Shown: positions 1 through 64,000 of the stretch, one piece after another
How the letters are laid out: each line of letters starts with the position of its first letter
How positions within the stretch are numbered: position 1 is the stretch's first letter
IMG/VR virus record: IMGVR_UViG_3300027788_000006
Span: 23,533 to 87,532 of that record
Strand: one strand, 5' to 3'
Source of the DNA: a virus
Length of the DNA: 64,000 bases
The notes under the pieces: generated by a model
Databases searched by the model: none
What the model was told of the DNA's origin: nothing
Seen by the model: the letters and a program-made list of their open reading frames with translations, nothing else
Made by a program: the position numbers and the translations under genes

Positions 1-131
1 TCTATTAGATCTTTTTTAGCTTTATTTTTATCATATCTTTCCGATAATATACCACTAATCTCTTTAACACCTGTATCTACATAGGTGTTCATAAAAGGTT
101 TAAGTTCGTATTTACTATATTTATTAGCCAT
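1..131 (-). CDS. Partial unknown protein, N-terminal 43 residues
   Basis: An ATG at 131-129 opens a frame that runs off the left edge of the window, so the gene is incomplete. The visible residues begin MANKYSKYELKPFMNTYVD and are charged and probably helical. It lies 4 nt downstream of the stop of the 852-aa virion protein on the same strand, with the same tight spacing as the rest of the late operon, so it is probably another late structural or internal virion gene. I do not recognise the family. Confidence 0.6.
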   Translation of the reverse strand, partial: MANKYSKYELKPFMNTYVDTGVKEISGILSERYDKNKAKKDLI

Positions 132-135
132 ATTC

Positions 136-2694
136 TTATGTTATATATTTTTTCCATTCTTGAGATCCTTCTTTAACTCCTTTTTTCTTAAGTAACTCTT
201 TAAGGTGCCCTTCAGCATTATCATAAGAAGTACTTTTACTAGTAGTAGTCTCTCCTTGGTATCTTTCTAGGGCGTCTCTATTACCATCCATTACATGTGC
301 TATTTCTAAATCTGTTTTATTTTTATTTCTAGACATTTGCATTTCCATAGCACCGCCTACCATAGTATCTAATGCTTGTAGTTTTCTATCAAAAGTAGCA
401 GCATCTGCCCCTTTATTAAACTCATCTACATACATATTATTTTTAGTGTTATCTTGATCTGCTTGTAGCTGAGCTTTAAGATTAGTAGTAGAAGCTTCTA
501 AAGCTTTACCTTGATTAGTAGCGTCTGCATTTAATTTATTAGCTACATTCTTACCTTCAATATCCACATTAGCTTTAGTTTCTTGAGCATTGATAGCCAT
601 TCTCTTTTTAAATTTCGAACTCTGATTAGCCATCTTATTAGACATGTTACTCATACCACCTCCACTAGTCTCTACAAATCTGTCGAAGTTAGCAGCATCC
701 ATATCTAAGGCAGCTCTTTCAGGGTTAAAGTTTTGCATTCCTATTTTATCAGCTTTAATTCTTTCAGCTCTAATTGTAGGAGGCACTATAACATCTGGGT
801 TTGCCATATAGTCTGGTTTATCTGTCATAGCTACAGCTGCTGGTAAGAATTGTAGCATAGATAAATCTACACCATCTCCCCATCTTTTTCTACCAGTTTT
901 TGAAGTCTCAGTTATATTTTTCTCATCAACTATTTCTTTGTCAGTATTTGTTTCCTTTTCAGTTGGTTTCGCTGTTTTTCCCATTGATGTCTTACTCCAA
1001 GTAAACTCTCCCATCTTACCATCTATTCCAGTACTACCATCACCGTGAAATCCAGATTGTTTCATATAATCCTCTTTGCTAATACCTTGCTCTTTTAATT
1101 TTGACTGTAACTCTTCATCACCGTCAAATGTTGAGGATAAATTATCATTAAATTTCTCTTGAAATTGTTGAGTATGTTTCTCAGGATTAAACTCTTCCGG
1201 AGAATTTATATTCATAGATTTCATAAGATCTGCATTTCTATTGTAGAAATCATTCATATTTGATTCTCCTACTTCTCCAAAATATCCTTTACCTGATCCT
1301 TGCTGTGTATTTGCTATACCTTCATCTCCTAAATCATTTGCTCTATAAGAACCCTCTTCACCTCCTCCTGTATATCCGGCCTCAGTTGCAGCCTCAGTTA
1401 CTTTACTATAGTTCTCTCCATATGCATTAAATCTATCATTAGATTTATCATTAGATTTATTAGGGCTTGAGTCTTTTGCTTTTTCTACAGGGGCCGTATT
1501 ATTAACAGGACCATCTTTATGAGCTACAAATGGATCTCTATCAATCATATTTGGAACACCGTCTCCATCTAAATCATTATCAGTCTTATCAGGAGTTCCA
1601 TCTCCGTCCGTATCTATAGAGTCATCTGTCTGCCATTTAAACTTTCCTCCTTCTTTGTATTTCATAAATCCTCCACCTTTAGCAACTACTTCAGGGTTTC
1701 TACCTGCTATGATTTCTTGCTCTCTAGCTAAAGCATCTTTTGCCTGTTGGCTATCTCCATTTTTAACTATATCTTTATGCCACTCTGCTATTGGTATACC
1801 CCCTTTCTTAAGATGGCTAGAAAAAAAGTAATCTTTTTTAACTCCCCCCTTTTTCATAGTTATCTCATCTTGAGTTTCTCCATTTTCTACTTCTGCATTA
1901 TCAACTATAATACCACTATTCTGGCCGTTACTCTGTTCATGGCTTTGACCTGAATACTCTATAGCACTAGAACCTTCTGTTATAGGAGAGGCCATACCTC
2001 CTGATAAATGTACATTTTTACCTTTAGACACCGCAGATTTAACAGAGTTCATAGAGTTAGATACTCCTCCCTCTTCATAACGTCTTGCCGCATCACTATT
2101 AACTTCAGGGTTAGCTTCAATATAGTCCTGCTTCTTTTTATCTTGTTTTACTGTTACATAATCTTTATACCCTTCATTTGCCGCAGCTGCTAATGCAGAA
2201 CCTGCCAGCCACCACTTTCCAGATCCATCCCATAGCTTTTCTTTAAGGTAACCTGGGGTTTTCTTAACGGTATTTGTTACAGCTCCTGGCACACCTTTTA
2301 TTTTCTCTTTTATGGTTTTCTTAGCTACTTCTTTTTTTGTTTTGTTAACTACTGCCTTCTTAATTTTTTTAGTAACTGCAGGTACTACTCCCTTCTTAAT
2401 AACTGCAGGTAACAGTAGACCAGTTGCTAATTTTGTAGCCGCAACTCCTTGACCAAAACCCGGTATCATAGTTGTAGCATTAACACCTGTATTAATAGCA
2501 TGTTTGTTTGCAGCTTCATCGTCTCCTATCACTTTGTTATAACCAGCTCTTACAGCTGATATACCAGTATTCAGAGCATCTGGTATTACACCCCAAGCTG
2601 GAGTCATACCCCCAACTGTTAAACCAGTTTGAATTTTGTCCCACCAGCCAGTTGGACCTCCCGTTTTATATGCGTGTAGTTTTCTTTTTGCCAT
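136..2694 (-). CDS. Large internal/virion-associated protein with calcium-binding-like repeat
   Basis: An 852-residue late protein of unknown function. The N-terminal 110 residues are rich in Gly, Ala and hydrophobic residues and are followed by a very basic Lys-rich stretch (about 95-150). The middle is low-complexity and polar. Around residues 360-390 it has a DTDGDGTPD...DLDGDGVPN segment of the thrombospondin type-3/dockerin-like calcium-binding kind. The C-terminal quarter is helical and rich in Asn, Ala and Lys. Several Lys-x-Gly-Gly motifs (KKGGV, KKGGI, AKGGG, KEGGK) recur and are shared with other virion proteins here. Composition and position after the muzzle-like gene fit an ejected 'cargo' protein of a podovirus, but that is inference. 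Confidence 0.75.
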   Translation of the reverse strand: MAKRKLHAYKTGGPTGWWDKIQTGLTVGGMTPAWGVIPDALNTGISAVRAGYNKVIGDDEAANKHAINTGVNATTMIPGFGQGVAATKLATGLLLPAVIKKGVVPAVTKKIKKAVVNKTKKEVAKKTIKEKIKGVPGAVTNTVKKTPGYLKEKLWDGSGKWWLAGSALAAAANEGYKDYVTVKQDKKKQDYIEANPEVNSDAARRYEEGGVSNSMNSVKSAVSKGKNVHLSGGMASPITEGSSAIEYSGQSHEQSNGQNSGIIVDNAEVENGETQDEITMKKGGVKKDYFFSSHLKKGGIPIAEWHKDIVKNGDSQQAKDALAREQEIIAGRNPEVVAKGGGFMKYKEGGKFKWQTDDSIDTDGDGTPDKTDNDLDGDGVPNMIDRDPFVAHKDGPVNNTAPVEKAKDSSPNKSNDKSNDRFNAYGENYSKVTEAATEAGYTGGGEEGSYRANDLGDEGIANTQQGSGKGYFGEVGESNMNDFYNRNADLMKSMNINSPEEFNPEKHTQQFQEKFNDNLSSTFDGDEELQSKLKEQGISKEDYMKQSGFHGDGSTGIDGKMGEFTWSKTSMGKTAKPTEKETNTDKEIVDEKNITETSKTGRKRWGDGVDLSMLQFLPAAVAMTDKPDYMANPDVIVPPTIRAERIKADKIGMQNFNPERAALDMDAANFDRFVETSGGGMSNMSNKMANQSSKFKKRMAINAQETKANVDIEGKNVANKLNADATNQGKALEASTTNLKAQLQADQDNTKNNMYVDEFNKGADAATFDRKLQALDTMVGGAMEMQMSRNKNKTDLEIAHVMDGNRDALERYQGETTTSKSTSYDNAEGHLKELLKKKGVKEGSQEWKKYIT

Positions 2695-2695
2695 A

Positions 2696-2917
2696 TTATT
2701 TATGTGTGCAACCGCCTAGTTTAGCAATATCTTTTTCTAACTCTACTATACGATCTTCGTTTTCATTAATTATTTTAATCTTCTTTTCTAACCTCCCTTC
2801 TAATACAACTAAGTCTATTCCAAGTTGATTTATCTGACTGTATGCAATACCCATAGTAAATATTATGCCCATAATCCAAATTATGTTCCCTATATTTAAA
2901 GTAAAGTCTTTCATCAC
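2696..2917 (-). CDS. Small membrane-anchored coiled-coil protein
   Basis: A 73-residue protein. Residues about 10-27 (IGNIIWIMGIIFTMGIAY) form one hydrophobic membrane segment, and residues 35-66 form a charged heptad-like helix suggestive of a coiled coil. It overlaps the upstream 459-aa gene by 4 nt (ATGA), so translation is probably coupled. It sits among internal virion genes, far from the holin/endolysin genes. It could be a minor virion component that contacts the membrane during ejection, or an accessory lysis protein. Function is not established. Confidence 0.7.
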   Translation of the reverse strand: MMKDFTLNIGNIIWIMGIIFTMGIAYSQINQLGIDLVVLEGRLEKKIKIINENEDRIVELEKDIAKLGGCTHK

Positions 2918-4293
2918 GAGGCACGTTTTATATACCCTCCATTTCCATAACTAGGCATTCTATTAAATCCTCCTTTTCTAGCAGATACATTATTTCCTAA
3001 ATCGTACCCAGAATAAGTCTTAGCTTTCATTTCCGCTGCGTTAGTCCTAGCCATTTGGCCTACAAAAGATTTAGTAGTTTTTGTATTTGTTTCAGTAGCT
3101 TTTACTTGTGCTTTTGCTTCTGCAGCTTTCTTTTCTTTTCTAGCTTTCTTTCTATTAGCTAATCCTTGCCATGTAGCTACACCGGCTCCTATAACACCTC
3201 CTACAACTGCTCCAACTGCATTACCTATTACAGGAACAGCTGATCCTACCATAGCCCCATAACCAGCATAAGATCCTGCTTTAGCAAGTATATCTCCAGT
3301 AGCTTCCCCTGCATTCCAAGTAGTAGCGTCACCATCATCAGAGCCCATACTAATTGCAGTACCTGCTATGTTAGCAGCTGTTGCATATGGATTAGGATTA
3401 AAAGTACTACCAGCAGCTGCCTTCACTCCTTCTTTTCCTCCAGCCTCAAGTAGTTTTTGAGCCGCTAGATCTGCAGCTTTCTTTGTTGCTTCCTTCCCAA
3501 CTTTATCAACTACTAAATCTTTACCTTTATCGATAGCAAGATCCTTTGCCTTATCAATTACTATATCCTTACCTTTATTTAAAGCAGCATCTTTAGCTTT
3601 ATCGATTATTATATCTTTACCTTGATCTAACGCAAACTTACTAGCTTGATCTGCTCCAAATCCAGCTGTATAATCCATAGCTTTATTTTGAGCTTGATCA
3701 ACAAGAACCTCTTGTCCTTTATGAGTAGCCGCGTCAGCTAATGCCTTACTAACTCCTTCATTTGCTTTTTGTCTAGCAACATTTCCAAACCCTTCTCCTG
3801 CAATAGATTCAGCAGCTTTCCTCTCTGCTTCTTTCATAGCCTTTCTTCTAAAGACTTTCATACCAGCTGTTTTAATACCTTGCTTAGCGTCCAGTGCTTT
3901 ATCTTTTATATTACCAAGTACATCAGTACTTTTACCACCGTCTGTTAAAGTGTCTATACCTTTACCCACAGTACCATCTAAAGACTGTGCTTTAGCTTTT
4001 CTAGAGGCAGCATCTTCTTCAACTGCAGCTAAATCTTGCTCCTTTTGATTAGAAATATCTGATGCGATAGAATTAGCATTTGATGCTAGAGTCTCATTAT
4101 TTTTTAATTTAGCATTTTTAGCAGCTTCTAATATTTGTGGATTAGCTTCCTCATACACTATAGACTCAGTAGATCCTGCAGCACCTTGAGCAGCGGATCC
4201 TACAGTATTATTTTCGTACATTCCTCCAGGTGCATATTTTTTAGGCTTTCTAACTGCGTATTTTGATTTATATTTTGATTTAATTTTTTTCAT
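2914..4293 (-). CDS. Internal virion protein with KGKD amphipathic repeats and glycine-zipper segment
   Basis: A 459-residue, Ala/Lys-rich protein. The basic N-terminus (residues 1-22) is followed by a long helical region. At about residues 222-270 there are near-identical tandem units of about 16 residues built on KGKDIVIDKAKD. Residues about 335-375 are hydrophobic with Gly/Ala spacing (AGYGAMVGSAVPVIGNAVGA), a glycine-zipper pattern typical of membrane-inserting segments. The C-terminus carries ARKGGF and GNGGY motifs. These traits fit an ejected podovirus core protein that could help form a channel in the host envelope. This is inferred from composition and position, and the family was not recognised. 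Confidence 0.72.
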   Translation of the reverse strand: MKKIKSKYKSKYAVRKPKKYAPGGMYENNTVGSAAQGAAGSTESIVYEEANPQILEAAKNAKLKNNETLASNANSIASDISNQKEQDLAAVEEDAASRKAKAQSLDGTVGKGIDTLTDGGKSTDVLGNIKDKALDAKQGIKTAGMKVFRRKAMKEAERKAAESIAGEGFGNVARQKANEGVSKALADAATHKGQEVLVDQAQNKAMDYTAGFGADQASKFALDQGKDIIIDKAKDAALNKGKDIVIDKAKDLAIDKGKDLVVDKVGKEATKKAADLAAQKLLEAGGKEGVKAAAGSTFNPNPYATAANIAGTAISMGSDDGDATTWNAGEATGDILAKAGSYAGYGAMVGSAVPVIGNAVGAVVGGVIGAGVATWQGLANRKKARKEKKAAEAKAQVKATETNTKTTKSFVGQMARTNAAEMKAKTYSGYDLGNNVSARKGGFNRMPSYGNGGYIKRAS

Positions 4294-7200
4294 TATCGTG
4301 TCATTATTCTAGACTCCACAGTGGTAGAGTACAAATTTAGTAAATTATTTGAAACATTGTCATAAATTAAACGAATTCCTATCCATTTATCTATGAATTT
4401 CTTTTGCGTACTCCAGTTTTTAGTTAGATCTATATACACTGGGTTAGGATATTTTATAACTCCTGTGTATAAAAACATAGGATTTGTAGTAGATGTTGTT
4501 ATAGTTCCTACATTTAACGTGCCTATAGTATTAGTGTTTGTAGAAACATAATAAGCTGATGTATCTATAGCTATTGCAGCCATATCTCTAAACCTATTAA
4601 TTTTCCAATTGTTACCTATTTTTCTAGTATTAACTAAATATTCTAAAGGAGTAGTATGTAAACCACTTATCTGTAATGTATTGTATAAGAAGTAAGAAGT
4701 AAAACCATGCTCTAATACTCTGATGCCCGCTGCATTGTATACATCGAGAGTATATGCAATGCTAGAAGTTAAAGTTGTTACATTTCTTAATTCATTATGT
4801 ATATATTCTATTTCAAAAGGCTTATAATCTGCTACAAAGTGTTCTAGTGAAGTAAGCGGAGTATCGTGTATTGACACAGACGCAGGATCCTCTTGGTATA
4901 TAAGACCTCTTCTATTAGAGTTATGCTCCCAGATTGTCCCGTTTCCTAACTCAGAACCTACCAACGCGCTAATACTACCTGCAGTAAGTAGACCATCTAC
5001 TATTGGGTATTGATCCGTAAGAGAATAGAAATTAGTAGAAGTATTAAAATATATATATGGTACATAACTATGCAAACTAACCCAAATATTTAATTCAGGA
5101 TAATATGATATAGTCCACCCCGCAACTGCAAAGTAATTATGGTTATCCCAAGCTATTGCAGTTGTAAGATACATACCACCTCCTTGATGATCATGATAAT
5201 AAAACCGTTTATTAGTGGTATTAAATGTAATATAATCTGCACCCACAACATTACTTAGTCCATTAGCAAATAAGTTTTGTCCTGATTGAGTAAGAATGTA
5301 TTCTCGTTTAGTTAATATTATTCTTCTATGCTTAGGGTCCCATACAGAATGCAGTCCAAATCCATCTATAGGATTATCAAAGTCTTTAGATTTCCATCCG
5401 TAATCTTCAAGTTGAAAGTGTAAGTTTTTACGGAACCACTTCTTCATACCTAAATCACTTAATTCTGTAAGTTTATCTTTCATTAGAAATACTTTCTTTG
5501 AATCTACATCTACAAAAAAGTGGCCAAATCTAGTTGTTAATACAGACCACTGAGATGTACACCCACCATACCCATCATCTGTAAGAACTATTTCTGAAGG
5601 CTCTTGCTTGAAAATATCTCCACTTCCTACGTAAGCTTCAGACCCATCTTTCATTTCCATAGTTTGTTTACCTTGAGTTTTTAATAAACTCTCTTCCATA
5701 TGAAAATATAATAAGTTATTGAACGAAGCCAATTTCCATAAATCTCCTCTATTTTTAGGTAAGTCTTTAAACTGATTAGATAAGAAAACTCTATAGTTAT
5801 CTATTAAACTACTAGTATCATTCTTAGCTGATCTGTGCACTCTAGTAGGAAAATCTAATTGTTTTGTTTCACTAAGAGGTAAAGGAAAAGCTACACGTAT
5901 ATCATTTTGCTCTGAATAATTTTTATTATATTTAATATTTTCTTGGTCTGTAAAATCAATTTGTCCTGCTAATCTTAATAAATCCTTAGCTGGTGTAGCC
6001 GGGAAGTATAAACTGTTGTCAGATTCTATATGTCTAAAGTTTATATTATCTGTAGACTCCACTATATGGTAATGTATTGCTTTTCTAGGGCGTGAGTCTG
6101 AAGTAATATCACTCTGAGTTAATGAAGTAACTACTCCGTATCTACATAAATATGTATCACCTCCAAATATACCTGTATCAATATCAGGTAAATTTTGCCA
6201 ATTACTTCCTTGCAGAGTTGTTATACGATAATCTGCAGTCTCTCCGTTATGCGTATTTGTAAGAGGCTGGTTTGTTGATTCTGTAAAAATAAAGTTATCT
6301 AGATCGTCTCCTAAGACTTCAAAGCCTGTCCATATTAATTCTTGCGAATCTATAGATTTATAAACATCTGTTTTAAAAGCTTCTAAGTTAAATATATGAT
6401 AAGTACTTCTAGTTCCTACTGGCCCTCCCCCTGCATTATTGGATGCATTGATCAGTAAAGGAGGTGCTATACTAGAATTAAAACCCCAAACTCCCCAATT
6501 ATTTACTGCGGTAGCTGTGGTAGGGAATCCACTACAAGACGTTAGAGGAGCATACCCACCACAAGAAGCATCTGCTGCAGTACAAAATGGTGTAAAACTA
6601 CCCATAGTATACATAGGAGTATTTAAACAATTTCCATACCCTGCAGCGTTTAGCGCACCTTGAGGATCTATACCGTGGTTATCTTTTAATTTAAATGCAA
6701 TAGAACTTTCTCCAAAAAGATTTACTAACTTACCTCCAAACCCTAAAGACTTACCATTAAAGATACTATCACCTTTTAAGTAAGTTTTGGCCTTCTGTCC
6801 TAGTAGTCTAGGGAATCTATAAGTTGCATTAGAACTACCAGAAGTCATAGCTCTATAGCCTGTTCTGTAGTACATTCCTATGTGTATAGATGAGTTTATT
6901 TTCTGAGCATAACAATTCTTAGCAGCATCCCAGCCCCATTCTTCTCTAGGCATTAATATTTCTGGATTAGTATTTTTGTCTTTTACTAATTTAGTATTCA
7001 TTCTCTTATCCTGATCCAATGAAGGTCCATTCCAAACTAAATTTTTAACTTGATATTGATGAGATATATGAGTAGCTCCAGCTAGACTATTCTTTGTTCT
7101 TAATAAATAAAAGTCATGGAAACTAAAAGCCATCATTGAATAGTTATGATTAACACCATTTGATGTAGACGTATGAGTGTATAATAGACCATCATTATCT

Positions 7201-9845
7201 TTTAACTGCTGATAAACCTCACCAAAACTCCAAGTGCTTCCTGCCCAAGGCATTACTGAATAAAATGATTCCGGCTCTGTTTGAGTCGAAGCTAAAACCT
7301 GCATAGCTTCAGAATCTCCACCTGCTTCTTTACACAGTCCTATAGCGGCATTCTTAGGGACCATTGGAATTATAGCAGCCTGCCCTAATATAGTTCTATC
7401 CGAATGTTTTCTTTTAGCGTAGTAAATTCTAAACCCTTGTACTTTGTCTGCTATTGTATCTGGTATTTTAATATCTTTTAATGTAAATCCTAATCTACTA
7501 ACTGTGTGTGAGATTTTAGCATCATTATAAACATCACCTGGAATATTTGCAGAATTAGCTGTAACATCTATTATAAAATAACCCAAACCACAACCTGAAT
7601 CTACACATTTTGTTCCAGCATGATATACTCCTGGTCCGTATGTCCCATCTTTATAGCTCCTAACCGTTAACTGATCACCTGCTACTAGATTTGTTGTATA
7701 ACCACTATTTGAATTATAATCAACTCTAACGTCCCAGTAATCATTGCCACAATCACCCCATCCCCCAAAAGTTGTTGTATCTCCTATGTGTCTAGTAGTA
7801 GCAGTTGCTGTAGTTTTCCAAACATGGGCCTTAGTTGTAGGATCATTAGACCCAGTCTTATGATAAGTGGTCTTATACTGAACAGTAACACTCATAGTTT
7901 GATCTGCTGTAAAAGTATTCGTTCCATTCCACAAAGCAGCCTCCATAGCAGGATCATTAGCCCCAGAAGGGTTATTAAATGTACACCTGAGTGCGGAGCC
8001 TACAGTAGGTGGGAGGTGAGTGGACTCGTGTTGGTAGTTATTCCTATTAAATCTAAGTTGTCCAGTCCAAGCTGTAATAGAAGTAAGACCTATACCTGCG
8101 CTTTTAGTAGTTAAACATCCGTGATCTTCCATGATACTTTTTCTACCATCATTCTCATTAGAAGGCATATGGTGATGCCTCACATTTTTTTGTTTTAAAC
8201 TGCCTATTAGTCCAGTCTGATCCCAGATTTCAAAGTCAGATGTGTTCGGATAAAACTCTGTAGCATTTTGCCAATAATTCATCTTCATAGTACCAAGTCC
8301 AGCCCATGCTCCTCCAGTAAAACTATACTCAAAGAAATGAAAGTTTTTAGCATACCCTTCACTTAACTCTTTAAAATCAGATGCAGTACCAAACCCTGAA
8401 GGCTGTGCTAACTCTTTAAGGTTAATAGTAGTACCCCCTACATCAATAAGATCTCTTCCAGGTATATGATAACCATATGACATACTACCATCATTCATAA
8501 TAAAAGCAATATAAAAAGCATATACTTCACTACGCATGTACCCTTTATATTTATAAATATTAGGAACATATCTGTAACTAGTTGTAGCATCTACAACTTG
8601 TTGTACATCTGCAAATTTATCTACCGGCTGTCCTTGAAACCCTGTAGTAAGATTATCTACTGTAGCATAATAATCATCAAAATTCTCAATGTCATGCGCA
8701 ACAGAGTTTAACTTAATATTATTAGCATATTTCTGATACCCAACATCTTTAGTACCAGTGGTATTACCTACATATAGTACTCCATCTAACTGTGAAATAG
8801 TCTTGGCAGTATCATACCCTACAGTATCTATAATAACTTTATCTAAATCTCCCGAAGCTGCTCCTTCTACTCCGGAGTATACAACTTCTAAACCTGATTT
8901 AGATATGAACTCAATATCCTTAAGTTTAATAGCTTTTATCTCATCCCCCATCTTACGTATTACTGTAGGTCTTAGTCTCTCATAATCTGTATTTAAATTG
9001 GATAACTTCCATTTAATAGCTTTTGATGTTTGAGTACCATCTTTAGCCCCATCTTTTTTTGTTGTAGGTCTAGTATGATCATACTCTTCTACTATACTAA
9101 CTGGATTAGAAACAGATAAATAATTTGTAGCTACTAAATCTGCATCTATATAAGCCACTGCTAAATAGTATACAGCAGTTCTTAACCCTCCTCCTTCTAT
9201 AATAGATTTTTGATACCTACCTGAAAGAACATCATCCAGTTCTATTCTAGGTACCGGACCAGAATTAGGAAACAAATTTAAAAGATCTCCATGTCGTTTA
9301 TGAGAAGTAGCTGGATTAATGTTATATAGTTTATTTCGAATAAATACATTAGGGACTTCCCTTATCTGTCTGTTTACATTAAAAGCTCTTGGGGGGTTTA
9401 AATCATCTGTCCAGTAAACTACTAAATCACCTTTAGAATCTACTTTAAACGTACCTTCTATTGGATGACTAGTTCGAAAATTTAGTTTGTTATTGGTAGC
9501 AGTTGGCCAATATAAAAGCTCATACACACCTGTGGTTCCATCCCATATCGCTATATGGTCTATACCCGCACTAGTTTTAGTAGGATCAATTTCACACATA
9601 AATAAAACTACTTTATCGTCAGGAACTTCAACTGCACCTAGAACTTTATTATACTGTCCTGACGCTACAGAAAAATATTTATCTATATGAGTCTGACCTT
9701 TAGCTATAGTTCCCCCTTCATTAGATAAGGACCCTTCTTTATCATTCATAAACATATCTAGCGCATGTCTCCACGAACCTTTCATCTGATCTATATGGCC
9801 AGAATCTTTGAATAGTCCTTTTAAAAATCTTTTTTCTTCTGCCAT
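4293..9845 (-). CDS. Giant tail muzzle/stabilisation-like protein
   Basis: An 1850-residue beta-rich protein. The N-terminal segment (HIDQMKGSWRHALDMFMND, then LSNEGGT) and the repeated beta-propeller-like motifs (IAIWDGTTGVYELLYWP; VYWTDDLNPPRAFNVNRQ) resemble the large stabilisation or muzzle proteins of crAss-like podoviruses, which cap the end of the short tail. There is no signal peptide or membrane segment. It starts 1 nt after the 294-aa connector-like gene and is followed, with a 1-nt overlap, by internal virion proteins. This ring-muzzle-cargo order also fits a tail assembly. The structural role is fairly likely; the exact identity as muzzle is inference. Confidence 0.72.
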   Translation of the reverse strand: MAEEKRFLKGLFKDSGHIDQMKGSWRHALDMFMNDKEGSLSNEGGTIAKGQTHIDKYFSVASGQYNKVLGAVEVPDDKVVLFMCEIDPTKTSAGIDHIAIWDGTTGVYELLYWPTATNNKLNFRTSHPIEGTFKVDSKGDLVVYWTDDLNPPRAFNVNRQIREVPNVFIRNKLYNINPATSHKRHGDLLNLFPNSGPVPRIELDDVLSGRYQKSIIEGGGLRTAVYYLAVAYIDADLVATNYLSVSNPVSIVEEYDHTRPTTKKDGAKDGTQTSKAIKWKLSNLNTDYERLRPTVIRKMGDEIKAIKLKDIEFISKSGLEVVYSGVEGAASGDLDKVIIDTVGYDTAKTISQLDGVLYVGNTTGTKDVGYQKYANNIKLNSVAHDIENFDDYYATVDNLTTGFQGQPVDKFADVQQVVDATTSYRYVPNIYKYKGYMRSEVYAFYIAFIMNDGSMSYGYHIPGRDLIDVGGTTINLKELAQPSGFGTASDFKELSEGYAKNFHFFEYSFTGGAWAGLGTMKMNYWQNATEFYPNTSDFEIWDQTGLIGSLKQKNVRHHHMPSNENDGRKSIMEDHGCLTTKSAGIGLTSITAWTGQLRFNRNNYQHESTHLPPTVGSALRCTFNNPSGANDPAMEAALWNGTNTFTADQTMSVTVQYKTTYHKTGSNDPTTKAHVWKTTATATTRHIGDTTTFGGWGDCGNDYWDVRVDYNSNSGYTTNLVAGDQLTVRSYKDGTYGPGVYHAGTKCVDSGCGLGYFIIDVTANSANIPGDVYNDAKISHTVSRLGFTLKDIKIPDTIADKVQGFRIYYAKRKHSDRTILGQAAIIPMVPKNAAIGLCKEAGGDSEAMQVLASTQTEPESFYSVMPWAGSTWSFGEVYQQLKDNDGLLYTHTSTSNGVNHNYSMMAFSFHDFYLLRTKNSLAGATHISHQYQVKNLVWNGPSLDQDKRMNTKLVKDKNTNPEILMPREEWGWDAAKNCYAQKINSSIHIGMYYRTGYRAMTSGSSNATYRFPRLLGQKAKTYLKGDSIFNGKSLGFGGKLVNLFGESSIAFKLKDNHGIDPQGALNAAGYGNCLNTPMYTMGSFTPFCTAADASCGGYAPLTSCSGFPTTATAVNNWGVWGFNSSIAPPLLINASNNAGGGPVGTRSTYHIFNLEAFKTDVYKSIDSQELIWTGFEVLGDDLDNFIFTESTNQPLTNTHNGETADYRITTLQGSNWQNLPDIDTGIFGGDTYLCRYGVVTSLTQSDITSDSRPRKAIHYHIVESTDNINFRHIESDNSLYFPATPAKDLLRLAGQIDFTDQENIKYNKNYSEQNDIRVAFPLPLSETKQLDFPTRVHRSAKNDTSSLIDNYRVFLSNQFKDLPKNRGDLWKLASFNNLLYFHMEESLLKTQGKQTMEMKDGSEAYVGSGDIFKQEPSEIVLTDDGYGGCTSQWSVLTTRFGHFFVDVDSKKVFLMKDKLTELSDLGMKKWFRKNLHFQLEDYGWKSKDFDNPIDGFGLHSVWDPKHRRIILTKREYILTQSGQNLFANGLSNVVGADYITFNTTNKRFYYHDHQGGGMYLTTAIAWDNHNYFAVAGWTISYYPELNIWVSLHSYVPYIYFNTSTNFYSLTDQYPIVDGLLTAGSISALVGSELGNGTIWEHNSNRRGLIYQEDPASVSIHDTPLTSLEHFVADYKPFEIEYIHNELRNVTTLTSSIAYTLDVYNAAGIRVLEHGFTSYFLYNTLQISGLHTTPLEYLVNTRKIGNNWKINRFRDMAAIAIDTSAYYVSTNTNTIGTLNVGTITTSTTNPMFLYTGVIKYPNPVYIDLTKNWSTQKKFIDKWIGIRLIYDNVSNNLLNLYSTTVESRIMTR

Positions 9846-9846
9846 T

Positions 9847-10731
9847 TTAATATCTGCTTAAATTTTCTCTAGTGTTTAAATCTTCAAAAAATGAATCATG
9901 TCTGTTCATGTTAGGTATTAGTCTAACCCACTGATCCATGAAACTAGCCATCTTATCTATATCTGGATAATTAGCTGCGTTCCTAGCTTGTGTGCAATAA
10001 AACTTCCACTGATCTTCTGCAAATTTATAATCTATACCATTCTTCTTTATATTAGGATTAAATAATAAAAGTTTTTTGTATATATACCAGAACATAGCTT
10101 CTTTAAAGCTGATCTCTGCTGGGACCATTGGGTAACAATCCGCATCAGTAGGAAATGCTGTATAACTTAAACATAGTTTTCCTGTTGGAAATGAGGTCTT
10201 AATAAAACCATTCTCTACTAAATAAGTATCTTTATATTTTGCTAACTCATTGACACATTCATCACAATGCATACTAGCATGAAATGTACTTGCACTGTAC
10301 TGTAAAGGCATCATGTGTACATCACTTTTAAAGTAAGAATTTTCCATTACTACTAACTGATTTGTTAGAAGCTGCAGTTCATGAGTTATCTGAGCATACT
10401 CTAACCCAGCTGCTTGAGCAGATGCTATCTGATCTTTTAATGCTGCTATACCAGCTATTATAGCATCATATATATCTGAGTCTTTAGTAGCCATAGCAGT
10501 ATTAACGGCCACTTGGTTTATATAATATAAATCATGAGGCAAATATACTTTATGATTAACTACATTAAGAACAGTTTGTTTATGTTCCAATTGAGTACTT
10601 GCACCTATGTGCTCTAAAGCTTCTCCTATCCACTCAATTGCATCATCAATCCAGTTATCGTCGTCTGGTTTAAGATCTCTAAATACTTTACGTATTATTT
10701 CTTTACTTGATATTGTATTATATATAGCCAT
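9847..10731 (-). CDS. Connector/ring-type tail protein
   Basis: A 294-residue protein. The N-terminal acidic helix (KPDDDNWIDDAIEWIGEALEHIG) is followed by a beta strand with LPHDLYYINQVAV. The pattern 'LPxDxxYI' after an alpha-helical start is seen in adaptor, tail-tubular-A and ring proteins of podoviruses, and it recurs in the 401-aa protein at 29.6-30.8 kb (LPDDYMYLVN). A helical insertion (about 85-125) and a segment with two Cys (CDEC) follow. It directly precedes the muzzle-like gene and shares its start/stop region with the 157-aa gene. The likely role is a ring of the short tail below the portal. Confidence 0.6.
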   Translation of the reverse strand: MAIYNTISSKEIIRKVFRDLKPDDDNWIDDAIEWIGEALEHIGASTQLEHKQTVLNVVNHKVYLPHDLYYINQVAVNTAMATKDSDIYDAIIAGIAALKDQIASAQAAGLEYAQITHELQLLTNQLVVMENSYFKSDVHMMPLQYSASTFHASMHCDECVNELAKYKDTYLVENGFIKTSFPTGKLCLSYTAFPTDADCYPMVPAEISFKEAMFWYIYKKLLLFNPNIKKNGIDYKFAEDQWKFYCTQARNAANYPDIDKMASFMDQWVRLIPNMNRHDSFFEDLNTRENLSRY

Positions 10732-11204
10732 TATCTTTTCTTAAATTTTAAGTAAGCTAAATCATCTTCTTTTAAAAGTTTTATTAACTTATCTTTATTT
10801 CCTTTTATGCCTCTAGTAGCATCAAATCTATATACTGATTTATTCTTTACTTTACATTTACCTTTGTACCAATAGAACTTACAATAAAAAGCATCTGTAT
10901 GGTAAATATGCCACTTAGTTCCTTCTTCTGTTTTTGAATTATAAAGCTCTTTTCCTTCAGCTAATAACTCGTCTTTATATTTATTACTCTCACCCCAATC
11001 AATTCTAGGAGAACGCGGATCTCTTTCTTTTCTTAAAATAGATAAAGAAGATAAATTTTGACCCATGTTAAACTCCTTCCCTTCAAGGATATAGTCCATA
11101 ATCATCATATTGAATTCTGAACATATATCCCTGAATAGGAGTTTGTTTATTTCACCATGTTCTTCAACATAGCTTTTGTACACATCTCTAAGAGTATGAG
11201 ACAT
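10731..11204 (-). CDS. Conserved-looking small tail/structural protein
   Basis: A 157-residue protein starting MSHTLRDVYKSYVEEHG, with a helical N-terminal half and a Lys/Tyr-rich C-terminal half (FYCKFYWYKGKCKVKNKSVYRF). It overlaps both neighbours by one base and lies between the basic 339-aa protein and a ring-like protein. Proteins with a similar 'LRD(I/V)Y...NMG..LS...I..R.R....IDWG' layout occur beside the ring genes of crAss-like phages; I recall this only loosely. It may bind nucleic acid or serve as a tail assembly protein. The function is unassigned. Confidence 0.6.
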   Translation of the reverse strand: MSHTLRDVYKSYVEEHGEINKLLFRDICSEFNMMIMDYILEGKEFNMGQNLSSLSILRKERDPRSPRIDWGESNKYKDELLAEGKELYNSKTEEGTKWHIYHTDAFYCKFYWYKGKCKVKNKSVYRFDATRGIKGNKDKLIKLLKEDDLAYLKFKKR

Positions 11205-12223
11205 TAATATTTAGGACCTATTCCTGGATTATAATGTGCAGCATTTCCCTTCTTATTGCTTTTCTTCTTTTTCTTTGGAGTAGAAGCTTTAAGAGTACCT
11301 TTTTGTTTATCAGACTGTTCCTTAGTAGGAGCATTAGGACTCACTGGTATTACCTTCTTCTTCTTATTTATCTTATCTGCTGGATGTGGCGCGCCTCTTT
11401 GAATAGCATCTGGAACACCGTTGCCATCTTGATCATGTTTTGGATGTGGCCCCACATTCTTTTTCTTCTTATTAAGAATTTTTTCTAACTCACCCGGCTC
11501 CTTTTTAGTATTCTTCTTTGGAGTAGTCGTCTTCTTCGTAGTATTCTTAGCTTCGTCGTCTTTAGTCTTAGTATTATATTTCTTACCTTTATAAGTAAAC
11601 ACTTTCTTACCAGCTTTTCTATTTTCGTTAAAAGCTTGTCCAAAAGTTTGCTCTTTTTTAGTAGATTTTTTTACATCAGATTTTGTAACTGTTGATTTAG
11701 TTTCTGATTTTGCAGTATCACCTACAGCTTTATTAAGCTTTGAAACATTAGTTTTTACTTTTTCATTTCTATCAGACTTAGTTTTAGTTCTTTTAGCTAC
11801 TCTGTCTGCTTTTTGCTTAGCTAGTAAAGTTTTCCTAGAGTCACGTCTTTCACCTCTTTCTTCCTTTCGGAATGCTCTTACTGTTTGACGTTTAGTTTTT
11901 CTATTCTCTCTTTTATCAGCTCTGCTCATAGAAACATCTTCACCAGCATCGTTTACTTTATCTTGACGTTTATTCTTCTCGCCTTTTTTATAAGCTTTTA
12001 CTGCAGAATTAGTTTTCTTTCTATCAGCTCTTCTAGATTTTCTACCTTCTTTTCTTTCATCTCTAGCTTCTTTAGAGAAACGTCCGCCAAGTAGAAACTT
12101 ATTTTCATCATCTGCCATATCATCAAGAGACGCAGTTGACGGAGGTAATAAAAAATCCTCCTCGAAATTTGATAATCCTCTTGGATTATTAATTCCTCCA
12201 TTTTGTTTTTTGTTTTTTTTCAT
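11204..12223 (-). CDS. Extremely basic Lys/Arg-rich virion protein
   Basis: A 339-residue protein with a short acidic head (residues 15-45, including LPPSTASLDDMADDENK). A very long Lys/Arg-rich, low-complexity body follows, with clusters such as KNTTKKTTTPKKNTKKE and TPKKKKKSNKKG. Near residue 270 there is a HDQDGNGVPDAIQ calcium-loop-like motif like the one in the 852-aa protein. The N-terminus has a QNGGI motif of the shared x-G-G type. It sits in the late operon between two connector-like genes. Such charge suggests DNA binding or condensation, or an ejected disordered cargo protein. The family is unknown. Confidence 0.65.
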   Translation of the reverse strand: MKKNKKQNGGINNPRGLSNFEEDFLLPPSTASLDDMADDENKFLLGGRFSKEARDERKEGRKSRRADRKKTNSAVKAYKKGEKNKRQDKVNDAGEDVSMSRADKRENRKTKRQTVRAFRKEERGERRDSRKTLLAKQKADRVAKRTKTKSDRNEKVKTNVSKLNKAVGDTAKSETKSTVTKSDVKKSTKKEQTFGQAFNENRKAGKKVFTYKGKKYNTKTKDDEAKNTTKKTTTPKKNTKKEPGELEKILNKKKKNVGPHPKHDQDGNGVPDAIQRGAPHPADKINKKKKVIPVSPNAPTKEQSDKQKGTLKASTPKKKKKSNKKGNAAHYNPGIGPKY

Positions 12224-12244
12224 TATAATCTTAATTTAGTATAG

Positions 12245-12955
12245 TTAACCTTGTTGTTGTGGGGATCCACTTCCCATTCCTGTTTCTGGATCTTGCATAC
12301 GATCATTCACAGTATCGGATACTGTTCCTGATATAATCTTTAGTTCTCCACCAAGTATGCCCTGATTAATTCTTTGTATCATATCCATAGGTATAGGAAA
12401 ATCTGCTTTTGCATCACCTTCATAACAACCAGTACCAGCACAATCTCCAAACCTAGCTATGTCTCTAGGGTTTTCAAACACCCCTCTTATATTTACAGTC
12501 TCTAATCCTTGTGCATTATATATATATAAATGCTCATCAATCATAAAGGATTTAATATTATTTTTAGTATACTTATCATACTGAAGCCACTTAACCATGT
12601 TAGAATTAACTAACGGAAATGTGTCTAATCCTGATACACTTCCTACATATGTAAGAGCTTCTGAGAAATTAAACCTAACTGTTTTTGGTATAGGTAATAC
12701 GGTTTTATATACTGGGCACTCTAACTCTATATTACAGCAGCGACTTCCATCTACTTTAGTTACTGCTACGCACCCTAAATCTTGTTCTATATGTCTACTT
12801 GAAAATCCATTCTTTGCGTAATCTCGTCTAATAAACATTGCTCTGTAGTGCAATATATTAAACTTTAATTGTTCTAATGATATGGACTCATCATGGTTGG
12901 ATTTACCACCACGTACAAGGTTCAACAGGTTATATGCTATTTCGTTTAATGTCAT
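12245..12955 (-). CDS. Connector/tail adaptor-like protein
   Basis: A 236-residue protein starting MTLNEIAYNLLNLVRGGKSNHDESISLEQLK, then a helix-rich RRDYAKNG region and a Cys-containing beta region (EQDLGCVAVTKVDGSRCCNIELECP). This arrangement resembles the adaptor or ring proteins that bind under the portal in crAss-like and related podoviruses. The C-terminus is Gly/Gln-rich and probably disordered. It follows the lysis genes by 1 nt. Lysis genes embedded among tail genes is a layout I would expect to be conserved in relatives. The role as a tail ring is a family-level inference. Confidence 0.6.
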   Translation of the reverse strand: MTLNEIAYNLLNLVRGGKSNHDESISLEQLKFNILHYRAMFIRRDYAKNGFSSRHIEQDLGCVAVTKVDGSRCCNIELECPVYKTVLPIPKTVRFNFSEALTYVGSVSGLDTFPLVNSNMVKWLQYDKYTKNNIKSFMIDEHLYIYNAQGLETVNIRGVFENPRDIARFGDCAGTGCYEGDAKADFPIPMDMIQRINQGILGGELKIISGTVSDTVNDRMQDPETGMGSGSPQQQG

Positions 12956-13522
12956 TTAATATTTATATAATGTTCTACTTAATCCTATGTTGTGTGTCTT
13001 GTCTATTAGTCCGTATCTATAGTAATAAGAGTTACCTTTTCTATTTGTCCAACCTACTATAGGTGAAACATTGAACGTGTTACTACTTCCTCCTAACTCT
13101 CCTCCTGCCCAAAACCTTATATAAGGTCTTCTATCTATTAACTTTACAGTGTCTATAGTATGTATATACTTAGGGAATTTAGCTGTATAATCAAATGTTT
13201 GTTCAACTAAAACTCCATCTACATAACTACTTATTACTCCTTTGATGAGTTCATCTTCCACTTCATTTTTAAATAACCCAAGAGTATCATTATCAATAAA
13301 AACAGTATCAATAGAAATATTGGTAGTGCTAAGATAAATAGTATCCAAAACATATATACTGTCAACAGTCCTAGTAAATACGGTATCAATACCTGTGCTG
13401 CTTTTAACGCTCGTCTCATTTTGTTTATCATTACACTCTTGTAAAAATATTATATAACAAATTAAAACTATGATTGTCAATGTTTTAACTTGCAATTTCT
13501 TTAGTACATTTAATATAGCCAT
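12956..13522 (-). CDS. Spanin-like envelope protein (putative unimolecular spanin)
   Basis: A 188-residue protein. The basic N-terminus precedes one hydrophobic segment (about 15-28, TLTIIVLICYIIFL). The sequence QEC after it could be a degenerate lipobox, but the canonical L-[AS]-[GA]-C pattern is absent. The middle (40-110) is beta-prone and hydrophilic, and the C-terminus (125-188) looks like beta-hairpins of an outer-membrane barrel (ending RTLYKY). It overlaps the endolysin gene by 13 nt and comes third in a holin-endolysin-X cassette, where spanins usually lie. A fusion of inner-membrane anchor and outer-membrane-interacting domain would be a u-spanin. Assigned from position and topology only. 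Confidence 0.5.
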   Translation of the reverse strand: MAILNVLKKLQVKTLTIIVLICYIIFLQECNDKQNETSVKSSTGIDTVFTRTVDSIYVLDTIYLSTTNISIDTVFIDNDTLGLFKNEVEDELIKGVISSYVDGVLVEQTFDYTAKFPKYIHTIDTVKLIDRRPYIRFWAGGELGGSSNTFNVSPIVGWTNRKGNSYYYRYGLIDKTHNIGLSRTLYKY

Positions 13523-13869
13523 GCTACACTTTGATCCTTGTCTTTATCTAAATCTACATGAATAAATGTTTTTCCTATTCCTATTCTTGTAAATCCTGCT
13601 GCTATAAAAGCTGCTATCATTATAAATCTTTCTCTAGACTTAGTGCAATGAACATCAGCTGCTAATCCATACATATGTGAAGAAGTTGATACTCCCCCTA
13701 CATTAGCATTATGTTCTATCGTTCTATAGCCACTATTAATTTTAAAAGGAATACCCGCTATATCTCTAGCCTCATCAAGGGCTATAAGAAATTCTTCAGA
13801 CATAAATTTACCAGACTCTGGGGAGTCAGGACTATCAAATTCATCTAAGGTAAAGTATTCTAATTTCAT
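13510..13869 (-). CDS. Endolysin, M15 family zinc peptidase
   Basis: A 119-residue peptidoglycan peptidase of the M15 (D-Ala-D-Ala carboxypeptidase/L,D-endopeptidase-like) fold. Visible signatures are SGYRT (46-50), the zinc ligands in SSHMYGLAAD (His65, Asp72) and FIHVD (His104). All metal ligands are present and the length is normal for the single-domain phage form. It has no signal peptide, so export through the holin lesion is expected. It lies 4 nt after the holin-like gene and overlaps the spanin-like gene, forming a compact lysis cassette. It would cleave peptide cross-links of the host wall at the end of infection. Confidence 0.9.
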   Translation of the reverse strand: MKLEYFTLDEFDSPDSPESGKFMSEEFLIALDEARDIAGIPFKINSGYRTIEHNANVGGVSTSSHMYGLAADVHCTKSRERFIMIAAFIAAGFTRIGIGKTFIHVDLDKDKDQSVAWLY

Positions 13870-13873
13870 ATTA

Positions 13874-14071
13874 TTATCTTTTATTTTTTAACTTTATAAA
13901 TTTATATACTGTAAAAGCTATTGCTAAACTGGTAGAAATAAATAAAAGAGCTTCATTGCATTGCCCTAAACTTAATCCTATCACACTGCCGTTGGCAATT
14001 AAAACTTCTGTTGTATCTTTCATATCACTATTCATTGTGTTTATTTTTAACTTCTTTTTATTAACTTTCAT
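13874..14071 (-). CDS. Putative holin (single membrane segment)
   Basis: At most 65 residues. An internal ATG at 14035 gives 53 residues and is preceded by an A/T-rich leader typical of this genome, so the shorter form is likely the real start. Residues about 40-57 (EALLFISTSLAIAFTVYKFI) form one membrane helix, followed by the basic tail KLKNKR. A second, weaker hydrophobic stretch (LIANGSVIGLSLG) precedes it. A small hydrophobic protein with a basic C-terminus next to the M15 endolysin is most simply a holin. Two possible starts could also yield a holin/antiholin pair, which is speculative. Confidence 0.62.
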   Translation of the reverse strand: MKVNKKKLKINTMNSDMKDTTEVLIANGSVIGLSLGQCNEALLFISTSLAIAFTVYKFIKLKNKR

Positions 14072-15161
14072 TTGGTATTGTTGCAGCTGTAGGGCTTTCG
14101 TTAGCAGTTAACTGAAAACCCCCTACTAGAGTGGCATTATGAGTATTAGGTGTCACTTCTAAATCAGACGCTCCATATACAGGGGGTGCGTATGTATTCT
14201 CTAAATCAGGATCTAGAACTTGATAACAAATATCTCTACAGCCCTCACAATTTACGAACAGTTCAGAATCTGGTTCTATTATTATTACTGTACCATCAGG
14301 ACCTCCTGCTGGATCAGTAATTGGATTTGGAGCTGGAACACTTGCTCTCCTACATTCATATGTATAACCTGGAGTTCCATCTACCGCAGCAGTTATTGTT
14401 AATAAAGAAGAGCATGGTATCCAAAGTTTACAAGCTTCCGCAGCTTCTATAGGATAAATTCCTCCTACTCCTGATATTGTAGGGTTTACAGAATAGTTAG
14501 ATGTAGGTTGTAATGCATAGATATGTCGTACTTGATCTGAATTTAATCTGAAGTTCTTCCAAAGAGTTAAGTCAGCCATCCAACCATATAAGTCGAATGA
14601 AGTATCTGATAATAAAAATCCCCAAGTTAAATGAGAAGTTTCATTATTCATACCAGTATAAGAACCACCACCAGAATCCTGTAGGATTTGTTTTACACCG
14701 TTTACATATATACTCATACCATTCTTTACATAAGAACCATCTGAATTGTCATCTGTTGAATCTCCATTATAAGTAAGTACATAGTGTACCCATCGATTAG
14801 TATAAGTATGAGCACTAAGTGTGCTTACTCTTTTGTAATTACCATTAGTGTTAGTACATATATCAAAATACATCTTACCACTAAGCATAAAAGCTCTATA
14901 TTCATGAAAGCCCGACGCAGCACTCGCTTTACTTACAAACCCATAGTTCTGAGTTGATCCACTTGCTTTTACCCATCCAGCTATAGTAAAAGGTAGATCG
15001 AGGCCTGCACCAGCTCCTGTTGTCATTGAAAAATCATCCTCATCTCCACAATCTAAAAAATCATCAGACCCATCTAATCTAATTGAAGCCTGAGTACGTG
15101 GTACGTAGTTACGATTCCAAGTTTGATTTTTAGTCATGTTTATAGAAGCTCCTATTTGCAT
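14061..15161 (-). CDS. LamG/concanavalin A-like domain tail protein
   Basis: A 366-residue protein. Residues about 25-215 form a LamG/ConA-like lectin domain: SIRLDGSDDFLDCGD, then LPFTIAGWVKA, RWVHYVLTYNG, MSIYVNGV and a DLTLWKNFRLNSDQVRHIY strand typical of Laminin_G_3 domains. The C-terminal part (220-340) is Pro/Cys-rich (YECRR, CEGCRDICYQ), like the nearby Cys-rich adhesin. It lies in the tail-protein cluster between the 112-aa beta protein and the holin. It is likely a receptor-binding, carbohydrate-binding tail component. Lectin fold fairly certain; ligand unknown. Confidence 0.78.
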   Translation of the reverse strand: MQIGASINMTKNQTWNRNYVPRTQASIRLDGSDDFLDCGDEDDFSMTTGAGAGLDLPFTIAGWVKASGSTQNYGFVSKASAASGFHEYRAFMLSGKMYFDICTNTNGNYKRVSTLSAHTYTNRWVHYVLTYNGDSTDDNSDGSYVKNGMSIYVNGVKQILQDSGGGSYTGMNNETSHLTWGFLLSDTSFDLYGWMADLTLWKNFRLNSDQVRHIYALQPTSNYSVNPTISGVGGIYPIEAAEACKLWIPCSSLLTITAAVDGTPGYTYECRRASVPAPNPITDPAGGPDGTVIIIEPDSELFVNCEGCRDICYQVLDPDLENTYAPPVYGASDLEVTPNTHNATLVGGFQLTANESPTAATIPNES

Positions 15162-15499
15162 TACGCTTGTACTGTTATAGTTACGTTAGGTTTTGCGTAT
15201 GCAAGAATTACTCCTGATTGTAGTACTATACTTTCTATATTACTGTGTATAGTCATACCCGCTGGGATAACCAAGGATCCTGTGATTGCTCTAAGAGCAC
15301 CTGCAGAAGGATCTTTTTCCTTTATTCCTATAGAACAGTTAGTTGCATCTATTCTAGAGTCTTGTAAAGCCATCATACAGTAGAACGGACCTGTAAATAA
15401 TTTATCCGCCTCGTCTATTAAAATTGTTTGTCCTGGATGAACTGTGTCATTAACTCCAGAACTTATACTTCTTAGTAACACTTCATTATTTGTTGCCAT
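15161..15499 (-). CDS. Small beta-rich tail protein
   Basis: A 112-residue protein of alternating hydrophobic/polar residues with GSLVIPAGMTIHSNIES and LAYAKPNVTITV segments, consistent with a beta-sandwich of the kind found in phage tail-fibre tips or trimeric accessory proteins. It has no signal peptide or membrane segment. It shares a base with both the LamG protein and the 137-aa protein, so all three are probably made and assembled together as parts of the adhesion apparatus. The family was not recognised. Confidence 0.62.
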   Translation of the reverse strand: MATNNEVLLRSISSGVNDTVHPGQTILIDEADKLFTGPFYCMMALQDSRIDATNCSIGIKEKDPSAGALRAITGSLVIPAGMTIHSNIESIVLQSGVILAYAKPNVTITVQA

Positions 15500-15912
15500 T
15501 ATTCTATTATTTTTTCTAAATTCATAATTTGCTGAGGAGTAATATCCTCTGGTAAAATATCTGCAGATAAAGAGTAAAGTTCAACTTCTAAAACTTCTTT
15601 CATTTTAGCACTCATCAAATCTACTTGTTTCTTTCTTTCTGTTACTAATTCTGGATTCCCTTCTTCTAATTTGTTTATTTGTTCTGCAGAATCTTCTTCA
15701 TTCTTTTCAGCTATAGCTTGTACTTTACCAGCTAATTCCATAAACTCTTCTGAAGGTCTCCCTAATTTTTCTAAAGGATCTAAAGCTTCTTTTAGAATGT
15801 TTAAATTTTTACCTACAGGTAGACTAAAGTCTTTACCTGATAAATCTTTAACGGCGAATAGCCCATTAATAAGATCTAGTAGTTCCCCATTTGTTGCCTT
15901 AATTTTTGTCAT
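15499..15912 (-). CDS. Helical phage protein, possible tail assembly factor
   Basis: A 137-residue, mainly helical and acidic protein starting MTKIKATNGELLDLINGLFAV. The layout (LINGLFAVKDLSGKDFSLPVGKNLNILKEALDPL) recalls small phage proteins annotated as DUF1617 that lie near tail or head-tail genes; this is a weak resemblance. The protein has no Cys, unlike its Cys-rich neighbours. It lies between the 99-aa Cys-containing protein and the 112-aa tail protein. A chaperone or assembly role is plausible but unproven. Confidence 0.6.
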   Translation of the reverse strand: MTKIKATNGELLDLINGLFAVKDLSGKDFSLPVGKNLNILKEALDPLEKLGRPSEEFMELAGKVQAIAEKNEEDSAEQINKLEEGNPELVTERKKQVDLMSAKMKEVLEVELYSLSADILPEDITPQQIMNLEKIIE

Positions 15913-15928
15913 TTTCTATATATATTAG

Positions 15929-16228
15929 TTATTCTGTAAATACGTAACGATCACTTCCGTGGCCGCAAGCATCACAATGCTTGTTTGCAAAGTTAATAAA
16001 ATTATCTATAAGATGAGACTTTTGACCACTTATATTTCCGTCACAGTCTGGAAGACAAGATAGTCCATCTTTTGGAAGTAAATAACTTATAAATTTTAAA
16101 GTCCATAAATAGTCTGTAGAACAATTATCTAACGTACCAATTTTAATTTTCTGCAATACTTTATCTCCCTTCTCTGCGATACAGATAGTTAAGTTTTTTA
16201 TTACGTTTGGGTGTACTTCGAATGACAT
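15929..16228 (-). CDS. Small Cys-containing protein downstream of the giant adhesin
   Basis: A 99-residue protein starting MSFEVHPNVIKNLTICIAEKGD. It has seven or so cysteines, several in the C-terminal half (SCLPDCDGN, HCDACGHG). It lies 16 nt after the stop of the 3970-aa adhesin, so the two may work together, for example as a fibre chaperone or cap. The CDAC motif could bind zinc or form disulfides. I do not recognise the family. Confidence 0.6.
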   Translation of the reverse strand: MSFEVHPNVIKNLTICIAEKGDKVLQKIKIGTLDNCSTDYLWTLKFISYLLPKDGLSCLPDCDGNISGQKSHLIDNFINFANKHCDACGHGSDRYVFTE

Positions 16229-16244
16229 ATTTTTTATTTTTAAG

Positions 16245-19200
16245 TTAAAGAGATTGAGGAGTTAGACAACAAAATGGATCTGACAGACACGCTGCTTGTG
16301 ATGTATTAGGTCCCTCAACTGCAACCTCTGAGCAGTTACAGCTACCTGTACAACAAGCGATTATATTAATTGTATCAGAATTTTCACTAGGAGATCCAAG
16401 AGCTCCTGAAATAATATTTGCAGTAGACGGAGTATTTGAAACTGTACTACTTTCTATACTTACATTATAACCAGTTGCTGGATGACATCCATCAGAATTT
16501 GCAGGTAATATAAGACTTCCTGTTGGAACTCCAGCTAAGATAGCAGCATCTATATAAGTTTTCCAAGTATTAAAGAATTGTCCTGGCATTCCTACATGTG
16601 TAATACTAGTTATCTTCTTTTTAACAAAGCCATTTAAACAACATCCAGCAGGATAAGCCCCACAAGGTTGTGCAGATTGGTAGTAATAATCATTGAAATT
16701 TGCAGTGATACCGTGTATAAGTACTAAAGCAGTTAATGCCATATCCTGATTAGGGAATGTAGTCCAAGGATCTAACTCAGTTGAGTCATAAGTATTTGTA
16801 GACAATAGAATACCTTCAGATATAAGTAACGTTACTGCGGTTCCAGTACAACTGTTTGTAGACGTATTTGCTTGTGGGATACAATCCCAATACTCTGCAT
16901 CACAATAAATACAAGAGCCATCATCGATAGTTGCTCCTGAACTATAATTTGAAGCTCCTGGATCAGTACAACCTTCTATGGCATATAGACAACTTCCATC
17001 ATCACATGTTGCGGCAATATTATAATTTGAAGCTAGTGGATCTATACAGCCGTATATACAATATATACATGACCCATCATCTAACACAGCTAGGGGATCA
17101 TAATTTTGAGCAGTAACATCTGTACATCCACATAGAGGCATAGTTGTTATAATAATAGGAGACATAACTACAGTTCCTGCAGTACCACAAGATGGAGTAG
17201 TTGTTTCCGTATATGTGAATCTCCATTGACTGTTAGTAGTAACTAACTGTGTATGAAGAAGTGTGTTAAAACCGTTAGAGGTACCTGTTATAGAAGCTAC
17301 TATAGTAGTCCAAGTTGCTCCATTGTCTAAAGATTGCTCTAAATATCCAGTGATAGACTGTCCAGGATTACATGTCATATTCCATACAATACTAGAAGGT
17401 ACTCCACATAGACTAGAAACAACTGTTGTAGCAGTTACCGCGCAAGCACAGAACCCAGGAACTATACATAAAGTAGGATCACTTATTACATATTGTGCTG
17501 GTATAAGTGTAGTATTAAATGCAGCAGGGTCATCACAAGCAGGAGTTTGTATATCAAAAGTGAATGTGTTATCACATACTTGAGCAACACTCCAAACTGG
17601 AAGAGAAATAGTACTTATAACTATAGAATAACTTCCATAAGAAAGACCTACAGCAGAAAAGATTACTCCCGGCGCAGAAGAAGACGGACCACTCATTACT
17701 ATATTACCCGTTGAATCAAATATAGTTATATATAATACCGCAGGTAATTGTACGTTAGGATTTATTCCCATAGTTAAAATAGCTGATCCTGTAAATGATC
17801 CTGTTGGATCTTCTATAGTAGTAGCTAATGAAGCTTGGAACCAATTCGTGGCAGTGTTTACTGAAGCAGCATCTATAACAAAAGCTTGCCCTGTACCCGA
17901 TAAAGCTGGTCCCATCGCTGTAGTAAACCCACTACAGTATAAACAACTACCATCATCATTATTAGCGGTAGGATCATAATTTAAAGCTGTGGCAGATGTA
18001 CACCCATTTAGAGGTGTTATACATCCTGCAGGACATGTTGCTAAAGGATCAAAATTTGTTGATCCAGCTCCAGACGCTGCGGTACCAGTTTGAGTTAAAC
18101 ATGTTATAGCACCAGGGTTTGCTACAGAGTCAGTTTCCCATATAGTACCACAATCCATACATCCACTTACGCACAAATCAACACAACAATCATTATCTAA
18201 TAATGGGTCTAGAGGTCCTGTATTTCCTTGAGCCGGATCACTACTATTGCAATCACATGTAGCTAAAGAATTATATTGAACAAATGCAGGGTTAGTACAT
18301 CCATAAACACAATAATTACAACTACCATCATCTACACTTGCATAAGTAACATAATTATTTGCAGCTGGATCAGTACATCCTTCATATATACAGGAACCGT
18401 CATCTGACGTTGCAGTAGGATTAGGATTAATTGGTAATATCCCTGGGTATGTAACTGTAGTAAGTATTGTAGCATAATCGTTTGGAGATTGAGAATTTAT
18501 ACCATTATAAGGTTCTAGACCATCCCAATAGTTTTGTGTTAATGCTCCAGTATCCATACATCCTGTTAAAGTATATTGACAACATCCATCACTTATAGTT
18601 GCTAAAACTGGTAACGTAGCACAGTTCTCATTATAATTATCTGCTGACGGATCTGTACAACCAGGTACTAATAGACAAGAAGTACAATCTAATTCAAGAG
18701 GTATAGTTGGAGAAGCATCTATTAACTCACTGGTAGCATTTCCTGCAGGTGCTACATTATAACCATTAAACTTAAAGCAATCTCCATTACTTAATTTTAT
18801 TACTGTTGCTCCTATAATAGGACCCCAAGTTAAATTTGCAGCAGGATAACCAGGCATTTGTATGGCCCCACTCTGATTAGTTCCTACCCAAGTTATAGTA
18901 TTTGCTGAAGTAACAGCTACTCCTACATCTACTATATTATATAAATCTGTGGTACCACATTTTTCCCATTCCATATACAAAGGAGGAGCAGAAGCACAAA
19001 GCGTACAGTCTGCATATACATCTGCAGGTCCTACTAAAGTATGATTATTACCTAACTCATATTCTCCTAACATAGTAGTATAACCATGATGAGTTGCAGC
19101 ATTATAAGGCGAGGGTCCCATATATTCAATACAGTATGATCCAACACCACTTGTATGTCTTATATTAAGGACATCTCCAATAACTATAGGAGCTCCATTT

Positions 19201-22200
19201 TGAGCTACTACGTAATTATAGAATATTCCATTATTTAAAGCAGTATTTGCTAACGGGTATACAGAAGTAGGATCTCCTATCATATTAACAATATCCTCTG
19301 CACAATCTGCCCACACTATAGCGGGAACCCAAGAAGAAGGGCACACACACATTTTCCATTCATGAAAAACAGCTGAGCAATCTATACAATTAAAATAAAA
19401 CGGTAGTAGTAAGAAATTAGCGGAAGAGTAATTTATAATAGTTCCAAGAGTATTAGTTACAGATATTCCTACATACTCATAACAATCATTAAGATATTGA
19501 ATGGTATTACCTGGTGAAGGACTACCTACAGCTATATAATAATCATTACTCTCACTACCTGCTCCAGTAGCTCCCATTTCAACGAATGTATATTCTACTA
19601 AAGTGTTACAATCTCTCCATGTATGTATAGGGTTACCCGGAGTACAAGGTCCCGGACATACAGCACATTGATCAACATTTGAATTAAGGTATCCACCTAT
19701 CGTTGGATATGACATAATATTTCCTGCTGTTGGTATTGTTGTTGATGTAGTACAATCATATACTGCACTAGCATCATAACCATTTACGTCTGGGTATAAA
19801 CCTGGAGTTAGATCAGTACATCCAAGAGGCCCTGTAGGAGTATATGTATATTGTAGTTCAATTGTACAAGTAGAACCTGCATATGTTATAACTGCTTCTG
19901 CTTTATATATCTCTGAGCCTGGTGTAGTATGTAAATTAGCAAATGGTAATATTTCATTAATAGATGTGTTTGCGCTTACTACAGTTGCAGTAGTTAATAA
20001 AACCCAAGCAGTACCTGCAGTATCCCACATATACCAGTTGATAACATGACTTACTGTTATTGGACTACAAGTTGCTGTAAACAATAAATCTGGGGTACAA
20101 GTATTAACTGTAGTAGACGAAGGATCTAAACCTATAGTATCTGGAGTACAACATGAAGATGATATACAAGTTCCGTCATCACAAATAGCTAAAGGATCAT
20201 AATTTGTTGCTGTAGGGTCAGTACAACCACAAGGGTTAAAAGTTAAAGTATCTGTAGCGGATATTAATTGACATGTTGCTCCTCCTACATAAGTTATATC
20301 AAACACTACTCTATAATCTCCAGTACCATATGTACCAAAAGTATTTGTAGTACAACTGTAATTATATGTATTTGATACTCCTGCTGTAGCATTTGCTGCG
20401 GCAGTAGTAGTCTCTGTAAGTACATCTGAAATTTGCCATGTTGTTCCATCCCAGAATTGTAAAGTAGATACTATTGTTTCCGCATACTCGGATACTGCAC
20501 AAGTTAATGTAGAAAGGTATTCTAAAGTACATCCTCCTGGATTATTATTAGCCGTAGCTGTAAATGTAGGAAGACTACAACAAGGATAAGTACATGACCC
20601 ATCGTCACATGTTGCAGCTGCATTATAGTTAGTTGCATTTGCATCAGTACAACCACATATATAAGTTGGCGTCGTAATTACACTCGTTGTACAAGTATCA
20701 GTTGTTCCATTAGTAAACGTAACAGTTACCGTTGCATCATACGTGGTATTCATTGCATAGGCAACAACAGGGGTTCCACATGCGTCAACACCATTTGATG
20801 TAGCTGCTAATGAAGTCATTGAGGAACTACCTGACGCCATTGTGGTATTTGTTGTAGCATCTTCAATAACCCATGCCCAACTAGCTACAATGTTAGAACT
20901 GCTGTCTGAAGCTGTTAATACAAGATCGTCTATACATCCTGCAGACGTTATATTAAGTGCTAAAGCACATGTTATAGCACCTGAATAAATACACGTATCT
21001 GGGCACGTAGCTGTAGCATCATAATTAATGGCAGCAGCATCCATACATCCACATATTCGTCTAACATATGTTACTGTATTTGATTGTATAGTTTCTGTAT
21101 GACCATTTGCATATGTTATAACATATTGAATGGCATAATCTCCGTTAAGAGGGAAGAAGAATGTGCTACAATCTTCTATAAAAGTTAATCCATATGTATC
21201 AGTACCAGTTGATGATAAAGGTAATGGTAAAGCAATTAAAGTAGCAGCTCCTGCAGGGTCTGATATTATTTGGAAAGTAGCTGATGCTGTATCCGCTAAA
21301 GCAGATGCATTAGTATCAGATGTACTTAAAATAATTGTATTATTACAACCCGTTACTGTTTGACTTATAAGAGCTGTAGTTACTGGGTATACACAGCAAT
21401 CATTTGCAGACCCTGAATTACAAGTACATATATTTGTAACATCATAATTAAATGCGTAAGTACTATTGTCTGTACAACCTGTAACACAACAGGCAGTAAT
21501 AGTTGATGTAGCTGTACCAGTACATCCAGAAGCATCTATAACTACACAATTATAATCTCCAGGAACTAGTCCAGTAAGATTTTGATTCGTAGTTTGTGCT
21601 CCAGGAACGACACCACCACTAGCAGCAGTCCAAGCATAAGTATATGGAGGGGTTCCAGGAGCTACAGTTTGAGTAATAGTTCCATTATCTATAGGTAAAT
21701 TATTAGCACAAGTATTAGTTTGCCCTAGAGTTACACTAGTTGGAGGAGCTGGGAATGTTAGTGTATCTGTATACACACATCCAGTTATATTTTCTGTCCA
21801 AGTACATGTAACAGACCCTCCCCCTGTAGGTATTATTATACTTCCAAGATTAGATGAAACTGCCCCATTTAAACTTCCTGTCCAAGCATAAACACCTAGA
21901 CAACCTCCACAGTTTAATACTGTAGCAATTAATATAGTCCCTAAGCCACAAGCCGAAGCAACAGCTGCTACTGTCAGAGTTGCACTACAGAAATCGCAAC
22001 AAATATCACATGTGGGAACTACTGTTAATCCTGTTGCACAATCCTCATTAAAGTTATCTGCTGTTGCGTCCATGCAACCACAAACCATATTAGCATTCAA
22101 AGGTACGGTCATAGGAGGACCATAAACAGTACCAGTAACTCCATTTGGAAGTGTGTAGTTAAGAGCAGATGTATAAACTTGACCAGGTATAAGATTCCAA

Positions 22201-25200
22201 GCTGCATAATTAGTTATCGAATCATTAAATCCGCCACCACATGCTACAGCGAAATTAGTATTGTAAACATTGGGATTTGTTATACCAATACCAGTAGTGA
22301 AATTACCAGCTACAGGAGTACCTCCAGAGTCTATAAAATAAAAATCGTCCGGACCTACAGCATCTCCCCCACTTGTAAGTATATTCATGTCAACTAAACA
22401 TGGGACATCAGTTGCTATAGTAGAAATTATTGTAGGAAGTATGTAAGGAGTACAGTCAATTATTATTCCTGTGTATGTTACAATACACCCAGTAGAATCT
22501 GTTATAACACATGTATAAGTACCTGTAACAGTTAAATTAGAAATATTTTGTGTAGTCGCCCCATTACTCCATAAAAAACTATAAGGAGCTGTTCCCATGG
22601 CTACTGTTAAAAGTATCTCACCGTCTTGCGCTATAGAAGTATCCAGACAAGTTATAACATCATTAACCGTTGTAAAACAATAATCACAACAATCATCACA
22701 TGTAGGAACTACTGTATTTCCTAAACAATCTTCATTAGTATTAGAGGCTGTAACATCCATACATCCATGAACATTATTATCTGCAATAGTAAATGGTACG
22801 GTGCAAACACCAGATAAACCATCACCATAAACCCCCACAGTATGAGCACCAACCTGCGTTAGGGTTGAGTAAGTATGAGGCCACGTTATTGGGGCACCCA
22901 ATATATGCCCAAATTGTCCTCCAGTAGGAGCAGTAAGATAGAAAGTATAATTAGGGCCAGAAACAAATCCTGGAGTTATAAGATCTACTGTAACTGATCC
23001 AACACCAGTACAATCTATATCAGTAGATACAACGTCTAGATACCAGCATGTTCCATCATCACAAGCAGCCATCGCATTATAATTACACGCTGTTGGATCA
23101 GTACAGCCTGATAGCTGAGGATCATTATATATAGTGAAACCCCGAGAAAAAGTACACCCATTACTCATAACACAGATAGCGGTATAACCACCTGCAGCAA
23201 GATTAGTATCCGCTAAAAGAGTAGAACTATAACTATTAGGTCCTGTAACAACTGTTGATAGTATTGTTATTGCTGGTATAGTAGTTCCCGGATATAGTTG
23301 GTATGATCCTCCTGTAGGAGGTGGTGAAGCTGGAGGACAGTACATTATATCTCCTGTAACAACATGAACCAGAAGAGATACTATTTGAGGAGAATATACA
23401 GGTTGATAAACCCCTACTGTTTCTGTACATCCAAAAGAATCTGTAATATGACAAACGAATTGACATGTACCATTATAATCAAATGGAGTATTTCCTACCC
23501 ATTTATTTAAATCAGAGGAAGTAAAAGTAGCGTTTGTAGTTTGATATGGCCAAGGAATTGGTATACCAGGATTAGTCAAGTCTTCCCAAACAAAAGTAAA
23601 TGGAGGAGTTCCTCCAGCAACAGTTACAGTAGCCCCCGATGAATTACATACTTCAGGTGTTAGTGTTGCATTCCATGTACAAGGATCTGGATAAGTACAA
23701 GTGTTCAGACTACAAGTACAAGTAGCACAGTAATTAGTTCCTAAAGGATCCGTACATCCACATTCAGGAAAGTCTATATATATACCATCACCTTCTGCAG
23801 TACAAATTAAACCATTTGAATCAGTTGTTACAATAACAACTCTATAAGTTCCATCTAAACCTCCATTTTGGAAATCATCTACAGGAGTAAGTGGAGTGTT
23901 ACAAGCATATTGCCAATGTATATAACTATTAATACTAGGTGAGGCAACTACAACTGAATTTGTGGTTACCCAAGCAGATCCATTCCAAAATTGTACATGA
24001 TGTACTTGAGCTATTAATGTTACAGTTGGAGACCATCCACAAGATAAATATGATCCATAATAAACTAGACAAGGGGTTATAAGCGAATTCGTAGTAAAAT
24101 GTGCATCAGGGGTAGTACAACAGCTTGGCCCTGGAGGGTATAAACATGAACCATCATCAGTTGTACAAGTAGGACAATAGTTAGCCGGTTGCGCCCCAGG
24201 ATAATTTGCTATACCTGTTATAACATCATAAGCTATTCCAGTTGTATTAGAGGCAGGATCAGTCCACCAAGTTTGACCTTGATTTACAAATGTACCATCA
24301 TCTGTACATCCAGTATTACCATACACACAACAACAGTCACAAGTAGCTGCAGCATTATAATTAGTAGCTATAGGATCAGTACACCCACAATTTACAGGCG
24401 CATTATTTGTAGAACTTATAAGAGCAGGTGCTCCAGCGTTATGACCAAAAGGTCCCGTAGTAGTTACAGTAGTTGTATTAATATAATGGATCTGCATATA
24501 TAATACAGGAGTAGTAGGTAAGAAGGGCGTTATAGCAGCTGTAAATCCTTGTCCAGCACAATCATCTGTTCCTAAATCCTGGACAAATGAATTTCCTAAC
24601 TGTGCCTGGAAAATCGTCATTATTAATGTGTCTCCCCCTGGAGTATTATCCATATCCAACCATATCTCTACACGATCAACTTGAGCACATGGAATACCAG
24701 CCCCCCAATTTGCTACTAATGATACTTCACAAGTAGTATCTACAAATGTAAGAGTTGGATCTGGTTGGGTAACGTAAGTACAACTACCATCATCACAAGT
24801 AGCCAAAGCATCATAGTTACAAGCTAAAGGATCTATACACCCATTTACAAAACCATCAGAAACAATGGCAGGGATAGGGCTATTAACACAACTATTTACA
24901 TCCGTAATTATTAATGAATATGTACCTGCTATAAGTCCTGTTAAATTTTGATTAGTGCTTTGTCCCGCTGGAACTACGCCTCCACTTGAAGCAGACCAAG
25001 AGAAAGTATAAGGAGCAACACCTCCCGCAGGAGTAGGAGTTATAGATCCATTGGCAACTAAACAGTCTGTATTATCAACAACCAACGTCGGGATCATAGT
25101 AACTATAGATGGCTCTGTTATAGTCCAACTTGTAGTTAATAAACAGTTATTATTATCGAGTATATCAAGGGTATATGTTCCTGGTGATAATCCAGTTATT

Positions 25201-28157
25201 CCTGTAGATGATGTAGAACCAGTACTCCATAAATATGAGTATGGTACACTACCTCCTGTAACAGAGTTTATTGTAATAATACCATTATTCTCTCCATTAC
25301 ATCTTACATCAGAAGCTGTTGCAGATAAAACAGTGCTACAATAATAACAACTTCCATCATCACACAAAGCACTTGCGTTATAGTTTACAGCTAAAGGGTC
25401 TGTACAACCATCAGGTAAGATACAAGAACCATCATCACAGTTAGCAGTAGCATCATAATTACATGCCATAGGATCAGTACATCCATATATACCGTTGTCT
25501 AGTAAGATTTTGGTTTCTAAATACCCTACACATCCATTAGAATCTGTAGCTTGGCAGGTATAAGTACCTGGAACCAAACCAGATATCATATTAGTAGTAG
25601 CTCCAGTACTCCATAGCCAAGTATATATACCTGTTCCTCCACCCATAAGAGCTTGTATGCTACCATTATTATAACATGTAACATGTGTAGCTTGTAAAAA
25701 TGTAGAGATATTTGCTATCCCAGGAACTACTATAGCTAGGTATTCTTGACAGCCAGTGATTGTATCTGTTACTACAACCGAAGGAGTTGACGCAGGGAAT
25801 CCAGTTGCTGCTGGAATAGTTTGTCCATTAGACCATAAATAAGTATAAGTACCACTACCTCCTGCTGCAGTTACGGTTGCTGTTCCATTAGAATCGCTAT
25901 GGCATATAATAGCTGTGGATGTTGCAGTAAGAGTTAATATTGGGTATAGAGGTTGGTCAAAGCTTATTCCGAATTTATTTGCATAAAAACACCCATCTTC
26001 ATCTATCATGTATATTGAATAACTACCCTGATCTGGAGGCAGTCCAGGAGTTCCTGTATAATTTACAGTAGTATTATCCTGTGTGGTAGGAGATGAACTA
26101 TTTATTAAAGTTAGTTCTACAGCAGACATAGTCGTATTTGCAATATACGACGTATTTTCATCTATAATAATCTGACCGTTTGTATCAGGAGTAAAAATTC
26201 CATATGCAACAGTATCATTATTAGTACTAGATGTATGTGTAACACCAGCATTTATTGTACTCGCAGAATTAGGTACTATAAAAACTTGAATAGGACCAGT
26301 AGAATTAATAGCAGCTGATAGATCTATAATAAGCTCACCGTAAGTACAACTATGATCATTTACAATTGTTGTAACGGTGCTTTGGTTAGATATATGGAAA
26401 TCACCACAGTCACAATCTAAACAGTTAACAGTTTGATCTGGGTATAGAACAGCTGACATAGAATTAGTTGGTCCTATCAAGTCCAGCGTCATTATTAATG
26501 ATAAGGGAAAGGGAAGGCCTGGGGAAAAAGATACAGCAGTCCCATCACATTGCTCATCTGTATACTGCCAATAATTTATATTACTGGAATCGTTACAAAC
26601 CTCTATAGGTCCTGGACACTGATGTATATGTTCAGAGTAATGATGAACATGAGTAAATGGTACATAAGCACCCTTATCTGCATGTATTCCACTCTGATTT
26701 TTTATAAGTCCATATACTGTATTAAAGTCCGATTGAGCACCTATAGCAGTAGATGCAGAATCAGCAGGAGCAGCGCCTACAAAAGTATTCTCATAAAAAA
26801 TATTAAGACACTCATAATGTTGAGACCCAGTAGATCCAGGTATTTTTGATGGCAATGTAGATGGTATTCCAGCAGCTGTTTTCAATGCGTTTCTATCAGC
26901 ATTCAGATAACTAATATCAGGCTTAGTAACAGCACGGCTAATAACTCCACTAATCGGACGTTGCTGAGAAGTAGGTTGTGTGTATATCCTCTCTATATTA
27001 GTATTTGCACTAGAAGCTCCAAGTGTATTATCTAACTCAATAATCATGATTGGCCAATTATCATCTAGAGTAGTAGGAGTGAAATCAGGAGTGAAATACT
27101 TAGCAGTACCACCTGAATTACCTACCGTTGATATATCGTGAGTAATAGTATGGTTCGAATAATTTGAAAATAAATGCATCTTAAGAGTTGCACCAGCAGG
27201 AAAATTACCATAGTTAGTATTGAGAAACATCTGTATCCGTTCGATTCCATCTCTACATAATCTCTGAAGGTAAGGAGCAAACTGACTGTTACCCAGTGGC
27301 ATTCCAAATCTTTGCATAACTCCTGTTCTTTCACCAGGACCAGCATTTAACTCTAAATAGTCGGAACCGGATGGAAACAGTTGAGCAGAAGTAGGTAAGC
27401 CAGCAGATGATGCATTACTAGTATATTTAATCCAATTTGCATTTGCTATAGTTACATTTGGATGCGCTGTGTGTATATCTGCAAGTATATCATTTGGAGT
27501 TGCTCCAATAGCATTAGTAACATTTAGTACACTAGCTGCACCGGAAATAGAGCTCCAATCAGTTCCATCAGTAATGTGTTTAGAATAATGAGATTTAGCA
27601 ATGTGTACATGCTTACCTGTTATATTAGGATCAACTATATAACTTATAGTAGAGATAGGTCGTTCTCCTCCGTATGGGTCAGTACCAGCAGGAAAAGCAT
27701 CACAGTCATTAGCCTTTACTATTGCCACAGTTCCAATATCTCCTGCATAAGAAGTTACGCTGTAGTAAGCTTCAGGTAGAACTACAGTAAAATCTTTTGA
27801 GGAACCATCAGACCATTCAACACGAACTAGTCTTACAGGATTGGAACCTGTTGACGTAGGTAAAAAACTAGCAGAGTTACCTGTAACACCATATCTTAAA
27901 ATGATACCTGGTGGATTGGATGGTTGACCAACTGAACCTGTAGACGCAATCACTGGCACTACAGAATCTCCTGTAATATCAGTGAAACTTGCTACAGTTA
28001 GATGTGTCTGACCACAGAAACTAGCACCACCTGCTAAATTACCATATACAACTGAGCTGCATATTATAGTTTGAAGTGAAGTAACTATTGTTGGTTGACA
28101 AAGTGTATCAGTAGGACCTCCACTGATAACAACATTTTTTAATTCTGCTACAGCCAT
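16245..28157 (-). CDS. Giant SprB-repeat/Cys-repeat tail adhesin (3970 aa)
   Basis: An uninterrupted 3970-residue protein, about 19% of the window. Residues 1 to about 700 are non-repetitive and probably anchor it to the virion. From about 740 to 2215 it carries several SprB-type repeats (pattern Cys...G-x-G-x-Y-x-Y-x-W-S-x-G-x-x...G-x-Y-x-x-x-x-x-D-x-x-G-C). From about 890 to 3750 it carries at least twenty degenerate units of the form GCTDPxAxNY...CDDGSC-x-Y. Both repeat kinds are established features of Bacteroidota cell-surface adhesins, SprB being the gliding adhesin of Flavobacterium. There is no signal peptide, as expected for a virion protein. Likely function: long tail fibre or receptor-binding protein stiffened by disulfides or calcium. 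Confidence 0.85.
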   Translation of the reverse strand: MAVAELKNVVISGGPTDTLCQPTIVTSLQTIICSSVVYGNLAGGASFCGQTHLTVASFTDITGDSVVPVIASTGSVGQPSNPPGIILRYGVTGNSASFLPTSTGSNPVRLVRVEWSDGSSKDFTVVLPEAYYSVTSYAGDIGTVAIVKANDCDAFPAGTDPYGGERPISTISYIVDPNITGKHVHIAKSHYSKHITDGTDWSSISGAASVLNVTNAIGATPNDILADIHTAHPNVTIANANWIKYTSNASSAGLPTSAQLFPSGSDYLELNAGPGERTGVMQRFGMPLGNSQFAPYLQRLCRDGIERIQMFLNTNYGNFPAGATLKMHLFSNYSNHTITHDISTVGNSGGTAKYFTPDFTPTTLDDNWPIMIIELDNTLGASSANTNIERIYTQPTSQQRPISGVISRAVTKPDISYLNADRNALKTAAGIPSTLPSKIPGSTGSQHYECLNIFYENTFVGAAPADSASTAIGAQSDFNTVYGLIKNQSGIHADKGAYVPFTHVHHYSEHIHQCPGPIEVCNDSSNINYWQYTDEQCDGTAVSFSPGLPFPLSLIMTLDLIGPTNSMSAVLYPDQTVNCLDCDCGDFHISNQSTVTTIVNDHSCTYGELIIDLSAAINSTGPIQVFIVPNSASTINAGVTHTSSTNNDTVAYGIFTPDTNGQIIIDENTSYIANTTMSAVELTLINSSSPTTQDNTTVNYTGTPGLPPDQGSYSIYMIDEDGCFYANKFGISFDQPLYPILTLTATSTAIICHSDSNGTATVTAAGGSGTYTYLWSNGQTIPAATGFPASTPSVVVTDTITGCQEYLAIVVPGIANISTFLQATHVTCYNNGSIQALMGGGTGIYTWLWSTGATTNMISGLVPGTYTCQATDSNGCVGYLETKILLDNGIYGCTDPMACNYDATANCDDGSCILPDGCTDPLAVNYNASALCDDGSCYYCSTVLSATASDVRCNGENNGIITINSVTGGSVPYSYLWSTGSTSSTGITGLSPGTYTLDILDNNNCLLTTSWTITEPSIVTMIPTLVVDNTDCLVANGSITPTPAGGVAPYTFSWSASSGGVVPAGQSTNQNLTGLIAGTYSLIITDVNSCVNSPIPAIVSDGFVNGCIDPLACNYDALATCDDGSCTYVTQPDPTLTFVDTTCEVSLVANWGAGIPCAQVDRVEIWLDMDNTPGGDTLIMTIFQAQLGNSFVQDLGTDDCAGQGFTAAITPFLPTTPVLYMQIHYINTTTVTTTGPFGHNAGAPALISSTNNAPVNCGCTDPIATNYNAAATCDCCCVYGNTGCTDDGTFVNQGQTWWTDPASNTTGIAYDVITGIANYPGAQPANYCPTCTTDDGSCLYPPGPSCCTTPDAHFTTNSLITPCLVYYGSYLSCGWSPTVTLIAQVHHVQFWNGSAWVTTNSVVVASPSINSYIHWQYACNTPLTPVDDFQNGGLDGTYRVVIVTTDSNGLICTAEGDGIYIDFPECGCTDPLGTNYCATCTCSLNTCTYPDPCTWNATLTPEVCNSSGATVTVAGGTPPFTFVWEDLTNPGIPIPWPYQTTNATFTSSDLNKWVGNTPFDYNGTCQFVCHITDSFGCTETVGVYQPVYSPQIVSLLVHVVTGDIMYCPPASPPPTGGSYQLYPGTTIPAITILSTVVTGPNSYSSTLLADTNLAAGGYTAICVMSNGCTFSRGFTIYNDPQLSGCTDPTACNYNAMAACDDGTCWYLDVVSTDIDCTGVGSVTVDLITPGFVSGPNYTFYLTAPTGGQFGHILGAPITWPHTYSTLTQVGAHTVGVYGDGLSGVCTVPFTIADNNVHGCMDVTASNTNEDCLGNTVVPTCDDCCDYCFTTVNDVITCLDTSIAQDGEILLTVAMGTAPYSFLWSNGATTQNISNLTVTGTYTCVITDSTGCIVTYTGIIIDCTPYILPTIISTIATDVPCLVDMNILTSGGDAVGPDDFYFIDSGGTPVAGNFTTGIGITNPNVYNTNFAVACGGGFNDSITNYAAWNLIPGQVYTSALNYTLPNGVTGTVYGPPMTVPLNANMVCGCMDATADNFNEDCATGLTVVPTCDICCDFCSATLTVAAVASACGLGTILIATVLNCGGCLGVYAWTGSLNGAVSSNLGSIIIPTGGGSVTCTWTENITGCVYTDTLTFPAPPTSVTLGQTNTCANNLPIDNGTITQTVAPGTPPYTYAWTAASGGVVPGAQTTNQNLTGLVPGDYNCVVIDASGCTGTATSTITACCVTGCTDNSTYAFNYDVTNICTCNSGSANDCCVYPVTTALISQTVTGCNNTIILSTSDTNASALADTASATFQIISDPAGAATLIALPLPLSSTGTDTYGLTFIEDCSTFFFPLNGDYAIQYVITYANGHTETIQSNTVTYVRRICGCMDAAAINYDATATCPDTCIYSGAITCALALNITSAGCIDDLVLTASDSSSNIVASWAWVIEDATTNTTMASGSSSMTSLAATSNGVDACGTPVVAYAMNTTYDATVTVTFTNGTTDTCTTSVITTPTYICGCTDANATNYNAAATCDDGSCTYPCCSLPTFTATANNNPGGCTLEYLSTLTCAVSEYAETIVSTLQFWDGTTWQISDVLTETTTAAANATAGVSNTYNYSCTTNTFGTYGTGDYRVVFDITYVGGATCQLISATDTLTFNPCGCTDPTATNYDPLAICDDGTCISSSCCTPDTIGLDPSSTTVNTCTPDLLFTATCSPITVSHVINWYMWDTAGTAWVLLTTATVVSANTSINEILPFANLHTTPGSEIYKAEAVITYAGSTCTIELQYTYTPTGPLGCTDLTPGLYPDVNGYDASAVYDCTTSTTIPTAGNIMSYPTIGGYLNSNVDQCAVCPGPCTPGNPIHTWRDCNTLVEYTFVEMGATGAGSESNDYYIAVGSPSPGNTIQYLNDCYEYVGISVTNTLGTIINYSSANFLLLPFYFNCIDCSAVFHEWKMCVCPSSWVPAIVWADCAEDIVNMIGDPTSVYPLANTALNNGIFYNYVVAQNGAPIVIGDVLNIRHTSGVGSYCIEYMGPSPYNAATHHGYTTMLGEYELGNNHTLVGPADVYADCTLCASAPPLYMEWEKCGTTDLYNIVDVGVAVTSANTITWVGTNQSGAIQMPGYPAANLTWGPIIGATVIKLSNGDCFKFNGYNVAPAGNATSELIDASPTIPLELDCTSCLLVPGCTDPSADNYNENCATLPVLATISDGCCQYTLTGCMDTGALTQNYWDGLEPYNGINSQSPNDYATILTTVTYPGILPINPNPTATSDDGSCIYEGCTDPAANNYVTYASVDDGSCNYCVYGCTNPAFVQYNSLATCDCNSSDPAQGNTGPLDPLLDNDCCVDLCVSGCMDCGTIWETDSVANPGAITCLTQTGTAASGAGSTNFDPLATCPAGCITPLNGCTSATALNYDPTANNDDGSCLYCSGFTTAMGPALSGTGQAFVIDAASVNTATNWFQASLATTIEDPTGSFTGSAILTMGINPNVQLPAVLYITIFDSTGNIVMSGPSSSAPGVIFSAVGLSYGSYSIVISTISLPVWSVAQVCDNTFTFDIQTPACDDPAAFNTTLIPAQYVISDPTLCIVPGFCACAVTATTVVSSLCGVPSSIVWNMTCNPGQSITGYLEQSLDNGATWTTIVASITGTSNGFNTLLHTQLVTTNSQWRFTYTETTTPSCGTAGTVVMSPIIITTMPLCGCTDVTAQNYDPLAVLDDGSCIYCIYGCIDPLASNYNIAATCDDGSCLYAIEGCTDPGASNYSSGATIDDGSCIYCDAEYWDCIPQANTSTNSCTGTAVTLLISEGILLSTNTYDSTELDPWTTFPNQDMALTALVLIHGITANFNDYYYQSAQPCGAYPAGCCLNGFVKKKITSITHVGMPGQFFNTWKTYIDAAILAGVPTGSLILPANSDGCHPATGYNVSIESSTVSNTPSTANIISGALGSPSENSDTINIIACCTGSCNCSEVAVEGPNTSQAACLSDPFCCLTPQSL

Positions 28158-28171
28158 ACGTTATATATATA

Positions 28172-28669
28172 TTAACAATTACACCCGCAAGACAGGTCAC
28201 ATATTTCTTTGGATTTTAAATACTTGTCATAAGCATTTTTTATATACCCGGTATTACCGAGTATATAGACTTGTTCTGCTGAAGCTTTAGCAGAGCTAAT
28301 CAATAAGTATATTTTTTGTGCTTTAGCAAGTGCTTTAGAACATCTAGGACATTCACACCCACAATTAATTAATTCTTCTGTTAACTTAGCTAAACAACAA
28401 TCAATATCACAGCTTGCTATAAACGCTGCTGAAGATACTGTTGCACCTCCTTGGGCATATTCAACTTGGTATACACCATTAGAGATTAAAGTTATATCAT
28501 TAGTTAAGGTTTCACCGGGAACTGTATAAGTTATCGGATGAGTTATTACTACACTGGATGCATAATTTGTTATAGTTAAAGCTCCGGCAATACCTGCTCC
28601 CGAAGCATCTGTAGTATCTATAGAAACCATTAGACAATCAGGTCTAACGGATACAATCTTTAATGACAT
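28172..28669 (-). CDS. Cys-rich structural protein preceding the adhesin
   Basis: A 165-residue protein with an Ig-like beta N-terminal half (residues 1-85) and a Cys-rich helical C-terminal half (CDIDCCLAKLTEELINCGCE, then CPRCSKAL, and CDLSCGCNC at the end). It starts about 25 nt beyond a terminator hairpin and is followed 14 nt later by the giant adhesin gene. The C-terminal cysteines may bind zinc or staple the protein to the Cys-rich adhesin. A role as adhesin base or tail-fibre attachment protein is inferred from context. Confidence 0.65.
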   Translation of the reverse strand: MSLKIVSVRPDCLMVSIDTTDASGAGIAGALTITNYASSVVITHPITYTVPGETLTNDITLISNGVYQVEYAQGGATVSSAAFIASCDIDCCLAKLTEELINCGCECPRCSKALAKAQKIYLLISSAKASAEQVYILGNTGYIKNAYDKYLKSKEICDLSCGCNC

Positions 28670-28688
28670 GTAGTTAAATTTTAAAAGT

Positions 28689-28729
28689 TAAAAAAGATAT
28701 ATAGGGGGTATTTCACCCCCTATAATCTT
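28689..28729 (-). terminator. Rho-independent terminator after the 284-aa structural gene
   Basis: On the minus strand a 10-bp stem (arms 28715-28724 and 28700-28709, core of five G-C pairs) with a 5-nt loop is followed by a run of T (A-run at 28691-28695 on the plus strand). The lower stem is extended by AAGAT/ATCTT. It lies directly after the stop of the 284-aa gene, so it probably sets transcript abundance for that gene relative to the adhesin genes. Confidence 0.85.
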
Positions 28730-28746
28730 ATAAAGTTGTTAGCCTA

Positions 28747-29601
28747 CTATATACCAGCTACAATTGCATCTACTAAAGCAGCTGCAGGAGCAGTAGCAAC
28801 AGCAGAATTTCTTACAGCTAATACTAAGACTCTTTCATTGTCCACACCATTAATTTGGTTGACAGTAGGATTCTTGTATGTAATTGTATTCAACTCGTAA
28901 GGGAATCCAGCAGAAGCATAAGTTACTGTACCATTTGGTAAGTAAGTAGCTCTATCGTAATCACCTACACCAGAACCTAAGAAGTTTTTCTCTTGTATTA
29001 ACATTACCTCAACATCACCTACACCTACTGAACCAGCAGTTAAAGCTGGAACTGTACAAGTTGCAACTGAAGTACCTGGATCAAAAGCGATCTGAATATT
29101 AGTCATAACTGTATCAGTTGGCATTCCTGCAAAAGTAGTACCGGTAACTGTAAGTACACCCGCACCTGGAGCAGTTGCAGCAGAGATCCAAGATGGCATG
29201 TCAGCAGTAATTGCAGCAGCTAAATATACAGCGATAGCATTTGCAGCACCCCCAATAGTAGCCAAAGGAATTTCATATGTTTTTCTATTGAAAGGCTCCA
29301 TTCCAGCAGAAGTATCAATAAGTTTGAAATACCCTACGTCTGGAGTTGTAGCGTCTTCTGTTAAAGTTACATTTGCGATTTGTGCAGTTGAAACAGCACC
29401 TGTTGCAGTAGTAGTATTAATAATATCTTTTTGGTTTATCCATTGAGATTTTACATTACTACCAAATCTTAATACTCTAAATGTTTTTGCAGCTATTACA
29501 GCAGCAGCATTAACTAGTACAGTACCAGCTTGATCTTCAAATGTAATGGCACCAGCAGCACCTCCTACAAAATCGTCTCCGAAAATTATTTGTTTAGTCA
29601 T
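28747..29601 (-). CDS. Probable abundant virion structural protein
   Basis: A 284-residue, Ala/Thr/Gly-rich protein without Cys, starting MTKQIIFGDDFVGGAAGAITF. The alternation of short beta strands and the composition are typical of phage structural proteins (tube, decoration or head-fibre type). The gene has codon and base composition like the major capsid gene and richer than its neighbours, and it ends in a strong terminator; both fit high expression. It lies downstream of a connector-like gene. Candidates are a tail-tube/collar protein or a head auxiliary protein. The exact role is not established. Confidence 0.68.
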   Translation of the reverse strand: MTKQIIFGDDFVGGAAGAITFEDQAGTVLVNAAAVIAAKTFRVLRFGSNVKSQWINQKDIINTTTATGAVSTAQIANVTLTEDATTPDVGYFKLIDTSAGMEPFNRKTYEIPLATIGGAANAIAVYLAAAITADMPSWISAATAPGAGVLTVTGTTFAGMPTDTVMTNIQIAFDPGTSVATCTVPALTAGSVGVGDVEVMLIQEKNFLGSGVGDYDRATYLPNGTVTYASAGFPYELNTITYKNPTVNQINGVDNERVLVLAVRNSAVATAPAAALVDAIVAGI

Positions 29602-29623
29602 TTTTTCTTTTTTTTAAATTTTA

Positions 29624-30829
29624 CTATTCGTTTTTATTTACCTCAATTTCATGAGTTTTATATCTAGAATCTGCAATAGTTTCTAAGATACTACTCACGG
29701 CCATGTCCACAATCTCTCTGTGAGAGTGCTCGGGTAGTTCACAGCTTACTTGCAAAGATAATGAAATCTCTGCCGGTTTTCTTATATATGTTAATTTTAC
29801 CTCTGGTATTATAAATATATCATTAGTGTAAAAGTCTAATCTGTTCTCACGTATGGTATATAAAGGTTGTTCCCATTTTGTTGTATTAAAAGGATCATCT
29901 AATAAAGAATATATATCATCTTGTTGAACAAACTTTGCTATGCTATATACCCGTTCAAACTCAGCAGCAGTTAATGGTGTATTTTCTAACAGTCGATGTT
30001 GGTGAAAATCTGGAACAGTAGTTAAAGGAGCTCGATATAACTCATTACCATTACCATCTATAGCAAGTATATGCCATACAGTTCCTAAAAAAGGATCAGA
30101 GTTATTAGCAGGATACGTAGCCGTATGTATTCTAAGTAAAAATCCTCCTGGTCGTTTTGCAGACTGTAAATCTTGCCATTCACCCCACCAACTCCCAATT
30201 ACTCCTGCTTCTATCTCTGCTTTAAAAGCAGCAACTCCAGCTTCAGTACCATCTAAAGGAGTAGTAGTTACTTGGTCCCATAAAGTATATTGAGGCGCTT
30301 GTAATATTGGGGGGTATGTACCACCAATTTGTTGATGACTTACATCCGCTACCATATACAATCCATGTACAGAATCAATTAATGTTGATCCTATTAAATC
30401 ATCCATAGGAAGTTCAAAATATTTAAAATTAGCAAAGCTATTAATAAAAGATAGACTAGCTAATAATTCAGCCTCTGTAAGTGGTATACAGGTTTTCTTT
30501 CTCTGTAGATGAGCTCTAGTATTAACTAAATACATATAATCATCTGGGAGCACTGCACTGTCCGACCAAGTAGTACTATTTACAACTCCTTTATAATTAG
30601 TTGCAAGAGATGCTTCTTTAATAAGAGTTCTAATATCGTCAATACGCTTTTGACCTTGTTCAAAACCTTTCTGATATTTATTACCTCTACCATATTTAGT
30701 ATTGATAAATTTATATTGTGCTTGATTTAATTCTAGATCAAGTTCTTGGGGTAATAGCATATCAGCTTGGAATGAATTGATCTTATCCACCCCTTGCTGA
30801 ATTGCTAAATGCATTTCTCCTACATTCAT
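29624..30829 (-). CDS. Connector/ring-type structural protein
   Basis: A 401-residue protein. A helical N-terminus (GVDKINSFQADMLLPQELDLELN) leads into a beta region with LPDDYMYLVNTRAHL, the same 'LP(D/H)DxxY' signature seen in the 294-aa protein at 9.8-10.7 kb. The C-terminus contains EVKLTYIRKPAEISL, typical of adaptor proteins of podoviral tails. It is separated by 1 nt from the 270-aa gene. It probably forms a ring between portal and tail, as found in crAss-like virions. Role inferred from motif and position. Confidence 0.6.
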   Translation of the reverse strand: MNVGEMHLAIQQGVDKINSFQADMLLPQELDLELNQAQYKFINTKYGRGNKYQKGFEQGQKRIDDIRTLIKEASLATNYKGVVNSTTWSDSAVLPDDYMYLVNTRAHLQRKKTCIPLTEAELLASLSFINSFANFKYFELPMDDLIGSTLIDSVHGLYMVADVSHQQIGGTYPPILQAPQYTLWDQVTTTPLDGTEAGVAAFKAEIEAGVIGSWWGEWQDLQSAKRPGGFLLRIHTATYPANNSDPFLGTVWHILAIDGNGNELYRAPLTTVPDFHQHRLLENTPLTAAEFERVYSIAKFVQQDDIYSLLDDPFNTTKWEQPLYTIRENRLDFYTNDIFIIPEVKLTYIRKPAEISLSLQVSCELPEHSHREIVDMAVSSILETIADSRYKTHEIEVNKNE

Positions 30830-30830
30830 A

Positions 30831-31643
30831 TTATAGTGCTAGTTCTTTTAGTTTAGCTCTCATTATAGTTAATTGTCCAGAATTCTTTTTATTTTTCATA
30901 AAAATTATTGAATCTTCTAGAGTTTCTCCAATCACTTCATCAATAAAGATAACTTGATTACCAATTCTTCTTAGTACTCCAGATGATACCATAGTTTCAA
31001 TCTCTGCTATCGTTTCTAAGTTCTTATCTGTAGCTACTCTTAAGAATTTCTTAGGGTTTGCGTTCTTAACCCCATATAGATTATTCTCTATTTGATCCCT
31101 AGTTAATACATCAGGATTACCATCAGATAAGATTCTTAAAACTCTCTTCATAGCAGTTTCATCAGCAGATAATTTTATAAATTCTCTATCCGCATCTTTT
31201 AATACTTGTATTTCATTATTCCTTTTAGAGTCTTCTCTAGAAAGATCCTGAATATAAAATCTTTTATTTGTTGTAACTTCCATTTCCTCTTTAGTTAAGG
31301 ATACATGAGGGTGTCTTAATGCAAATCTATACTTAATAAAATCTATAGCATTGAGAGGATTTCCGTTTGTATCCGTACCAATTTCTAATTCAACTCCTGT
31401 AAATCCTACAGGAATGGATAATTCAGTCCAAAATTTCTTAGTGTGCTTAGGCCACTCTACGTGATCTGGAGCTACATCTAAAATTCCATTTAAATACTTT
31501 GCTTCATCTTCAGGGTCAAATGCTTTTAACGGTTGGCGGTTTACAAAAACACTACTGACTTTCATAATTGATTCAGCTTTTACCTCTTGAGGTAAATGAT
31601 TGTTTAGTTCCTTTCTTCGAAGGAATACTTTTTTACTTTTCAT
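30831..31643 (-). CDS. Conserved-type protein next to the capsid gene
   Basis: A 270-residue soluble protein starting MKSKKVFLRRKELNNHLP. It has an N-terminal mixed region with a DxxGNPLNAIDFIKYRFALRH segment and a long helical, charged C-terminus ending IMRAKLKELAL. It follows the capsid gene after a terminator, and the next gene encodes a ring-like protein. There is no recognisable enzymatic motif. It may be a head-completion or capsid auxiliary protein. The family is not recognised. Confidence 0.6.
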   Translation of the reverse strand: MKSKKVFLRRKELNNHLPQEVKAESIMKVSSVFVNRQPLKAFDPEDEAKYLNGILDVAPDHVEWPKHTKKFWTELSIPVGFTGVELEIGTDTNGNPLNAIDFIKYRFALRHPHVSLTKEEMEVTTNKRFYIQDLSREDSKRNNEIQVLKDADREFIKLSADETAMKRVLRILSDGNPDVLTRDQIENNLYGVKNANPKKFLRVATDKNLETIAEIETMVSSGVLRRIGNQVIFIDEVIGETLEDSIIFMKNKKNSGQLTIMRAKLKELAL

Positions 31644-31708
31644 AATAATAGTTCTTTTAAAGTTTAAATTAATCGGATGTAAAGAATAACTCTCCTATAA
31701 CTATTAAC

Positions 31709-31734
31709 TAAAACTATGGGGGATTGCTCCCCCA
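31709..31734 (-). terminator. Terminator downstream of the major capsid gene
   Basis: A perfect 7-bp G/C stem (TGGGGGA at 31717-31723, TCCCCCA at 31728-31734) with a TTGC loop is followed, on the minus strand, by TAGTTTTAG. It lies 45 nt after the capsid stop codon. With the terminator upstream at 33236-33258 it encloses the capsid gene. Confidence 0.75.
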
Positions 31735-31778
31735 CAGCCCTAATTAAAAACCAATATATATAGACGCACGTTTGTGCC

Positions 31779-33206
31779 TTACGCTACACATTGAATATCT
31801 AGTGAAGTATCGAAACGTCTCAATACAATACCAGCAGTTTTCAACATGTGTACAGAAGCACCATCCACGTCAGAAGCTCTAGAAGTTCCAGCATCAAATC
31901 CTCTAGGCACTACTGATCCTGCAACAGCCCATCTCATCATCTCACGACCTTTCTTAGAGATCATTTGAAGATTATTTTGGCCATCATAGTTAGATTGATC
32001 AACGAATACCATTCTGTAAGACTCTAAAGAGTATCCAGTAACTGGGTGTTTCGCTCGTGCTTGTGCAACAGGTCCATGATCAAATAATGGTAATTTAACT
32101 ACATTTACTGTATGACCATCTACATGCTCATAAGAAGTAAAGTAACCACTCATACCTAGTGATCTCCCGGATCCTGTGATGAATCTATTTTCACCTCCGA
32201 TTTTCCAGCTATTGCTAGTATTTCCGAAGTGACCTTTTAGAGCTTCATCAAACTCTCTTGCACCACCTGTACCAGTGTACAGTGTTACTTGTTTTGCAGC
32301 TGCATCAGTCATTCCATAGAATAAGTCTCCAATAATATTTTTGATCTTAGTCTCTGTTAAAGTAGAATAAGTATCCTTATTGATAATTTGTTCTAAAAGA
32401 CCAGGACCAACAACAACAGGTTGATTGTTCTCGTCTTTCATGAAAGTTTGTCCAGCAGCATCGTAAGTTTTTTGACCATACCAGTAGTACATTTCACATT
32501 CTTCTTTGAAGTTTAACATGTGAGTATACTCTTCATAGTCCATCCATAACTTAGTTTGTTTACCTCCTTTAGTTGGTAAAGTAAACTCAGCTACAAAATC
32601 TTTAGCATTACCAGACATATGGTAAGACTTTCTTACAGTACCAATTTTGTTACGTACCTTTCCTGGAGTTTCCCAGTTAGAAGCATTTCCTCTTGAGAAA
32701 TCAACTCCTACAGGTGCATACATTTGAGCCCATAAAGACCCAATAGATCCCCCAACTGTAATACCAACCCCAGCAGGATCGATTAATTGACAAGTGTAAA
32801 CCCAGTTGTTTCCAGACTGACTTGGCTCTTGCATGATTCTAGCTTGGTCTCCTACACTATTTACTAGTACGTAAGGAAATACAAACCATTTATCAGGGAA
32901 TGTTAATACAAAAGTTGCTCCAGCAGCACCCATGGTACCAGCAGTTGCAACCGAAATAGGTCGTGTCTTAAGCGTGTGAGTCTTTACTCTGTATTCATAC
33001 TCTAATCTATCGATTGACTTAACATTACCAACTCCTTCTGTTAAGAAAGATAGTGGAAAACGTTTATCATCTTTACCTGCTAGATGAGTAATGATAGGAG
33101 AAAGCTCAGTTGGCTTAGACATTAAAGCGTTAGACAGACTGTTCATGTCTGTCATTTGTGCATCATTGTAGTAATTTTTCTGCACAGTAATGTTTGTTCC
33201 GTTCAT
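31779..33206 (-). CDS. Major capsid protein (HK97 fold, crAss-like type)
   Basis: A 475-residue structural protein. The segment SRGNASNWETPGKVRNKIGTVRKSY (about 165-190) and the following NxxDFVAEFTLP match the layout I know from crAss-like major capsid proteins. The region MDYEEYTHMLNFKEECEMYYW fits the spine helix of an HK97-fold subunit. The gene is Gly/Ala/Thr-rich with no signal peptide, follows a scaffold-like acidic gene and is flanked by terminators, fitting very high late expression. Order terminase, portal, protease/lysozyme, scaffold, capsid supports the call. Residue-level homology cannot be verified here. Confidence 0.85.
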   Translation of the reverse strand: MNGTNITVQKNYYNDAQMTDMNSLSNALMSKPTELSPIITHLAGKDDKRFPLSFLTEGVGNVKSIDRLEYEYRVKTHTLKTRPISVATAGTMGAAGATFVLTFPDKWFVFPYVLVNSVGDQARIMQEPSQSGNNWVYTCQLIDPAGVGITVGGSIGSLWAQMYAPVGVDFSRGNASNWETPGKVRNKIGTVRKSYHMSGNAKDFVAEFTLPTKGGKQTKLWMDYEEYTHMLNFKEECEMYYWYGQKTYDAAGQTFMKDENNQPVVVGPGLLEQIINKDTYSTLTETKIKNIIGDLFYGMTDAAAKQVTLYTGTGGAREFDEALKGHFGNTSNSWKIGGENRFITGSGRSLGMSGYFTSYEHVDGHTVNVVKLPLFDHGPVAQARAKHPVTGYSLESYRMVFVDQSNYDGQNNLQMISKKGREMMRWAVAGSVVPRGFDAGTSRASDVDGASVHMLKTAGIVLRRFDTSLDIQCVA

Positions 33207-33235
33207 TTTTTATTATTTTAAATTTAGTTATATTA

Positions 33236-33258
33236 CAAAAAGCTCGTTATCTGCGAGC
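33236..33258 (-). terminator. Terminator between scaffold-like and capsid genes
   Basis: On the minus strand GCTCG (33258-33254) pairs with CGAGC (33246-33242) over a 7-nt loop and is followed by TTTTTG (plus-strand A-run 33236-33241). It lies 16 nt after the stop of the acidic protein gene and 36 nt before the capsid start, so the capsid gene probably has its own promoter or depends on read-through. Confidence 0.7.
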
Positions 33259-33273
33259 GAGTTGTCGAATTAA

Positions 33274-34425
33274 TTAAATGGAAAGATCTAGATCATCAAA
33301 ATTAACGTTCTTAACATTACGTCTTTTTCTTTTATTAGATTTTAAATCCTCCTCATTGTTTGAAAGTTTATCCCTTAAAGATTGAGCGCTTCGAGTTTTA
33401 GCTCGTTTCCCTACAATCTCATCCAGATTAAACCCTTTGTACATAAGATAATCTACAGCCAATTTAACTTCTACTTCTGCTTCTAAATGATCTATGTCCC
33501 TTTGGGTTTTACCCCCCTTATCTACAGGTTGAGAAATATAGTTATAGAAACCCCTTTTCTCTCTCTCTGTAATTTTTATACCTGCAAATTCTCTTGAGTC
33601 TTTAATTGTATCTGCAATCTCAGACCAGAATTCTGTGTTATGTTGTTCTTGTTCTGCCAGCTCTTGTTTTTGTTTCTGTTGAATCTGTGTTCTATGTTCA
33701 TTTTGGTATTTAGCCATAGCATCTTTAGCTTGACCTGCTTTACCATAAAGTTTCCCACTGTCCTCATAATCTTCTAAAAGCTCATTTATAAAATCTTGAT
33801 CATGACCTTTCATATGTAAATAATTACCCAAAACATTTCTTTGAGTATTAGTATCTCCTTCTTTTATCTCTAATAACTCATAATCTCCTTCTGCATGATT
33901 AGCCTCTAAGAATGTATTAGACTTACCTCCATTCATAACATACTCTAGATGCTCTTTAACTACAGGATACGCTTCTAATAAATTATCAATTCGTTCGTCA
34001 GCTAATTTAGAAGCTACCTCTTGTGTCATTTTTGTTAGACCTTCTGCAGTATCTTCAAACTCATTAGAAGGATCATACCCAAGATTTGAAAGAACTTCAT
34101 TTACAACTGAAGGGTCGTATACTTCTTCATCATCATCTTCATCCTCTTCGTCATCATCTTCATACTCTTCATCATCTTCATCATCGTCATCGTCCTCTTC
34201 ATCTTCATCATACTCTTCTTCATCGTCATCATAATCTTCATCATAATCTTCATCTGGTTCTAAGTCTACTTCTAGTTCATCATTTATACTATCATCATCT
34301 TCTACTTCATCCTCTATAGGATCTGCTATAGCTAAATCCTCCATTCCTTCTGAGGGGGCTACATCCTGCAGAACGTCATCAAACGAGATGTCGTCAAGCT
34401 GGATTTTGTTATTTGGTTCACTCAT
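33274..34425 (-). CDS. Highly acidic scaffold-like protein
   Basis: A 383-residue protein. Residues about 20-110 consist almost only of Asp, Glu and Tyr, including one run of about 40 acidic residues. The rest is helical and charged (about 115-350), and the C-terminus is basic (KSNKRKRRNVKNVNF). A helical, acidic protein with a basic C-terminal tip immediately upstream of the capsid gene is the usual arrangement of a scaffolding protein, whose basic tip binds capsid subunits. The extreme acidic block is unusual and could mimic DNA or exclude DNA from the prohead. No protease motif is seen. Confidence 0.72.
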   Translation of the reverse strand: MSEPNNKIQLDDISFDDVLQDVAPSEGMEDLAIADPIEDEVEDDDSINDELEVDLEPDEDYDEDYDDDEEEYDEDEEDDDDDEDDEEYEDDDEEDEDDDEEVYDPSVVNEVLSNLGYDPSNEFEDTAEGLTKMTQEVASKLADERIDNLLEAYPVVKEHLEYVMNGGKSNTFLEANHAEGDYELLEIKEGDTNTQRNVLGNYLHMKGHDQDFINELLEDYEDSGKLYGKAGQAKDAMAKYQNEHRTQIQQKQKQELAEQEQHNTEFWSEIADTIKDSREFAGIKITEREKRGFYNYISQPVDKGGKTQRDIDHLEAEVEVKLAVDYLMYKGFNLDEIVGKRAKTRSAQSLRDKLSNNEEDLKSNKRKRRNVKNVNFDDLDLSI

Positions 34426-34471
34426 CTTATATATATATTTATTGGTTTAGGTTACAAAAATACAAATTATA

Positions 34472-36700
34472 TTAGTATTTTTTATACTTCTTAGTTTTTT
34501 TACTAGATGCTTTATTATATAGCATTTGTGATTTATTAAACCCACCATGTTTCATTTTTAGTGGTATATTATCTTTTAATCCCTTTTTATATTGCTCTTC
34601 AAAATCACCCTTCCCTTGTAAAACTCTCTCTACATAGCCTCTACTTTCCTCATTAAAATGAGATAACCAATTTAAATCATCAGAATATATATCTACTCCT
34701 GCTTTCTTTAATTCAGTTAATTTATTAAATGTATTTTTAGGCCCCCAATTATAAGCTATTAAAGCCTTTGCTCTCTTAACTGTCTCAGATCCATTAACCC
34801 ACTCTCTATCTATTAAATTATTCATGTAATTAATCTGAATTTTCTCAGCTATATCATAAGTTTTAAGATCTTTCATAGTAGTACTTTTAGGAACCCATCC
34901 TTTCATTTTAGCATAATCTAAAGTATCAGGCATTATTTGTGCAACACCTGTAGCCCCTTTAGGACTAACAGCATCGTGTTTAAAACTAGATTCTTGGAAA
35001 CGTTGTCTTCTTAATAATTCCTCGTAAGACATTTGTTCCTTTTGTTTAGGAACTTCATAATTTTTATATCCACCTTTTTGATAAGAAGAATTAAATCCAC
35101 CTGTTTTCTTTTTTTTATAAAGTCTAGTTTTTTTATTTCCTTTTTGAGTTTCTGAAGTACCACGTGAGAGGTGTTCTCCATATTGTTCTAAGTACTCTTC
35201 TTGACTACCTTCAAATATTCTTCTTCCAGCTTGATCCTTTAACCTAACTAACGCTAAACCGTCATCTCCTTTTGGATATGTATGTGTTCCTTGTCCAACT
35301 CTTTCAAGTGTAAAATGCTTTCCCTTCCCTAGTTTTAGGGGAATTGCTTTCATAAGTTTCTCTTCCTCCTTTCTTGGTATAGATTGTGTTGATATAGGTT
35401 TAATTTTTAAAAGTTTTTGTTTTTTCGCCCACCAAGTTCCATCTCCTCTAAAAATACTTCCTGGTGCCTCTGCTCTTGGATCCTTACCAGATACTTTTAT
35501 ATGTGTCTTTTCTATCTCTGTGTTATCGAACATTGGTTTCTTCTTCTTCTTCTTTTTTCTAATTTTACCTTCAAACCACTCTTCACCTGGCTTTACATCT
35601 TCAATAGTTGATGGTACAGCTACCTGTAATGTAGGGTCTGTGTCGTATATCCTAAAGTTAGATGACGATCCTCTGCTAGCATTCTTATAAATATAATAGG
35701 TGTAATCACCATGCGTATCATCAGAACCTCTTTTACTAGACACAAGTGTCATTCCTCTATCTAGAGCACTTTTCTCTTTAGTCTCTGTTGTATCTCCATT
35801 GGACCCAGAAGTTTCTTGAAATCCTCCTGTTTGTCTTATAGGAAGACCAAAACCTAAAGTAGCTTCTATTCCAGTATTCTTGTTATAACCTACTTTACCA
35901 GATAATTTTCCTAGATGACCATATACACCAGCGGTAGTTCCAGTTCCATTCACTAAATCTTGCTTACCATAAATTCCTGCCCCATACTTCCAAGGGTCTC
36001 TCCAGTTATAACTATTACCTCCCAGTTCTCCTTCTACTCCTACAGATCCTGTAGCATCAAATGTCTTATTGAACATCATACTTTGTTCATCTCCTTTAAA
36101 TCTAGTACCTGCACTTAATCCGGCATGACCAGTCATAGGAGAATATGGAAAATGTGAACTATATCCTAGTCCACCCTTAACAGATCCAGATAAATTAGTT
36201 TTACTCATACTACCAATAGTCATACCTGCAGATCCATAAAGATTACTAGCTGAGTCTCTATTACCACATGCAGTTTTAACTGATCCACCATTCCACTCTG
36301 CATTAGAACACATACTTATTTCAAACGGACTAGAATTGTCTATATACTCTCCTCCCTTTTTATAAGTACCATCTGTACCCAGAGAGGTAGCTCCCCTAGA
36401 GGTTCCTGACGCTTGTCCAAATCCTATCTCCATAGAAGAAGCAGAATTCACTAGATGGGGTTTTTTTGAGCCTGTTGAGGGATGAGGTACTTTAGGCCCC
36501 GCAGGCGCCGATCCTCCAGTAGAGGCTACTTCTGGTTGTTGTGTAGGTTGTTCTTTAGCAGGCTGAGACTCTTCTTGTATAGCGGCTTCTTCAGCCATTA
36601 ACTCTTCAGCTTCGTGTATAGCTTCAAATGCAGGTTTATCTACAGATCCATTTAAGGACCCTTTAATTATATCTAATTTTTCTTTTGATGATAAAGGCAT
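34472..36700 (-). CDS. Virion protein with C-terminal lytic transglycosylase domain
   Basis: A 742-residue protein. The first 130 residues are low-complexity (Gln/Ser/Pro). Residues about 130-310 are Gly/Ser/Asn-rich and resemble an outer-membrane-barrel-like or beta-solenoid region. Residues about 565-680 form an SLT lysozyme-like domain: RQRFQESSF with the catalytic Glu, then SPKGATGVAQIMPDTL and AYNWGPKNT, the three classic transglycosylase motifs. Lys-x-Gly-Gly motifs recur (KKGGE, QKGGY, KKTGGF, KHGGF). It lies between portal and scaffold genes. It probably is packaged, digests the host wall locally during DNA entry, and is not the lysis enzyme. Confidence 0.82.
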   Translation of the reverse strand: MPLSSKEKLDIIKGSLNGSVDKPAFEAIHEAEELMAEEAAIQEESQPAKEQPTQQPEVASTGGSAPAGPKVPHPSTGSKKPHLVNSASSMEIGFGQASGTSRGATSLGTDGTYKKGGEYIDNSSPFEISMCSNAEWNGGSVKTACGNRDSASNLYGSAGMTIGSMSKTNLSGSVKGGLGYSSHFPYSPMTGHAGLSAGTRFKGDEQSMMFNKTFDATGSVGVEGELGGNSYNWRDPWKYGAGIYGKQDLVNGTGTTAGVYGHLGKLSGKVGYNKNTGIEATLGFGLPIRQTGGFQETSGSNGDTTETKEKSALDRGMTLVSSKRGSDDTHGDYTYYIYKNASRGSSSNFRIYDTDPTLQVAVPSTIEDVKPGEEWFEGKIRKKKKKKKPMFDNTEIEKTHIKVSGKDPRAEAPGSIFRGDGTWWAKKQKLLKIKPISTQSIPRKEEEKLMKAIPLKLGKGKHFTLERVGQGTHTYPKGDDGLALVRLKDQAGRRIFEGSQEEYLEQYGEHLSRGTSETQKGNKKTRLYKKKKTGGFNSSYQKGGYKNYEVPKQKEQMSYEELLRRQRFQESSFKHDAVSPKGATGVAQIMPDTLDYAKMKGWVPKSTTMKDLKTYDIAEKIQINYMNNLIDREWVNGSETVKRAKALIAYNWGPKNTFNKLTELKKAGVDIYSDDLNWLSHFNEESRGYVERVLQGKGDFEEQYKKGLKDNIPLKMKHGGFNKSQMLYNKASSKKTKKYKKY

Positions 36701-38988
36701 TAATCTTTCTTCTTATTAGACTCCGCTTTACTTATCCTAGTAGTTTTTATAGTAGCTTTTATTTTCTCTCTATCAATAGCTTCATCAGCTTTATTAGATC
36801 TTATCTCTTCGTTTGCTAATTTTTCTTTTATATCTATTTCCTCTTCTTTAAGTTCAAGCTCTTGCATGCCATGTTGTAAATTCAATTGTGCTCCTTCTTT
36901 CTGACCACTTACATGAATTTCTGCAATTTGAATTTTAGTTTGACGCTCTTTTTCATTATCTTCTTTCAACTGCTCCATCTGAGCTTGTTGTTGTTCTAAC
37001 TGAGCTTGTTGTTGAGCTTGCTCTGCTTCTTGCTGCGCTTGTTCTAATTCTCTTGTTTTTTTCTCAGCTTCTTTTATTTTAGCTTTAATTTGAGGGAAAC
37101 TATCTGCATCCATCATTTCTGCTATAGCTGAAACTGGTACTCCATTTTGAACCATAGATTGAGACAATTGTCTTATACCATCTATCTTATCTTTTTCTTT
37201 ACCTGCATCAGTCATAAAGATACCATAATTAGACTCCATGTGCTCCATAGAATCTATATCTAAAAATTCTGTTACACCATCAGGCATCATAAATGCAGTC
37301 TTCTTACCTGTATGCCATGCTTGCTTAGAATAATCTAACAACGCTTGCATATCTCTTTGTTCCATTCCTCCAAATTTCTTAAATAAATCTTCAGTTATAT
37401 GGGATGATTGTACAATAGCTTGTTGAGATGCAGCTTTACCTTCATAACTTCCTATTTGACCTTGTCTTTGTCTAGTAACTCCAGATAGTTTTTCCCATTC
37501 TTCTACTATAGAATTCAATAACATTATGTATTGTTCAATAGTTTTAATAGACATATCTAATACAGACTGATGTTGAGGTGATAGTTGAGTACCTTCTTTA
37601 TTATAATCTACCCAAGCAATACCTGTACCTTCTACAAAATACATAAACTTATCCATATCCCATTTCTTAGGTATCATGTTAATATCAAACTGAGCTACAA
37701 TATCTTTAGATCTAGCTATAGCCAGTTCTAATCGATACTTATAAATATTATAATTTATTTGGAATGGTATACCTAAAGATACTAATGAAATATTTTCACT
37801 ATTTATATCTGAGTATCTTCTACCATTAATTGGTAATTTACATATCGATGGATTATCTAAAGAATTTCTTTGGTTAATTATAGGTTGTATATTTACATAT
37901 ACTTTATTATCTATCCTAGTTCCTTCCCAAACTTGATTAACCCATAACCATTCTATAACACCTCCAGCTTCTTTCATCTCTTGAGGCATTCTAAAGCCAT
38001 CTTCCACTTCTTCTTCTATAGGCTCTCCTGTATTAGGATCTGTAAAAGCTAAGAACCCTATTCTTTTTCTAGACTTCCAATATACTGTTACTACTTCTAT
38101 TAATCTTGAATCTTGAGCATTTCGACCTCCTGCTGATGTCATTGAAGCTAAGAATCCAATATCACTACCGCTATGGGTAGGTGACTCTAACTCTAGCATT
38201 TCTGAATCAGTTAGAACATCAAAGTAATGATCTATTAATGTACTTGCATGTACATACTTAGTAATAGAAGCCCAGTCTCCATCTTCTACATAATCTAAAT
38301 CTGGATCTAAATCATAGTTTACATTAAGAGGATTAAGAACCTCATAAAACGGTTCATTATGTCTAACTCCTCTTTGAGTATAACATTCTCCAGAAACTAA
38401 ATAATGAAACCAAGCTTTATCTAATTTTTGCTTTATTTCTTGCTGACTAGTTATATAAGTCATAGCATGTTGCCCCATAACAGCTCTGTTATCTACATAA
38501 GTAGATTCAAATAAGTTTGCTACATGCTCCGGCATATCTACTTCTTCCGTCGATACTCCTGTATCAATTCCTGCTTTGTTAGCAGCATTTACAAATTGTT
38601 GTTGTAGATTTCTATAAATGGTTTCTGTCTTAGCCATTTCTTTTCTACTTACAGTATCAGCATTTTGAACTGCTACAGTATAGTTAAAAGGCCTCTTAGT
38701 TTTTTCTCCCATTAATAAATCTATAATAGGTTTAATAATTGGGTAATTTCTAAGCTCTGAAGGAAAGTTTTTACGACTCTTACCGTAAGGTTTTAATACT
38801 AAGTTATAATCACTAGTATCTACAACTCCGTTGTACATATCATATAACCTTTGAAGGTCATCTTTTCTAGAAGATAATGTATAACCATTTCCTGATAGAT
38901 TAATATAAGCCTCAACACAAGCTTCTCGCCATTCTTTATTTTTTTTGTTTATAGACAGTTTCTGTCTTGGTATTCCCTCGTATCCCAT
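36700..38988 (-). CDS. Portal protein (crAss-like type)
   Basis: A 762-residue protein starting MGYEGIPRQKLSINKKNKEW. Around residues 60-120 the segment YNLVLKPYGKSRKNFPSELR followed by YPIIKPIIDLLMGEKTKRPF matches the portal proteins of crAss-like phages as I recall them. The C-terminal 120 residues form a long Gln/Glu/Lys coiled helix (EQAQQEAEQAQQQAQLEQQ), as in the portal barrel of podoviruses. It overlaps the next gene by one base and lies downstream of the large terminase. It would form the dodecameric DNA channel at the capsid vertex and dock the terminase during packaging. Confidence 0.85.
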   Translation of the reverse strand: MGYEGIPRQKLSINKKNKEWREACVEAYINLSGNGYTLSSRKDDLQRLYDMYNGVVDTSDYNLVLKPYGKSRKNFPSELRNYPIIKPIIDLLMGEKTKRPFNYTVAVQNADTVSRKEMAKTETIYRNLQQQFVNAANKAGIDTGVSTEEVDMPEHVANLFESTYVDNRAVMGQHAMTYITSQQEIKQKLDKAWFHYLVSGECYTQRGVRHNEPFYEVLNPLNVNYDLDPDLDYVEDGDWASITKYVHASTLIDHYFDVLTDSEMLELESPTHSGSDIGFLASMTSAGGRNAQDSRLIEVVTVYWKSRKRIGFLAFTDPNTGEPIEEEVEDGFRMPQEMKEAGGVIEWLWVNQVWEGTRIDNKVYVNIQPIINQRNSLDNPSICKLPINGRRYSDINSENISLVSLGIPFQINYNIYKYRLELAIARSKDIVAQFDINMIPKKWDMDKFMYFVEGTGIAWVDYNKEGTQLSPQHQSVLDMSIKTIEQYIMLLNSIVEEWEKLSGVTRQRQGQIGSYEGKAASQQAIVQSSHITEDLFKKFGGMEQRDMQALLDYSKQAWHTGKKTAFMMPDGVTEFLDIDSMEHMESNYGIFMTDAGKEKDKIDGIRQLSQSMVQNGVPVSAIAEMMDADSFPQIKAKIKEAEKKTRELEQAQQEAEQAQQQAQLEQQQAQMEQLKEDNEKERQTKIQIAEIHVSGQKEGAQLNLQHGMQELELKEEEIDIKEKLANEEIRSNKADEAIDREKIKATIKTTRISKAESNKKKD

Positions 38989-39064
38989 AGCTTACAAAAT
39001 TAACATTATTTATTTAATATTTTACCATCATGACACATTATACTTATTAGTTTATAATATATCA

Positions 39065-41032
39065 TTAATTATACATCCTACTAAACCATTCATTCGATGA
39101 TCCGTCTTCTAGTATATCTTTAATTTCAGCATTATACAACTCTTTCGTATGGAACATTCCAATCATTAACGACATAACCCTGTCAAAGTTACCTTTATGA
39201 TTAAATTTTATTAGTTCAGTTAATAGAGCTGGATCATATATCTTATGTAAATTTAAGGATGTAAATCCATCTTCATCTTTTCCTCTAGGTGCTACAAGCC
39301 AATCCCTAATATATAATTCCCCTTGTCTTTTTCTAGCCTCCGTCATATGCATTCCATACTGACGTTTTACAGTTTTAGATCTTAATTCTCTCTTATCCAA
39401 CATCTCGAACTCTTCTTGAAGTTTATGTAGTTTTCTATGACGCTTAGCATAAGCAATAACCTCTCCCCTGTCATTCTCAAATCCTATTTTACACCCATAA
39501 TAATCTGCTAACATAAATAGATTTCGATTATACTCATCAGTAGTCTTAGGTCTACCTACATAACTAGCTACTATAATATCATCAGGTTTAGATAAATTGT
39601 TTGTCATCTTAAGTACATACGCACTACCTAATGAAGTACTATCTGCAGATTGATTTTGTCCATAAGGATCATGACACAATACATATAAATTTAGTGGTAC
39701 TTGCCCAGCTTGATTTCTATAAGGAGCTTCGTATATCATAATTGTACCAGCTAAAGCATCATCTTTTCTATGAGGATATTTTAAGATAGGTCTATTATCT
39801 CCGTTAAGTCTAAATTTAACTTGTCCTTTAGAATCATATAATAGATCTCCTGCTGTACCAACACTATGCAAATTATTAGCTTTTATTTTATTATATTGTT
39901 CTTGTAAAGATCCTATGTCAAATAAATTAGCTGTTACTTGTAGAGTAGCCTCTTGAGGAGAGTAAGGATGCTCAGCTACATATTGATCTAATGATTTATG
40001 ATCTGCCGCTCCTTTCTTCTTTTCTCTAGCCCCTTCTTCATACTCTCTTGCTTCTACCATTAAAGAGTTTCCTTGTTCATCTATAAACCCGTCTAAGTTT
40101 CTCTGTATAGGAATAAAATACCCACACTTAGTTCCCATCGCTCCTTCATCCCATTCATTTTCATATTCCATACAATCATATGCTGCTGGATTATAAAATA
40201 TCTCTTCCATAGCTTCAAAATCTGACCCTTCAGTACCACCTGTACCAAAAGCTACCATCATACCTAAAGTCTTAGATCCTTGACGCATTGTAGGCATAGT
40301 TACCTCCCAAGCTTTAAGGAGTCCAGGGAATGAACCAGCTTCTTCAAAGAATACTAACTCACCCGCCTTTCCCCTCACTTTATCTGGATTATCTTTTAAC
40401 GATACTCCTATTATCTGGGACTTCATACCCATTTCTATATCTACACCATTTACTTTTTTCTTATACCCTGACATCTTAGACATCTCTCTATCTCTTAGCC
40501 GAGGCTGTGCCCAAGCTGTATGATCATCTATAAAAGATAAAAACTCCCAAGCCTTTGATAGCAGTCCATCCCCAATTAGGTATTCTTTCTGCCCTGCAAA
40601 TACAAAGTTCTTAGAGTTTCTAACAAAAAAGTAATTTCTAGCAAGCATAGCTCCGGCTTTATAGGAGTACCCCTTACGACGAGCTTTTAAAACAATCATA
40701 TGTTTATTATCCGCTCTTGCTTTATCTATCTCATGAAAATATAAATAATCACCATCATAGAATGCCGGGAATGTTCTTTCACGTCTAGCCTGCATAGTCC
40801 CATCAGGAAGCATCTCATCTATAGCCCTGTCTATAGGGCAATAGTTTAAATAGAAGTAGTGGAATCCTGTTATAGTTAATTCATCTACAGTATATCCATA
40901 TAAACACCTTTTCTTTTCTGTGTCCCAAAAATCAAAGTAATCTTTAGTTCCAGGTATAGATTGTGTATATGCACCAGTCTTTAAAAAGTTTAAAGCAGCT
41001 GCTCTAACTCTATCCGTGTTGTTTAATCGCAT
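39065..41032 (-). CDS. terL: Large terminase subunit (ATPase/nuclease)
   Basis: A 655-residue packaging motor. Deviant Walker A VLKARRKGYSYK at about 115-126, Walker B with catalytic glutamate LVFFEEAG at about 226-233, and a coupling motif region GFGTGG-like (AFGTGGTEGS, about 261-270). The RNase H-like nuclease domain shows LYVLCHDPYG (Asp455) and CKIGFENDRG (Glu519). The gene precedes the portal gene in transcription order. It would translocate DNA into the prohead and cut concatemers. All core motifs appear intact and the length is normal. Confidence 0.93.
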   Translation of the reverse strand: MRLNNTDRVRAAALNFLKTGAYTQSIPGTKDYFDFWDTEKKRCLYGYTVDELTITGFHYFYLNYCPIDRAIDEMLPDGTMQARRERTFPAFYDGDYLYFHEIDKARADNKHMIVLKARRKGYSYKAGAMLARNYFFVRNSKNFVFAGQKEYLIGDGLLSKAWEFLSFIDDHTAWAQPRLRDREMSKMSGYKKKVNGVDIEMGMKSQIIGVSLKDNPDKVRGKAGELVFFEEAGSFPGLLKAWEVTMPTMRQGSKTLGMMVAFGTGGTEGSDFEAMEEIFYNPAAYDCMEYENEWDEGAMGTKCGYFIPIQRNLDGFIDEQGNSLMVEAREYEEGAREKKKGAADHKSLDQYVAEHPYSPQEATLQVTANLFDIGSLQEQYNKIKANNLHSVGTAGDLLYDSKGQVKFRLNGDNRPILKYPHRKDDALAGTIMIYEAPYRNQAGQVPLNLYVLCHDPYGQNQSADSTSLGSAYVLKMTNNLSKPDDIIVASYVGRPKTTDEYNRNLFMLADYYGCKIGFENDRGEVIAYAKRHRKLHKLQEEFEMLDKRELRSKTVKRQYGMHMTEARKRQGELYIRDWLVAPRGKDEDGFTSLNLHKIYDPALLTELIKFNHKGNFDRVMSLMIGMFHTKELYNAEIKDILEDGSSNEWFSRMYN

Positions 41033-41333
41033 TCTTTTCTTTTATCTTTACTAACTCAGCACATTTCTCGTACTCTTCAGTACTTGAAAAATGATCAATA
41101 ACCACATCTATAAGTGCGTTTGAAAACTCCTCTGTCAAGAAAGGATTGAAAGGTAATGGTAATATATCCTCTTCCTCTTCGCTCTCATCAAATTCTATGA
41201 ACATATCATCGACACTTAATTTTCCGGTTATTAAATTATATGCATTATCCATTGCACTGTTGTAAAGTTCTATTTCTTCTAAAAAATCCATTTCATTTAT
41301 TGGTTTTCTGGAAGGTCTGAGGGAGTGTTCCAT
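41010..41333 (-). CDS. Small acidic helical protein upstream of terminase
   Basis: A 107-residue acidic protein starting MEHSLRPSRKPINEMDFLEEIELYNSAMDNAY. It overlaps the terminase gene by 23 nt and the oxygenase gene by 37 nt, so translation of the three is tightly linked. It has helical segments and a Glu/Asp-rich middle (EFDESEEEEDIL). Position just before the large terminase makes a small-terminase or terminase-accessory role possible, but no DNA-binding motif is obvious. Confidence 0.62.
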   Translation of the reverse strand: MEHSLRPSRKPINEMDFLEEIELYNSAMDNAYNLITGKLSVDDMFIEFDESEEEEDILPLPFNPFLTEEFSNALIDVVIDHFSSTEEYEKCAELVKIKEKNAIKQHG

Positions 41334-42016
41334 TTACCAGCTATAGTAGGTTTTAGCTCCATACTTCCTTTTAATATCCAAAAGTTACAAATATATTTAT
41401 CATTACTTTCTGGTATATGTCCTTTATGTAAATGTGTCCAACCTGATGGGAATATAACTACTTTACCCTTTTTTGGTTTTACTTTTACACCTTGATGATA
41501 GAATTCAGTTTCACCTCCTTTGTCTACATCTGCTAAATAAAACATTAACACAAAATCTCTATAAACCGTAGGTTCAGTATTACCTTTATCTTCGTGGAAT
41601 CCATGGTAACCCTGCTTTCCTTTATTATATTTTTTCATCACTATTGATAGAGGCCAGTGTGAGTATGTCTTATAAAATTCTTCTAGTATCTCCTCATCAT
41701 CTTTATCTAAAACATCTATCATATCTTGTGATGTAGGGTAGTCTTTCAGATACTTTATTAGCGATTGATCTAACTGCTCAGATAACATTGGTAGTATAGT
41801 CTTGTGTATATAATCCTCGTCTCCTCCAAACTCTCCAAGAATATTAAAGTCCAAACTATCTTTTATGGCTCTATCTATCGTTCCATTAGCCCCTATCTGA
41901 CCTTGTAGCTGAAAGTTTTCCTTAGAATCCATATAGTCTTTAAGTGCGTCTACTACTTCATCCGATATAGCATTCTCATATTCTCCTATCATATTTCTCA
42001 TTTTTATATTTAACAT
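41297..42016 (-). CDS. 2-oxoglutarate/Fe(II)-dependent oxygenase
   Basis: A 239-residue protein of the prolyl-4-hydroxylase-like 2OG-Fe(II) oxygenase family. Iron ligands are visible as HED (His141, Asp143) in GYHGFHEDKGN and as the distal His (WTHLHKG, His195). Strands with YLADVDKGGETEFYHQGVKV, then KPKKGKVVIFPSGWTH and a later Lys complete the double-stranded beta helix. The N-terminal half is helical. It lies between a 174-aa gene and the terminase genes. Such enzymes hydroxylate protein side chains or modify nucleic acids and are common in marine phages; the substrate here is unknown. Confidence 0.85.
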   Translation of the reverse strand: MLNIKMRNMIGEYENAISDEVVDALKDYMDSKENFQLQGQIGANGTIDRAIKDSLDFNILGEFGGDEDYIHKTILPMLSEQLDQSLIKYLKDYPTSQDMIDVLDKDDEEILEEFYKTYSHWPLSIVMKKYNKGKQGYHGFHEDKGNTEPTVYRDFVLMFYLADVDKGGETEFYHQGVKVKPKKGKVVIFPSGWTHLHKGHIPESNDKYICNFWILKGSMELKPTIAGKWNTPSDLPENQ

Positions 42017-42540
42017 TACATATTATATTTATTAACCTCTACTCCACCCCTATTAGTATTAGCAGCTTGCTCTTCTCTTTTTACTATATCTTCTAATTTT
42101 GTTAACCCATCTACTACTTTACCCATCTTCTCTAAGTTAGAGATAAGATCTTTAGCAGAGTAAATTGGTTTACCTCTATCATCCATTGAGTGTAAATCTA
42201 CAAATCTAAAATATTTTTCCAGTTTTACTATAGATTCTCTAGCTGCTTTTAATAACCTTACAGCTGAGGTTTCTATTAATTTATCATACTTACCGCATGC
42301 AGCCATTACTTTAGTTGATGCTGTCCATTTATCTTCTTCTCCAAAGATACTATTTTTTACTTCAATAAGACGTTGTTCCCACTCATAAACAGAATATGGA
42401 GATCTATGGTCTACCATAAAATAAACAAAAGAAAGTTCATTAGTAGTTAACCCTTTGAATTCCAGTATAGTAAGAGCATACGCAGTAGGTATAGCTTTTT
42501 TACCATCCTTTATATATATTAAATCATCAGTTAATTTCAT
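42016..42540 (-). CDS. Unknown helical protein, possible small terminase
   Basis: A 174-residue, mainly helical protein starting MKLTDDLIYIKDGKKAIPTAYALTILEFKGLT. It shares a base with the oxygenase gene and lies three genes upstream of the large terminase. Helix-rich composition with a basic/acidic C-terminus (TKLEDIVKREEQ) would be compatible with a small terminase subunit or a T4-like accessory, but I see no clear helix-turn-helix. Function is not assigned. Confidence 0.62.
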   Translation of the reverse strand: MKLTDDLIYIKDGKKAIPTAYALTILEFKGLTTNELSFVYFMVDHRSPYSVYEWEQRLIEVKNSIFGEEDKWTASTKVMAACGKYDKLIETSAVRLLKAARESIVKLEKYFRFVDLHSMDDRGKPIYSAKDLISNLEKMGKVVDGLTKLEDIVKREEQAANTNRGGVEVNKYNM

Positions 42541-42543
42541 TAT

Positions 42544-43113
42544 TTATATTTTAATATTTTCTAATTCTTTTAGCATTGCCCCATAATCACTACCTGGATC
42601 CCATAAAGTAGGGGTAAAAAATGCTGTATAGTAGGGTAATTCTTCTTCGTCTATAACAACAGCATCTATGATTGCAAAAGGATCACTATGCTTTATATGT
42701 TTTATAGTAGCTAGTCTATGTCGTCCATCTAAAGGAATATAATAGACCTTATCTGCTAAGAGTTGTAAAAAGGGCAGGTCAAGTATGGCGGAAGAGTTTT
42801 CTATATCTCTTATTTTCATAAGTATAATAGGATGATCTAATCCTTTCTTTAGAATACTTTTTTTTAAAAGGCCCCATTCAAATTGTGTACCTTTTTTATC
42901 TGAGTTTTGATCATTTATATCAAATGTTAAGTAACAATTAATCTCTGATACCCTTATACTCTTTATCTCTCTTTTATAAGTAGATTGAAATATAGTTTTT
43001 AATCCTTTTTTTATATTGTTTAAATACCAATCTATTTTAATAAAGAATCTTTTTTTCTTACAACGCTTACAAGCACAGAATGTTCTACAAGTTTGATGAT
43101 GGTTACATGCCAT
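42544..43113 (-). CDS. ParB-like domain protein with Cys-rich N-terminus
   Basis: A 189-residue protein. The N-terminus (residues 1-25, MACNHHQTCRTFCACKRCKK) has six Cys and two His and may bind zinc. Residues about 90-150 look like a ParB/sulfiredoxin-fold domain: GLDHPIILMKI, then VYYIPLDGRHRLATIKHIKHS, where DGRHR is the hallmark nucleotide/phosphate-binding box. ParB-like domains in phages act as nucleases or DNA-binding regulators. It overlaps the HU/IHF-like gene by 11 nt. The domain call is fairly good, the activity unknown. Confidence 0.72.
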   Translation of the reverse strand: MACNHHQTCRTFCACKRCKKKRFFIKIDWYLNNIKKGLKTIFQSTYKREIKSIRVSEINCYLTFDINDQNSDKKGTQFEWGLLKKSILKKGLDHPIILMKIRDIENSSAILDLPFLQLLADKVYYIPLDGRHRLATIKHIKHSDPFAIIDAVVIDEEELPYYTAFFTPTLWDPGSDYGAMLKELENIKI

Positions 43114-43312
43114 TTTTTAATTTATTTATATGTTTAACTCTATTAGGATTAACAGAAAATCTACCAAAATATGGTAAACGCACTGCTTCAAAGTTACCTT
43201 CTTTCATAACTTTGGCTACGTACTTAAACTGATAATCTACTATTTCTTTCACTTTGCTTAATGGTAAATTATACTTATTAGCTAATTTATATATTGCTAG
43301 GTCCTTGTCCAT
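43103..43312 (-). CDS. HU/IHF-family DNA-binding protein
   Basis: A 69-residue protein. The helical N-terminus (LAIYKLANKYNLPLSKVKEIVDYQFKY) is followed by VRLPYFGRFSVNP, which corresponds to the 'I-x-G-F-G-x-F' core of HU/IHF proteins; the DNA-binding arm is short or absent. IHF-like proteins of this kind are recurrent in crAss-like phages. It lies between the zinc-ribbon gene and the ParB-like gene with overlaps on both sides. It may bend phage DNA during replication, transcription or packaging. Confidence 0.75.
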   Translation of the reverse strand: MDKDLAIYKLANKYNLPLSKVKEIVDYQFKYVAKVMKEGNFEAVRLPYFGRFSVNPNRVKHINKLKNGM

Positions 43313-43604
43313 TCTGTGTATATTCAGGGGTTTGAGGATGCCATCTTTGAGGTGTATCAGGACATTTGGTATTTTTCCACTTAGCTTTATGCTCTACCAT
43401 ACATCCACATAAATTACATCTCATATGCTCTCTATTTAAATGCTCGCAAGTATTACATGCGTCTAATCGCTGTCTATAATCTCCTATAGACACGTTTTTA
43501 GCTCCACTCTTAAGATACACTGCAAAATCTTTAATAAAAGATGCTATCATTGCCATCATGGATGGAGGTTTAACATACTTATCGTCTTTTTTCTTTTTAT
43601 CCAT
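43287..43604 (-). CDS. Zinc-ribbon-like protein
   Basis: A 105-residue protein with a basic N-terminus (MDKKKKDDKYVKPPS), an amphipathic helix (MAMIASFIKDFAVYLKSGAK) and a zinc-finger-like region CNTCEHLN...CNLCGC...KCP (about 51-82), with four to six metal-type Cys. Similar short Cys-ribbon proteins occur in many marine phages near structural genes; function unknown. The C-terminus is Pro/Gln-rich. It overlaps the 41-aa gene upstream by 8 nt and the HU/IHF-like gene downstream by 26 nt. Confidence 0.68.
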   Translation of the reverse strand: MDKKKKDDKYVKPPSMMAMIASFIKDFAVYLKSGAKNVSIGDYRQRLDACNTCEHLNREHMRCNLCGCMVEHKAKWKNTKCPDTPQRWHPQTPEYTQNGQGPSNI

Positions 43605-43722
43605 TGTAATTTATTTTAATAGTTATTAACTCCCCCTGTGGGTCTTGAACAATCATTAGTTCATACTCATCTATATCAAAGTACGTTACTACTATACCTA
43701 ATGCTGAGGCTATATCTTCCAC
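43597..43722 (-). CDS. Tiny GTG-started gene, 41 aa
   Basis: A frame from GTG (43722-43720) to TAA (43599-43597) encodes 41 residues, beginning VEDIASALGIVVTYFDIDEY and ending with KINYNG. The start overlaps the TAG stop of the upstream winged-helix gene (TAGTG) and the end overlaps the start of the zinc-ribbon gene by 8 nt. It thus fills the 117-nt space exactly and is almost certainly translated by coupling. The sequence is acidic with alternating hydrophobic residues, consistent with a small beta-rich protein. The family is unknown. Confidence 0.65.
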   Translation of the reverse strand: MEDIASALGIVVTYFDIDEYELMIVQDPQGELITIKINYNG

Positions 43723-44051
43723 TATTTTTTAATATTTATAATTATCTGTTCTGTATTAGGTTCTAACATATGTGATAATAGATAAGAATTATCTATTTTT
43801 TTAACTACACCTTTATCTTTAAATCTCTTTACATAGTTATTTAAAGTGTTAGGATCTTTAATCTCTAACAATAAAGCTACGGCTTTCTTATTTTCTATAC
43901 TACATAAGTTAGATGTCTTTAAATCCTTATTAACATCTATAAAATAAGCTAGGATAGTTAATTCTTTCTCTGTTAGATTAAAAATACCGTTCCATAATTG
44001 CAAATACTTATAAGTGGTATTAGCTTTTATTGTTACGCTTTTCTTTTTCAT
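43722..44051 (-). CDS. Winged-helix DNA-binding protein, putative regulator
   Basis: A 109-residue protein. Residues about 28-85 match a winged-helix layout: FNLTEKELTILAYFID (helix 1), DPNTLNNYVKRFKDKGVVKK (recognition helix region) and the wing IDNSYLLS. It is basic and has no other domain. Small winged-helix proteins at the start of a phage operon commonly regulate early/late transcription. It overlaps the 75-aa gene by 32 nt. The fold is a reasonable call; the target sites are unknown. Confidence 0.65.
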   Translation of the reverse strand: MKKKSVTIKANTTYKYLQLWNGIFNLTEKELTILAYFIDVNKDLKTSNLCSIENKKAVALLLEIKDPNTLNNYVKRFKDKGVVKKIDNSYLLSHMLEPNTEQIIINIKK

Positions 44052-44247
44052 CTTCTAAAATTTTAATCAGGGCATTCTTATTATGTAAAGGACGTGCATT
44101 CTTTCCTCTATGTAAACTCATAGCATAATACTCTGATGGTTTATATATTTGTTTTACTTCTCTTATTCTACCTTTCTTGGTGTATTTCACAATCCAACGT
44201 ATGTCTAAGCAGTTGTCTGTCTTCTTTAAATGTTGTAAATAAGTCAT
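44020..44247 (-). CDS. Small basic protein, unknown
   Basis: A 75-residue, strongly basic protein starting MTYLQHLKKTDNCLDIRWIVKYTKKGRIREVKQIY. Its first codons overlap the stop of the upstream 58-aa gene (ATGA, 4 nt) and its end overlaps the winged-helix gene by 32 nt. It has a short beta region followed by a helical Lys/Glu tail (KILEDEKEKRNNK). Charge suggests nucleic acid binding. No family recognised. Confidence 0.6.
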   Translation of the reverse strand: MTYLQHLKKTDNCLDIRWIVKYTKKGRIREVKQIYKPSEYYAMSLHRGKNARPLHNKNALIKILEDEKEKRNNKS

Positions 44248-44420
44248 ATTGTAAATTTTTTATGTGAATTTCCTGTTACTAAACATAAATAGTCCTGTTC
44301 CGTAGTGTATATACGTCTTCTACACTCTTTATTATGGAAGCCTAGTCGATGTTTAAGACGCCTGAATAGGAGTATATAAAACAATGCTTTGTAATAATGT
44401 TTATTTTTTAATATCATCAT
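44244..44420 (-). CDS. Small basic protein, 58 aa
   Basis: An ATG at 44420-44418 (second ATG adjacent) opens a 58-codon frame, beginning MMILKNKHYYKALFYILLFR, that ends at a TGA overlapping the ATG of the next gene by 4 nt. The start lies inside the last codons of the 84-aa gene. It therefore fills the whole 153-nt space between the two genes and has coupled starts on both sides, strong reasons to call it real despite its size. It is very basic (RRLKHR, KECRRRIY) with one hydrophobic patch near the N-terminus. Function unknown. Confidence 0.65.
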   Translation of the reverse strand: MMILKNKHYYKALFYILLFRRLKHRLGFHNKECRRRIYTTEQDYLCLVTGNSHKKFTI

Positions 44421-44655
44421 TCTTAAATTTTATTTGTGCTCTACCATTAATAAATTCTATAGAAGATGTATTAGACTGCTTGTTAAAAGAGTCTATATGG
44501 TGTTCTATATCTGTTTGATTACAGATAAATGATAAGAATACTTGTAATTCTTTAGCAGCTACTGTTAAATTCTCTAGTTTGTCTTTGAAAATTATATTAC
44601 TGTCAATGAATGCGTGGTAATCTTCTATAGATATAGTGACACTTCCTTTTACCAC
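44401..44655 (-). CDS. Small helical protein, unknown
   Basis: An 84-residue protein starting MVKGSVTISIEDYHAFIDSNIIFKDKLENLTVAAKELQVF. The N-terminal strand plus long amphipathic helix suggest a small dimeric or coiled-coil protein. It overlaps the GroES-like gene by 7 nt, so both are probably translated together from the promoter in front of the GroES-like gene. No domain recognised. Confidence 0.62.
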   Translation of the reverse strand: MVKGSVTISIEDYHAFIDSNIIFKDKLENLTVAAKELQVFLSFICNQTDIEHHIDSFNKQSNTSSIEFINGRAQIKFKNDDIKK

Positions 44656-44918
44656 TTACCTAATAATTGATGTTCTCCTACTAATAACATATCTGTCTCA
44701 TCTATCCTACATTTTACAGCTTCTGTTCTAGGGTCTATCATAACAGTATCTCCAACTTTGCAAAATGTGCATGATGGACCTACCGCTAAAACCTCTAGTA
44801 TATTCGAACGTTTAGCGTTCTGCATAGAAGTAGCTTCATCTAAGATGATACCTGATTCTGTTTCTGTGATTGTTGGGTCTGGAAGTACTACCCAATGATT
44901 GTTTGGCTTGAATTTCAT
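44649..44918 (-). CDS. GroES-like co-chaperonin
   Basis: An 89-residue protein with the 10-kDa chaperonin layout: MKFKPNNHWVVLPDP (first strand), TETESGIILDEATSMQNAKRS (mobile-loop region), NILEVLAVGPSCTFCKVGDTVMI (the 'G-x-V-x-x-V-G-x-G...V-x-x-G-D-x-V' core) and a C-terminal strand VGEHQLLGKW. Phage co-chaperonins (T4 gp31 type) replace host GroES so that the host chaperonin can fold the capsid protein. Length is close to normal. It is headed by the best Bacteroidota-type promoter in the window. Confidence 0.82.
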   Translation of the reverse strand: MKFKPNNHWVVLPDPTITETESGIILDEATSMQNAKRSNILEVLAVGPSCTFCKVGDTVMIDPRTEAVKCRIDETDMLLVGEHQLLGKW

Positions 44919-44938
44919 AATCTATATATTTTGTTTGT

Positions 44939-44972
44939 GCAAATATATAAATAATTCTTTTATAATACCAAA
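44939..44972 (-). promoter_or_regulatory. Bacteroidota-type promoter for the co-chaperonin operon
   Basis: On the minus strand TTTG (44972-44969) is followed after 21 nt by TATATTTGC (44947-44939), matching the -33 TTTG / -7 TAnnTTTG promoter of Bacteroidota primary sigma factors, where reported spacing is about 17-23 nt. Transcription would start about 10-20 nt before the ATG of the GroES-like gene at 44918. The surrounding sequence is A/T-rich. Confidence 0.7.
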
Positions 44973-44983
44973 TATTTTTATAC

Positions 44984-45172
44984 TTATTTTTTCCGGTAAG
45001 TAGGTTCTGTCCTAATTAGGTTAGGGAATCCTTGAAATGATTCATCTTCTTCCTTCATGTATTCACCACATTTGCATAAAGCTTCTTTAATACGGACTTT
45101 ACCTTCTATTACTACCATATTAACTCTCTGAAGTTCTTTTGTCTCTTTACACGTACATATATACTTTGTCAT
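44984..45172 (-). CDS. Small Cys-motif (zinc-ribbon-like) protein
   Basis: A 62-residue protein using the ATG at 45172 (MTKYICTCKETKELQ). An in-frame GTG at 45196 would add eight residues but lies in the structured leader, so the ATG is preferred. Cys pairs CTC and CKC (about residues 6-8 and 38-40) suggest one zinc site between two short strands. It is the first gene of the minus arm. Function unknown; similar short Cys-pair proteins are frequent in early regions of crAss-like phages by my recollection. Confidence 0.6.
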   Translation of the reverse strand: MTKYICTCKETKELQRVNMVVIEGKVRIKEALCKCGEYMKEEDESFQGFPNLIRTEPTYRKK

Positions 45173-45189
45173 ATTTCTAAATTGGATAT

Positions 45190-45430
45190 AGTTCACCCCC
45201 TTGTGGCGTTCGTTTCAAGTGTGAATTTCCTTCTGACAGTGCTCCTCTTTTCAGGGGGGACCCATGGATAGTGATCTTGATGTTAATTCACCGCACGTAC
45301 CTGTGTGCATTCTATCCAAATCAGAGTTTATATCTTACTCTTTTCCAATTACCGGAGAAAATCTCGTTCTTATTTAGAACTACCAATCCGATGTCTAGTC
45401 CCATTTTTGGTTACCAAGGGACGATAATAT
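45190..45430. ncRNA. Structured leader or noncoding RNA in the divergent region
   Basis: About 240 nt with many local helices: C-run 45196-45200 with G-run 45254-45259; TGGATAG/CTATCCA (45265-45271 with 45312-45318) enclosing GCAC/GTGC; TTTTCC/GGAGAAAA (45341-45361); GTTCT/AGAAC (45366-45380, perfect); and GTCCC..TTGG/CCAA..GGGAC (45398-45422). A minus-strand TATCTTTGC box (45445-45437) would start a transcript just before the last hairpin, making this a structured 5' leader of the minus arm. A fitting -33 box is lacking, so the strand remains open. No good ORF explains it. Confidence 0.5.
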
Positions 45431-45436
45431 TGGACT

Positions 45437-45445
45437 GCAAAGATA
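45437..45445 (-). promoter_or_regulatory. Possible -7 box for the minus-arm leader
   Basis: The minus strand reads TATCTTTGC, which fits the Bacteroidota -7 element TAnnTTTG. A TTG occurs only 11 nt upstream, too close for a -33 element, so this is a half-site at best. Position ahead of the structured leader makes it the natural candidate for start of minus-arm transcription. Confidence 0.35.
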
Positions 45446-45496
45446 TAAAAAATACCCAATAAAAAAATAAAAGACGGAAAAAATTTAAGGGATTGT

Positions 45497-45554
45497 TATC
45501 GAACGTGTGAACCTCCTCAAAACAAGACCCCCATTGTTCTCTAGCGTTCGGATA
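45497..45554 (+). other. Hairpin in the leader of the first plus-arm gene
   Basis: TATC-GAACG (45497-45505) pairs with CGTTC-G-GATA (45545-45554) as a 9-bp stem with one bulged G. It encloses a second perfect hairpin AACAA/TTGTT (45521-45525 with 45534-45538). It lies 35 nt before the ATG of the 49-aa gene and could regulate it or terminate leftward noise. It also contains copies of ACCCCC and GCGTTCG found at 45195-45212. Confidence 0.5.
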
Positions 45555-45589
45555 CCCCGACCGTTAATCAAACTAAAATTAGAGTAATT

Positions 45590-45739
45590 ATGGAAAAGAT
45601 ATTTGAGGTAGTAGTGTATAAAGAGTGGATCAAGATCGTTATCACTTCACTTGATGGTCAAGATGTCGTTGACATCAGTAGTGAGTGGTTTCCAATCGAT
45701 GGTCCTACGGCCATACGCTTGTTAAAAGGGGATAAATAA
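45590..45739 (+). CDS. First plus-arm gene, 49-aa small protein
   Basis: A 49-residue protein (MEKIFEVVVYKEWIKIVITS...) from ATG 45590 to TAA 45739. It is predicted to be beta-rich, with a central SSEWFPIDGPT segment. It stands alone between a structured leader and a perfect terminator, so it is probably transcribed early and separately, as many phage host-takeover peptides are. Its start follows an AT-rich 'aactaaaattagagtaatt' leader without Shine-Dalgarno, as for the other genes. Function unknown. Confidence 0.65.
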   Translation: MEKIFEVVVYKEWIKIVITSLDGQDVVDISSEWFPIDGPTAIRLLKGDK

Positions 45740-45754
45740 TCCCCTTTTTGTTTT
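45724..45754 (+). terminator. Rho-independent terminator of the 49-aa gene
   Basis: A perfect 10-bp stem AAAAGGGGAT (45724-45733) / ATCCCCTTTT (45739-45748) with a 5-nt loop, followed by further T residues (TGTTTT). The stop codon lies in the loop and stem. It ends transcription of the 49-aa gene and separates it from the structured RNA region downstream. Confidence 0.85.
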
Positions 45755-46352
45755 CCTCTTGATGTGTTTGTGTTTACATCAACCAAGCCTTACACGCACT
45801 ATAACACACCATTTGACAATCAACTAGAATAATAACATAAGATAATATAACACTACTCTCTTTAAATGTAGAGGTAATTCCATCTTGAATGGTAATACAT
45901 GAATTGGACGACAATCCATTAAACTGTAGTTGTTATTTAACTAAAGTAGCTCAAACTTTGTGTGTAATTCATCTAATTGAATACATAGACCAAGTAGTTA
46001 CTTAACAACAAACTCTATTGATAAATGATTACTGATTAAGCTTTATGCTAAAGGTAACGGTAGAGTATGTTGTTTACAATATTGATAGTAGGTCACCTAG
46101 TATAGCTACGGGTGCTTAAAAGGAAGTGTAGTAAGATTAATTATCTTGCTCGGCAGACGTGTCTCCTACTTCAACAACATATCAAGGATAGCTGAATAGA
46201 AACGTAATCTCATTCAGACAGGTGGGGAATATCACAAGTTAGAATATACAGCGCGAAGGTGTGTTAGTAACTTGGATTATTTACAATGATCACCCACCTG
46301 GACCTTGAATATAAATTAATAACAACACCTAACATAAATAACATTAAAAGAC
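45755..46352 (+). ncRNA. Candidate large structured noncoding RNA (about 560-600 nt)
   Basis: No convincing ORF in about 600 nt, but a dense series of stems: TTGATGT/ACATCAA (45759-45782, perfect); TAGTT/AACTA and AAAGT/ACTTT near 45927-45958; a 14-bp stem with one mismatch (46004-46017 with 46061-46074); a three-way junction (46123-46172) holding AAGAT/ATCTT and AGAC/GTCT hairpins; and a terminal domain with ATTCA/TGAAT (46212-46216, 46306-46310), perfect CAGGTGGG/CCCACCTG (46219-46226, 46293-46300) and CAAGTTA/TAACTTG (46235-46241, 46268-46274) nested. ATGTTGTT (46067-46074) can instead pair with 46173-46180. Plus strand is assumed from neighbours. Large phage RNAs GOLLD and ROOL are comparators, not identifications. 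Confidence 0.55.
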
Positions 46353-46523
46353 ATGAAAAACAAACCACAAGAGTTCAAGATTACATTAGAAGATGTACTT
46401 GATATAATGATGGAACACGGAATAGTAGCAGGCTTACAACTAGAAAGAATAAGAGTTAAAGCAGTAGTAAGAGTTGCTGAACAAACAGCTTATGATAGAG
46501 GTTGGATAGATAGTAGATTCTAA
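46353..46523 (+). CDS. Small helical protein, 56 aa
   Basis: ATG 46353 to TAA 46523 encodes 56 residues, beginning MKNKPQEFKITLEDVLDIMM and ending WIDSRF. The composition is that of a real, mostly helical protein with a basic middle (LERIRVKAVVRVAEQ). It follows an 'aacattaaaagac' A-rich leader like other genes. The next gene starts 2 nt after its stop. It lies between two structured RNA regions. The family is unknown. Confidence 0.62.
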   Translation: MKNKPQEFKITLEDVLDIMMEHGIVAGLQLERIRVKAVVRVAEQTAYDRGWIDSRF

Positions 46524-46525
46524 TC

Positions 46526-46726
46526 ATGATATATGATGAAGATGATAACATAATATCAGTTGATATGTATGTTAACCAAAGAAACTTTAACGATGTAGAT
46601 TCAACAGATGATGTTGAATGTTACATTACACGCTATGATCAACCAAAAATTGATTATTATACAGAGAGTTCATACACTAAGAATGACGATGATAATTCGT
46701 ACTTAGTATTTGATATAAAGAATTAG
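46526..46726 (+). CDS. Small acidic protein, 66 aa
   Basis: A 66-residue acidic protein (MIYDEDDNIISVDMYVNQRN...) rich in Asp, Asn and Tyr, ending SYLVFDIKN. It starts 2 nt after the preceding 56-aa gene, which supports a two-gene unit. Acidic proteins of this kind in early phage regions can be DNA mimics or inhibitors of host proteins, but nothing in the sequence proves it. The family is unknown. Confidence 0.58.
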   Translation: MIYDEDDNIISVDMYVNQRNFNDVDSTDDVECYITRYDQPKIDYYTESSYTKNDDDNSYLVFDIKN

Positions 46727-47248
46727 AAAGGACGTAATTTCGTCGTATTCCTAAGCAGGAAGACAAACTGCTTTTATATAACAAACGGAGATTTGCAAGT
46801 CTCCTTAGAGTAAGAACTGTCGCTAATACTTGTGCTAACAAGGGTAGACAGTAATATGTAGTCATCCAGACGAATATATGTGAACTAATGTTCATGTATC
46901 ACTAACTTAACAGTTGGACATATTAAGAGGACAAAAACTAACTAAAACAATAATCTATTGTTAGTATGACATTAAACTATCTATGAGGTCACGCCTTTGA
47001 CTGATGATAGTATGCTGTAGCTTATAGTGAGCTATTCAATGTAATTATAACATCCGAGTGGACTAGTAATTATAAGAGTATATCGGGAGATGTATAGTAG
47101 ATGTCGAGATAACTGGTGTAAAAACCAATGGTTGTACCTCTGGGACTGATAATCCCCTTACTTGTGTTTAATGCAGCAATACTGGTCACAAGCCCAGTTG
47201 AGAAATGCAGAGTGAACACAAACAATTTATTAATTAAAAATTAGACAA
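46727..47248 (+). ncRNA. Second candidate structured noncoding RNA region
   Basis: About 520 nt without a credible gene and with at least nine local helices. Examples: AAGCAG/CTGCTT (46753-46773); GGAGA/TCTCC (46787-46804); ACTGTC/GACAGT (46816-46852) enclosing CTTGT/ACAAG; a 10-bp helix with two G-U pairs (46876-46885 with 46890-46899); ACTAA-CAATA/TATTG-TTAGT (46941-46965); TAGCT/AGCTA (47018-47034); GGGA/TCCC (47142-47156); ACTGG/CCAGT (47181-47198). TTGTGTT (47162-47168) can pair with AACACAA (47215-47221), or overlapping CTTGTG (47161-47166) with CACAAG (47187-47192), exclusively. It may be one RNA or several processed elements. Confidence 0.5.
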
Positions 47249-47548
47249 ATGTCAGAATTTACAGAAATGAACAGCAGGATATTAGCAAAGAACTTGGAAA
47301 TAACTAAGTTAACAAAACATTTAGATGATGTATCTGCTCAATTAATAGATGCTCAAGACAAACTAGATAATCTTCATCCAGTTTGGATGATAGATGTAAT
47401 TTTAGAAATAACGACAGCAATAGATAATACTGGAGATATGATCTGGAATGAAGAACAAAGATATGAACTACTCCAAAAGATAACCAAAATAGGACAACAT
47501 TTATCATCTAACAATAGTATTCAAAGTCATAGACGTATTAAAAGATGA
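47249..47548 (+). CDS. Coiled-coil protein, 99 aa
   Basis: A 99-residue protein. Residues 1-45 form a clear heptad-patterned helix (ILAKNLEITKLTKHLDDVSAQLIDAQDKLDNL), the remainder is helical with a basic end (SIQSHRRIKR). It overlaps the following lipoprotein gene by 4 nt (ATGA), so the two are translationally coupled and may act together. It follows a structured RNA region, and its leader is 'attaattaaaaattagacaa'. No known domain recognised. Confidence 0.65.
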   Translation: MSEFTEMNSRILAKNLEITKLTKHLDDVSAQLIDAQDKLDNLHPVWMIDVILEITTAIDNTGDMIWNEEQRYELLQKITKIGQHLSSNNSIQSHRRIKR

Positions 47549-47757
47549 CAAATAAACGAGGAAATTCAGTAGGTATAGCTGTTTGGATACTTATAGTTAT
47601 ATTTATAACTATAATGCTGAGCTCATGTAGTAGTATGAGGTTAACAAGTGCAGAACAACTGCACAGAGCTGAAATTGATAAACAATTAAATACTCTATGG
47701 ACTGAGTATAGCTTCAAAGTTGATTCACTATCTATTGAGTACTATAATACAAAATAA
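47545..47757 (+). CDS. Small putative lipoprotein
   Basis: A 70-residue protein with a typical lipoprotein signal: basic start MTNKRGN, hydrophobic core VGIAVWILIVIFITIML and lipobox LSSC (Cys at about residue 28). The mature part is about 42 residues and helical (EQLHRAEIDKQLNTLWTEYSFKVDSLS). It is encoded in the early/middle arm, away from the lysis genes. Phage lipoproteins in such positions often block superinfection by binding the receptor, as T5 Llp does; an outer spanin subunit is the alternative. Superinfection exclusion is inference. Confidence 0.65.
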   Translation: MTNKRGNSVGIAVWILIVIFITIMLSSCSSMRLTSAEQLHRAEIDKQLNTLWTEYSFKVDSLSIEYYNTK

Positions 47758-47880
47758 TCCCACGATATAAGACGGAAAGGCTTGAGCCTGATGACTAATA
47801 CTCGACGCATTCAGGAGGATTATAAGTGTAAAACATGGATTACGACAATAATAAATGTAATAACACTTAAAATATATAAA

Positions 47881-48078
47881 ATGACAATTAGATTACGTAA
47901 CAAGAAAATATGTACAAGACACATGAGCTTAACTAACCTAACTAGAGTATTAAATGCTATAGAATGGGAAATAGTAAAAGCATCAGATTCATCTAGAGAA
48001 AGTATGTTAAAATTTATAAGACTAATACTAAATAAGAAAATAACTAGACTTATAAATAAACTAGAAACAGCAAATTAG
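47881..48078 (+). CDS. Small very basic protein, 65 aa
   Basis: A 65-residue basic, helical protein (MTIRLRNKKICTRHMSLTNLTRVLNA...). The frame is open to 47782, but the ATG at 47881 is preceded by 'taacacttaaaatatataaa', the kind of leader used by neighbouring genes, and the upstream residues look random, so the short form is preferred. The C-terminus (LKFIRLILNKKITRLINKLE) is an amphipathic basic helix. It may bind nucleic acid or membranes. No family recognised. Confidence 0.5.
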   Translation: MTIRLRNKKICTRHMSLTNLTRVLNAIEWEIVKASDSSRESMLKFIRLILNKKITRLINKLETAN

Positions 48079-48133
48079 ACAAGGTTGATGATATACCTTT
48101 ATTAAATCATCAAAAAAACAATTAAACAACATT

Positions 48134-48730
48134 ATGGGACAAAACACAATTAACAGTGGATCTATTGATACACTAAAGAAAGGAGACACTTTACTAGTAA
48201 ATGCTAGAAAAGTAAACAATGACAAATTACACTTAGAATTTGCAGAAATTATCAACGCTACTACTAAGCCAATGAGTGCTTTAGGGTTACTTAATAAATC
48301 AGATGAAAGATTTAGTTCAAGTGCTAGAAGATGTTGGCTAACTGCTGAACCTGCTGATGCAACTGATGTATTTGGTATAGAATTTGACGCTACTGCTGGA
48401 TGGGAAATGACTCCAAAAGGAGAAGTATTAGAATTAAATATACTAAATCCAGATCATTTAGGAGAAAGATTCAGAGTTATAGTACAAGAAACTACAGAGC
48501 CAACTAAATGGCAAGCTGATAATTTAAGTAAGGCTGCTAAGAGAAAAGGTAAAGACGGTGGTTTCATAACTAATAATGGAGATTATATCTTCAGTAATAC
48601 TGATGTAATTCAAACTAATGGAGATACTAATGAACTTCACACATGGTTACAGCCTGACTCTCAAGTAATAGAAGCAGAAAATGCTCAAGCACTTGAAGTA
48701 GAAGAGTTTGATACAAGTACAATGCTATAA
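48134..48730 (+). CDS. Probable abundant early protein, ssDNA/nucleic acid-binding candidate
   Basis: A 198-residue protein. Residues 1-45 are beta-rich (DTLLVNARKVNNDKLHLEFAE), followed by the motif RFSSSARRCWLTAEPADATD and a C-terminal acidic tail (EAENAQALEVEEFDTSTML). An OB-fold-like body with an acidic tail would suit a nucleic acid-binding protein, and I recall similar 'ARR.W.T.EP.D' proteins in crAss-like phages without known function. Two hairpins follow the gene, implying a separate, abundant transcript. The function is unproven. Confidence 0.62.
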   Translation: MGQNTINSGSIDTLKKGDTLLVNARKVNNDKLHLEFAEIINATTKPMSALGLLNKSDERFSSSARRCWLTAEPADATDVFGIEFDATAGWEMTPKGEVLELNILNPDHLGERFRVIVQETTEPTKWQADNLSKAAKRKGKDGGFITNNGDYIFSNTDVIQTNGDTNELHTWLQPDSQVIEAENAQALEVEEFDTSTML

Positions 48731-48791
48731 AATAGCATTTAATTAAGCAAGGGTGGGAGTTTACTCTAATTCTCTCACTCTTGTTTTATTT
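48721..48791 (+). terminator. Tandem terminator hairpins
   Basis: First hairpin: AATGCTAT/ATAGCATT, 8 perfect pairs with an AAA loop (48721-48739), including the stop codon of the 198-aa gene. Second hairpin: a 12-bp stem with two G-U pairs (48748-48759 with 48772-48783), followed by TTTTATTT. The second is a standard intrinsic terminator; the first may protect the mRNA 3' end or act as a weak terminator. Confidence 0.8.
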
Positions 48792-48802
48792 AATATATAA
48801 AT

Positions 48803-49594
48803 ATGAAATTAATAGAAACAGGTAAAACATACACATTTGATGAAGAAGGTTATCTTATAGCAGATAATAGTGATCTACTTATAGAAACAAAATGGTTAGA
48901 CGCTATTAGTTACTTCGTAAGTATTTATAATAAAGATTATATTCACAGTATATATGTAAGAGGTTCGGTTTGTCTCGGCGAAGCCGTAGAGAATATTTCT
49001 GATCTAGATATAATTATAGTTTATAGAGAAAAAAGGTTTCTAGATGATTTAAATTCTGATGAACTTGTAGAACCATTTGACGAATATAACAAAGAAGTTA
49101 ATAGTATTATGACGGATAAATATCCATTCATAAAATATCTAGATTTTACTTTTGTAACCCCTGAACTTACTGGCTTTGATATACTTATGATTAAGCATTT
49201 AAGTACATGTGTGTATGGTAATAGTTTAATACCTCACTTGAGGAGATCTAAGAAATCAGAGATAGCCAAAATGAGGCTAAATTATAAACAATTCCGTACA
49301 CATTTTGATTATATGCTTGCAGACTTTATAAGCCCAAGAAATATTGCAGCAAATTTACTTAGAATATCTTTTATTTTATTACATAAAACAGTTAAGACTG
49401 ATATATGGACAAGAGATATATATCAATGTTATAAACACTGTTTAGAAGTATATCCAGAACAAAATGAAGGTTTAAAAAGTATATTACACGTGATAATAGA
49501 AAGTAAAACGTACAGAAATACTAAAACTTTATTTATAAACTATGAAGCATGGTTACACAGTGAACTACTAAAACATAAAATAATAGATGAATAA
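48803..49594 (+). CDS. Nucleotidyltransferase of the DNA polymerase beta superfamily
   Basis: A 263-residue protein. Residues about 50-74 show the minimal nucleotidyltransferase motif: YVRGSVCLGEAVENISDLDI with Gly54-Ser55 and Asp67/Asp69. A third acidic residue follows in KYLDFTFV (Asp114). The C-terminal 120 residues are helical and resemble the accessory domain of MNT/KNTase-like enzymes. All three metal ligands are present, so it is probably active, transferring a nucleotide to a protein, RNA or small molecule. Possible roles are AMPylation of a host target or an antitoxin-like activity. It is preceded by the tandem terminator and overlaps the next small gene by 8 nt. Confidence 0.78.
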   Translation: MKLIETGKTYTFDEEGYLIADNSDLLIETKWLDAISYFVSIYNKDYIHSIYVRGSVCLGEAVENISDLDIIIVYREKRFLDDLNSDELVEPFDEYNKEVNSIMTDKYPFIKYLDFTFVTPELTGFDILMIKHLSTCVYGNSLIPHLRRSKKSEIAKMRLNYKQFRTHFDYMLADFISPRNIAANLLRISFILLHKTVKTDIWTRDIYQCYKHCLEVYPEQNEGLKSILHVIIESKTYRNTKTLFINYEAWLHSELLKHKIIDE

Positions 49595-49781
49595 ACAACA
49601 AATATTGTTTCCTATGGGAAATAAGGAAGAAGAAACAGGTCACACACTTATACTTCCTAAAATAATTAAGAATGTCTCAGGATTTGAGATGCAATTTGGG
49701 ATGAAACAACCAACTATGAATTCAGCAATGAAATCAAAGAGTGGTCTTGAACCCGTAAAATTAAACTATGGAAAACAATAA
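49587..49781 (+). CDS. Small protein before DNA polymerase
   Basis: A 64-residue protein starting MNKQQILFPMGNKEEETGHTLILP, Met/Lys-rich, with a short middle strand. It overlaps the nucleotidyltransferase gene by 8 nt and the polymerase gene by 14 nt, so translation is chained. Its function is unknown; a polymerase accessory role is conceivable from position only. Confidence 0.6.
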   Translation: MNKQQILFPMGNKEEETGHTLILPKIIKNVSGFEMQFGMKQPTMNSAMKSKSGLEPVKLNYGKQ

Positions 49782-51687
49782 TATATATTTAGTTAATGAT
49801 AACTTACAAAGAAATGACTTCAACCATGCAACCATGGAAGAAGTTGTTTCTTATTGTGAGTCTAAAGAAATACTAGGAGTTGATACTGAGACCACTGGTC
49901 TTGATTATACAAACGATTATGTCACCTTATTTCAGATAGGAGATAAAGATAAACAATTCCTTATAGATACAAGAGAAGAAGCACCCGAGGGTTATTATGC
50001 TATGAGTCATTTAAAAGATATACTAGAGAGTAAGACTATCGTTAAGATATTTCACAATGCTAAATTTGATGTTAATTTTATTAGATCTAGTTTTAATATA
50101 GTATGTGAGAATGTTTATGATACTATGTTAGCAGAGAAAATACTAACATGTGGGACAGGGAAGTCCGTTTCACTATTGAATACCTTAGATAGAAATCTAA
50201 AGATTCAAATGGATAAAACTCAACAATCGAGTTTCGTGGGACACAAGGGGGACTTCACTGTGCCTCAGTTGGTTTATGGAGCTAAGGATGTTGAGTATTT
50301 AATATCTATAAAAGACAAACAAGATATATTATCTACTGAATATAAATTAGATAATGTTATTAAACTAGAGAATGATGTTGTGTTAGCATTTGCTGATATA
50401 GAATACAATGGCCTTGATCTTGATAAAAAAGCTTGGAGAGGATTAGCAGATAATGCTCTTATAAAAGCTGAAGAGTGTGAGGTAGAGCTGGATGAGTATA
50501 TATTAACTGATGATAGATTAGAAAGATTTATACCTGTATGGGTACAAGCTGACTTATTCACTGATACATCTACTATGAGAAAAGTAGACATTAAATGGAC
50601 AAGCCCTAAGCAAGTATTATCAGTGTTTCAACAATTGATACCTAAGCTTGAGAATGTGAATGGTAAAGACATGATCAAATACAAGAATAAGTTTGACATG
50701 ATAAATACATACATATCATATAAAGAGCAAATGAAAATATACTCCTCTTATGGAGAGAAATTCATAAATAGCTTAAAGTCTGATGGTAGAGTACATACAA
50801 GCTTCAATCAAATATTAGATACAGGTAGAGTTAGCTCTTCTCGTCCTAATATGCAACAGATACCAGCGGACAATGCGTTCAGAAACTGCTTCATAGCACC
50901 TGATGGTTGGAAGTTTGTATCAGCTGATTATAATTCACAAGAACTAAATGTTATAGCATTTGGATCACAAGATCCAGTGTGGTTACAAGCATTAAAAGAC
51001 GGACAAGACTTGCATAGTACATGTGCTGAGTTAGTATATGGTGATGAATGGTATGAACTAGCTGATTTTGAATGTGCATATTATGTAAATAACGCTAAAC
51101 AAAAATGTAACTGTAAAGAGCACAAGAGGCTAAGAACTAATGTTAAGACAATTAACTTTGGTCTTGCTTATGGTATGGGAGCTAACAAACTAGCTGATAC
51201 TCTACAAATAGATAAGCAAGAAGCAGAAAAATTGATTGAAGATTACTTCACTGCGTTCCCGGCTATTCAAGGGTTCTTGGAGAAATTAGGTAACTTTGGT
51301 AAGCAATTTGGATATATTAAAACATTCCCTCCTTACAACAGGCGTCGATGGTTTAGTGGTTGGTACGCTAAGATGTACAACTCAAGAGAGAATATGCAAG
51401 AGCTTAGTAGTATTGAACGTGCTAGTAAAAACACACCTATACAAGGTGCTAGTGCAGACATGACTAAGCGTGCTTTAACGTTAATGCGTAATCATATACG
51501 TGCATTTAATGTGCCGGTTAAACTAGTAATGACTGTTCATGATCAAATAGATACTATATGTAAAGAAGGTTATGTATCTCAATGGAAACTTGACATGAAA
51601 GGATTTATGGAAGAGGCTGCATTAGAAATAGTAACAAATGGCCTACTGGAAGCTGAAGTAACTGTAGCTGACTGTTGGGAGAAATAA
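49768..51687 (+). CDS. Family A DNA polymerase with 3'-5' exonuclease
   Basis: A 639-residue replicative polymerase. The N-terminal exonuclease has Exo I GVDTETTGLD (Asp39, Glu41), Exo II FHNAKFDVNF (Asp101) and Exo III YGAKDVEYL (about 170-178). The polymerase domain has GRVSSSRPNMQQIPA (about 353), motif A SADYNSQEL (about 386-394), motif B KTINFGLAYG (about 460-469) and motif C TVHDQID (about 590). Motif C reads HDQ where HDE is the usual form. There is no 5'-3' exonuclease domain. A short Cys-containing insertion (CNCKEHK) precedes motif B. It heads a replication cluster. Confidence 0.93.
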   Translation: MENNNIYLVNDNLQRNDFNHATMEEVVSYCESKEILGVDTETTGLDYTNDYVTLFQIGDKDKQFLIDTREEAPEGYYAMSHLKDILESKTIVKIFHNAKFDVNFIRSSFNIVCENVYDTMLAEKILTCGTGKSVSLLNTLDRNLKIQMDKTQQSSFVGHKGDFTVPQLVYGAKDVEYLISIKDKQDILSTEYKLDNVIKLENDVVLAFADIEYNGLDLDKKAWRGLADNALIKAEECEVELDEYILTDDRLERFIPVWVQADLFTDTSTMRKVDIKWTSPKQVLSVFQQLIPKLENVNGKDMIKYKNKFDMINTYISYKEQMKIYSSYGEKFINSLKSDGRVHTSFNQILDTGRVSSSRPNMQQIPADNAFRNCFIAPDGWKFVSADYNSQELNVIAFGSQDPVWLQALKDGQDLHSTCAELVYGDEWYELADFECAYYVNNAKQKCNCKEHKRLRTNVKTINFGLAYGMGANKLADTLQIDKQEAEKLIEDYFTAFPAIQGFLEKLGNFGKQFGYIKTFPPYNRRRWFSGWYAKMYNSRENMQELSSIERASKNTPIQGASADMTKRALTLMRNHIRAFNVPVKLVMTVHDQIDTICKEGYVSQWKLDMKGFMEEAALEIVTNGLLEAEVTVADCWEK

Positions 51688-51698
51688 GTATTACGAAG

Positions 51699-51748
51699 GG
51701 GTGAGCACCTAGGCAATAATGCCATTAACGGTTAATACACGCTCACCC
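51699..51748 (+). ncRNA. Compact three-way-junction RNA element
   Basis: A perfect 8-bp outer stem GGGTGAGC/GCTCACCC (51699-51706 with 51741-51748) encloses two perfect hairpins: GGCA-ATAA-TGCC (51712-51723) and ATTAA-CGG-TTAAT (51724-51736). The layout is a small three-way junction 11 nt after the polymerase stop codon. It lacks a T-run, so it is not a classical terminator. It may be a stable mRNA end, a small regulatory RNA or a processed element. Confidence 0.6.
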
Positions 51749-51845
51749 TGGAGTAAAAATGAGCCAAATAGAAATGCTAATCGGATCACATGCAAATACA
51801 TATAATGGAGGTCAAATCAACTACTAAAGAATGTAAATGCATATA

Positions 51846-51881
51846 ATATGTCCAGTTTTTTAACGAATAAACTGGACATAT
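51846..51881. repeat. 13-bp perfect inverted repeat
   Basis: Arms ATATGTCCAGTTT (51846-51858) and its exact complement (51869-51881) with a 10-nt loop. The loop begins with T residues. It could be a bidirectional terminator or a protein-binding palindrome. It abuts a second inverted repeat. Confidence 0.8.
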
Positions 51882-51901
51882 GTGTACCAAATTGGTACAC
51901 A
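51881..51901. repeat. 21-bp near-perfect palindrome
   Basis: TGTGTACCAA (51881-51890), a single central A, then the exact complement TTGGTACACA (51892-51901). Such a compact palindrome is a typical operator for a dimeric DNA-binding protein or a replication initiator site. It is directly adjacent to the 13-bp inverted repeat and precedes the direct repeats. Confidence 0.75.
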
Positions 51902-51908
51902 ACAGAAG

Positions 51909-51957
51909 TGTAACTTATATGAAACAAAACAAGGTAAAATGTAACTTAGATGAAACA
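51909..51957 (+). repeat. Pair of 18-bp direct repeats
   Basis: TGTAACTTATATGAAACA at 51909-51926 and TGTAACTTAGATGAAACA at 51940-51957 differ at one base, with 31 nt from start to start, about three helical turns. They lie directly before the 121-aa gene (ATG 51980). Together with the adjacent palindromes they are candidates for iterons of an origin or for operator sites. Confidence 0.75.
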
Positions 51958-51979
51958 TTAACAAACTAAAACAATAGAT

Positions 51980-52345
51980 ATGAAAAAGAGACATCATGTA
52001 GCCATACAAATGGAAGAAGAACAGCAGTGGGCAAAGGATAATGGTCCTATTGTAAAGACTGCAGATGAACTATGGAAATATAGTGGAGAGACAGAGCCCA
52101 CTGATTTTGACGCAGTAGAAAGTACTGAATACGCTAATCATTTCAAGTTCTTCAAGAAAACCGTTAAAGGAAAAGACTTAACTGTATTTTTAAGTAAACG
52201 AGATAGTGTTATAATAGATTACTTTTATAGAAATCATAACCAAACTATGGAACAGATGTCACAAGACATTAATATCAGTGTAACGGTTATAAGAAAAACT
52301 ATGGAAAAGTATCTTAAATTAAAGAGAAATAATGGAGATACATAA
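51980..52345 (+). CDS. Putative helix-turn-helix protein
   Basis: A 121-residue protein. The N-terminal half is polar, and residues about 75-115 contain RDSVIIDYFYRNHNQTMEQMSQDINISVTVIRKTMEKYL, which fits a helix-turn-helix like those of small DNA-binding phage proteins. The 14-nt overlap with the helicase gene couples their translation. Its position just after the palindromes and direct repeats makes it a candidate for the protein that binds them. This is inference. Confidence 0.6.
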   Translation: MKKRHHVAIQMEEEQQWAKDNGPIVKTADELWKYSGETEPTDFDAVESTEYANHFKFFKKTVKGKDLTVFLSKRDSVIIDYFYRNHNQTMEQMSQDINISVTVIRKTMEKYLKLKRNNGDT

Positions 52346-53486
52346 AACAAAAGATATAGAACAAAGAAAAGCTCTGAATAACTGGGTAATTAACAATTAT
52401 CATGGTAGTATTATAGCTGGGACTGGTTTTGGCAAATCGAGGTGTGGTGTTATGGCTGCTAATCATGTGCTTAACAATCTTAATGGCGATAAGGTTCTTG
52501 TATTAGTTCCAACTATACAGCTACAAGATCAGTTTACTGAAGAATTCTCTAAGTGGGAATGTGAAGACTGTTTAGATAGAATAGAAGTAATGTGCTATCA
52601 ATCAGCATGGAAGCTGAGAGATAAACAGTATGATTTAGTTATATGTGATGAGATACATTTAGGCTTGTCTGAGAAGTATAGACAGTTCTTTAAGTATAAT
52701 ATATATGATAGAATATTATGTATGACAGCTACACTACCTGAAGAACCTAGATACAAAATAGAATTACATAAAATAGCACCTGTAGTCTATGAGATAAGTT
52801 TAGATGAGTGTGTAGCACAAGGATTAGTGGCTCCTTATGAGATCAATTGTATACCTATTGAGTTAACACCAGAAGAGAGGCTAAGCTATCAAAAGATAAA
52901 CCGTGAGTTTGTAGAGCATAAAATGGCTTTAGAACCTGATGCATTTAACTTTGCTAAGACAGCGCTTACTAGTCCTAATGTAAGCTACGAGCTTAAGAAG
53001 CATGCCGCTGGCTTCTATAAGACTATTAGAGAACGCAAGAGTATAGTGGATAAGGCTCATAATAAAATAGAAATGTTTAAAGATCTTGTATACAATAATT
53101 TAGACAAGAAGATAATAACGTTTGGAGGATTAAATGAGTTCACAGATACTTTAGCAGCAAGTGTGTCTCCATTGGCAGAGGTATACCACAGTAAGATACC
53201 TAAGAAGAAAAGACTCAATGCATTAAAGAGATTTAAGAATGATGAAGTAAATGTATTGTGTTCTACTAAAGCTCTTAATCAAGGATTCGATATACCTAAT
53301 GCAAGTCTAGGTATAGTGTGTGGGCTTACGTCTAAAGCACTATCTATGATACAGCGTGTTGGTAGGCTTATAAGATGGGAAGAAGGTAAGATAGGTAAGG
53401 TTTATGTATTGTATGTAGTAGACAGCCAAGAGGAAAAGTGGCTTAAGAATGCAGTATGGGATCTTAATGGTGTAAAATGGTTATAA
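52332..53486 (+). CDS. SF2 DNA/RNA helicase
   Basis: A 384-residue helicase of superfamily 2 (UvsW/type III restriction-like). Motifs in order: Walker A SIIAGTGFGKSRCG (about 25-38), Ia VLVPTIQLQDQF, motif II VICDEIHLGL (DEIH, about 107), motif III MTATLPEE, motif IV region IITFGGLNEFTD, motif V STKALNQGFDIPNA and motif VI QRVGRLIRW. All core motifs are complete. There is no extra nuclease domain. It sits between polymerase and DnaB-type genes, so a role in origin remodelling, fork reversal or recombination is likely. Confidence 0.9.
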   Translation: MEIHKTKDIEQRKALNNWVINNYHGSIIAGTGFGKSRCGVMAANHVLNNLNGDKVLVLVPTIQLQDQFTEEFSKWECEDCLDRIEVMCYQSAWKLRDKQYDLVICDEIHLGLSEKYRQFFKYNIYDRILCMTATLPEEPRYKIELHKIAPVVYEISLDECVAQGLVAPYEINCIPIELTPEERLSYQKINREFVEHKMALEPDAFNFAKTALTSPNVSYELKKHAAGFYKTIRERKSIVDKAHNKIEMFKDLVYNNLDKKIITFGGLNEFTDTLAASVSPLAEVYHSKIPKKKRLNALKRFKNDEVNVLCSTKALNQGFDIPNASLGIVCGLTSKALSMIQRVGRLIRWEEGKIGKVYVLYVVDSQEEKWLKNAVWDLNGVKWL

Positions 53487-53527
53487 ATAAAAATTAAATA
53501 AATAATAGTTAGTATGAATAAAATTAG

Positions 53528-53535
53528 TATATTTG
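53528..53535 (+). promoter_or_regulatory. Bacteroidota-type -7 box
   Basis: TATATTTG (followed by C) matches TAnnTTTG exactly, 41 nt before the start of the 188-aa gene and within the only larger gap (89 nt) of this replication cluster. No good TTTG -33 element is visible at 17-23 nt upstream, so it is a half-match, perhaps aided by a phage activator. Confidence 0.45.
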
Positions 53536-53575
53536 CAGTAATGTTTAGTTCAGTTATAAAAGAAACCTTTATACT

Positions 53576-54142
53576 ATGGAAATAAAAATAGATTTTGAAG
53601 TACTCAAGGAGACCCAGATGTCTGCTGATGATTTCACCTATCTATATATCATCTATAGAAAAGGTTTTGGTTATTTGAACAGCCTTAATTTAAAACCAAA
53701 TTTAGTAGAATTGCAAAAGAATAGTTATGTTAAGATCGGTGACTCACCTCAAACTCATGTAGTTAGGCAAGAGTTCATCGATCTTTTCGTAGCTGATTTT
53801 GATGCTATGTTTACTGAATTGGTAGGTACATATCCATTCAAAGTAAATGCCCCAGGCAGGGGTGTTCGTGTATTACACTCACTAGATCCGGACGCTAAAT
53901 CTAATCAGAAAGCCAAGGAAAAGTACAAACGAGTAATCAATGACAATGCCCATAGACATAGGTATATCATGAAGTGCTTGGACAAACAATTGGTAGTTGA
54001 TAAGCATAATCTAGGGTACTTACAAAACCTAGAAGTGTGGATTAACAATCATACATGGGAGAAATACGAAGACTTAAACGAACAAAATCAAACAGAAAAT
54101 GGAGAAAAAGGGCAAAGACCAAGAATTACGAGAACTCTTTAA
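53576..54142 (+). CDS. Replication-cluster protein, possible helicase loader
   Basis: A 188-residue protein starting MEIKIDFEVLKETQMSADDFTYLYIIYRKG. The N-terminal region suggests a winged-helix-like domain (DDFTYLYIIYRKGFGYLNSL...LQKNSYVKIG), the C-terminal half is helical and basic. It overlaps the DnaB-type gene by 44 nt. Small winged-helix proteins directly upstream of a replicative helicase often act as loaders or initiators, and I recall similar unnamed proteins at this spot in crAss-like phages. The function is unproven. Confidence 0.62.
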   Translation: MEIKIDFEVLKETQMSADDFTYLYIIYRKGFGYLNSLNLKPNLVELQKNSYVKIGDSPQTHVVRQEFIDLFVADFDAMFTELVGTYPFKVNAPGRGVRVLHSLDPDAKSNQKAKEKYKRVINDNAHRHRYIMKCLDKQLVVDKHNLGYLQNLEVWINNHTWEKYEDLNEQNQTENGEKGQRPRITRTL

Positions 54143-55046
54143 AGACAGAGGGTTTTCCAGCATAAAACAATCAGTAGAAACTTCAGTAAATGAAGTAAGA
54201 ACAGGAATGTTAGGTAATAGAAAAGTATTACCAACTAAATGGAAACGTCTTAATACTAACTTGCTAGGTGGTTTACAACCTGGTAAAATGTATGTGATTG
54301 CAGGACGTCCAGGGGTTGGTAAATCAGCTTTTAGTAATCAAATGATATTTGATTTATTAGATAATAATACAACTAAAAAGATTATAGTATTATACTGGAG
54401 CTTTGAAATGCCTGGCCATCAACAGATACTAAGGGCAGGATCTAAAGATGTTAAGAAACAAGTCTTAGATTTATTGTCAGTAGAGAAGAAATTAACTGAA
54501 AGTGAATATGAACTATATAAAGAGAAAGTCTCTGTATATAAAAAGTATCCAATCTTATTCAATAATATACCTAGAACTATAGACTATATTAAAGATACAT
54601 GCGTAGAGATGACTTCAGCATTACCTGATAGAATGATAATCAATGTGTTTGATCACAGTAGATTAGTAGCAGGTAAGGCGGATAATGAACTACAAAAGTT
54701 AGATAAATTATCTAAAGGATGTATGTGGATGCAAGCTAAAATGGGAGTTGTTAATATACTCTTATCACAGCTTAACCGTAATATAGAACAAGAACATAGA
54801 GCTAAAGCTCAGTACCAACCACTGTTAACAGATTTATTTGGTGGTGATAGTATTGGACAAGATGCGCATGTTGTTATGATGTTACAAAGACCATATGATT
54901 TGTATGGTATAACTGATTTATATTGTCAACAAGATCCTGTTGGGCTACTAGCAGTACATATTGAAAAGAACCGAGATGGTTTACTAGGTATGATACCGTT
55001 TGAAGCTGACATGAGTACGTTTACAATTAATGAAAGAAAAAAATAA
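54099..55046 (+). CDS. DnaB-type replicative helicase (RecA-fold domain only)
   Basis: A 315-residue protein with the hexameric DnaB/RecA-fold ATPase. Walker A VIAGRPGVGKSAFS (about 66-78), then LYWSFEMPG (motif H1a, about 105), Walker B region MIINVFDHSRL (about 180), LLSQLNRNIEQ (DnaB motif H3, about 222) and IGQDAHVVMML with a later VHIEKNRDG (arginine-finger region). It lacks the usual N-terminal DnaB domain, as is common in crAss-like phage helicases. It would unwind the replication fork with the primase encoded 2.5 kb downstream. Confidence 0.87.
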   Translation: MEKKGKDQELRELFKDRGFSSIKQSVETSVNEVRTGMLGNRKVLPTKWKRLNTNLLGGLQPGKMYVIAGRPGVGKSAFSNQMIFDLLDNNTTKKIIVLYWSFEMPGHQQILRAGSKDVKKQVLDLLSVEKKLTESEYELYKEKVSVYKKYPILFNNIPRTIDYIKDTCVEMTSALPDRMIINVFDHSRLVAGKADNELQKLDKLSKGCMWMQAKMGVVNILLSQLNRNIEQEHRAKAQYQPLLTDLFGGDSIGQDAHVVMMLQRPYDLYGITDLYCQQDPVGLLAVHIEKNRDGLLGMIPFEADMSTFTINERKK

Positions 55047-55047
55047 A

Positions 55048-55242
55048 ATGGACGAACATAAATTAAAAATTATTAATATCTGTAAAAATCTAACAATGTC
55101 TATAAAAAATGCAAAGAAAAGACATTCTCTAGAAGGTATTAGCGGACTGAGTACAAATCCTTCTGCTTCTGCTTCAGGATTACTGGTAAAATTAAAGCAT
55201 TTAATGAAAGAGAATAACTTAACACAAGAAGATTTAAAATGA
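55048..55242 (+). CDS. Small basic protein, 64 aa
   Basis: The ATG at 55048 (MDEHKLKIINICKNLTMSIK...) is chosen over an in-frame ATG at 55030 because the latter lies within the DnaB gene and the codons after the DnaB stop look natural. It encodes 64 residues, helical, with a Ser/Ala-rich middle (STNPSASASGLL) and C-terminal LKHLMKENNLTQEDL. It overlaps the next membrane protein gene by 4 nt (ATGA). Function unknown. Confidence 0.58.
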   Translation: MDEHKLKIINICKNLTMSIKNAKKRHSLEGISGLSTNPSASASGLLVKLKHLMKENNLTQEDLK

Positions 55243-55463
55243 TAGAATTTATAATAATACTGATACTAGGTATAACTGTTGGTATATACATAGCTAGCCA
55301 AGTAGAGAAAGATATAGATAAGAGAACAGGATCTGACTATGATAAAGATCTAGTTGAACCTGAATTTGCTAAAAGGAAAGGTTTTAAGTATACTCAAAAC
55401 GAAAAATTAATTAATAACATGAATAAAATTAAAACTAATGGAGCTACCAACAAAAAAGGTTAA
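55239..55463 (+). CDS. Small membrane-anchored protein, 74 aa
   Basis: A 74-residue protein with one N-terminal membrane segment (IEFIIILILGITVGIYIA, residues 2-19) and a charged cytoplasmic tail (QVEKDIDKRTGSDYDKD...). It overlaps the 64-aa gene by 4 nt and the Sak4-like gene by 26 nt. A membrane protein inside a replication cluster could tether replication to the membrane or block superinfection. No family recognised. Confidence 0.6.
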   Translation: MIEFIIILILGITVGIYIASQVEKDIDKRTGSDYDKDLVEPEFAKRKGFKYTQNEKLINNMNKIKTNGATNKKG

Positions 55464-56136
55464 AGCGAGCCGTAAATCGCCTAAGAATATGATAATATAC
55501 GGAGCTCCAAAAATTGGTAAGACCTCCGTATTAGCAGAACTTGATGACTGTCTTATCATAGATCTTGAAGATGGTTCAGACATGGTTGACGCTTTAAAAA
55601 TTAAAGCTAATGATCTGTCCGAACTACAAGAGATAGGTAAGGAAATATTCAAAAAAGGTAGACCATATAAATATATTGCCATAGATACCATATCTAAATT
55701 AGAAGAGTGGTGTGAGTTAGAAGGTAAGAAAATTTATATGAGAACACCAATGGGTAAAAACTTTGATGAAAAGAACCCTGGGATGTCAATTCTATCATTG
55801 CCTAATGGCGCCGGCTACTTATATTTAAGAATGGCCTACAAAAAATGGATAGAGAATTTGAACAAACTAGCGGATCACATTATCTTAGTTGGACACCTGA
55901 AAGATAAGATGCTTGAGAAGAAAGGGAAAGAGGTTGCTGTTAAAGACCTTGATTTAACTGGTAAGATCAAGCAAATTACCTGTGCCAATGCTGATGCAGT
56001 TGGATATATTTATAGAGAAGATGATAAAACTATGATCTCATTTGATTCTATGGATGACGTTACTGCGGGCTCTAGATGCGCACACTTAAAGGGAAAGACT
56101 ATGCCCTTAATATGGTCAGAAATATTTATAGACTAA
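55438..56136 (+). CDS. Sak4-like RecA-fold ATPase (AAA_24 type)
   Basis: A 232-residue single-domain ATPase. Walker A MIIYGAPKIGKTSVLAEL (about 19-36), an acidic loop CLIIDLEDGSDMV (about 40-52), Walker B YIAIDTISKLEEW (about 79-90) and the sensor strand IILVGHLKDK (about 150-159). This set is the hallmark of the phage Sak4/AAA_24 group, which supports single-strand annealing recombination together with SSB. Its neighbours, an SSB-like protein and a nuclease, fit recombination-dependent replication. No substitution in the core motifs is visible. Confidence 0.82.
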   Translation: MELPTKKVKASRKSPKNMIIYGAPKIGKTSVLAELDDCLIIDLEDGSDMVDALKIKANDLSELQEIGKEIFKKGRPYKYIAIDTISKLEEWCELEGKKIYMRTPMGKNFDEKNPGMSILSLPNGAGYLYLRMAYKKWIENLNKLADHIILVGHLKDKMLEKKGKEVAVKDLDLTGKIKQITCANADAVGYIYREDDKTMISFDSMDDVTAGSRCAHLKGKTMPLIWSEIFID

Positions 56137-56148
56137 AAATAATTAAAC

Positions 56149-56685
56149 ATGATTGAAACAAGAGAAAGCGTGAACTCAAACACAACGCCAGAAGCGATAA
56201 CTACATCGATGATCGATAATGATCTAAAAAGTGGACTTAACAAGAATGATATGATGCAGAAGTATAATATCAGAAAATGGGAAATAGATAGAATCTTTAA
56301 GAATCCCAAATTAACAGGTAGAAGACCATCACCTAAATTATCATTCACATTTATAGATGATATGGATGATTCAGGTCATAATCCAGTTAACATTGATGAG
56401 GTGTTAGATGAACCAAATCCTAATCAAGTAACGTTAGAGCAGGCTATAGACGAAGCTATTGATACAGTTACAGAAGTTAAACATCAAATGCAAGAAACTC
56501 AAGAAGCTATCAATACTATGCTGAGTCCTACAGAGTTTGAGACTCCAGTTGACTCTGATATATTACCCTCGGATGGTCTGGAGGATGAGCTTGAAATCCC
56601 AACTGTAGAGGATACTATGGAATTAGTAAAAGAACAGCAAGAAGAAGAGTTAGACGAAGATGAGTTTAACACATTTGAATTATAA
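56149..56685 (+). CDS. Acidic helical protein, unknown
   Basis: A 178-residue protein. Residues about 20-60 are basic and might form a small helix-turn-helix (SMIDNDLKSGLNKNDMMQKYNIRKWEIDRIF...), while the remaining 110 residues are very acidic and helical (VTLEQAIDEAIDTVTEV; EQQEEELDEDEFNTFEL). A DNA-binding head with an acidic tail would suit an SSB partner or a regulator. It lies between the Sak4-like and SSB-like genes. The function is not recognised. Confidence 0.6.
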   Translation: MIETRESVNSNTTPEAITTSMIDNDLKSGLNKNDMMQKYNIRKWEIDRIFKNPKLTGRRPSPKLSFTFIDDMDDSGHNPVNIDEVLDEPNPNQVTLEQAIDEAIDTVTEVKHQMQETQEAINTMLSPTEFETPVDSDILPSDGLEDELEIPTVEDTMELVKEQQEEELDEDEFNTFEL

Positions 56686-56706
56686 ACCAATAAAATTAAA
56701 TAAAAA

Positions 56707-57507
56707 ATGGCTATAGAAAGCAATGCAAGTACGGAAGTCGTACAAGGTGGAGGAATCCAGTTATACTCAGGTATAACAAATTTCAATGTAATCGCAGTTA
56801 ACCCTACAATGGAAGAGTTACATGCGTTAGGTATTAATGTAAAGACAGAGCCTAATTACGCTCTATCTACTAGTTTTGGTGATCGTACTAAAATAACGTT
56901 CTGGGTAAAGAATGAGGACTTAACTACAAAGTTAGATATTCTAGTATCCAGTGATATAAGAGAAACTAAAGCTGGTGGTAAATTTCAATGGATTAACTCT
57001 ACAGGACAGTCTACATGGGCAGATGATAATGGCCCTGATTATGACTGGTGGAATTCCGAAGGGCAAAGAAAAGCTTATATTGGTGAAGAGACATTAATTC
57101 ACTTTACTAAAGCTTGGGCTAACGTTGCTACTGGAGGTAAAGTATCTTATGAAACTATCAAAGCAATAGTTAATGGAGATGTTAGAGAGATCAAAGGATT
57201 AATTAGTGCTTTGAAAGATAATATGGTAAGAGTCTTAGTAGGAGTTAAAGATGATAAATACCAATCTATCTATACTAAGTACTTTGGTAGAATCAAACCA
57301 CAAAGAGATGATATGTTTATTAAAATGCTGAAAGACGACTATGGTTCGTTTAATGCAGACTTTAATGCAGATCTTAACTGGGGAGAGCATAGCCCAACAG
57401 CTGATGGATTAGTTGCTCCTGATGCTCTAAGTGAGGATGATGACTGGACTATGCCAGATACACCTCAAGGAGAAAAAGCAAAAGTTGAAGACGAGTCACC
57501 GTTTTAA
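56707..57507 (+). CDS. Single-stranded DNA-binding-like protein
   Basis: A 266-residue protein with a beta-rich core (about 10-215) containing GKFQWINSTGQSTWADDNG and an acidic C-terminal tail ending KVEDESPF. The end resembles the acidic tip (D-D-x-x-P-F) by which SSBs bind partners, and Trp/Tyr-rich segments fit ssDNA stacking. It lies between the Sak4 neighbourhood and the primase; its TAA overlaps the primase ATG (TAATG). Phages with Sak4 almost always carry an SSB. Function is probable, though the OB fold cannot be verified here. Confidence 0.75.
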   Translation: MAIESNASTEVVQGGGIQLYSGITNFNVIAVNPTMEELHALGINVKTEPNYALSTSFGDRTKITFWVKNEDLTTKLDILVSSDIRETKAGGKFQWINSTGQSTWADDNGPDYDWWNSEGQRKAYIGEETLIHFTKAWANVATGGKVSYETIKAIVNGDVREIKGLISALKDNMVRVLVGVKDDKYQSIYTKYFGRIKPQRDDMFIKMLKDDYGSFNADFNADLNWGEHSPTADGLVAPDALSEDDDWTMPDTPQGEKAKVEDESPF

Positions 57508-58568
57508 TGATCGACTCTAGAAGCAGTGAAGATCACCTACATACAGATGTCATACTTGGTAAAATTACTGAGTATGACATTTTTAGGTATTATTGCCCTA
57601 ACTTTGTTGCATTAAAGAAACCTTTCTGCAGTGAGTTAAGACGTGATAGAAATCCCACGGCTTCGATTGTTATTTGGAACGGAAGATTATTGTACAAAGA
57701 CTTTGGACATGCTGAACATGCTTTTAATTGCTTTAGTTACATACAATTTAAATATAACTGTAACTTCTTATCTGCTTTAAGAATAGTAGACTGCGACTTT
57801 AATTTAAAGTTAAGCTCGAAAAAAGAAGAAACAGCTTTTACTATGGGATCTATGGCATACAAGCAGAAACAACCTATACTAAAGGAAGAACAGACATTAA
57901 TACAAAAGAAAAGAAGACAGTTTTCGCGCGACGATGAAAAGTTTTGGGTAAAATATTGTATCAGTAAAAGAATTTTAGTTACTTTTGACGTTGAACCAAT
58001 ATCTCATTACTGGGTGAACGGAAACAGATTCAGTTGCAAATCAATTACTTATGCCTATAAATTTGGCAATCGCTTCAAAATATACGCCCCTTATGAAGGC
58101 GCATATAAATGGAGTAGTAATGTAAAATCTACTGATATTCAAGGATTAAAGCAATTACCTTCTACAGGTAAAGAATTATTCTTGACTTCTTCTTTGAAGG
58201 ATGTTATGTGTCTATATAGCGCAGGTTATAATGCAATCGCGCTTCAAAGCGAAATGCAAAATCCTGATAAAAACTTAATGAAAGACTTAACAAATAGATT
58301 CGAAGATATATATGTGCTTTATGACAATGATTATGATAATGTAAATAATCCCGGTCAAACAATGGCATTGAAAATCTGTAAAGAGTTTAATCTTGGTAAT
58401 GTGTGTATACCTAATGAATATGGGTCGAAAGATCCATCAGATTTAGTATCTAGCATGGATGGTTCACTTAATATATTAAAATACATAATAAATGAACAAA
58501 CAAGAAATAATAAAGTTTCTACAGGAGAAAAAAGGTTATTTAAAGAAAGGAAACGAATGGATAGCTAA
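57507..58568 (+). CDS. DnaG-type primase (TOPRIM)
   Basis: A 353-residue protein. The N-terminal half contains a CHC2-derived region (KKPFCSELRRDRNPTASIVI followed by GRLLYKDFG) without a complete zinc site. Around residues 223-245 the TOPRIM begins with LFLTSSLKDVMCLYSAGYN, in which the usual metal-binding Glu is replaced by Ser. The acidic LYDNDYDN (about 271-278) and the following strand GNVCIPNEYGSKDPSDLV fit the TOPRIM centre. It overlaps the phosphoesterase gene by 77 nt. It would prime replication for the DnaB-type helicase and family A polymerase. Confidence 0.78.
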   Translation: MIDSRSSEDHLHTDVILGKITEYDIFRYYCPNFVALKKPFCSELRRDRNPTASIVIWNGRLLYKDFGHAEHAFNCFSYIQFKYNCNFLSALRIVDCDFNLKLSSKKEETAFTMGSMAYKQKQPILKEEQTLIQKKRRQFSRDDEKFWVKYCISKRILVTFDVEPISHYWVNGNRFSCKSITYAYKFGNRFKIYAPYEGAYKWSSNVKSTDIQGLKQLPSTGKELFLTSSLKDVMCLYSAGYNAIALQSEMQNPDKNLMKDLTNRFEDIYVLYDNDYDNVNNPGQTMALKICKEFNLGNVCIPNEYGSKDPSDLVSSMDGSLNILKYIINEQTRNNKVSTGEKRLFKERKRMDS

Positions 58569-59652
58569 TAAATTAGGCATCTCTTTACAATTGGCAACTG
58601 ACTGTAAGAAGGAAGTAGCTGCAGATGTATACAAAGAGTACAAGGATACTGTACAAGAATTCACAAATGAGAATGTAAATGAAATATCTGATAAAGGATT
58701 TAAGAATCACTTATCAAATATTGGACTAGAATTAAATGATGTTAAATCAGTTAAATTCTGGCAAACTAGTAAAGGTGATCATAGATATTCTGTTGTCCCT
58801 TTAAACGGATGGCATGAATTAGAGTCTGCTAAAGCAGAGTTTTTAGATCTAGTTAAAGAGAAGTCACCAAAAGTTAGTCAATATTCTTATAAACCAGAAG
58901 TAAGTCCTTCATTGGGTGTATTATCATTACCTGATATACATTATGGAAAGATAACGGGCGAAGGCCCCGAAGCAATTGAAAGACACTATTTAGAGGTAGT
59001 AGCTAAACTATGGGAGAAAGCTAAAAGCTCCGGAATAGAAAAGATACTAATGCCTATAGGTAACGATGGAATGAATTCAGAAGGTATGAGTAAAGCTACA
59101 ACTAAAGGTACACCACAAGATGATTATATGGGATGGAGACAATCATTCAGAGGCTATTGGAAGCTAATGGATATGGCTATCACATGGTTATCTAAAAAAG
59201 TACCAGTAGATGTAGTAATTGTACAAGGTAATCACGATTTTGAACGAATGTTCTACGTTGGAGAATTATTAGAGTCTAGATATTATAATAATCCTAATAT
59301 TACTGTAGACAACCAACTTGATGAGAGAAAGTACTATCAATATGGAGTAAATATGTTTTTAAATTTCCATGGGGATAAAGTAAAGAAGATTCAAATACCT
59401 TTACTTATGGCTACCGAGCAACCAGTAATGTGGAGCGAGTGTAAATATCGTGAAGCATTGTGCGGTCATATACATAAAGAGCTAGTAGACGAAATCATGG
59501 GGACTAAAATTCGATTTATTCCTAGTATTTGTGGTAATGACGAGTGGCATAAAGGTAAAGCATATGTGGGAACACGTAGAGTGGCACAATTGCATACTTA
59601 TCACAAAGAAAGAGGATACGAAGGAATGTTTCAAGTAAATGCGGTTGACTAA
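58492..59652 (+). CDS. Calcineurin-like metallophosphoesterase with N-terminal helical domain
   Basis: A 386-residue protein. Residues 1-60 are helical and look like a small helix-turn-helix (EWIANKLGISLQLATDCKKEV). The metallophosphoesterase domain has LPDIHYGK (about 147), GNDGMNSEG (about 189), VQGNHDFERM (about 245-254), FHGDK and ALCGHIHKE (about 325), all metal ligands of the Mre11/SbcD-like superfamily. The start at 58492 lies inside the primase gene but gives a natural N-terminus. Likely a nuclease or phosphodiesterase in recombination or DNA repair. Confidence 0.82.
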   Translation: MNKQEIIKFLQEKKGYLKKGNEWIANKLGISLQLATDCKKEVAADVYKEYKDTVQEFTNENVNEISDKGFKNHLSNIGLELNDVKSVKFWQTSKGDHRYSVVPLNGWHELESAKAEFLDLVKEKSPKVSQYSYKPEVSPSLGVLSLPDIHYGKITGEGPEAIERHYLEVVAKLWEKAKSSGIEKILMPIGNDGMNSEGMSKATTKGTPQDDYMGWRQSFRGYWKLMDMAITWLSKKVPVDVVIVQGNHDFERMFYVGELLESRYYNNPNITVDNQLDERKYYQYGVNMFLNFHGDKVKKIQIPLLMATEQPVMWSECKYREALCGHIHKELVDEIMGTKIRFIPSICGNDEWHKGKAYVGTRRVAQLHTYHKERGYEGMFQVNAVD

Positions 59653-60092
59653 TGGTGTGGAAAAGAAGACCAAAATCAAGATCAAAAGTAAAGAATGCTA
59701 AAAAATCCACATTTGATGGACATAATTTCCAATCTAATTTAGAAAAAAACATGTACAAAATGTTGTACGATTCTAAAATAGAAGTAGAATATGAAAAGCA
59801 CAGCTTTACAATATTTGATCCCTTAGTATACCCACAAACATGCTATGAAGGAACTGCAAAGAAGTTGTATAACAAAGGCTCTAAAGTAAGAGCTATAACT
59901 TATACACCAGACTTTGTTGATCCTAATGGTAAGTGGATAATAGAGACTAAAGGCTATGCTAACGAGTCCTTTCCCTTGAGGTGGAAGCTGTTTAAGCGCC
60001 ATCTTAAGGAAAATAACCTTACTTACGTATTGTTCATGCCTAGAAATAAGGCCCAGTGCGAAGAAGTTTTAGAACTTATCAAACAATTATAG
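59652..60092 (+). CDS. PD-(D/E)XK nuclease (endonuclease I/DUF1064-like)
   Basis: A 146-residue basic protein. Catalytic pattern: FQSNLEKNMYKML (Glu), TYTPDFVDPNGKWIIETKGY (Asp, then Glu-x-Lys), as in PD-(D/E)XK enzymes including T7 endonuclease I-like resolvases. The N-terminus (MVWKRRPKSRSKVKNAKK) is strongly basic. The ATG overlaps the TAA of the phosphoesterase gene. A role in resolving branched DNA before packaging is plausible; degradation of host DNA is an alternative. A terminator follows directly. Confidence 0.82.
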   Translation: MVWKRRPKSRSKVKNAKKSTFDGHNFQSNLEKNMYKMLYDSKIEVEYEKHSFTIFDPLVYPQTCYEGTAKKLYNKGSKVRAITYTPDFVDPNGKWIIETKGYANESFPLRWKLFKRHLKENNLTYVLFMPRNKAQCEEVLELIKQL

Positions 60093-60094
60093 AT

Positions 60095-60128
60095 CGGGGG
60101 GGAGCTTTTAAGCCTCCCCTTTCTTTTT
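60095..60128 (+). terminator. Rho-independent terminator of the replication operon
   Basis: GGGGA-GCTT / AAGC-(C)-TCCCC (60098-60119 region) forms a G/C-rich stem with a TT loop and one bulge, followed by TTTCTTTTT. It lies 3 nt beyond the nuclease stop codon and closes the replication/recombination block. Confidence 0.85.
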
Positions 60129-60153
60129 ATTAATCAATTAAACAATTAAAATT

Positions 60154-60354
60154 ATGGATGCAAAAGAATATTTACACTCTGATGAAATGAGTGAATGGGA
60201 CACAGTGTTTGACCCAGGAGGAAAACTAGAATACACAGAAGAACAACTAATAAGATTTGCAGAACTATGGGCTGCTGCCGGGTATCTTGCAGATCCTTAT
60301 GATGGCAAAACACGTACTGGAGGACTATCCCCGGACACAGGCCCAAGAGCTTGA
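60154..60354 (+). CDS. Small acidic protein, 66 aa
   Basis: A 66-residue protein (MDAKEYLHSDEMSEWDTVFD...) with an acidic N-terminal half and a Gly/Pro-rich C-terminus ending SPDTGPRA. It follows the terminator and a leader 'tcaattaaacaattaaaatt'. By eye this gene and the next are richer in G+C than their neighbours. The next gene begins 2 nt after its stop. The family is unknown. Confidence 0.6.
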   Translation: MDAKEYLHSDEMSEWDTVFDPGGKLEYTEEQLIRFAELWAAAGYLADPYDGKTRTGGLSPDTGPRA

Positions 60355-60356
60355 TT

Positions 60357-60617
60357 ATGGCGAATCTAGTAAGCCCATGCTGTGGGGCAGAATACACAGA
60401 CAATGAAGATGAGGGAGGCAGTTTTTGTTGTAACTCAGAAATAAGAAGCGGACTTTGCAGTGAGTGCTACGAACACGCAGAACCTGAAGTAGGTTTTATA
60501 TGTGATACATGTTATGACTTCTTTGATGATCCTGAAAAGGATTATGACTACGATGAACGTATGAAAGACTCTATAGCAGAGGATCGCGCAGACGAAGCCC
60601 GGGACATGGGCAACTAA
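60357..60617 (+). CDS. Cys-rich zinc-finger protein
   Basis: An 86-residue protein from ATG 60357 (MANLVSPCCGAEYTDNEDEG...); a TTG two codons upstream is a less likely start. It contains two or three Cys pairs (SPCCGAE, FCCNSE, GLCSECYEHAEP, ICDTCYDFF), typical of a double zinc ribbon, and a very acidic C-terminus (DDPEKDYDYDERMKDSIAEDR). Such proteins may bind nucleic acid or host polymerase. It sits between the terminator and the VWA/MoxR cluster. Confidence 0.68.
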   Translation: MANLVSPCCGAEYTDNEDEGGSFCCNSEIRSGLCSECYEHAEPEVGFICDTCYDFFDDPEKDYDYDERMKDSIAEDRADEARDMGN

Positions 60618-60634
60618 TAATTTAAAAATTAAAC

Positions 60635-61807
60635 ATGAGAAACAATCAGGATCAACTCTCTAGAATATCAAAGACATTGATATTTTCAGAGCCTTTCTAC
60701 GGTATCTTTCTTATTGGATTGCAAAAGCAATTCACTAAGAGCTGTGCTACCGCAGGTGTAGGAAAACACAACATAGGTATGAGGTTAGTTATTAACCCAG
60801 ACTTCTTTATGGACCTTAGTGAAAAACATCAACAGGGTCTACTAAAACATGAGCTATTACATATAGCTTTTGGACATATTATATTATCAGATAGATACCC
60901 TAACAAAAAGCTTTTTAATATTGCGGCAGATATAGAAATCAACCAATATATTGCTGAGGACATGTTACCAGAAGGTGGCTTAAAGAGAGACTCTTTCCCT
61001 GGTATATTTTTACCAGAAAAAGCGGGTACTAAAGTATACTATGATATGCTTAATGATACTTGTGACGGTGATGGAGGTTCTTCTAATCCGGAGTTAGATA
61101 AACTTCTTGGAGAAATGGATGGTAATAGTCAGTATGACCATAAAGAATGGGCTGAGATTGGTGACTTACCTGAAGCAGAGAAGAAGCTAGTACAAAAACA
61201 GTATGAGCATCAGATGAAACAAACTGCTGAGGTAATACAGAAACAGTGCGGGACTATCCCTGGTGAATTAGCGGAGATAATAGAAAGACTATTTACTTTA
61301 GAGCCTCCTAAGTTTAACTGGAAAGCTTATCTTAAAAGGTTTATTAACAACTCTTCTACGGTCTATACTAAAAAGCTTAGAAGAAAGAATAACAAACGTT
61401 ACTCTGGTAATCCGGGCCTAAAGATTAAGCATAAGAATCACGTGCTCGTAGGTGTTGACACTTCAGGCTCAGTTAGCAGTGAAGAGTTAGTAGAGTTTAT
61501 GCACGAGTTAAGTCACATGCATAAAACTGGTAATACAATAACTGTTGCGCAGTTTGACACTGAGATAACAGATGTATCTTTATTTAATCCTAAGAAGTCT
61601 TGGGAGATCAAAGGTAGGGGAGGAACTTATTTCCAGCCGGTGGTAGATCATTACAATGACTCTAAGAATAAATACTCAGGGTTTATATGTCTTACAGATG
61701 GAGAAGCTCCTAACCCAGACAATTGCCCAGCGAATGCTTTATGGGTACACAGCAGTAAATGCCAGATAAACGAAGAGTTACCTGGTATAAAAATACAATT
61801 AAACTAA
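60635..61807 (+). CDS. Metallopeptidase-like (DUF2201-type) plus VWA domain protein
   Basis: A 390-residue protein with two domains. The N-terminal part (about 15-215) contains KHELLHIAFGHI (72-82), the HExxH-like motif of putative metallopeptidase domains, here HELLH, followed by AADIEINQYIAE. The C-terminal part (about 265-390) is a VWA-like domain with metal-ion site DTSGSVS (about 276-282), a middle Thr (GRGGTYFQP) and LTDGE (about 353-357). This domain pair accompanies MoxR-type ATPases in bacteria. The MoxR gene follows 19 nt later. Together they probably remodel or disassemble a target protein complex, perhaps a host one. Confidence 0.82.
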   Translation: MRNNQDQLSRISKTLIFSEPFYGIFLIGLQKQFTKSCATAGVGKHNIGMRLVINPDFFMDLSEKHQQGLLKHELLHIAFGHIILSDRYPNKKLFNIAADIEINQYIAEDMLPEGGLKRDSFPGIFLPEKAGTKVYYDMLNDTCDGDGGSSNPELDKLLGEMDGNSQYDHKEWAEIGDLPEAEKKLVQKQYEHQMKQTAEVIQKQCGTIPGELAEIIERLFTLEPPKFNWKAYLKRFINNSSTVYTKKLRRKNNKRYSGNPGLKIKHKNHVLVGVDTSGSVSSEELVEFMHELSHMHKTGNTITVAQFDTEITDVSLFNPKKSWEIKGRGGTYFQPVVDHYNDSKNKYSGFICLTDGEAPNPDNCPANALWVHSSKCQINEELPGIKIQLN

Positions 61808-61826
61808 ACAATTAAAACAATTAAAC

Positions 61827-63002
61827 ATGAATGAAGTAAATTTAAACATTGATGAACTACAAGATTTTGTAGGGCACATCATAACAAACAATCGTCACTT
61901 ACAAGCTCAGGGCAAGAAGCCTGTAGCTATAGAAGTAGTAGGTGAGTCAGGTATTGGTAAAACAACCAGTATCATGGACATGACAGCTAAACACGGGTTA
62001 GACTTTGTTAAGCTTAATCTAGCTCAGATAGAAGAATTAGGTGACTTAGTAGGTTTTCCTATTAAGCAATTCCAAATGTGGACGGAGAAAGAAGGTAAGA
62101 GAATAGGTAAATGGGTAGATGAAGTTGCAGTAGATGCTCAGCATAAGCTAGGATTCCAAACCACAGGTAAGAGTAGAATGTCTTACTCAGCACCTGAATG
62201 GATAGCGGATAAGAAAGCCGGGGGTGTATTACTTCTTGATGACTGGAATCGTGCAGACATGAGATTTATCCAAGCCTGTATGGAATTAGTAGATCGTCAG
62301 ACTTATATCTCATGGACACTACCAAAAGATTGGCATATTATATTGACTGCTAATCCTGATAATGGAGATTACATGGTTAATAGTACAGATCCTGCGCAAA
62401 AGACTCGTTACATCACAGCAAACCTTAAGTTTGATATAAATGTATGGGCTCGTTGGGCGGAAGAGAATAACATGGATACTAGATGTATCAACTTCTTGCT
62501 GATGCATCCTGAGCTAGTAACTCAAGAGACTAATGCTAGATCTATATCTACGTTCTTTAATAGTATCTCAAGTATACCTAAGTTCGAAGATCAATTGCCT
62601 TTAGTGCAGATGATTGGAGAAGGGTCAGTGGGTAATGAGTTCGCTTCTATGTTCACTACGTTCATTAATAACAAACTTGACAAGCTTGTTACACCAAGGG
62701 AAATAGTAACCGGTCCTGTTGAAGTATTAGCAGAAATGAAAGAATGTATTGGTAAGGATGAGTCCTATAGAGCCGACATAGCCTCTCTCTTAGCCACTCG
62801 TATAGCCAATTTTGCGGTTGCATTCTCCAAAACGGACACCGTAACTCAAAAAGTGCAAGAACGGCTTGTTAAGCTGTGCACTTTAGACTATTTAACTGAT
62901 GACTTAAAGTACTTGGTAGTTAGGACTATATTTAACGGTAATAAGTCCAAATTTAACAAAATGATGATGAATCCAGCTATCATTAAAATGACTGTGAAGT
63001 AA
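61827..63002 (+). CDS. MoxR-type AAA+ ATPase
   Basis: A 391-residue AAA+ protein. Walker A VVGESGIGKTTSIM (37-50), pre-sensor loop LAQIEELGDLVGFP, Walker B GVLLLDDWNRADM (about 132-144), sensor 1 HIILTANPDNGDY (about 170-182), and arginine-finger region DPAQKTRYITANL (about 189-201). The DDWNR sequence fits the MoxR/RavA branch. It is paired with a VWA protein, and its TAA overlaps the ATG of the next gene (TAATG). MoxR-VWA pairs act as chaperone-like remodelling or activation complexes. The target here is unknown. Confidence 0.85.
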   Translation: MNEVNLNIDELQDFVGHIITNNRHLQAQGKKPVAIEVVGESGIGKTTSIMDMTAKHGLDFVKLNLAQIEELGDLVGFPIKQFQMWTEKEGKRIGKWVDEVAVDAQHKLGFQTTGKSRMSYSAPEWIADKKAGGVLLLDDWNRADMRFIQACMELVDRQTYISWTLPKDWHIILTANPDNGDYMVNSTDPAQKTRYITANLKFDINVWARWAEENNMDTRCINFLLMHPELVTQETNARSISTFFNSISSIPKFEDQLPLVQMIGEGSVGNEFASMFTTFINNKLDKLVTPREIVTGPVEVLAEMKECIGKDESYRADIASLLATRIANFAVAFSKTDTVTQKVQERLVKLCTLDYLTDDLKYLVVRTIFNGNKSKFNKMMMNPAIIKMTVK

Positions 63003-64000
63003 TGGCCAACAAGAATGTGCACGCAGGGGAATACCCTGAGCAACAAATTACTGATTTAGGCTTTACGGATATGGTTACTTTAGGATTTGTAACCACAGAA
63101 GTAGTAGATGTTTATTTATCGGAATCATCAGCTCAATATACTAAAATCAAAAGTCTTTTAAAAACAGAAACAACTGATGATTTAACTACAGTTAAAAGAG
63201 CTTTTGTATTACCTATGCATAATGTGTCAACTGAAAGGTTAAAAGCTGCTCTTAAAGAACATAAAATTGGTGTTACTAATGATTATGAAAAAGCTGACTT
63301 TGTTATTCCTCATACTAATTTTTATGAGAGTTATAGCAATATTACTACTATACCTCAGACTAAGCTGATGTTTAAAATATCTAATGGATATTATTGTCAC
63401 GATCACAGGCCTTTAACTAATGACTATCATGATCGTACTGGTAATGATGTTATAATAGAAAGTAGAAGTCAAGATAATCACTATCAGCATAATATGAACT
63501 ACGAGAGTGCTCCTTTTGATTCATTTATATTTAGTAAAATGTCACTAGTACTAGCGGATCTAATTGAGAAAGGAGAGATGCAAGTTATGAATACTGATAC
63601 CATACTTAATCAATCAGCTAATAGAATTCCTATGACACTACAGTTAATGGAAGATATTAAAAAGATGGTGGATACTTATTCTTCCTCAGAAGAAGATATA
63701 GAGATGGCAGGTAAGATAATACCAACTATTGATCCTGCAGGAGAGCCTTATTTACTTTATACTTTCGCTGATATGTTAGAAGGATGTTGTTATAAATACA
63801 ATAGGAATAAAGATGTTATGTATTGGATGGAAAAGTATGACATCCACAGACTCTCTCGTTGTAATGCTGAAGACGCTATTAGATATTTTGATGAGAAAGA
63901 ACAGTTAGATTCAAGATGCTTTAAATCTTTAGAAGTAAAATGTAGGGAACAAATACAAATTCACAATAGAGAATTGTATACGTTCAAAGTTCAAGTTAAA
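63002..64000 (+). CDS. Partial unknown protein coupled to MoxR gene
   Basis: An ATG at 63002-63004, sharing its A with the MoxR stop codon, opens a frame to the window edge (333 residues visible, incomplete). It begins MANKNVHAGEYPEQQITDLG. The visible part is mixed alpha/beta with His-containing segments (KISNGYYCHDHRPLTNDYHD, about 134-153) and a helical C-terminal region with a CCYKYN motif. Direct translational coupling suggests that it is a third component of the MoxR-VWA system. I do not recognise it. Confidence 0.7.
   Translation, partial: MANKNVHAGEYPEQQITDLGFTDMVTLGFVTTEVVDVYLSESSAQYTKIKSLLKTETTDDLTTVKRAFVLPMHNVSTERLKAALKEHKIGVTNDYEKADFVIPHTNFYESYSNITTIPQTKLMFKISNGYYCHDHRPLTNDYHDRTGNDVIIESRSQDNHYQHNMNYESAPFDSFIFSKMSLVLADLIEKGEMQVMNTDTILNQSANRIPMTLQLMEDIKKMVDTYSSSEEDIEMAGKIIPTIDPAGEPYLLYTFADMLEGCCYKYNRNKDVMYWMEKYDIHRLSRCNAEDAIRYFDEKEQLDSRCFKSLEVKCREQIQIHNRELYTFKVQVK

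Follow-up and report, generated by a model that had tools for sequence, protein, structure and literature searches.

A predicted new RNA family within an exchangeable set of structured RNA modules of a crAss-like phage

A structured, gene-free region next to a divergence point

The DNA analysed here, the window, measures 64 kb and belongs to a virus record of 87.5 kb in IMG/VR. Its terminase matched PHROG 6681 (E 1e-132) and is ~42% identical to those of gut crAss-like phages; phages of Bacteroides, Flavobacterium and Cellulophaga matched as well, and judged by sequence the source phage is crAss-like. It is probably marine, going by the phage group and the company of the contig; the collections state no habitat. 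Structural genes extend leftward and replication genes, e.g. DNA polymerase A, rightward, and the region 45740-46352 is located immediately right of the divergence point, within a series of tiny genes. The structural block also encodes a predicted protein of 3970 aa (16245-28157, minus strand) with many Cys-rich repeats (GCTDP..NYN..A..DDGSC). Related IMG/VR contigs (L-numbers) were retrieved via neighbouring proteins and DNA patterns, and the gaps between their genes were then compared.

The region lies between a 49-aa gene (ending at 45739) and a 56-aa gene (starting at 46353), and no convincing ORF was found in it. It had been predicted to be gene-free and highly structured and, indeed, its plus strand folded with -142.3 kcal/mol compared to -119.8 kcal/mol for dinucleotide-shuffled sequences (z -3.7; 0 of 100 shuffles as low). 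The minus strand gave a z of -1.2, and a separate run for the region with 20 shuffles a z of -4.5. The folding excess was local, residing in the segments M2 (z -4.3), M9 (z -3.9) and M3 (z -5.4) described below, and was weak or missing in M1 (z -1.3), at 46080-46182 (z -1.5) and at 45752-45840 (z +0.1). A terminator scan revealed an intrinsic terminator-like hairpin at 45724-45748 (plus strand; folding peak on both strands) which closes the 49-aa gene and separates it from the structured RNA, predicted at the outset to be expressed after this gene; a hairpin followed by T residues after the first gene is also present in L002, L003 and L004. Taken as the usual kind of intrinsic terminator, this hairpin belongs to the 49-aa gene, and the RNA proper extends from ~45838 to 46312. 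A Bacteroidota-type promoter pattern did not match upstream of the region on the plus strand, and blastn of 45740-46352 against 50,697 phage records gave no match.

The original prediction named GOLLD, ROOL and HEARO as candidates. None of the three Rfam 15 covariance models matched in 45740-46352, and these identities had to be given up. With the GOLLD model (RF02032; match above 150 bits), the window gave nothing at the gathering threshold, and searches admitting matches up to E 10 gave none either, whether in 45190-47250 or across all 87.5 kb of the record. The comparison with GOLLD was a good lead all the same, as five relatives, all crAss-like phage contigs, carry a genuine GOLLD in the neighbouring gap (L002:3490-3857, L018:2973-3342, L030:2736-3134, L033:9677-10063 and L035:3960-4359; 212-226 bits, E 4e-58 to 9e-63). 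GOLLD and ROOL form cages, are located in prophages and are of unknown function (PMC12286853). The region resembles GOLLD as a large structured phage RNA but differs from it in its helices and in having separable modules. A search of all Rfam models, at gathering and at E <= 10, returned only chance-level matches to sraA, tracrRNA, DapZ and AniS; by this measure 45740-46352 belongs to no Rfam 15 family. ARAGORN detected neither tRNA nor tmRNA, and a literature search, which was not complete, gave no description of these motifs in crAss-like phages.

Modules of the region and the predicted family M2

The expectation of a large phage RNA or a new class stood in so far as a structured plus-strand RNA absent from Rfam 15 is predicted here, but a mosaic of separately occurring modules is favoured by the comparisons over one large conserved RNA. 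In order, the mosaic consists of M1 (45838-45945), M9 (45943-46004), M2 (45999-46080), a window-specific piece (46080-46182) and M3 (46180-46312), all on the plus strand. M1, M2 and M3 occur together, in the order of the window, only in L018.

M2 is the best supported of them. Its helices are P1 (46010-46020/46058-46068, continued to 46004/46074), P2 (46029-46033/46053-46057) and P3 (46039-46041/46047-46049). P1 is the 14-bp stem with one mismatch (46004-46074) seen at the outset, which covariation marks as real, and the second partner suspected for 46067-46074 is present as well (AACAACAT at 46173). The search pattern TTGANAAATG-N14-TTTANNNTNA-N6-CGGTA matched 11 IMG/VR contigs and gave 0 matches in 84,980 prokaryote genomes; although the flanks had been left free in the pattern, a pairing P1 stem flanks every match. 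The covariation check on homologues that had been suggested was clearly positive: among the 12 sequences, of which L034 and L036 are near-identical and whose loop bases were fixed by the search pattern itself, 12 of 23 counted pairs had changes on both sides. Of all cells, 95.3% were paired, compared to 80.0% in shuffles and 34-44% when the pairing was slid. Double-change cells numbered 46, compared to 15.4 in shuffles, a control that ignores the tree; 0 of 500 shuffles were as high and slid versions reached at most 13. P2 covaries at four of its five pairs and has a U-G pair in 7/12 sequences. The terminal pairs of P1 (U-G, U-G, G-C) are invariant, with the U-G pairs in all 12, and since the opposite strand would have A-C mismatches in their place, the strand is fixed; it is the gene strand in 12/12. 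P1 is followed by an 8-nt 5' bulge, AUAAAUGN. The UUUA of the apical loop can pair with UAAA of this bulge in 11/12 sequences, which makes a loop-bulge pseudoknot (46022-46025/46042-46045) likely, if unproved by covariation. With covariation exceeding both column composition and slid pairings, M2 is, on sequence evidence, a new compact RNA family.

With a covariance model of M2, every positive record yielded a single strong copy, and no further strong one turned up in 14 records. M2 starts 12-24 nt past a stop codon in L003, L009 and L014 and ends 33-49 nt ahead of an ATG in L002, L003 and L014. It occurs by itself in L002, L003, L014 and L035; in L009 it precedes the module M6, and in L035 a terminator-like hairpin and GOLLD.

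M1 is a closed multi-branch RNA with an ACUAC/GUAGU base and the conserved stretches CUCUCUUUAAAUGUAGAGGUAA and CAUUAAACUGUAG. Copies were found in L038/L039 (98% identical over 98 nt), in L038 without M2, and, diverged, at L018:1176-1263; beyond these, a loose pattern met only two unrelated coding matches. One hairpin of the copy in L018 (GUGGGUUUGAUCCCCA) is T-arm-like, but a tRNA-like reading was rejected since the arms do not fit and ARAGORN found no tRNA. M9 is a 62-nt hairpin whose copy in L038 (11462-11520) is identical at 59/59 nt and is placed within the loop of another module, M10. The following piece, 46080-46182, may form a three-way junction; the one proposed for 46123-46172 is a plausible fold, and blastn gave no match to the piece among the relatives.

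M3, a three-way junction kept in L018, L022 and L027, is closed by CAAGG/CCUUG in the window and by CAAAG/CUUUG in the relatives, and comprises the hairpin CUGAAU-AGAAACGUAAUCUC-AUUCAG and a long arm, CAGGUGGG/CCCACCUG, plus an extension specific to the window. The helices read earlier as CAGGTGGG (46219)/CCCACCTG (46293) and CAAGTTA (46235)/TAACTTG (46268) are present. For ATTCA (46212)/TGAAT (46306), complementary strands do exist, but the pairing is doubtful since ATTCAG (46212-46217) instead forms, with CTGAAT (46192-46197), the conserved hairpin kept in 4/4 full M3 copies. M3 occurs by itself in L022 and L027. A scan with the short AGAAACGTAATCTCA gave 42 stretches, mostly coding and due to chance; true M3 was restricted to L018/L026, L022, L027 and L061. 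In L061 (minus strand, ~1206-1290 of the reverse complement), unrelated sequence replaces the 5' part within the hairpin, a junction that is possibly a recombination breakpoint inside an RNA module. The M3 loop GUAAUCUCA (46204-46212, plus strand) is a 9-mer equal to the conserved loop of the 3' terminal hairpin of GOLLD; this may be chance.

Neighbouring RNAs and exchange of modules

Further structured elements surround the region, all on the plus strand. RNA C (45218-45434) is intergenic at the divergence of the gene blocks and was found in nearly all retrieved relatives that span this point; 22 of its 56 pairs had double changes (11.8 in shuffles), 96.1% were paired (n = 11 sequences), the wobble pattern favours the plus strand, and Rfam contains no match. 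Downstream follow M4 (46744-46775), present also in L002, L003, L008, L011, L023 and L061, and, directly adjoining, RNA B (46776-47248), a second large structured gene-free RNA whose gap is occupied by GOLLD in L002. In L023 (4917-5330), ~400 gene-free nt hold an M4 copy and three 3' halves resembling those of tRNAs, with T-arm, acceptor strand and ACCA or a comparable end, from which ARAGORN predicted no tRNA. RNA B had double changes in 29 of the 122 pairs of its alignment A2 (7.9 in shuffles), with 97.8% paired. Its 3' end, 47165-47218, matched twister-P1 (RF03160) with 44.6 bits (E 4e-8; 68/68 positions aligned; curated cut-off 67.2 bits), and the twister-P1-like stems covary (helices 21 and 22 of the alignment). 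Twister-P1 matches were also obtained in L003, L004, L012, L017 and L019. The segment 47165-47218 is a putative diverged twister-P1 ribozyme and presumably self-cleaving. It lies ~1.1 kb downstream of M2, and both are compact, stem-closed motifs between cistrons. The conserved twister-P1 core is, however, absent from M1, M2 and M3; tests of M2 and M3 for the twister core and topology were negative and only 47165-47218 matched twister. Also unlike twister-P1, the putative M2 pseudoknot joins an apical loop to a 5' bulge of other sequence.

M10 (47757-47825; window, L002, L003, L009 and L038) is a junction RNA absent from Rfam, with a core of AAGACGGAA, CCUGAUGA and UCGACGC and a covarying P1 (AUAAUCC/GGAUUAU in one form, CAAACC/GGUUUG in another). 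A hammerhead reading of its CUGAUGA was rejected, as GAAAC and the cleavage triplet are absent. At 48081-48111, an H-type pseudoknot (AAGGU/ACCUU with GAUGAU/AUCAUC) is shared with 15 relatives, one pair covarying as A-U, G-C and U-A. It is located ~20-25 nt upstream of the start of a 198-aa gene and resembles a translational operator, e.g. that of T4 gene 32. The 198-aa gene, at 48134, was considered as SSB-like, which was rejected since neither Pfam nor PHROGs gave a match.

The same genes are preceded by different modules in different phages. Gene family F26 follows M2 in L014 and M4 in L011; F7 follows M0 in L022 and M6 in L038; F4 follows RNA B with twister-P1 in the window, L003, L008, L012 and L017, GOLLD in L002 and M10 in L038. 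RNA B itself is preceded by M4 in the window, by M5 in L017 and by an unrelated stem-closed element in L003. Module copies can be far more alike than the proteins of their phages: L018 and L022 share M3 at 98.7% identity (polymerases 74%), and L018 and L027 share it at ~96% over 90 nt, with the terminase of L027 only 25% identical to that of the window; between window and L038, M1 is 98%, the Cpn10-like proteins 53% and the terminases 76% identical. As the M2 stems drift freely, constraint alone need not explain this near-identity. These comparisons, which span few contigs, show what appear to be horizontally exchanged modules, interchangeable in gene gaps. Similar A-rich leaders ahead of each small gene could supply the homology for such exchange. 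Small structured RNAs moving as phage cassettes are thereby suggested, crossing lineages with barely similar proteins, in which unlisted families, GOLLD and a known ribozyme replace one another. The gap replacements offer a natural series for asking what GOLLD does. Beyond the original prediction, at least one new RNA family is thus placed, by comparison of sequences, among exchangeable phage RNA modules. A short stretch from an uncultured, probably common marine phage lineage would hold several unlisted RNA families, one of them with decisive covariation.

Possible function of the modules

The alignments show structure at the level of the plus-strand RNA and modules that appear autonomous, each having a P1-type stem or a hairpin of its own as closure. 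We propose that an early polycistronic transcript carries the string of modules in its untranslated spacer, as tandem autonomous elements acting in cis, most likely in cleavage or insulation (probability roughly 0.42). This reading is suggested because M2 covaries and stands alone between genes, modules swap before the same gene and one occupant of the gaps is a ribozyme. The modules could cut themselves, as presumed for the twister-P1 of RNA B, although the catalytic step is what we infer rather than observe; alternatively, a factor acting in trans would cut or bind them. Processing would separate the small genes from the non-coding RNAs, and the downstream mRNA would then begin with a stable fold ~30-50 nt before the start codon. 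Twister cleavage yields a 5'-OH on the downstream RNA. A twister-P1 cut would leave a 5'-OH mRNA with a fold at its front, and M2 and others may be alternatives to it. As a counterpoint, M2 is single-copy in every record and a general processing signal might repeat; a single copy per genome fits repeat avoidance and equally fits individual small RNA genes. The twister-P1 scores of window and relatives, too, are under the Rfam cut-off.

A bolder version, which we rate as rather unlikely, is that M2, M10 and some of M1, M3 and M4-M6 are new classes of self-cleaving ribozymes, never one twice per genome, which cut the early polycistronic RNA and release GOLLD-type and other RNAs. Ribozyme neighbourhoods of this kind have yielded new natural ribozymes and classes of functional RNA. 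RAGATH RNAs are likewise structured RNAs from the gene neighbourhoods of ribozymes, and some were proved to be ribozymes. None of the RAGATH models of Rfam matched this part of the window, even with E values of up to 10 allowed; the one match, RAGATH-7 in L011 only, was sub-threshold (17.7 bits, E 0.46). Three other RAGATH members are ribozymes, and RAGATH-18, found near ribozymes, is the scaffold of a TnpB guide RNA (PMC11061315), which makes a ribozyme neighbourhood weak evidence for catalysis.

One large ornate non-coding RNA of a new GOLLD/ROOL-like class (~450-600 nt, variable periphery), with M1, M2 and M3 as its domains, is doubtful to a similar degree. The region-wide z of -3.7 is in line with it, as is the order M1-M2-M3 in L018, which is what one RNA would give and speaks against separable modules. 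Moreover, M2 of L033 lies, at the same place, within a structured gap of comparable length, and GOLLD likewise joins a conserved 3' part to a variable 5' part (PMC12286853). However, all copies lack a common core, each module occurs without the others, covariation backs no long-range pair between modules, and 46080-46182 has no homologue and the region no Rfam match.

Also unlikely is that each module is a small RNA gene acting in trans, e.g. as a decoy or in anti-defence, brought together in an early, hypervariable region through recombination at similar A-rich leaders. One copy per genome, near-identical horizontal exchange, early location and mosaic content would all fit, but neither an own promoter nor an own terminator was detected around the modules, no defence target can be named, and M2 adjoins the preceding stop codon and the downstream leader in a cis-like manner. 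A cis-regulatory leader of the next small gene, riboswitch-like or a protein-bound operator, is more improbable still: the distance of M2 to the ATG in three phages and the H-type pseudoknot ahead of the 198-aa gene would suit it, but unrelated genes or another RNA follow M2, leaving no constant target, and the M2 fold leaves the ribosome-binding region free. Least probable by far is a DNA-level element devoid of RNA function, such as a cruciform or recombination site: inverted repeats can act as DNA and the modules are exchanged among genomes, but U-G pairs are invariant, M2 keeps to the gene strand and folding is biased to one strand.

A further gene-free stretch of 292 nt (51688-51979, plus strand), 3' of the polymerase gene, folded with a z of -5.8, and short conserved blocks were found there in relatives.
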